DNA from: a virus
Direction: 5' to 3' (one strand)
IMG/VR virus record: IMGVR_UViG_3300013119_000224
Coordinates: 1-21,378 of that record
DNA: 21,378 bases
Of this stretch, positions 1 through 21,378 are shown one piece after another (position 1 is the stretch's first letter; every line of letters begins with the position of its first letter). The notes under the pieces were generated by a model. That model was given only the letters and a program-made list of their open reading frames with translations. It did not search any database and was not told where the DNA came from. The position numbers were made by a program, and so were the translations under genes.

Positions 1-2055
1 CAGGTTCGTGCAAGTTGTCAGTTCAAAACTCTGGCGAGATTGTCGAGTGGTTGGAGAATCGACCCAGCAAGCAAAGATGATTACGATGTTGAGATTGCCG
101 AGTTTGTAAATGATTCGTTGCAGATGATGGACGGAACGATTACAACGCTCTTGCGAAGCTTGATGTCTGCGATGTCTTTCGGTACATCGGTCCACGAGAT
201 TGTTTACAAGCCAATTGAACAAGGCAAGTGGACAGGCAAGTTTGGATTGCGAGCAATCAAACCGAAGAAGCCAGAGACATTCAAGTTTGAAACTGATGAC
301 TTTGGCAATATGACTTCCCTGTTGCAAAGAAAAGACCAGCAAGGCAAATCTTTCCGAAAGCTCGACCCCGATTACTTTGTAATTTGGAACTACGAATCAC
401 AAGGAGATTTCAAAGGCAAGTCAGAGCTTACTTCGGCGTATCGCTATTACAAGGCGAAGCAACTTCTGTCGATGGTCTGGAATGTTTACCTTGAGAAATA
501 CGCAAGCCCGACACCAGTTGCAAAGCACAAGCGAGGTGCAGGCACAACCGAGAAGCAGTCGGTTCTGAACTTCATTTCAAAGCTACACATCAAGAAAGCA
601 ATCGTTGTTCCAGAAGACTGGCAACTTGAATTGTTGGAAGGAGGCAGGAGTGGAGGCGATTACGAATCTGCAATCAAGTATTGTGACAGAATGATAAGCC
701 GTTCAATTCTGATTCCTCAACTGCTTGTCGACGAAGGCGACAGAGGAAGCTACGCACTTGGCAAACAACACAGCGACAACTTTACTTGGGTCTTGGACGC
801 TATTGGTGAAGAGGTTTCGGAGTCAATTATTGGCGAGCAAATAATCAAACGGCTTGTTGATTTCAACTTTGCAAATGTTGAGAAGTACCCGACTTTCAAG
901 TTTGAACCGTTCGATTCGGTCAACTTCAAAGAGGTAGCTGACTCCTTTGTTAAGCTTGTTGGCTCTGGAATTATGAGCCCCAATGAAACTTACATCAGGG
1001 AGAAACTAGAGATTCCAGTTTCAGATGTTGAAGCCGAAACTCCAGTTGATATTGAACCAGAAGCTCCAGTTGATATTGAACCAGAAACAGGTTTGACAGA
1101 CAAAGAGTTTGCTCAAGTAGAGTCCACATCTTTACACCTCAAGAAATGTAACTATGAAGAAATAAAAGAGTCGCTGGACTCTCTTGAGCTTTCTACGTCA
1201 AAACTTTTGGCTGGCGTTACTCAAGAAATGCTTGACGGATTATTGAAATCTATCAAGAAAAAGAAGCTTGTCGAGAACCGAGACTTTGCTGGCGTTGATA
1301 AGTTACAGCTTGTCGGTGTCGGTAAATTCAAATCGGTACTTGAAGCAACCCTTGTGCAGTCGCTCCATAAAGGAGTGGCTGACGCATTGGGTGAAGTCGA
1401 GCGAGGATTGAAAGATACAGGCGTTGAGTTCGTGCCAAAGTTCAAAGATAAGATGAAGAGCAATTACGCTGGCGAAGAGTACGACACCTTGAAAGATGTT
1501 CTCGCCTTCTGGTCAACGAAAGTTCCAGTTCAGAAATACCTGATGAAGTACTATGTCAGGCAGGCTTTTACAATTTCAGGAGTTCACCGAGACAGGCTTT
1601 TATCGCAAGCCCAAATCATCTTGCAAAAAGGAATCAAGAACCACGCAAGCTATACACAAGTGGCAAACGAGCTAACAACTTTATTTCAACCGTACCTTGA
1701 AACAGCAGGAGCGATTGATGCAGGTCTGGCGAATCCATACAGAATCAACAACATCGTTCGTACGAATATGAGCGAAGCATATAACTCTGGCAGGTGGGAC
1801 CTATTCCACGACCCAGAGGTTATAGGTTTCATAAAGGCGTTTGAATATTCTGCAGTTATCGATGACAGAACAACACCGTTCTGCGAGGATTGGAACGAGG
1901 AAGTTTTAAGAGCAGACGACCCGCAGTTGAACGGAATCAATCCACCGAACCATTACCAATGTCGTTCAATTTTGATTCCAATTGTTGAGGGCGAGAAATT
2001 CAAGCTAACACAATCAAAGCCATCAAGCGAACCAGCTGAAGGCTTCAGAATTTAG
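1..2055 (+). CDS. Portal protein (Mu gp29/DUF935-type) fused to Mu gpF-type minor head domain, 5' partial
   Basis: The reading frame is open from the first base, so the start lies upstream. The TTG at 40 is not a credible start because residues before it continue the portal fold (a stretch ending LSSGWRIDPAS is typical of the Mu gp29/DUF935 N-terminal third). The first ~1000 bases encode the portal, the dodecameric ring through which DNA enters and leaves the capsid. A linker with a 24-bp tandem repeat (1036-1083, giving repeated PVDIEPE) follows. The last ~500 bases encode a Mu gpF-type minor head domain, with a conserved RTN...AYNSGR segment around 1760-1795, a DDRTTPFC segment near 1860-1885 and PPNHYQCRS at about 1942-1968. 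In Mu, portal and gpF are separate genes; here they form one polypeptide. Inferred role: portal plus internal or minor head protein. Domain assignment is from remembered family patterns. Confidence 0.9.
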   Translation, partial: QVRASCQFKTLARLSSGWRIDPASKDDYDVEIAEFVNDSLQMMDGTITTLLRSLMSAMSFGTSVHEIVYKPIEQGKWTGKFGLRAIKPKKPETFKFETDDFGNMTSLLQRKDQQGKSFRKLDPDYFVIWNYESQGDFKGKSELTSAYRYYKAKQLLSMVWNVYLEKYASPTPVAKHKRGAGTTEKQSVLNFISKLHIKKAIVVPEDWQLELLEGGRSGGDYESAIKYCDRMISRSILIPQLLVDEGDRGSYALGKQHSDNFTWVLDAIGEEVSESIIGEQIIKRLVDFNFANVEKYPTFKFEPFDSVNFKEVADSFVKLVGSGIMSPNETYIREKLEIPVSDVEAETPVDIEPEAPVDIEPETGLTDKEFAQVESTSLHLKKCNYEEIKESLDSLELSTSKLLAGVTQEMLDGLLKSIKKKKLVENRDFAGVDKLQLVGVGKFKSVLEATLVQSLHKGVADALGEVERGLKDTGVEFVPKFKDKMKSNYAGEEYDTLKDVLAFWSTKVPVQKYLMKYYVRQAFTISGVHRDRLLSQAQIILQKGIKNHASYTQVANELTTLFQPYLETAGAIDAGLANPYRINNIVRTNMSEAYNSGRWDLFHDPEVIGFIKAFEYSAVIDDRTTPFCEDWNEEVLRADDPQLNGINPPNHYQCRSILIPIVEGEKFKLTQSKPSSEPAEGFRI
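1036..1083 (+). repeat. 24-bp tandem repeat in portal-gpF linker
   Basis: Two adjacent 24-bp units (1036-1059 and 1060-1083) differ at one base, and a third unit begins (GAAAC at 1084). They encode a repeated acidic, proline-containing linker (PVDIEPE twice). The length is a multiple of three, so the frame is kept. It marks the junction between the portal part and the gpF-like part. Confidence 0.9.
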
Positions 2056-2064
2056 GGAGTAGAA

Positions 2065-2307
2065 ATGCTAACAGAAAAGCAAGCAGTCCACGCAATGAGT
2101 CCAAGTTTGGACTTCCGCTCAACAGTTGACACAGCCAGATATACGAAAGCCGTGTACCTTGCGTCAACAGCTGATGGCGATTCCTTTGATGTTCACAACG
2201 AAGTAACAGACGCAGATATTACATTTGTAACTGGTGGAGCATTTTATCCATTGCGAACCAAAACCGCAATTACACTTGCTAGCTATACTGTTATTTACTT
2301 GTACTGA
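2065..2307 (+). CDS. Small head-region phage protein
   Basis: This 80-residue protein starts at an ATG preceded by GGGAGTAGAA, a good Shine-Dalgarno sequence, ten bases after the portal stop. The C-terminal half alternates short beta strands (AVYLAS..., ITFVTGGAFYPLRTK, SYTVIYLY). This resembles a small protein often found near capsid genes of siphoviruses, where a typical pattern is AxYVG...VTFxxVPxGxxLPVxVxxV...IVALY. I infer a small beta-rich structural protein of the head or neck. No enzymatic motif is present and the exact role is unknown. Confidence 0.75.
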   Translation: MLTEKQAVHAMSPSLDFRSTVDTARYTKAVYLASTADGDSFDVHNEVTDADITFVTGGAFYPLRTKTAITLASYTVIYLY

Positions 2308-2324
2308 AGGCAGGAGTGATGTTG

Positions 2325-2720
2325 ATGTTTTCTCTTGGGGTAGGCATGACGAGCAATCCAACTTTATCAGGCGGACGAGGTGGCTTGCCTGTTATGGGAC
2401 CAATATCTTACAACTGGCAGTCAGGTGGCGTTAATTGCGTCTTCACATTAATAAGTTTCAATTGCACTGGCAGAATCAAAGTCAAAGTCTATCACGACAC
2501 CACCTCAACTTGGAAAGAGTCGGCTTGGTCTTCACCACCAGCAACAAGCGAGGCAACATTTGGATTTGACGACATGGTTGTTGACGATTTCTACTCTCAA
2601 TTCCAAGTTATGTATGATTGTACAGATGGAACGCATGAGGATAGCGACTGGGTGATGGTTTACGAGTCGCAATGGCAACAACCTCCAAAGAGGCAACCAC
2701 CAATAGAAGTTGATTACTAG
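2325..2720 (+). CDS. Hypothetical phage protein between portal and protease
   Basis: The frame is open from a GTG at 2316, with ATGs at 2319 and 2325. I choose 2325 because the AGGAG at 2312-2316 then sits 8 bases before the start. The product is about 131 residues and begins MFSLGVGMTSNP, followed by a glycine-rich stretch and a beta-rich middle with many Trp and Tyr residues. It ends in a proline-rich basic tail (QQPPKRQPPIEVDY). I do not recognise a family. Its position inside the head operon, with short gaps on both sides, suggests a structural or assembly role. No membrane segment or catalytic motif is seen. Confidence 0.7.
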   Translation: MFSLGVGMTSNPTLSGGRGGLPVMGPISYNWQSGGVNCVFTLISFNCTGRIKVKVYHDTTSTWKESAWSSPPATSEATFGFDDMVVDDFYSQFQVMYDCTDGTHEDSDWVMVYESQWQQPPKRQPPIEVDY

Positions 2721-2728
2721 GAGCAATA

Positions 2729-3700
2729 ATGAGAGTTGAAGTTTTCAAGGCAGGCAACTGGACAGACAGCAACGGCAGAAGTGATGTTTACACCGAGGCT
2801 GATTTAGATGCAATGGTTGATGCTTTCAATCAAAACAAATCAGAATTGAAACCACCGTTAAGGCTTGGCTCTCACAATGAGGGAATCGCTCCAGCCGTTG
2901 GTTGGGTTTCTGGATTGGAAAGAAAAGGCGGAACGCTATTCGCAAGGTTCAGCGATGTTCCTGAAATTGTAAAAGAGGCAATTGAAAAAGGCTTGTACAA
3001 ATCTGTCTCGAGTGGAATCTGGTTTAACTGGAGACATAGAGGTAAGACTTGGAGTCGAGTTTTGAATCATGTCGCAATACTTGGTAGTGCCTTGCCAGCA
3101 GTAAAAGGGCTTGCTGATTTAGGGGCTTACCTGTCACAGGCTGAAGATGTTGTGGAGATATGTTACAGCCTCGACAACGAGGCAGAATTAACAGAAATGA
3201 AACTTGAAAGAGAGGACGCTAAAATGTCGGACGAAACAAAAGAAATGAACAGCGAAGAAGCTGTTGAAGAAACACAAGAAACAGTTGAAGAGGCACAAGA
3301 TGGTGCCAAAGATGAAGAGGTAGTTTTTTCTGATGAAGAAAAGGCGGACGAGCAGAACCTCGAACGAATCAAAGAGCTTGAGATTAAAGTTGCGGAGTAC
3401 GAGCAAGAGGCGATTAGTAAGGCTTGCTCCGCAGTAATTGAGAACGCCGTCAATGATGGTGCTCTTTTGCCAAAGCATAAAGATGAAGCTCTTGCAATAG
3501 CAACCTCACTTTGTGCAAGGCGATACAGCGAAGATGAGACGAACCTCTGGACATCATTCCAAACACTACTGGAAGACGCACCAAAGAAAGTTGACTTTTC
3601 AGAGAAAGCTGAAGTTGAAGAAGAGCAAGTAGCTGATGGCGAAAGTTCAGAATTTGAAGACGGCAAAAAGATTGCCGAGACGATAACACAAACATTGTAA
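2729..3700 (+). CDS. Mu gpI-like prohead protease with C-terminal scaffold region
   Basis: A 323-residue protein. Residues 1-135 match the phage prohead protease pattern of the Mu gpI type: LRLGSHNEG (His49), GWV at 58-60, a segment around DVPEIVKEAIEKGLY, then SVSSGIW (candidate nucleophile among Ser92, Ser94 and Ser95), and LNHVAILGSALPAVKGL (His114). A His-Ser-His arrangement is known in related capsid proteases; which serine acts here is inference. Residues ~150-323 are very rich in Glu, Asp and Lys, with predicted coiled coil, typical of an internal scaffold that is cleaved away during maturation. An internal start within the same frame is listed separately. The gene precedes decoration and capsid genes, as in other phages. 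Confidence 0.87.
   Translation: MRVEVFKAGNWTDSNGRSDVYTEADLDAMVDAFNQNKSELKPPLRLGSHNEGIAPAVGWVSGLERKGGTLFARFSDVPEIVKEAIEKGLYKSVSSGIWFNWRHRGKTWSRVLNHVAILGSALPAVKGLADLGAYLSQAEDVVEICYSLDNEAELTEMKLEREDAKMSDETKEMNSEEAVEETQETVEEAQDGAKDEEVVFSDEEKADEQNLERIKELEIKVAEYEQEAISKACSAVIENAVNDGALLPKHKDEALAIATSLCARRYSEDETNLWTSFQTLLEDAPKKVDFSEKAEVEEEQVADGESSEFEDGKKIAETITQTL
3224..3700 (+). CDS. Nested in-frame scaffold protein (putative internal start)
   Basis: Inside the protease gene, the ATG at 3224 (Met166 of the long product) is preceded by GAGGA at 3212-3216, with 7 bases between, a good Shine-Dalgarno arrangement. Starting here gives 158 residues that are almost wholly acidic and helical, beginning MSDETKEMNSEE. 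This is the layout known for lambda C/Nu3 and Mu I/Z, where a separate scaffold is made from the 3' end of the protease gene. What I see is the ribosome binding site and composition; independent translation is inference. Confidence 0.6.
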   Translation: MSDETKEMNSEEAVEETQETVEEAQDGAKDEEVVFSDEEKADEQNLERIKELEIKVAEYEQEAISKACSAVIENAVNDGALLPKHKDEALAIATSLCARRYSEDETNLWTSFQTLLEDAPKKVDFSEKAEVEEEQVADGESSEFEDGKKIAETITQTL

Positions 3701-3718
3701 ACACTTGGAGGTGAAGCA

Positions 3719-4096
3719 ATGGCAGGAGTAACAACTTATTTGAAAGAGACAAGAAACCCAGCGAGGCAGAATGTTCTTTCGGTTACGGTTACAATTGATG
3801 ATACCGCTTTAGATAGTGGACACACAAGCAACACACATATTCTGCGTAAGGGTTTGGTTGTAGGGATTATTACCGCTTCTGAAAAATATGCACAGTATGA
3901 CGACACGGCGAGCGATGGTACAGAAGTTGCGAAAGGCATCTTGATGGTCGATGTCGATTTGAAAGATGGAGACCCGACGGCAACAGCAACCGACCACACC
4001 GCACCAGTAATGGTTCTCGGTGAGGCGGTCTCTACTGAATGTATCGGACATGACGCAAATGCAACTACCGACCTTGTCGGTAAAATCTGGTTCTAA
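3719..4096 (+). CDS. Head decoration protein, lambda gpD-like
   Basis: A 125-residue protein with ATG after GGAGGTGAAGCA. The pattern HILRKGLVVG...KYAQYDD...DGTEVAKGIL fits the lambda gpD head-decoration family: a beta-rich N-terminal arm followed by a conserved LRKG...GILM core. The gpD family stabilises expanded capsids by trimerising at local three-fold axes. It lies directly before the major capsid gene, the canonical gpD-gpE order, and is only slightly longer than lambda gpD. The Mu-type portal and protease upstream make this a hybrid head module. Confidence 0.85.
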   Translation: MAGVTTYLKETRNPARQNVLSVTVTIDDTALDSGHTSNTHILRKGLVVGIITASEKYAQYDDTASDGTEVAKGILMVDVDLKDGDPTATATDHTAPVMVLGEAVSTECIGHDANATTDLVGKIWF

Positions 4097-4110
4097 AAGG
4101 AGGTGAACTA

Positions 4111-5094
4111 ATGTCTACATATGCAGGTAATTTCCTCAAAAATGGTGTCCTAACTGGCATCGTACAATCGTTCAAACCGAGCGACACACTTATAGCGAAA
4201 GACTTTTTCACACCCGTGAGAACCTTGAGCGACAACTTTTCTTTTGATGTTGTTTCAAACAGCAAAGGAAAATTGGATTTCAGAAACGCCGACTCTTCCG
4301 CTGGCGTGAGTTCTTTACTCGACAGAGAACGCAAGAAAGTAATTCTTGCTACTCTGAGAGAAAAGAGACAACTGCCAGAATCAGTTTTACGCTGGTGGAG
4401 TGGAGCGGGCAAAGATGTTCCAGAGGCAGGACAGCAAGCCCTCGCAAGAGAACTTGAAGACCTGAACTATCAACTCGATAGGACTTGGGAGTATCTGATG
4501 TGGCAAGAGCTGACAACGGGCTCGGTTACATTGACTGGCGAAGACACTCAAACCTATAACTTCGGAACGATTGGCTCCGCAACTTCAAGTCCTACTTGGG
4601 CGACAACTGCAACTTCAACACCGCTTGCCGATTTGGTAGGCTGGAAGAGAACAGTTGAACAAAACTCTGGAATGCCAGCGACAGATATTTATTTGAGTTC
4701 CCAAGCACTTGAATATTTATTCGAGTCAACTTCTGCACAAGCTCTTCTTGGTGATGGAACCAAAGACCAGTACGGAATGACTGGCGTAATTCCAAACATT
4801 GCAGGAATGAAAGTACATATCGTCGATGGTGGCTACGATGTTTCAGGTAGTTTCAAATACTACCTGTCAACAAATGGAACTGCTGGCAATATGTGCGTTA
4901 TCAAAACTGCTGGGGCAGTCGGTCAATTTGCCGAAGGTCCACCAGTTGATAGCAAAGCACCAGAAGGCTTGACTGGCAAGTTTGCTAAGTCGTGGGAAGA
5001 TGAAGACCCAGCTGGTCGTTGGGTGCTTGTAACTCAAACAGCTATGGCTGGTCTTACAAATCCCGAAAGAGTTTTCTGCGGGACACTTTGGTAG
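4111..5094 (+). CDS. Major capsid protein, lambda gpE-like
   Basis: A 327-residue protein, close in length to lambda gpE (341), with a strong ribosome binding site AAAGGAGGTGAAC before the ATG. Family-like segments are the N-terminal FFTPVRTLSDNFSFDVV, then DRERKKVILATLREKRQL, a helical LARELEDLNYQLDRTWEYLMWQ region, and a C-terminal domain ending with ERVFCGTLW. It forms the icosahedral shell with an HK97 fold. It sits immediately after the decoration protein and is followed by a strong RNA hairpin. The strong ribosome binding site fits a highly produced protein. Confidence 0.9.
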   Translation: MSTYAGNFLKNGVLTGIVQSFKPSDTLIAKDFFTPVRTLSDNFSFDVVSNSKGKLDFRNADSSAGVSSLLDRERKKVILATLREKRQLPESVLRWWSGAGKDVPEAGQQALARELEDLNYQLDRTWEYLMWQELTTGSVTLTGEDTQTYNFGTIGSATSSPTWATTATSTPLADLVGWKRTVEQNSGMPATDIYLSSQALEYLFESTSAQALLGDGTKDQYGMTGVIPNIAGMKVHIVDGGYDVSGSFKYYLSTNGTAGNMCVIKTAGAVGQFAEGPPVDSKAPEGLTGKFAKSWEDEDPAGRWVLVTQTAMAGLTNPERVFCGTLW

Positions 5095-5104
5095 GATAGC
5101 ATCA

Positions 5105-5140
5105 GGCAGGGCTGGCATTGTTTCAATTGCTGGCTCTGCC
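5105..5140 (+). other. Long RNA hairpin after the capsid gene
   Basis: GGCAGGGC (5105-5112) pairs with GCTCTGCC (5133-5140). The stem continues through two G-T wobble pairs (TG/TG) and a GCATTG/CAATTGC helix with one bulged base, closing on a TTT loop. No T-run follows, so it is not a standard intrinsic terminator. It sits in the 62-base gap after the capsid stop and ends six bases before the next Shine-Dalgarno. Likely roles are 3' protection of capsid mRNA, or partial attenuation or polarity control. Confidence 0.7.
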
Positions 5141-5156
5141 AAAAGAAAGGTTTGAA

Positions 5157-5375
5157 ATGTTAGTAACCGTTAAAACAAATGTTTTAGATTTTGGCGAGTT
5201 AGTAAAGTCGGGTTCAAAGCATATCTTCAAAAACGAAGTCGTCCTTGCTGATTTATTAGAACGAGGTCTTGCGGAACCTGTCGAGAAGCCAAAGCCAAAA
5301 GAGAAGCCAAAGGAATCGCCGTCGGCTGTTAACGCAAGGTACAAGGTTAAAGCGAAAAAGAAAGTTAAAAAATAA
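5157..5375 (+). CDS. Small basic head-region protein
   Basis: I choose the ATG at 5157, preceded by AAAGG at 5146-5150 with 6 bases between. The upstream in-frame TTG at 5118 lies inside the hairpin and has no ribosome binding site. The product is 72 residues. The N-terminal ~40 residues look folded (VTVKTNVLDFGELVKSG...VVLADLLERGLAEPV). The tail is a Lys/Pro-rich disordered stretch with KPKEKPKESP and a final KKKVKK. It resembles in shape the 54-residue protein at 6679: a short globular part plus a basic tail. A role in head completion is plausible but unproven. Confidence 0.75.
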   Translation: MLVTVKTNVLDFGELVKSGSKHIFKNEVVLADLLERGLAEPVEKPKPKEKPKESPSAVNARYKVKAKKKVKK

Positions 5376-5821
5376 TGGCTTACTGCGATGAAACTGAAGT
5401 CAGGTTATTTGCTCCGCAAGCAACTGCTGGTGAAACTTTTTCTGCTTATATTACAAAAGCTGATGGCATAATAGATTCAGAGCTAAGAGCCTTGTTTGAA
5501 GTTCCGTTTACAAGCCCAGATGAGCTAGTACAGATGATTTCAGCGAAGCTCACCGCCTCAATGTATCTTGAGGCTATGTACTCAAAACACGGCAGAGAGC
5601 CGAACGAGTATGCTGGCGATTTACGACAGTCTGCGATGAAGGAGTTGATGAAAGTTAAGAGCGACCCGACTTTGCTTTCACAGACATTGAGGACAGACGC
5701 AGATGGCGAAACAAAAGATGGCGTTTGTATTTCAGATAATGCGAGCGGTTGTTTTTCAATGGATAGAAATGCTAAAAACTGGGGCGGTTCGGATTCAATT
5801 TTAGATTTGGACGAGCAATGA
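5375..5821 (+). CDS. Head-tail adaptor, Mu gp36/DUF1320-like
   Basis: A 148-residue protein that starts on the last base of the previous stop (TAATG overlap), so it is translationally coupled. The N-terminus MAYCDETEVRLFAPQ, the central helices with IIDSELRALFEVPF, and a helical core rich in Met and Ala fit the Mu gp36 (DUF1320) pattern: a small helical adaptor that binds below the portal. The order after the capsid gene and before a Mu gpG-like gene agrees with Mu. The C-terminal third (Cys-, Gly- and Ser-containing) is less typical. Confidence 0.75.
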   Translation: MAYCDETEVRLFAPQATAGETFSAYITKADGIIDSELRALFEVPFTSPDELVQMISAKLTASMYLEAMYSKHGREPNEYAGDLRQSAMKELMKVKSDPTLLSQTLRTDADGETKDGVCISDNASGCFSMDRNAKNWGGSDSILDLDEQ

Positions 5822-6234
5822 TTCAAGTACAAGTCGACACCGCAAACTTCAAAAGGTTTGAGGCAAAGATGTTGCTCAAAGGTTCAAGACTTCCTTTGAA
5901 GAGAATGGCAGTTGTTGGCGTAAGGTCTATTGGAAGAAACTTTCAGCAAGAGGGCAGACCGAAGAAGTGGGAGGCTCTCAAGAAGTCACCAAGTCGAGGC
6001 AAGAAAAAGGGCAGGCATAAGATTTTGCAAGACAAAAGAAGGCTAATGAAGAGTGTCAAGCATAAGGTTTTAGGCTTTAACAATTTTAAGGTTTATACGG
6101 GCTTGCATTACGCAGGTGTTCACCAGTTCGGCTACAGCAAAGGAAACATACCTGCCAGACCGTTTATGTTATGGCAGAAGGAAGATGCGGACGCACTAGC
6201 TTCAATTGTCGCAAACTATTTGGCGAAGGTGTAA
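5818..6234 (+). CDS. Tail completion / virion morphogenesis protein, Mu gpG/P2 gpS-like
   Basis: A 138-residue, strongly basic protein that overlaps the previous gene by ATGA. Family hallmarks are visible in order: a helical N-terminus, FQQEGRPKKWEALKKS, the ILQDKRRLMKSV segment, HYAGVHQFG, and IPARPFM followed by a C-terminal helix. This is the phage virion morphogenesis family (P2 gpS, Mu gpG). Members act at the head-tail connection or finish the tail. The length is close to the usual ~150 residues. Confidence 0.87.
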   Translation: MIQVQVDTANFKRFEAKMLLKGSRLPLKRMAVVGVRSIGRNFQQEGRPKKWEALKKSPSRGKKKGRHKILQDKRRLMKSVKHKVLGFNNFKVYTGLHYAGVHQFGYSKGNIPARPFMLWQKEDADALASIVANYLAKV

Positions 6235-6235
6235 A

Positions 6236-6670
6236 ATGGCAAGTCCAGATACATACCTAACAGAGATGGTATCAACTTTGCAATCGCACGCTTGGAGTTC
6301 ACAAGCTCCAGCGATGGTTGTAAAGGGAGCAATCCCGCCTGTTTTGGCTTTCCCAGTTATCGGTGTTCTTGCAAGTGGCGGTACAAGTGAAAATCAAACT
6401 GCCGTTAGTTACAGGCACATTGATGATGTTGATTGGACGGTAATTTTGCCAGTTGCTCTTGATGATTCTGACAAAACCTATGAGGACATCTTGGCGATGG
6501 GTGACGAGATGATGAGCATTGTCAGAGACAACAACGACTGGGGGCTTGTTTCGGTTGAACAGACGATTGTTAAAAGTTGGGAGACTTCTGTAATGCAAAC
6601 AGAAGACGGAATGAACTTCTTGCAGTCGCTAACATTAAACTTGAAATTGGTTTACACTGATTCAGAGTAG
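6236..6670 (+). CDS. Probable tail terminator protein (Mu gp37-like position)
   Basis: The ATG at 6236 follows the previous stop directly (GTGTAAAATGG); the upstream in-frame TTG at 6206 would overlap the previous gene by 29 bases and is not needed. The product is 144 residues: an N-terminal helix, a beta-rich centre (HIDDVDWTVILPVAL), a helix with DILAMGDEMMSIV, and a final strand pair (LQSLTLNLKLVY). This layout and the place between a gpG-like gene and the tail tube gene fit a tail terminator that caps the tube. Sequence similarity to a named family is not clear to me. Confidence 0.65.
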   Translation: MASPDTYLTEMVSTLQSHAWSSQAPAMVVKGAIPPVLAFPVIGVLASGGTSENQTAVSYRHIDDVDWTVILPVALDDSDKTYEDILAMGDEMMSIVRDNNDWGLVSVEQTIVKSWETSVMQTEDGMNFLQSLTLNLKLVYTDSE

Positions 6671-6678
6671 GAGCAGAA

Positions 6679-6843
6679 ATGAAACTTAAGTACAATGGCG
6701 AGCCAGCTAAAATTCGTGGAATCGGATTTGTAGAAACTGGCAAAACTTATCAGGTAGAAAAGAAAGCTGGGGCGATACTGCTTGCCAGCGGTTTGTTTGA
6801 AAAGGTCGGTGCTGTTGCACCAAAGAAAAAGGCAGGTAAGTAA
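6679..6843 (+). CDS. 54-residue phage protein before the tail tube gene
   Basis: ATG at 6679 after AGGAGCAGAA gives MKLKYNGEPAKIRGIGF followed by ETGKTYQVEKKAGAILLASG, and a lysine-rich end. The stop TAA at 6841-6843 shares its last base with the next ATG (TAATG), showing coupling to the tube gene. The fold is probably a small beta barrel plus basic tail, like many short proteins in connector operons. The Tyr-Asn-Gly and Gly-Phe...Gly-Lys-Thr-Tyr pattern is common to them. Function unknown. Confidence 0.8.
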   Translation: MKLKYNGEPAKIRGIGFVETGKTYQVEKKAGAILLASGLFEKVGAVAPKKKAGK

Positions 6844-7829
6844 TGGGAGTTCCTAAGTGGAAGGGCTCGGTAGGTCTTGCGATTGCGAGCGACGCCAGCA
6901 CAAGAGTCGCCCCGACTGTTTTCCCGATTTGCGACTCGGGAAACATTGAAGGCGAGCCGAAAACATATGAGGCAAAAAACTCAATTACTCCAGATGTAAT
7001 TGCAATTGAAGAAGCAGGACATGATTTCAAGTGGAGCGTTGGCGGAATCGAGCCGACAGCAAAGATGTTCGGCTGGCTTTGGGCAGTTGCTCTTGGTAGT
7101 GATGCCTTTGCGACTGATACGCATACGATTACACCAGATGATGATTCCAAGTATCTATGCCCAAGCATTGACAAGGGCGTTGACTTGGGAAGTTCAACTC
7201 CTACGATGTCAGGTCTTGGCGGTAAGGTTGGTTCTTTATCTTTTGAAATCGCAGATGGTGGATTTGCAACGATGGAAGCAAGTGGTCTCTTGTGCGATTT
7301 GGATTCGACATATTACACCGCTCTGTCACCGTCAATTGTCAGCACGAAGTTTAGAAAGCCTATCAGTTGGGAGTGGCTCAAACACGCTTCCGCTAGTTTT
7401 GCAGTTGGTTACGCTGGAGGAGCTTCATCCGCAGATAAAAACATAACTGGCTTAAAGGTTAATTATTCGAGGGCTCAAAAGGGAACTGGCATCTCTGCGA
7501 ACTCGGAACAGCCAACTGGAATTACCGAGGGAATGAGAGAGCTTACTTTTGAGATTACAAAAGAGTTTGATGCAAACGCAACAGATGCTTTTGATGCTTG
7601 GATTGGGCAAACAGGTTCGGTTGCCATAAGCATGACGTTGTATGCTGATACCGACCAGCAGGTAAGTTTGGTAATTCCAAACGCAACTATAGCTGGTAGC
7701 TTTGGCGATGAGGTTGGAGCTGGTGAAGATACAATTACTGCGACCTTGTCCTGCAAGGCGTTTCAAGATGCTAGCGACCCATTGGTCATCATCACGGTAA
7801 AAGACGATACCACAGGCGTTTACACCTAA
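6843..7829 (+). CDS. Major tail tube protein
   Basis: A 328-residue beta-rich protein with little Cys and no membrane segment, starting on the last base of the previous stop. Gly, Ser, Thr and Asp dominate. The pattern GxSxxIxxGFxxMxxSG (here GKVGSLSFEIADGGFATMEASG) near the middle, and a C-terminal part with VIPNATIAGSFGD, are typical of siphovirus tube proteins of the Phage_tube_2 type. Position between a tail terminator candidate and the tail chaperone agrees. It polymerises into the tail tube around the tape measure. Confidence 0.82.
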   Translation: MGVPKWKGSVGLAIASDASTRVAPTVFPICDSGNIEGEPKTYEAKNSITPDVIAIEEAGHDFKWSVGGIEPTAKMFGWLWAVALGSDAFATDTHTITPDDDSKYLCPSIDKGVDLGSSTPTMSGLGGKVGSLSFEIADGGFATMEASGLLCDLDSTYYTALSPSIVSTKFRKPISWEWLKHASASFAVGYAGGASSADKNITGLKVNYSRAQKGTGISANSEQPTGITEGMRELTFEITKEFDANATDAFDAWIGQTGSVAISMTLYADTDQQVSLVIPNATIAGSFGDEVGAGEDTITATLSCKAFQDASDPLVIITVKDDTTGVYT

Positions 7830-7848
7830 ACAAGAGAAGAGGCGAGCA

Positions 7849-8247
7849 ATGGCGTATGTTCTAAAAACAACAATCCAGAAAGAGGATTGTTACGAACACA
7901 AGATGGCGTATCAAGCAAACGGACAGCAAGCGAAAGATGGTGACGAAGTCGCGGGTTATATAACTGCTTGGATTAAGGGATTGAATGGAGAAGACGAAAG
8001 AGTCTTGTCGAACCAAATGATGGAAATTGACAAGAAAGGAAAGTCCAAGATGAACACAGGCACGGTAATTCGTGCAAAAGTTTGTCGTGGAGTTTTCGCT
8101 CTTGATGGCTTGGAGAAGGAAGATGGGAGTCCGATTGAAACTATCAATCACAAGGCTTATGACAGGTTGCCTTCTTGGATTACCAAGTCAATTTTGAACA
8201 AGATAAATGATTTGATTGGTGAAGACGAAGAGGACGCAGAGGAGTAG
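7849..8247 (+). CDS. Tail assembly chaperone (lambda gpG-like role)
   Basis: A 132-residue protein with ATG after GAGGCGAGCA. Small, helical and acidic at the C-terminus (EDEEDAEE), and located between the tube and tape-measure genes, where tail-assembly chaperones lie in siphoviruses. A second ORF follows in the -1 frame without any start codon (listed next), the lambda G/GT arrangement. Chaperones of this kind coat the tape measure while the tail is built. Assignment rests on position and on the frameshift layout rather than on clear sequence identity. Confidence 0.75.
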   Translation: MAYVLKTTIQKEDCYEHKMAYQANGQQAKDGDEVAGYITAWIKGLNGEDERVLSNQMMEIDKKGKSKMNTGTVIRAKVCRGVFALDGLEKEDGSPIETINHKAYDRLPSWITKSILNKINDLIGEDEEDAEE

Positions 8248-8540
8248 GTAAGGCAGTTCGGTTTCTGCTGAAAGCACAAGACAAGAACATCGAGATTCTG
8301 AACTGCCTGACCTGTGATAAGCCAGACTACTATTGCGAAGTTTGTCCAATTGATTCACAGCCAAAGCTAACACATCGGGCAAACTTCTATTTGAAGCTCT
8401 GGAAGAGGGCGAAGGCATATTGTCAACTTCCTGTTGATGGCGGGTTGCTAGACCAACCAGAGGGCATTATGGGTTACCTTGATATAATAGAGGATACCGT
8501 CAATGATTTTAATAATAGACAAGCAAAGGCGAAGCAATGA
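8223..8540 (+). CDS. Start-less -1 frame ORF: frameshifted C-terminal part of tail chaperone (GT-like)
   Basis: After a TGA at 8220-8222 this frame is open to TGA 8538-8540, about 105 codons. No ATG, GTG or TTG occurs in it for roughly the first 55 codons, yet the product looks like a real protein. It contains a CxxC-x6-CxxC motif (Cys-Leu-Thr-Cys ... Cys-Glu-Val-Cys) that could bind zinc, then helical segments with FYLKLWKRAKAY and PEGIMGYLDIIEDT. Such pre-tape-measure proteins exist in many phages. It is in the -1 frame relative to the chaperone and overlaps it at 8223-8247, so it is most simply made as a fusion by frameshifting. No canonical XXXYYYZ slippery heptamer is visible in the overlap. 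Its stop overlaps the tape-measure start (ATGA). Confidence 0.7.
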   Translation, partial: RRRGRRGVGKAVRFLLKAQDKNIEILNCLTCDKPDYYCEVCPIDSQPKLTHRANFYLKLWKRAKAYCQLPVDGGLLDQPEGIMGYLDIIEDTVNDFNNRQAKAKQ

Positions 8541-11443
8541 AGCGTGAAGTTGCAATCTATTTAAGAGCGTACAATTCAATGAAGGCTGGTTTGGCTTCTG
8601 CTAATGCCAGCCTTCAGGCGTTCAGGACAAAGGCGAATGCGATTATTCTTGGCATTGCCAAGACGGGAGCGTTGGCTTTCGTTGCTCTTGGAGCTTCTTC
8701 TGCTGTTGTCGGTGCAAGATTTGAGCAGTCGATGGCGAATGTCGGTTCACTCATGACTGGGCTTTATGGCTCGGGAAGTAAGTTAGATTCTGTCATTGAG
8801 AGCCTAACCGTCAAAGCTCGCGAAATTGGGAGCACAACCGCCTACACCGCAAGTCAAGCTAGCGAGGCAATGTATAGCCTTGCTTCTTCTGGAATGACAG
8901 CCAACGAAGTCTTCAATTCAACAGAAGGCGTCACCAAACTCGCTGGTGCAACAATGGGAGAGATGGGAACGAGTGCAGAGCTTGTTGCCTCATCGTTGAG
9001 GGTGTTTGGTCTTGACGCAACCGAAACAGACAGGGTTGTGAATGTATTTGGTGCTGGTATTCAAAACTCTATGCTTAACCTGTCGAGGCTGTCGGAGTCT
9101 ATGAAGTACGCTTCGCCAGTTGCCAATCAACTTGGAATGTCAGTTGAAGAAACAACAGGTGCTTTGGCTGTTTTGCATAATGCAGGGCTAAAAGGTTCGA
9201 TGGCTGGAACAGGCTTGAGAATGGTTCTTGCGAAACTTGCAAAAGGTGGCGATGACTTAAAGAAAGTTCTCGGCGAAACAACTGTTGAAAGCGATGGATT
9301 TTCTGCGGTGATTGGAAAGATTGAAGAAGCTGGATTGTCGGCTGGGGAGATGTTCAACCTATTTGGGACGAGGGCGGCAAGCGGAATCCTAGCCTCCTTG
9401 TCCGCAGGTAAAGCAGGTCTTGATGATATGACGGAAGCCGTAACTGGCACGCAGTCCGCTTATGAAATGTATGAAGTCCAAATGAACACAACGAAGAATC
9501 AGGCTAACATTCTAAAGAGTGCCGTTGAAGATTTGATGATTGAGATATTCAGAGGTGGCGAAGCTGGAGATGGCTTTGGCGACAAACTTACTGATGGATT
9601 CAGGAGGGCTTCAGCTTGGGTCAATGAGAACAAGAAAGTTGTCGCCGAAGCGATGAATAAGATTATAAATGTTTTAGCGAGAGCTGTATCCCTTGCTCTT
9701 AATTTACTCGGGCAACTCTGGAGTTCGGTTACTGGTTTATGGGATTCGCTTGGCTGGCTTCGAGATGCCTTTTCAGCTACCTTTGGGTTCCTTGAAAGAA
9801 ACAGCGAGTTAATTACTGGTGCAATAAAAGGGCTTGCAATTTTCGCAACTGTTCTTTACACCGTCTCGACTGCCTTTGCAATCTTCAATGCGGTTGTGGC
9901 GATGAATCCTATATCAATGATTATAATTGGAATCGGTGTTTTGATTGCAATTATCTCTGCCCTTGTTGAGAAGCTCCGTGCCGTTGTTGAGGAGCTCGGT
10001 GGTTGGGGCGTTGTTTGGGCGAAGACAAAGGAGATTGTTGACGTTGCAATTGAGAAGATGAGATTTCAGTTCAAGCGGTTAGCTAGTCATATCAAAAACA
10101 ACCTGCTTGATGCAAAAATGGATATCTTGATTTTTGTAGAAAATGCAAAGTATTCGTTCGCCTTAATCGGTGCTACATTAAAGGCTGGTGGAAAGTTTTA
10201 CTGGGCTTACTTAAAAACGGTTGTGATTGTGTTAAAAGGCGTTTGGGGTGCCGTAAAACAAATGGGCAGAAATGTTGGTGAAGCAATGTCAAATCTTGGC
10301 AAGGTGATTACTGACCCCCTTAACGCGAGGAAGCATTGGGAAAGGGCGAAGAAGTCTTTGTCGGTAAATATGAGCGATGTTGCTTCTGGTGTGAAAAATG
10401 AGGTTGCTAGCATCTGGTCTAGTACAGCCGATTCCGTTTCTGCCGAGTTTGTAGAAATTAGAAGTGAACACAAGGCAACCGTTGATGGGATACGGTCTGA
10501 TACCAAGACAGCAATTGACGCTAACAACAAGCAACTTGAAGACGAAGCACAAGCAAGCTCCGAGAGAATTGTCGAAATTGCCAAAACGGCGAAGGTTGAA
10601 ATTGACAGAATAAAATCCGATACTGGAGTGGGTGAGGCTGAGAAGGTAGTTGATGAATCTGGAACAGGCGAATCTGGAACAGGCGAATTTGGAATTGATA
10701 CTTCTGATTTAAGTAATGATGTAAACGCCGTTAGGGACGAGGTTCTTGTTGTTGCCGATGAAATGGAATCGGCTCTTGGCTCCTCGTTTGACAACGCTTG
10801 GGGTTCGATTCTGGACAGCTCAAAGACTGGTGCGGAGAAGATGAAGGCTATTTGGAGTAATCTCGGAAGCAGTATATTCGGAGTTATTGGCAAGATAGTC
10901 AAGGCACAGCTGTTTGGTGACAAGGTGTCTCTTGCAAGTGCCGAGGGAACAACAGGTGCAAAGCTCACTTTGAATGAGGCAGAGACTGGCTCAAATTTAA
11001 GAACAGCAGTCTCTGGCTTCTTTAAGGCTTACAGTTCATTGCCGTTCATTGGTCAGGCTCTTGCACTCGGTGGAATAGCTTTAATGATGAAGATGATTTC
11101 AAAGTTCTACGAGGGCGGAATTGTTACTGGACCGAGCGGTCGAGACAATGTTCTGGCGATGGTTACGGCTGGCGAGTATGTCATGCCAGTTGAACAGACT
11201 GCCCGCTATCGCGGAGAGCTTGACGCAATGCGTTCAGGGCGTTACGAGGGCACAAGACCGAACCTTATCGCAGGCGGTTCTGGTGGCGGTGGTAGCGGTG
11301 GGTTGATAGCGGTTACAAATCATATTCATATCGGCGAAAATGGATTGCTAATAACAGAGGATTCGATTTCAATGCGCAGGTTTGCAGAACAAATTGACGA
11401 CATAACGCAAGACACCATTAAAAAGAATTATCGGGAGGATTAA
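8537..11443 (+). CDS. Tail tape measure protein
   Basis: A 968-residue protein, the longest in the window. Residues ~70-280 match the TP901-type tape measure core (PhageMin_Tail): FEQSMANVGSL, REIGSTTAYTASQASEAMY, LASSGMTANEV, then a conserved GMSVEETTGALAVL...GLKGSMAGTGLRMVL run. Residues ~428-478 form a strongly hydrophobic stretch, and a second lies near 836-853. A helical, charged section follows, with a 15-bp DNA repeat. The C-terminus has the usual GGIVTGPSGRDNVLAMVTAGEYVMP signature. By the known rule of about 1.5 angstrom per residue, the tail would be near 145 nm. It starts inside the previous stop (ATGA). Confidence 0.95.
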   Translation: MKREVAIYLRAYNSMKAGLASANASLQAFRTKANAIILGIAKTGALAFVALGASSAVVGARFEQSMANVGSLMTGLYGSGSKLDSVIESLTVKAREIGSTTAYTASQASEAMYSLASSGMTANEVFNSTEGVTKLAGATMGEMGTSAELVASSLRVFGLDATETDRVVNVFGAGIQNSMLNLSRLSESMKYASPVANQLGMSVEETTGALAVLHNAGLKGSMAGTGLRMVLAKLAKGGDDLKKVLGETTVESDGFSAVIGKIEEAGLSAGEMFNLFGTRAASGILASLSAGKAGLDDMTEAVTGTQSAYEMYEVQMNTTKNQANILKSAVEDLMIEIFRGGEAGDGFGDKLTDGFRRASAWVNENKKVVAEAMNKIINVLARAVSLALNLLGQLWSSVTGLWDSLGWLRDAFSATFGFLERNSELITGAIKGLAIFATVLYTVSTAFAIFNAVVAMNPISMIIIGIGVLIAIISALVEKLRAVVEELGGWGVVWAKTKEIVDVAIEKMRFQFKRLASHIKNNLLDAKMDILIFVENAKYSFALIGATLKAGGKFYWAYLKTVVIVLKGVWGAVKQMGRNVGEAMSNLGKVITDPLNARKHWERAKKSLSVNMSDVASGVKNEVASIWSSTADSVSAEFVEIRSEHKATVDGIRSDTKTAIDANNKQLEDEAQASSERIVEIAKTAKVEIDRIKSDTGVGEAEKVVDESGTGESGTGEFGIDTSDLSNDVNAVRDEVLVVADEMESALGSSFDNAWGSILDSSKTGAEKMKAIWSNLGSSIFGVIGKIVKAQLFGDKVSLASAEGTTGAKLTLNEAETGSNLRTAVSGFFKAYSSLPFIGQALALGGIALMMKMISKFYEGGIVTGPSGRDNVLAMVTAGEYVMPVEQTARYRGELDAMRSGRYEGTRPNLIAGGSGGGGSGGLIAVTNHIHIGENGLLITEDSISMRRFAEQIDDITQDTIKKNYRED
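10655..10684 (+). repeat. 15-bp tandem repeat inside tape measure gene
   Basis: GAATCTGGAACAGGC occurs twice in a row (10655-10669 and 10670-10684), and a third diverged copy begins at 10685 (GAATTTGGAA). It encodes ESGTG twice, a flexible Gly/Ser/Thr linker. The unit is a multiple of three bases, so copy-number change would alter tape length without breaking the frame. Confidence 0.85.
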
Positions 11444-11446
11444 GAA

Positions 11447-11830
11447 ATGTCTCTGCTTAATTCAACGTTCTTTTGGGACATAGATGAGACCGTTGCTTTT
11501 GAAATACCAGACCCACATCTGGGTAGCGACGATTTAAGAGAGCGAAACAATCTTGCAGATAACGCAATAGTTCAAGAGCGTGACGGAATACCTGTTGCCG
11601 TTCGCAAGCAATCGACAGGTCGTGTTTGTCGGGTTAGATATGATGTTTTAAGTCAATCAGAGGTTGAGAGTTTTCGGTTTTTTTATGAAGAAAAAACTTT
11701 TCAGGTTTATCCGAAAGGAACAATCGGCTCCAGTTTGGCTTATGTTGCTATGTGGGAAGGTGGGTTTTTCCCGAAGATGTTACGAGCTGGCGTTTACACG
11801 CTTGAGTTTGTGGTAAAGGAAGTTATTTAA
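11447..11830 (+). CDS. Distal tail protein (small)
   Basis: A 127-residue protein starting three bases after the tape-measure stop, with GGGAGGATTAAG as ribosome binding site. It is beta-rich, with SEVESFRFFYEEKTFQVYPKG and a final LEFVVKEVI strand. Position immediately after the tape measure and before the large tail-tip protein corresponds to distal tail or minor tail proteins (lambda gpM-like position). No family is recognised by sequence, so the role is inferred from gene order. Confidence 0.7.
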   Translation: MSLLNSTFFWDIDETVAFEIPDPHLGSDDLRERNNLADNAIVQERDGIPVAVRKQSTGRVCRVRYDVLSQSEVESFRFFYEEKTFQVYPKGTIGSSLAYVAMWEGGFFPKMLRAGVYTLEFVVKEVI

Positions 11831-14028
11831 TGTCGTTTGCTACAGCATGGATAAACGAGTGTGAGGACAGATTTGGTGAAAAGATGTCTGCTCGTATTCG
11901 TATGCGGTTAATGGATGGACAGAATCACATCAAGGGCAACCGGGCAGAAGACTTTTCTTTATGGACACAGTCGTCGGGGACAACAACATTCGGCAGTATT
12001 GAGACATTCACTGGTGGCTTGACAGAAAATTGGCTTGAAGACAGGGACGGCAAGGCGTTCATAAAAGGTTCCGGCTCGTATACGTATTCTTTCATATACC
12101 AAAATCTTGACGAGACGTTCAAATCCGATAATATTGGCTTGTGTTTTTTTAAGATGGATAACTGTTATCACGGGCAGGGTGGCATAAACAGACGAAACTT
12201 TATTAGTCTTTATGACAGCACCGACAGTCAACACCACTATATGAATTTTCAGTTTGATGTAAGCGGAACAATGACAGCTGGCTCGTCTACTGCAATAGAC
12301 GATTCAGGTGTTGTTGATGTTGGCGACGGCTGGTACATGGGTTGGATTTATGTTGACGGGGCAACGAGGGGCATTGTCGGGAACGACATACAGGCGCGTG
12401 TTTACGCCAACAACGGCAGTACAGTTGTTGGTGATTCTGTTTTTGTTTTCTGTCCGCAGGTTCAATTCGGGACACAAGAACCACTCCTTGATTGTCTTAC
12501 AACACCAGACGAGACGAACACGTATGCCGTTCTTGGAACATATAAAGAACTGACGGACGTGGAGAGTATCACTGCGTTAAGCCCCATAAGGAGACAGCGT
12601 GAGCGCAAGTTTGGCGTTTTGCAAGCAAGGGACTGGCAGGTTCAGTTCACAAATACAACTCAATATTTCAAAGATAAAAAACTAATTGGTGGCTGGCTTG
12701 AATTACAAGCTGGGTTTGTTGATGCCGACCTCTGGGAAACTGTTGGCGTTGGACAGATTGAAGACACTTCAGCAACATCAAAAGCCACAGTTACCATAAA
12801 CTTGATTGACAGAATAAGGGCGTTGCTTGATTCAGAATTAGAGCGAGATATGTATTTCGGAGATGCTGGCTGGGCTTCAAACATAGTCGCTGTTGCAGTT
12901 GACGACAGTAGCGATGATTACGAGAACGACTGGGACGGAGACGATGAAGACGAGGGTGTTCTTGTAAACAAGTCGGTTAATGCGATGAACGAAACAATAA
13001 CAATTGAGTTCACAAGCTCAACCGTCTACAAGGCAATTCTTGAAGACGGAACAGAGCAGACCGGGCTTTCAATATCAAGCGACGAACTTATTGACGGTCA
13101 AGACGCAAGCGATGTCTATGAGGTAAAATCTGCTGGCTGGGATGGCACTTATGCAACGGGCGATACGTTTGAATTTCACGCCTCAGAAGACTTCCCTACA
13201 ACCTATCTAACGCCTGTAGGAATACCGTATTATCTTATTACTGATTTTCTTAATATTAAGTGGGTTAATGTTCTGTCTGGATTGTATGAAAACGTGGTTG
13301 ATTTAGCGGACACGTTGACTTGGCTGACTGAATTATCTGTTTGGGCGTCTGACCGGGTAATGGGATTTCGACCCAAAGGCACTTCTGTTATTAGCATGAT
13401 TCAAGACTGCATGAAGCTGTGTCATGGCTCTATAATTACCAAGCCCAACGGAAAACTAAAGCTATACCTTCTTGGTGAATCAGAGTCAAGCATAACCCTT
13501 GAAAGCGAGCCCGGTCATGGTAACAATATAACCTTGCTTTCCTCGGAGCATATTGATAATCTGAAACACACGGCAAAGAAAGTCACATTTAATTACAAGA
13601 CCCTATCTGGCGACGACGCAAGCTATTCAGCTGAAGCGGATGTTACTGATTTCGCTACAGCGATTACAGCCAAAACTTTCGATATTGGCTGGCGAGTTCA
13701 TGCACAAACGATTGAAAGTGCTACAAATATATTCTTGTTGCGGTTTGCCGACGCCCGCAGAACGTTTAATTCACAAGCGACGCTTGCCGGGGCGATAGTT
13801 GACCTAGACAAGGCTGTGACAATTCACGAAACTATGATTGACAGTGATGCCTATGTTTTGTCAGAAGTCGGGTCTGTTGAATTGAATATAATGCAAAACA
13901 GGGTGAAAATAATATCATACTTAGACCCAGTTGCAATGTCAACTTTTGCAAGGGTCGCAGACATACACGGCGTCGGAACTTTGGTTGACGACGGGCTTGG
14001 CACATACTCAACTGACCCGATTTTTTAG
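11830..14028 (+). CDS. Large tail-tip / baseplate protein with carbohydrate-binding-like insertion
   Basis: A 732-residue protein whose ATG shares a base with the previous stop (TAATG). After ~35 N-terminal residues comes a section at ~40-228 with a jelly-roll carbohydrate-binding pattern: FSLWTQSSGTTT near the start, GDGWYMGWIYVDG at 165-177 and VFVFCPQVQFG at 204-214. This is the GWY...VYIWGAQLE-like pattern seen in phage receptor-binding modules. The chain then resumes with tail-type sequence (RRQRERKFGVLQARDWQVQF at 254-273). An acidic loop (DDSSDDYENDWDGDDEDEG, ~356-374) could bind metal ions. The C-terminal ~280 residues look like a tail hub protein. Position after the distal tail gene supports a tip role with receptor binding. 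Confidence 0.75.
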   Translation: MSFATAWINECEDRFGEKMSARIRMRLMDGQNHIKGNRAEDFSLWTQSSGTTTFGSIETFTGGLTENWLEDRDGKAFIKGSGSYTYSFIYQNLDETFKSDNIGLCFFKMDNCYHGQGGINRRNFISLYDSTDSQHHYMNFQFDVSGTMTAGSSTAIDDSGVVDVGDGWYMGWIYVDGATRGIVGNDIQARVYANNGSTVVGDSVFVFCPQVQFGTQEPLLDCLTTPDETNTYAVLGTYKELTDVESITALSPIRRQRERKFGVLQARDWQVQFTNTTQYFKDKKLIGGWLELQAGFVDADLWETVGVGQIEDTSATSKATVTINLIDRIRALLDSELERDMYFGDAGWASNIVAVAVDDSSDDYENDWDGDDEDEGVLVNKSVNAMNETITIEFTSSTVYKAILEDGTEQTGLSISSDELIDGQDASDVYEVKSAGWDGTYATGDTFEFHASEDFPTTYLTPVGIPYYLITDFLNIKWVNVLSGLYENVVDLADTLTWLTELSVWASDRVMGFRPKGTSVISMIQDCMKLCHGSIITKPNGKLKLYLLGESESSITLESEPGHGNNITLLSSEHIDNLKHTAKKVTFNYKTLSGDDASYSAEADVTDFATAITAKTFDIGWRVHAQTIESATNIFLLRFADARRTFNSQATLAGAIVDLDKAVTIHETMIDSDAYVLSEVGSVELNIMQNRVKIISYLDPVAMSTFARVADIHGVGTLVDDGLGTYSTDPIF

Positions 14029-14037
14029 GAGAATAAA

Positions 14038-14598
14038 ATGGTATGGACACCGATTAACTGGACTGCTGGAGAGGTAATAACAGCAACCAAACTTAATAAT
14101 AAGCAGGCTAACATTGAGCATCTAAAAGATGGTAGTTTGAATGGGTTACTGTTTTCTGCCTCGTCTGGTTATTACCAGAACCACTTTGGCACGGGGGGCG
14201 AGTACAGGTTCAGAGAGTGGAGCCAGTCAACTATTATAAACGAGAGGCGTCTCAATTCTGGAACGGTCAACTCTGTTTTTGAGGTAAAAATTGATTCAAC
14301 CGTTGTTTCTAGTTTTACCGTAAACGAGGATGCTGGGGAGCAGACGAACACGGATATCAATGTAAATGTAAGTTCTTTGGTTGGCTGGTATGATTTGACT
14401 GTTGAGCTTACACTTGGGACTGGTTCGTCCTATGTTGAAGAGAGAACACTTGGCAAGGTCTACATTTCTGCCGAGCAGAATTATGTCAGTTGCATTGTGG
14501 ACGCGTACAACTTGGACAGTGAAGGCGACAGTTACATTTATTCTGGTGTTCATGGCATTTACCTTTACAGACATGACGAGACTGTGAGTGGTTGGTAA
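14038..14598 (+). CDS. Tail fibre-like / receptor-binding structural protein
   Basis: A 186-residue beta-rich protein after AGGAGAATAAA. The N-terminus reads WTPINWTAGEVITATKLNNKQANIEHL, the W...GEVITATKLN motif common at the start of phage tail appendage proteins that dock on the tail tip. The rest is Ser/Thr/Tyr/Val-rich with strand patterns (VEVKI-like and VELTLGTGSSYVEE). The protein lacks enzymatic motifs. Its place between the tail-tip protein and the lysis genes agrees with a small fibre or fibre base. Which receptor it binds is unknown. Confidence 0.65.
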   Translation: MVWTPINWTAGEVITATKLNNKQANIEHLKDGSLNGLLFSASSGYYQNHFGTGGEYRFREWSQSTIINERRLNSGTVNSVFEVKIDSTVVSSFTVNEDAGEQTNTDINVNVSSLVGWYDLTVELTLGTGSSYVEERTLGKVYISAEQNYVSCIVDAYNLDSEGDSYIYSGVHGIYLYRHDETVSGW

Positions 14599-15149
14599 TG
14601 AAGGTTGCAATTTCAGTTGGACACAATCCAGTGAGGCGGGGAGCTTCTTTTGCTGGGAGGACAGAGTACGGCTTGATGGCTTCGGTTGCTGGCTTTGTAA
14701 TAAAAGGGTTGACGATGCTCGGACATGAGGCTTGGCTGATTGGGTCGGCAAATCTGGACAGCAAGATTGCTTCTGTTAATATGCAGGATTTTGATTTGGC
14801 GATTGAACTTCATGGTAACGCTGGCGGTGGCTCTGGCTCTGAAACTTTGTACCACCCAAAATCTAAACTTGGCAAAGAGTGTGCAGAGATAATTCAGTAC
14901 GAGTTTGAACATGGAGTTGGTTTTAGAAATAGAGGTGCAAAGGAAGCTTGGTTTCAGGGCGAGGAGAACGGCAAGTTGCTTGCTTGGTGCAACAAAACCT
15001 TAACAACGGCTCTGATTATAGAACCAGCCTTTGTTGATGATTTAGATGATTTGAGATTATTGGATTTACACGCCGATGCTATCGGTGGAACAATAGCTTT
15101 GGCGGTTCACAAATGTGAGTCAATTTTAACAAGGAAAAGCGATGACTGA
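14598..15149 (+). CDS. Endolysin: N-acetylmuramoyl-L-alanine amidase (Amidase_3-like)
   Basis: The ATG at 14598 overlaps the previous stop (TAATG); an in-frame TTG two codons earlier is less likely. The product is 183 residues. The zinc amidase pattern is present: SVGHNP (His9), TEYGLMASVAGF (Glu23), AIELHGNAGGGSGSE (His72) and LIIEPAFVDDLDD (Glu142). In Amidase_3 enzymes the His/Glu/His set binds zinc and the last Glu is catalytic. It cleaves the bond between MurNAc and L-Ala in peptidoglycan. No signal peptide is present, so release needs the membrane proteins encoded next. Confidence 0.85.
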   Translation: MKVAISVGHNPVRRGASFAGRTEYGLMASVAGFVIKGLTMLGHEAWLIGSANLDSKIASVNMQDFDLAIELHGNAGGGSGSETLYHPKSKLGKECAEIIQYEFEHGVGFRNRGAKEAWFQGEENGKLLAWCNKTLTTALIIEPAFVDDLDDLRLLDLHADAIGGTIALAVHKCESILTRKSDD

Positions 15150-15381
15150 ATTGAAAAGAAACGACCTTGAAAGGCTTGTAAAAGTTGAGACAAATACCGA
15201 GCAGATTCTATCAATGCTACAAACACACGCCGAGAGCCATGCGATTATCGACAAGAAGTTGAGCTATCACGACCGAGAGATTTCGTCGTTGGTGACTCTA
15301 AACAAGGTTGTACTTTCGATAGGCGTTCCGCTAGTCGTGGCAACCGTTGTGGGAGTGCTGAAACTTTTATTCAGCACATAA
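15142..15381 (+). CDS. XhlA-like membrane-anchored coiled-coil protein
   Basis: A 79-residue protein starting 8 bases before the endolysin stop. Residues 1-50 are charged and helical with heptad spacing (coiled coil), and 55-77 form a single membrane span (LSIGVPLVVATVVGVLKLLF). This order resembles the XhlA family, in which a cytoplasmic coiled coil is anchored by a C-terminal helix and works with a holin. The gene lies between endolysin and a holin-like gene. An alternative is a general membrane adaptor; the family call is moderate. Confidence 0.7.
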   Translation: MTELKRNDLERLVKVETNTEQILSMLQTHAESHAIIDKKLSYHDREISSLVTLNKVVLSIGVPLVVATVVGVLKLLFST

Positions 15382-15397
15382 AAGGAGAGGTGAAAAC

Positions 15398-15586
15398 ATG
15401 AACAAGTTTTTTTCAAGAAAACTGGCGAGCTATGTCGTTAGTATCGTGGTCGTGCTTCTGGTGAAAATCGGAGTACCTGAAGAGATGGCAGGCGATTTGG
15501 TTAACGCAATTTCAAATCTGACCTTGTATTATCTCGGTTCGCAAGGGTTGGTTGATGTTGCAAAGGCAATCAAAGGGGGCGAGTGA
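15398..15586 (+). CDS. Holin-like small membrane protein
   Basis: A 62-residue protein with AAAGGAGAGGTGAAAAC as ribosome binding site. It has a basic N-terminus (MNKFFSRKLA), a membrane span at 10-25 and a second moderately hydrophobic helix at ~38-52. The end (LYYLGSQGLVDVAKAIKG) is a pattern often seen in phage holins. It probably makes the inner-membrane lesion that lets the cytoplasmic amidase reach the wall. Its stop overlaps the next ATG (TGATG). Confidence 0.7.
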   Translation: MNKFFSRKLASYVVSIVVVLLVKIGVPEEMAGDLVNAISNLTLYYLGSQGLVDVAKAIKGGE

Positions 15587-15978
15587 TGAAGTGGGTTACA
15601 ATTCTACTTGTTGCCTTGATAGCAACAGGAGCTTCTGCTATTGAGTTTCGGCTTGGCGATTTAGGGCAAGGCAATCCTCCCTCATTGATGACAGCATTTG
15701 ATGATGTTGGATTTGTGCCGAGCTTTGGATTTCAAAAGTTGGAAGATGATTACGAACCAGTTGTAGATTTCTCTTTTCACAAGAGAGACATCTTTGGTAG
15801 AGTTGGAATTGATTTTGATGGTAACCCAGATTTGAGCTTTGGAGTTCGCTCTGGAATCAACTCTTGGATTGGGGTTGAAACTTATTACATCTGGAACTAT
15901 GACAAGGCAGAAGACGAGTTCCGATTTTCAAGCGATGGAAGCGGTCGTGTTGGAGTTGGGATTTTCGCCTCTTTCTAA
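15586..15978 (+). CDS. Exported small beta-rich protein in lysis cluster (outer-membrane-like)
   Basis: I place the start at the ATG at 15586, which overlaps the previous stop (TGATG), rather than the GTG at 15583. The 130-residue product has a clear Sec signal peptide: MKWVTILLVALIATGASA, with cleavage after Ala18. The mature part is beta-rich and hydrophobic/polar alternating, with segments such as FGRVGIDFD, LSFGVRSGI, WIGVETYYIW and a final GVGIFASF ending in Phe, a usual C-terminal signature of outer-membrane beta barrels. It follows the holin-like gene, where spanin genes often lie, but it has no lipobox and no proline-rich spacer. It could affect the outer membrane during lysis or block superinfection. 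Function unknown. Confidence 0.6.
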   Translation: MKWVTILLVALIATGASAIEFRLGDLGQGNPPSLMTAFDDVGFVPSFGFQKLEDDYEPVVDFSFHKRDIFGRVGIDFDGNPDLSFGVRSGINSWIGVETYYIWNYDKAEDEFRFSSDGSGRVGVGIFASF

Positions 15979-16007
15979 AGCCGACAGATGATTGTCTTTC
16001 AGATGGG

Positions 16008-16044
16008 GAGGGTGGTTTTAGACTGCCCTCTTTCGTTTGTTTGG
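16008..16044 (+). terminator. Intrinsic terminator ending the late operon
   Basis: GAGGGTGG (16008-16015) pairs with CTGCCCTC (16023-16030) over 8 bp including two G-T wobbles, with a 7-base loop (TTTTAGA). It is followed by a T-rich tail (TTTCGTTTGTTTGG). It lies 30 bases after the last late gene and separates late and early transcription units. Confidence 0.75.
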
Positions 16045-16110
16045 TACGGCTCTATTGGAGCAGATTCATAAGTTAAAAACAGTCTGTTTCTATCATCGAA
16101 AGCTATACCC

Positions 16111-16140
16111 TATCGATACCCTATCGATACTCTATCGATA
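16111..16140 (+). repeat. Three TATCGATA palindromes at 11-bp spacing
   Basis: The 8-bp palindrome TATCGATA occurs at 16111-16118, 16122-16129 and 16133-16140, each 11 bp apart (about one helical turn). The linkers are CCC and CTC. A related sequence (TATCATCGA) lies near 16091. The regular spacing on one face of DNA suggests cooperative protein binding: iterons of an origin, or an operator upstream of the early promoter. Confidence 0.8.
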
Positions 16141-16143
16141 TAA

Positions 16144-16181
16144 ATAGAAGTAGATATAGATATAGAAGTAGATGTAGATAT
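16144..16181 (+). repeat. 18-bp-period direct repeat, AT-rich
   Basis: A 20-bp sequence starting ATAGAAGTAGAT occurs at 16144-16163 and again at 16162-16181 with one mismatch (A to G), so the period is 18 bp. It is purine-rich on this strand and built of TAGATA-like hexamers. It lies between the TATCGATA array and the early promoter, and is very AT-rich, as a DNA unwinding element would be. Confidence 0.75.
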
Positions 16182-16234
16182 ATATTATCTAAAGTTGACC
16201 CGAAAAAAAAATTCAAAGTAATTGAAAATAGTTC

Positions 16235-16263
16235 TTGAGTTATAGAAGTGTTTACTATATAAT
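16235..16263 (+). promoter_or_regulatory. Strong sigma-70 early promoter P1
   Basis: TTGAGT at 16235-16240, 17-bp spacer, then a perfect TATAAT at 16258-16263. An A-tract (AAAAAAAAATTC near 16203-16214) and AAAATAG upstream could act as UP element. It drives the 46-residue protein, the winged-helix protein, the nuclease and the annealase. It shares AGTTCTTGA and ATAGxGTAG flanking sequence with the promoter at 18675. Confidence 0.85.
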
Positions 16264-16305
16264 CATAGAGTAGCCAAGAACAGAACGCAGACAAAGGAGA
16301 CAGAA

Positions 16306-16446
16306 ATGATAGTAACAGCTACAAGAAGACCGTCAAAAGAAGAAGTAGAAAAGATGCTGGACAAGGCATCTTTGCAAGGTGGACTATTTGGTTTCGGAGT
16401 AGGAGTCTTGCTGGGAGTAATTCTTGGCTTGAAGTTGGTAGCATAA
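16306..16446 (+). CDS. 46-residue early membrane microprotein
   Basis: ATG at 16306 after AAAGGAGACAG, a strong Shine-Dalgarno, and the first gene after promoter P1. The product begins MIVTATRRPSKEEVEKML, a short charged helix. It then has one glycine-zipper-like membrane span (GGLFGFGVGVLLGVILGLKL) ending at LVA. It is the only reading frame between promoter and next gene. I do not recognise it; an early membrane protein of this size could act in host takeover or superinfection control, which is speculation. Confidence 0.72.
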   Translation: MIVTATRRPSKEEVEKMLDKASLQGGLFGFGVGVLLGVILGLKLVA

Positions 16447-16461
16447 CGAGAGGAGGACAGT

Positions 16462-16671
16462 TTGAAACTGTCAGAAAAGAAAAGAGAGGCGTTGAGGGCT
16501 TTCAAAAGATTAGAACAGCCATCGCTTACAGAATGGGCAGAAGAGATGCAGGTATCCTATCCAGTCGCAGTTTGGTATAGAGATGAGCTTACTAAAGCTG
16601 GCTGTATGGAATGGACGAGAGACAGAGCAAGGTCAACCAGATTGACGGCAAAAGGGGGGCGAGCAAGATGA
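16462..16671 (+). CDS. Winged-helix DNA-binding protein (LexA N-terminal-like), TTG start
   Basis: The start is TTG at 16462, preceded by GAGAGGAGGA (strong Shine-Dalgarno) with 6-8 bases between. No in-frame ATG occurs before residue 29, so TTG is needed. The 69 residues look like a small winged helix: KKREALRAFKRLE, then PSLTEWAEEMQVSYPVAVWYRDELTKAG (helix-turn-helix) and a basic wing ending RLTAKG. The pattern is like the LexA N-terminal domain without its protease half. It may regulate the early genes or bind the nearby repeats. The stop overlaps the next ATG (ATGA). Confidence 0.7.
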   Translation: MKLSEKKREALRAFKRLEQPSLTEWAEEMQVSYPVAVWYRDELTKAGCMEWTRDRARSTRLTAKGGRAR

Positions 16672-17603
16672 ATAGATTTGGAGAGGAGAGGCGATTGTAC
16701 TTAGGGGCTTCCGAGGTTGCAGGGGCAATTGGAATGTCGCAGTACAATTCTCCAAAAGATGTTTGGTTGAGAAAAACAGGAAGGAAAGAAAAGCAGGAAC
16801 ACCTGCGAATCTTTGACAGAGGTTATGCAATGGAAGATGTGATGGTTGATTTGTTGAAGTCAGATTTCAACAGAGAAATCACAGACCGAGAAAAGGAGTT
16901 CACGCACAAGGAGCATTCATTTCTCAAGTGCCACATTGATGGACTAGTCCAGAAGTGGACACCGCTCTTTGATGGCGACCAGAACGAGAAACAAGGCATA
17001 GGGGTTCTTGAAATGAAAGCACCGAGTTCTTGGAAAGCGAAAGAGTACGCCGAGCAAGGATTGCTTTCCGATTATTTGATTCAAGGGCAAACAGCTCTTG
17101 CCTGTTCTGGTTATGATTGGGTTAGTTTTTGTTTTCTTGATTATGACGCTTGGGAGTTGGTCGTTATGGATATCGACCGAGACCAAGAATTCATCGACAG
17201 AATCGTTGCAAAGGCTGTTGAGTTCTGGGGCTGTGTTGAAAGAGACGAAGTGCCACCAGAAGAGGTTGAGAAGATTGAGATTCCAGAGCTTTTAAAGAAA
17301 GTTGAAATTATTGAGCCGACTCAAGCTATTCTCGACTACAAGGTTGCAAAACAGAATCTTGATTTTGCAAAACTTGAAGTTGACAACATCAAATCACTAG
17401 TTGCTAAACAGGTGGGCGAAAGCGAGAGGCTCGTCTATGATGGAGTAGCTTCTATTAGCTACAAGTATGGCAAGCCAAGAGAGACAATCGCTGGCAAGGA
17501 TTTGCTGGCATATGCAGAGCGAATGATTGAAGACTTCAATCCAGAGCCTTTCGTTAAACGCTCAAAACCATCTAGAGTGATGAGAATATCGCTCAAGAAA
17601 TAG
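16668..17603 (+). CDS. YqaJ/lambda-exo-type recombination exonuclease
   Basis: I use the ATG at 16668 (ATGA overlap); an upstream in-frame codon at 16611 would overlap the previous gene too far. The product has 311 residues. Nuclease features in order: LGASEVAGAIGMSQYNSPKDVW (N-terminal YqaJ pattern), RGYAMEDVM (Glu56), HIDGLVQ (Asp91), LEMKAPSSW (Glu115, Lys117), and LIQGQTALACSG (Gln140). The Glu/Asp/Glu-x-Lys set is the metal-dependent site of the PD-(D/E)XK lambda exonuclease superfamily. It degrades one strand of double-stranded DNA to leave a tail for the annealase encoded next. The C-terminal third is helical with coiled coil. Confidence 0.9.
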   Translation: MNRFGEERRLYLGASEVAGAIGMSQYNSPKDVWLRKTGRKEKQEHLRIFDRGYAMEDVMVDLLKSDFNREITDREKEFTHKEHSFLKCHIDGLVQKWTPLFDGDQNEKQGIGVLEMKAPSSWKAKEYAEQGLLSDYLIQGQTALACSGYDWVSFCFLDYDAWELVVMDIDRDQEFIDRIVAKAVEFWGCVERDEVPPEEVEKIEIPELLKKVEIIEPTQAILDYKVAKQNLDFAKLEVDNIKSLVAKQVGESERLVYDGVASISYKYGKPRETIAGKDLLAYAERMIEDFNPEPFVKRSKPSRVMRISLKK

Positions 17604-17613
17604 GAGGCAGACA

Positions 17614-18336
17614 ATGGGAAGCAAACAGATTACAAACTTCGATGGAACTTTAACTGGCAAGTTGGCGGAGAAGTTCAACCTGCAACCAGAATCGTTCATG
17701 AAGTTACTCAAGAACCAACTTGTATCAGTTGGCAGGAATGAACCGCCAGTTACAAATGAGGAGCTGGCGTTGGTGATGATGACGCTTGACCGTTACAACC
17801 TTGATGCGAACATGAAGCAGGTTCATTGTTTCAGGCACAAGGGCAAAATGCAAGTGATGGTTGGAGTTGATGGTTGGGTGGCGTTTGCAGAAAGACAAAA
17901 GGATTTCAAAGGCATAACTTTTGAGTATCCAGAAGAGCTCGTTGATTCGCCAGATGGTAAAGGCAGGAAGTGTTGGGAGTGGGTAAAGGCTACCTGCCAC
18001 CGAGAGGGCAGAGAACCGACATCGCTGTTTGTGTTTCTTGAAGAGTGGTATCAGAACCAAAAGGGAAACTATCCGAGCCCTTGGCAATCATACACCAGAA
18101 GCAGGTTACAACAGAAAGCATATTGCCAAGCTGTTAGAATGGGAATGGGATTTGCAGTTTGGGACGAAACAGATATGGAGATAATGACCGAGAAGCCAGA
18201 TACAGCTGAAGCAAGCGAAATCAAAATGAAAGAAATGTCGGAAGCTTTGAAAGTTGAACCCGATGTTGCAGACGAAAGCGAACACAAACTTGCCGAAGCA
18301 GATTTGACAAATGAAATGATTGAAGAGATTGAATAG
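17614..18336 (+). CDS. bet: Single-strand annealing protein, Bet/RecT-like
   Basis: A 240-residue protein with AGGAGGCAGACA before ATG, ten bases after the nuclease stop. It fits the Bet family: KLLKNQLVSVG, then EELALVMMTLDRYNLDANMKQV, the core MQVMVGVDGWVAFAERQ, and LQQKAYCQAVRMGMGFAVWDE. It anneals complementary single strands exposed by the nuclease. The C-terminal ~50 residues are acidic and poorly conserved. The pair is the phage Red-type recombination system, and SSB lies further downstream. Confidence 0.9.
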   Translation: MGSKQITNFDGTLTGKLAEKFNLQPESFMKLLKNQLVSVGRNEPPVTNEELALVMMTLDRYNLDANMKQVHCFRHKGKMQVMVGVDGWVAFAERQKDFKGITFEYPEELVDSPDGKGRKCWEWVKATCHREGREPTSLFVFLEEWYQNQKGNYPSPWQSYTRSRLQQKAYCQAVRMGMGFAVWDETDMEIMTEKPDTAEASEIKMKEMSEALKVEPDVADESEHKLAEADLTNEMIEEIE

Positions 18337-18344
18337 TTGTAACA

Positions 18345-18364
18345 GAGGTGGCGAAAGCCACCTC
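18345..18364 (+). other. Perfect 8-bp hairpin with GAAA tetraloop
   Basis: GAGGTGGC (18345-18352), loop GAAA, GCCACCTC (18357-18364): a perfect GNRA-capped stem 8 bases after the annealase stop. No T-run follows on this strand, or on the other, so it is unlikely to be a full terminator. It could protect the 3' end of the upstream mRNA or guide processing. The next gene's Shine-Dalgarno (AGGAGG) is at 18372-18377. Confidence 0.8.
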
Positions 18365-18383
18365 AAACAAAAGGAGGCAGAAA

Positions 18384-18644
18384 ATGAGTTTGGTAACATT
18401 TCCAAAGACAGCAGACGAGGCGAGAAACTGGAAGCCGTTTGTTATGAGCCACGCCTTGCACCAGAATGTACTTGCTGTTGCAAAGACAAGAATTGATAAA
18501 ACTTGGAAGGCGTACATTGCTCCAGTTGATGGTGTCAATCACCGAGCTGAGGAGCAGTCAGTTTTGATGAATGGAACAGCTTTGTCAGAAGAGATTGCCA
18601 GACCGATGTTTCCCTACCTAAAATGTGTTAAATATGCAGACTAA
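18384..18644 (+). CDS. Hypothetical early protein
   Basis: I choose ATG at 18384 after AAAGGAGGCAGAAA; the open frame continues upstream to 18348 but that would cross the hairpin. The 86-residue product (MSLVTFPKTADEARNWKPF...) has a helical centre with HALHQNVLAVAKTRIDKTW and a beta segment KAYIAPVDG. It includes HRAEEQSVLMNG and ends KCVKYAD. No family is recognised; it is not membrane-bound. It closes the P1 operon just before the next promoter. It may work with the recombination proteins, by position only. Confidence 0.7.
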   Translation: MSLVTFPKTADEARNWKPFVMSHALHQNVLAVAKTRIDKTWKAYIAPVDGVNHRAEEQSVLMNGTALSEEIARPMFPYLKCVKYAD

Positions 18645-18674
18645 AAAAAAAGTTGAAAAAAGTTAAAAAAGTTC

Positions 18675-18703
18675 TTGACTTCCCTTTGGTTTCTATATAT
18701 AAT
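18675..18703 (+). promoter_or_regulatory. Strong sigma-70 early promoter P2
   Basis: TTGACT at 18675-18680, a 17-bp spacer, and a perfect TATAAT at 18698-18703, preceded by long A-tracts (from 18645). The 8-bp direct repeat GGTAGTTA at 18709-18716 and 18724-18731 lies around and below the expected start point and could be an operator. It drives the next group of small early genes, the replication protein and SSB. Confidence 0.87.
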
Positions 18704-18732
18704 TATAGGGTAGTTAGGATAGAGGTAGTTAA

Positions 18733-18851
18733 TTTAACAAGGAGACAGGACAATGAACAACGAAACAAAAAACAGCAGTTATGTAATCAAGTTTAACAAG
18801 GAGACAGGAAAAATGAAAAACGAAACAAAAAACAGCAGTTATGTAATCAAG
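18733..18851 (+). repeat. Tandem duplication of ribosome binding site and start region
   Basis: A unit of 59 bp (18733-18791) is followed at once by a 60-bp copy (18792-18851) with only three differences near the start codon. Each copy carries TTTAACAAGGAGACAGG, an ATG and the first 12 codons after it. The ATGs lie at 18753 and 18813, exactly 60 bases apart, so both are in the same frame. Confidence 0.9.
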
Positions 18852-19070
18852 TCAATGCTTGATGCTTTGGAGCAAATTGGTAGCGCGTCAGGTGGTCTCA
18901 ATTATCGCCTATCAGAAAGAAGCCCAGCTCAACTTGGTCGAGAGGTAAAATTTTCAGATGACGAAAGAAAGAAATTGATATTGGCATACACTAATCTTGA
19001 GGAAGCTAGGGAGCTTGTGTATGAGGCTATCCTTTCAACCGAAGAAATAAACTTGGGCTATACTCTCTAA
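18753..19070 (+). CDS. Early protein with duplicated start (105 or 85 residues)
   Basis: The first gene after P2. Initiation at ATG 18753 gives 105 residues, and at the duplicated in-frame ATG 18813 gives 85. Both start sites have GGAG 8-9 bases upstream. The N-terminus reads MNNETKNSSYVIK and, after a 7-residue bridge from the copied leader, MKNETKNSSYVIK. The rest is helical and soluble (SMLDALEQIGS, LSERSPAQLGREVKFSDDERKK, ending YTL). I do not recognise a family. Which start is used cannot be told from sequence. Confidence 0.75.
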   Translation: MNNETKNSSYVIKFNKETGKMKNETKNSSYVIKSMLDALEQIGSASGGLNYRLSERSPAQLGREVKFSDDERKKLILAYTNLEEARELVYEAILSTEEINLGYTL

Positions 19071-19093
19071 AACCCAAACAAGGAGACAAGACA

Positions 19094-19354
19094 ATGTACT
19101 ATGTAAGAACGACCGACACTTTTATGAGTGGGTGGGGGGAGGCAGAGGGCAAGACGAATGTTCTTGTTTTTGAATGCGACTCCCTTGAGCAAGCAGAAAT
19201 TGTCGCTGAAAACGCAAGGGCGAGGGGCGACCAAAAGAGGGTGATGATATTGACTCGAAAACCTTACTATAACAGGAGCAGATATTATCCACAGTACAAG
19301 ACGATTGAAGACTATGCTTCTTGGTATAAGAAGGGCTGGTTTTCAGATGCGTAA
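19094..19354 (+). CDS. Small conserved phage protein
   Basis: ATG after AACAAGGAGACAAGACA, nearly the same leader as the preceding gene. The 86 residues start MYYVRTTDTFMSGWGEAEGKTNVLVFECD, then a helix with EQAEIVAENARARGDQKRV, a RYYPQYKTIEDYASWYKKGWF end with many aromatics. I recall this pattern (SGWGxAxGKxNxLxxECD...RYYVxxK) from many siphovirus early regions, always without known function. Compact alpha-beta fold, soluble. Confidence 0.75.
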   Translation: MYYVRTTDTFMSGWGEAEGKTNVLVFECDSLEQAEIVAENARARGDQKRVMILTRKPYYNRSRYYPQYKTIEDYASWYKKGWFSDA

Positions 19355-19610
19355 AAATCAAAAGGAAAGAGTGGTTGATTACATGGAACAATTCGGTTCA
19401 ATCACAAGCCTCGATGCTTTCCGAGACTTGGGAATTACGAGGTTATCGGCTGTCATATATGTCCTCAGACATGAGCAAGGGCTGAACATTCGTTCAGTCC
19501 CTGAAACTTCTGAAAACAGATTTGGCGACACCTGCAAGTTCGACAGATATGTTTTGGAACAGAAACCGACAGACCTTTTCGGCAAGGAGATGTGCGATGG
19601 CGAAGGGTAA
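19347..19610 (+). CDS. Helix-turn-helix protein (HTH_39-like)
   Basis: I choose the ATG at 19347, which overlaps the previous stop by 8 bases; the open frame begins further upstream but inside the previous gene. The 87-residue product begins MRKNQKERVVDYMEQFGSI, followed by TSLDAFRDLGITRLSAVIYVLRHEQGLNIRSV. This matches the HTH_39 pattern (RVLDYL..GSITPLEA...LGI.RLSARIY.LR). Such proteins lie beside replication genes of many phages and probably bind DNA. Regulation of the replication gene is an inference. Confidence 0.78.
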   Translation: MRKNQKERVVDYMEQFGSITSLDAFRDLGITRLSAVIYVLRHEQGLNIRSVPETSENRFGDTCKFDRYVLEQKPTDLFGKEMCDGEG

Positions 19611-20400
19611 GTTTGGAATTGTTGAAAGTCGTTTTTGGGAAGACACAACTTTGAAGGTCCTTGGCAAAGATGCCAAGCTCTTGATGTTGTATTTGCTGAC
19701 CTGCCGACACAAGAACATCGTTGGCAGTTTTTACTTGCCACCAGCATACATTCAGAATGATACTGGACTAAGCGATGATGATTGGAAGCAAGTTTGGAAA
19801 GATATTCAGGGCAAAGGCAAGCCGAAGATTAGCTTTGATGAAACCGAGAGTTGGGTTCTGATAGAGAATTATATCAGGAACAACCCTCCGAAGGGAGAGA
19901 AGCAAATCACAGGTGCTATCAATGCGATTGAAGATATGCCAGACAATCCACACAATCAGTTCCTGCTTGAACAGCTACGAGAGCACACCGATGGCTTTGA
20001 GCAGACCATTGATACAATCATTGACAGGCGGAAGCCCGAACTTAAACAAAGCAAGACAAAGCAGATTCAAAAGCAATTACCAAAGGAGGCACACATGCTT
20101 GCCGAACTTCTTGCAAAGTTAATTATGAAAAACGACAACAGGAGCAAAGTACCTAACTTCACAAGCTGGGTTGATTCCATAGAAAAGATAAACAGAATTG
20201 ATGGGAGGTCTTGGGACGAAATAGAGCGAGTGATAAAGTGGTGTCAGGCAGATGATTTCTGGCGAGGCAATATCTTGTCGGGAGCAAAGTTAAGAAAGCA
20301 ATTTCAGCAATTGTCAATTAAGATGAATTCTGGAAGGAAGCAAAACAATGCGACAGCAATGAACAATGTCATTGCAAAATTAGGAGGCAGTAATGAGTGA
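19597..20400 (+). CDS. Phage replication initiator-like protein
   Basis: The ATG at 19597 has AAGGAG at 19584-19589 and overlaps the previous gene by 14 bases; a longer frame upstream is only a shadow of that gene. The 267-residue product has an N-terminal winged-helix-like region (~5-105; FWEDTTLKVLGKDAKLLMLYLLT, GSFYLPPAYIQNDTGLSDDDW, then ENYIRNNPPKG). A linker follows, then a C-terminal part with FTSWVDSIEKINRIDGRSWDEI, KWCQADDFWRGNILSGAKLRKQF. This N- and C-terminal pair is typical of phage DnaD/O-like replication proteins that recruit helicase to the origin. No helicase P-loop is present in it. Confidence 0.72.
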   Translation: MAKGKFGIVESRFWEDTTLKVLGKDAKLLMLYLLTCRHKNIVGSFYLPPAYIQNDTGLSDDDWKQVWKDIQGKGKPKISFDETESWVLIENYIRNNPPKGEKQITGAINAIEDMPDNPHNQFLLEQLREHTDGFEQTIDTIIDRRKPELKQSKTKQIQKQLPKEAHMLAELLAKLIMKNDNRSKVPNFTSWVDSIEKINRIDGRSWDEIERVIKWCQADDFWRGNILSGAKLRKQFQQLSIKMNSGRKQNNATAMNNVIAKLGGSNE

Positions 20401-20755
20401 CGTGAATACTTTTAATCAGCAAGAGGCAGACGCAATCAACGACTTCTTGAGCTGGGCTGATGAGAACGACAAGTTTGTTACCATCAGAAGAACAAGGTGG
20501 TCTGGCGGAGAACACGAGCTTAACCTATACGCAGACGAAGCGGGTTCGTATAACTTCAATGTAAGAACTTGGAGTAGAGCTTTTACGGAACTCCAAACTC
20601 ACGGACATTGGGAGGCACAAGAGAACCATATTTCAAAATTGCAAGAAAAAAGGCAGAAGCTCGCCGACAAGCTCGCCGAGATTGAAACAGAGATTCAGAC
20701 GGCAACTGAAAGCATTGTTGAGGCAGAGTTGCCAAGTGGCAAGGGTGGTAAATAA
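20393..20755 (+). CDS. Hypothetical early protein with C-terminal coiled coil
   Basis: A 120-residue protein. Its ATG at 20393 follows AGGAGGCAGTA and overlaps the previous stop. The N-terminal part has a helix (NQQEADAINDFLSWADEND) and a beta segment (FVTIRRTRW, HELNLYADEAGSYNF). Residues ~80-110 form a coiled coil (ISKLQEKRQKLADKLAEIE), then a Gly/Lys tail. No family recognised. It lies between the replication protein and the small tyrosine-rich protein. Confidence 0.7.
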   Translation: MSDVNTFNQQEADAINDFLSWADENDKFVTIRRTRWSGGEHELNLYADEAGSYNFNVRTWSRAFTELQTHGHWEAQENHISKLQEKRQKLADKLAEIETEIQTATESIVEAELPSGKGGK

Positions 20756-20985
20756 TGAGCGTAGATAAAACACATGGAAGCCCATACGATAGAGGCTCTG
20801 CGGACGCATATTATCGAAGAAGCAGAGACCCACACTATTATGACCACCAAGCAATACGCCACACCGAGCTTGACGACGAGCAACAGTCAGATTATGAGCT
20901 GGGATACAGCGAGCAAATCTCATCGGGTAATTTTAAGGATTACAACCCTTGGGTTGGAGACGAAACAGAAGAGGAGCAGGACTAA
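20755..20985 (+). CDS. Small tyrosine-rich conserved phage protein
   Basis: A 76-residue protein with TAATG overlap with the previous stop. It holds the pattern GSPYDRGSADAYYRR..PHYY followed by LDDEQQSDYELGYSEQ, a family I recall as frequent in phages and prophages, with no known role. Acidic C-terminus (ETEEEQD). Soluble, no metal site visible. Its stop overlaps the SSB start (TAATG), suggesting coupling with SSB. Confidence 0.75.
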   Translation: MSVDKTHGSPYDRGSADAYYRRSRDPHYYDHQAIRHTELDDEQQSDYELGYSEQISSGNFKDYNPWVGDETEEEQD

Positions 20986-21378
20986 TGAACAAGGCACAGG
21001 TGATAGGTAGGCTTGGAGGCGAGCCAGAAATGAAAAGTATTGGAGAAACAACCCTTTGCAATTTCTCAATCGCTACAAGCAAGAAATGGAAAGACAAGAA
21101 CGGAGAACAACAGGAAAGAATAGAGTGGCATAATATCATAACATGGGGTAGGCTGGCGGAGATATGCGGAACATATCTACACAAGGGCAAGCAGGTTTAT
21201 GTCGAGGGCGAACTTCAGACCGACAGCTGGGAAACAGATTCAGGCGAGAAAAGATACGCAACAAAGATTAGGGCTTTCCAGATGGAGATGCTCGGCAGTC
21301 GTGGAGATTATAACGAGCAAGGCAATGATGGTTACAGGCAGGATGCAAAGCCAGAAGAGAAGAGCGATTTTCCGCCAG
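20985..21378 (+). CDS. ssb: Single-stranded DNA-binding protein, 3' partial
   Basis: ATG at 20985 on the previous stop (TAATG). The frame runs off the window after about 131 residues. It is an OB-fold SSB: MNKAQVIGRLGGEPEM, NFSIATSKKW, ERIEWHNIITWGRLAEICG, YLHKGKQVYVEGELQT, then KIRAFQMEMLGS. The disordered tail begins with Gly, Asn, Asp and Gln and the last visible residues are SDFPP, so the end with an acidic tip is probably near. It coats single strands in replication and recombination and would work with the nuclease and annealase. Confidence 0.93.
   Translation, partial: MNKAQVIGRLGGEPEMKSIGETTLCNFSIATSKKWKDKNGEQQERIEWHNIITWGRLAEICGTYLHKGKQVYVEGELQTDSWETDSGEKRYATKIRAFQMEMLGSRGDYNEQGNDGYRQDAKPEEKSDFPP

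Follow-up and report, generated by a model that had tools for sequence, protein, structure and literature searches.

Within a 21,378-nucleotide stretch of viral DNA (the entire IMG/VR virus record IMGVR_UViG_3300013119_000224, positions 1 to 21,378; hereafter the window), a pair of overlapping reading frames is flanked by the genes for the tail tube and tape measure proteins, as are tail assembly chaperone genes of the G/GT type (Table 1). The upstream frame encodes a G-like protein with an acidic C terminus (GEDEEDAEE, at the stop codon), and the second frame, also as in G/GT-type pairs, overlaps the first in a shifted register and has no start codon of its own. Many tailed phages make a longer tail assembly chaperone through ribosomes that slip back one base before the stop codon; in phage lambda, gpG and gpGT are produced with a -1 frameshift at GGGAAAG. 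Profiles in Pfam and PHROGs include no family for either chaperone half, so naming by profile was unsuccessful, and the G-like half has weak profile similarity to the G halves of the relatives described below (hhalign, 45 columns, 5% probability, pairwise E 0.008).

Table 1. Features of the tail chaperone locus (window coordinates)
Feature	Coordinates	Strand	Basis or remark
Tail tube/major tail protein gene	6843..7829	+	PF18906 Phage_tube_2 5e-7, phrog_290 3e-13
Upstream (G-like) tail assembly chaperone, 132 aa, zero frame	7849..8247	+	Sits between tail tube and tape measure genes
-1-frame ORF without start; 8244 onward, T-like C-terminal domain	8223..8540	+	Homology, codon usage
Possible internal Shine-Dalgarno stimulator, SD-like AGAGGA	8229..8234	+	7 nt 5' of last GAG codon
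Proposed frameshift site A_GAG_GAG, then zero-frame stop UAG	8238..8247	+	Best re-pairing in overlap
Stem 5' arm, AGGCAGUUCGG	8251..8261	+	6 nt after last GAG
Stem 3' arm, CUGAACUGCCU	8298..8308	+	Folding
Tape measure protein gene, 968 aa	8537..11443	+	PF10145 5e-33, phrog_1533 2e-61

The first-pass annotation of this DNA had described a -1 frame of about 105 codons overlapping the upstream gene by 25 bases, with no ATG, GTG, or TTG for some 55 codons, two CxxC pairs, and an ATGA overlap with the tape measure gene, and this description is accurate. The frame is open for exactly 105 codons between a TGA at 8220-8222 and its stop at 8538-8540, it shares 25 nt with the upstream gene, its first in-frame start-type codon is a TTG at 8391 (56 codons in), the pairs are C-L-T-C and C-E-V-C, and the tape measure ATG at 8537 lies over the stop of the ORF. 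The length of the ORF alone is not beyond chance, because antisense frames nearby are free of stops for 92 to 145 codons. We accept the ORF as real because of its homology, described below, together with its codon usage, which scores +0.13 log-odds per codon compared with -0.49 for both other forward frames and is coding-like in the -1 frame in the segment 8244-8308.

An assembly indel at the chaperone junction is unlikely, because three assemblies agree there, with distinct single-nucleotide variants (SNVs) elsewhere and no indels, and while the three samples may be related, the contigs IMGVR_UViG_3300009378_000158 and 3300007510_000507 are identical to the window over 8223-8540, junction included, and differ from it at other places by 14 and 19 SNVs, respectively. 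Single-protein scans with the tail genes returned near-identical contigs only. The SNVs between contigs are clustered, with four in 23 nt in the tail tube gene (7650-7672; contig L003) and the same four alleles in both other contigs within a 49-nt part of the tape measure gene (10921-10969), a pattern expected of recombining variants.

We note two further features of the window. Within positions 1-5094, head genes resembling those of Mu (an ORF that fuses Portal_Mu with Mu F-like, and a Mu-like protease) adjoin a major capsid protein of the capsid E type and a tail module like that of siphoviruses. A 39-nt inverted repeat with 90% identity (2150-2188 and 5308-5346) codes for VYLASTADGDSF in the gene at 2065-2307 and lies antisense in the gene at 5118-5375; it is possibly a small inverted duplication.

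Homology of the -1-frame ORF

A direct search of phage records with the -1-frame protein gave only a weak match (E 0.6), to the C-terminal part of a Rhodococcus phage ReqiDocB7 protein annotated as 'truncated pre-TMP frameshift protein'. In a two-sequence comparison the proteins match at 38% over 50 residues (E 3e-8), and a profile of Rhodococcus and Gordonia phage relatives supports the match (hhalign 85%). A motif search seeded with GGLLDQ led to two IMG/VR phages, L159 and L160, which have the 11 residues LPVDGGLLDQP and the Cys positions in common with the window, and L159 led in turn to Rhizobium phages L338C, RHph_I4, and RHph_TM16, Agrobacterium phage JP1, Rhodobacter phages RcZahn and RcTiptonus, and Alteromonas phage P24. 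Homology to these and the IMG/VR phages is stronger than to the Rhodococcus and Gordonia phages; a profile of nine core relatives (L159, L160, L162 to L167, and L169), built without the window protein, matches the second half of the -1 protein with 96.7% probability (hhalign, pairwise E 3.7e-10). Region 8244-8537 is homologous to -1-frame second ORFs located directly 5' of tape measure genes, and to known frameshift-encoded domains, as in other G/GT-type pairs. Because of this homology and the codon usage, we identify the -1 ORF, by sequence comparison, as the T-like C-terminal half of a lambda G/GT-type tail assembly chaperone pair.

The T-like domain, counted from 8244, has 98 residues and is Cys-rich, with the LPVDGGLLDQP motif. 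Its Cys pattern (CxxC...C...CP, window 8304-8348) is conserved across the relatives, with shortened spacing here, and suggests a small metal-binding element in T domains of this kind. Other search routes were less productive: a capsid-anchored search found phages with unrelated tails, a tape-measure-anchored search found mostly unrelated chaperones and one useful case (L098), and scans of genome contigs found no relatives, and hence gave no hint of a prophage or host. In Caudoviricetes sp. vir515 (Methanosarcinales; L009), an unannotated -1-frame ORF without a start (5283-5786) lies between the pre-tape-measure gene (5083-5499) and the tape measure gene, and is likely a missed GT product.

Slip sites and start codons at the junction

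The second ORF is in the -1 frame in every relative examined, and each of the nine core relatives carries a canonical heptamer 5' of its zero-frame stop: AAAAAAC in L159, L164, L165, L166, and L169, GGGAAAC in L160, L162, and L163, and AAAAAAG in L167. The heptamer is 0 to 9 codons from the stop in eight of the nine and 27 codons away in L167. Further IMG/VR members have GGGAAAC (L174), GGGAAAG (L175), and AAAAAAG (L177), and among the actinophages Woes and Monty have AAAAAAG, with looser sites in ReqiDocB7 and Perlina (GGAAAAA against UAA) and in GMA3 and Camerico (GGATTTC). The slip codons adjoin the stop in L164, L169, L177, ReqiDocB7, and Perlina. In the records of L162, L163, L164, L165, L167, and L168, the second half of the chaperone is entered as a hypothetical protein of its own that begins at an internal start, with no joined (frameshift) feature.

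In the window, there is no canonical slippery heptamer in register within the overlap (8223-8247), and the absence of an XXXYYYZ motif reported in the first-pass annotation is thus confirmed. The junction reads GAA GAG GAC GCA GAG GAG UAG, and when all overlap positions were scored for tRNA re-pairing (assuming U34/G34 anticodons), A GAG GAG ranked first with 4.0 of 6, equal to the GGATTTC sites of GMA3 and Camerico and below the sites of the other relatives. On slipping from GAG to GGA, tRNA-Glu would retain two Watson-Crick pairs and a middle G.U; the preceding tRNA, moving from GAG to AGA, would retain a wobble and one Watson-Crick pair with a mismatch at the first position, and this mismatch weakens the case for frameshifting. 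A_GAG_GAG stands against its UAG just as AAAAAAG does against UAG in L177, AAAAAAC against UAA in L164 and L169, and GGAAAAA against UAA in ReqiDocB7 and Perlina, and the -1 reading past the site is V-G-K-A in the window and V-G-A-A in L177. The first Cys follows 20 residues after the candidate site, compared with 15 to 17 residues after the heptamers of the nine core relatives. By analogy with dnaX, the GAG-rich AGAGGA at 8229-8234 is a possible internal Shine-Dalgarno stimulator. RNA polymerase slippage was ruled out by inspection, the overlap being without a homopolymer run.

A -1 shift elsewhere in the overlap, or an equivalent move such as +2, is an unlikely alternative. One such site, A GAG GAC (8229-8235), aligns with the GGGAAAC of L160 at an equal codon count to the stop (GGA AAC GCC TCC GCC UAG in L160 with GAG GAC GCA GAG GAG UAG in the window), but its re-pairing is poorer than that of A GAG GAG and the stem described below would begin 15 nt 3' of it, beyond the distance at which a usual stimulator lies; no case of a +2 shift was seen in the chaperone family.

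Most relatives are without a start codon near the junction. The first-pass annotation named a normal start here in relatives as an observation that would refute its reading, and such starts are not general, but an ATG or GTG does lie no more than about ten codons from the stop in four of them: RcZahn (an ATG that overlaps the stop), RHph_I4 (GTG, 6 nt after it), L338C (GTG), and RHph_TM16 (ATG), in which reinitiation may occur. In the window, reinitiation after the UAG would have to use a non-standard start (AAG 8250, CUG 8265 or 8268, AUC 8289, or AUU 8295), there being no standard one available, perhaps aided by the SD-like GAGGAG that the annotation had correctly placed before the stop (8239-8244). 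The AGGAG at 8240-8244 and a geometry suited to translational coupling would favor this, but AAG 8250 and GCA 8253, the only in-frame codons suitably spaced from the Shine-Dalgarno-like sequence, are very poor starts or non-starts, and the SD-like GAG/GAA runs are explained by the acidic tail of the protein. Given also that slippery sites are present in all of the relatives and nearby start codons in only some, and that 8244-8308 is already coding-like in the -1 frame, we consider reinitiation improbable.

A stem downstream of the junction

The sequence after the junction is predicted to fold into a stem with an 11-bp core starting 6 nt 3' of the last GAG, within the 5 to 9 nt typical of stimulatory structures at canonical -1 sites. 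The inverted repeat (arms 8246-8266 and 8293-8313) folds with an MFE of -27.3 kcal/mol (z -3.4), and a lower stem pairs 8245-8249 with 8310-8314. An equal stem at the same place arose in 9/5000 dinucleotide shuffles, and among sequences encoding the same -1-frame protein, equally stable folds were found in 2/2000 with genome codon usage and 14/2000 with permuted codons; because so few synonymous randomizations fold as well, coding does not account for the stem. The prediction comes from a single sequence, the only close relatives being identical there. Strong stems follow the sites of L098 (z -4.3), L174 (-3.2), Perlina (-3.1), and also L163, and no significant stem follows those of L159, L160, L169, L175, and L177. 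A search for a pseudoknot gave nothing beyond a 6-bp loop match at 8280/8341. A second hairpin lies 3' of the first (arms 8337-8350 and 8374-8387), and is not clearly beyond coding expectation (110/2000).

The hairpin also bears on bypassing of the kind seen in T4 gene 60, in which ribosomes would take off at GAG 8242 before the UAG, jump over 47 nt, and land in the -1 frame at GAG 8292. The matched take-off and landing codons, the stop after take-off, and the hairpin between them fit such an event, but GAG recurs often by chance, and the gap is not of the non-coding type found between the matched codons of gene 60: it looks coding (+0.11 log-odds), encodes VGKAVRFLLKAQDKNIE, and matches the 15 to 17 residues of the relatives in length and partly in sequence. 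We regard bypassing as the most remote of the readings considered.

Because all core relatives have a better site, the site in this phage may be decayed, with the fusion made poorly or not at all. We think it very unlikely that only the G-like protein is made, or that the contig has an indel and the frames are really joined: the three assemblies concur at the junction, with SNVs elsewhere and 0 indels, the ORF is still without stops and has kept its conserved motif and Cys residues, and the stem is stronger than coding accounts for.

Proposed mechanism and relation to known systems

These patterns make it probable that -1 programmed frameshifting at a degenerate, stop-adjacent A_GAG_GAG followed by UAG yields a G/GT-type fusion. 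Support comes from the heptamers before the stop in the core relatives, the rank of A GAG GAG as the best re-pairing in the overlap, a stem beyond coding expectation, and -1-frame codon usage from 8244; the lack of a significant stem in several relatives, the derivation of the stem from one sequence, and the weak similarity of the G half weaken it. Among the three explanations first proposed for this ORF, an unusual frameshift is thus best supported, with the agreement of three assemblies arguing against an indel and the slippery site of the relatives at the same junction against a rare start codon. The degree of mystery attached to it is lessened by the stem, the homologous family, and a published proposal that tRNA-Glu re-pairs from GAG/GAA to GGA in tail-chaperone frameshifts of phages (PMC10885494), all of which the first-pass annotation missed.

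In the proposed mechanism, the majority of ribosomes would terminate at UAG 8245-8247 to give the 132-residue G-like protein (14.8 kDa), and a minority would shift -1 on A_GAG_GAG while the UAG awaits decoding, favored by ribosome pauses at the stop codon and at the 11-bp stem, which starts 6 nt past the last GAG. The last Glu-tRNA would move from GAG (8242-8244) to GGA (8241-8243), with GUA then decoded as Val, and the product would be a 230-residue fusion of about 26 kDa (...EDAEE-VGKAVRF...NRQAKAKQ). Frameshifting at this site is expected to be low-level, and a tryptic peptide across it, INDLIGEDEEDAEEVGK, would indicate that the frame changes just past the last GAG. In the lambda chaperones, binding to the tape measure protein is through the G part and binding to tail tube subunits is through the T part (PMC5009743); we infer the same roles here by analogy, in which case the fusion would connect tape measure protein with subunits of the tail tube. 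A somewhat more tentative version is that a single P-site tRNA-Glu slips from GAG to GGA with UAG in the A site, with no need of a slippery heptamer and with the hairpin and competition from release factor as driving forces; if so, the ratio between the chaperones would be dependent on release factor 1.

Chaperone genes arranged in this way are well known, and -1 sites that lack a slippery heptamer are rare but have precedent, there being no motif anywhere in the chaperone overlap in 22 of 2476 annotated genomes (PMC10885494). Frameshift predictors depend on slippery motifs, and published chaperone sets leave a motif-less residue; this locus is a clean test case, with a motif-less site in a homologous family that otherwise has ordinary sites, and the slip-site change is directly testable. 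If the mechanism is true, the rules for -1 frameshifting beside stop codons would widen.

The locus resembles lambda gpG/gpGT in its order of tail tube, G, T (in the -1 frame), and tape measure and in its start-less second ORF, and differs in lacking XXXYYYZ, in the proposed shift at A_GAG_GAG beside the stop, and in its different, Cys-rich T domain. Phages vB_RleS_L338C, RHph_I4, RHph_TM16, JP1, and RcZahn (L162-L166) have the homologous -1 domain directly 5' of tape measure, with CxxC...C...CP and LP..GG...Q in common with the window, but have GGGAAAC or AAAAAAC, and the Cys segment is shorter in the window. ReqiDocB7 and Perlina (L010 and L015), with an annotated pre-TMP frameshift, are similar in having a slip within two codons before the stop, re-pairing of tRNA-Glu from GAA to GGA, and a stem a few nucleotides past the stop, and their C-terminal motif is weakly homologous (38% over 50 aa), but their second tRNA re-pairs perfectly (AAA on AAA) compared with GAG on GGA in the window. 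In the PRFect 'fivetwo' motif GGGGGAA of SEA-PHAGES chaperones, about a thousand instances of which have been reported, tRNA-Glu is likewise proposed to rebind GGA through a middle G.U (PMC10885494), whereas its first tRNA stays perfectly paired and that of the window would have a first-position mismatch.
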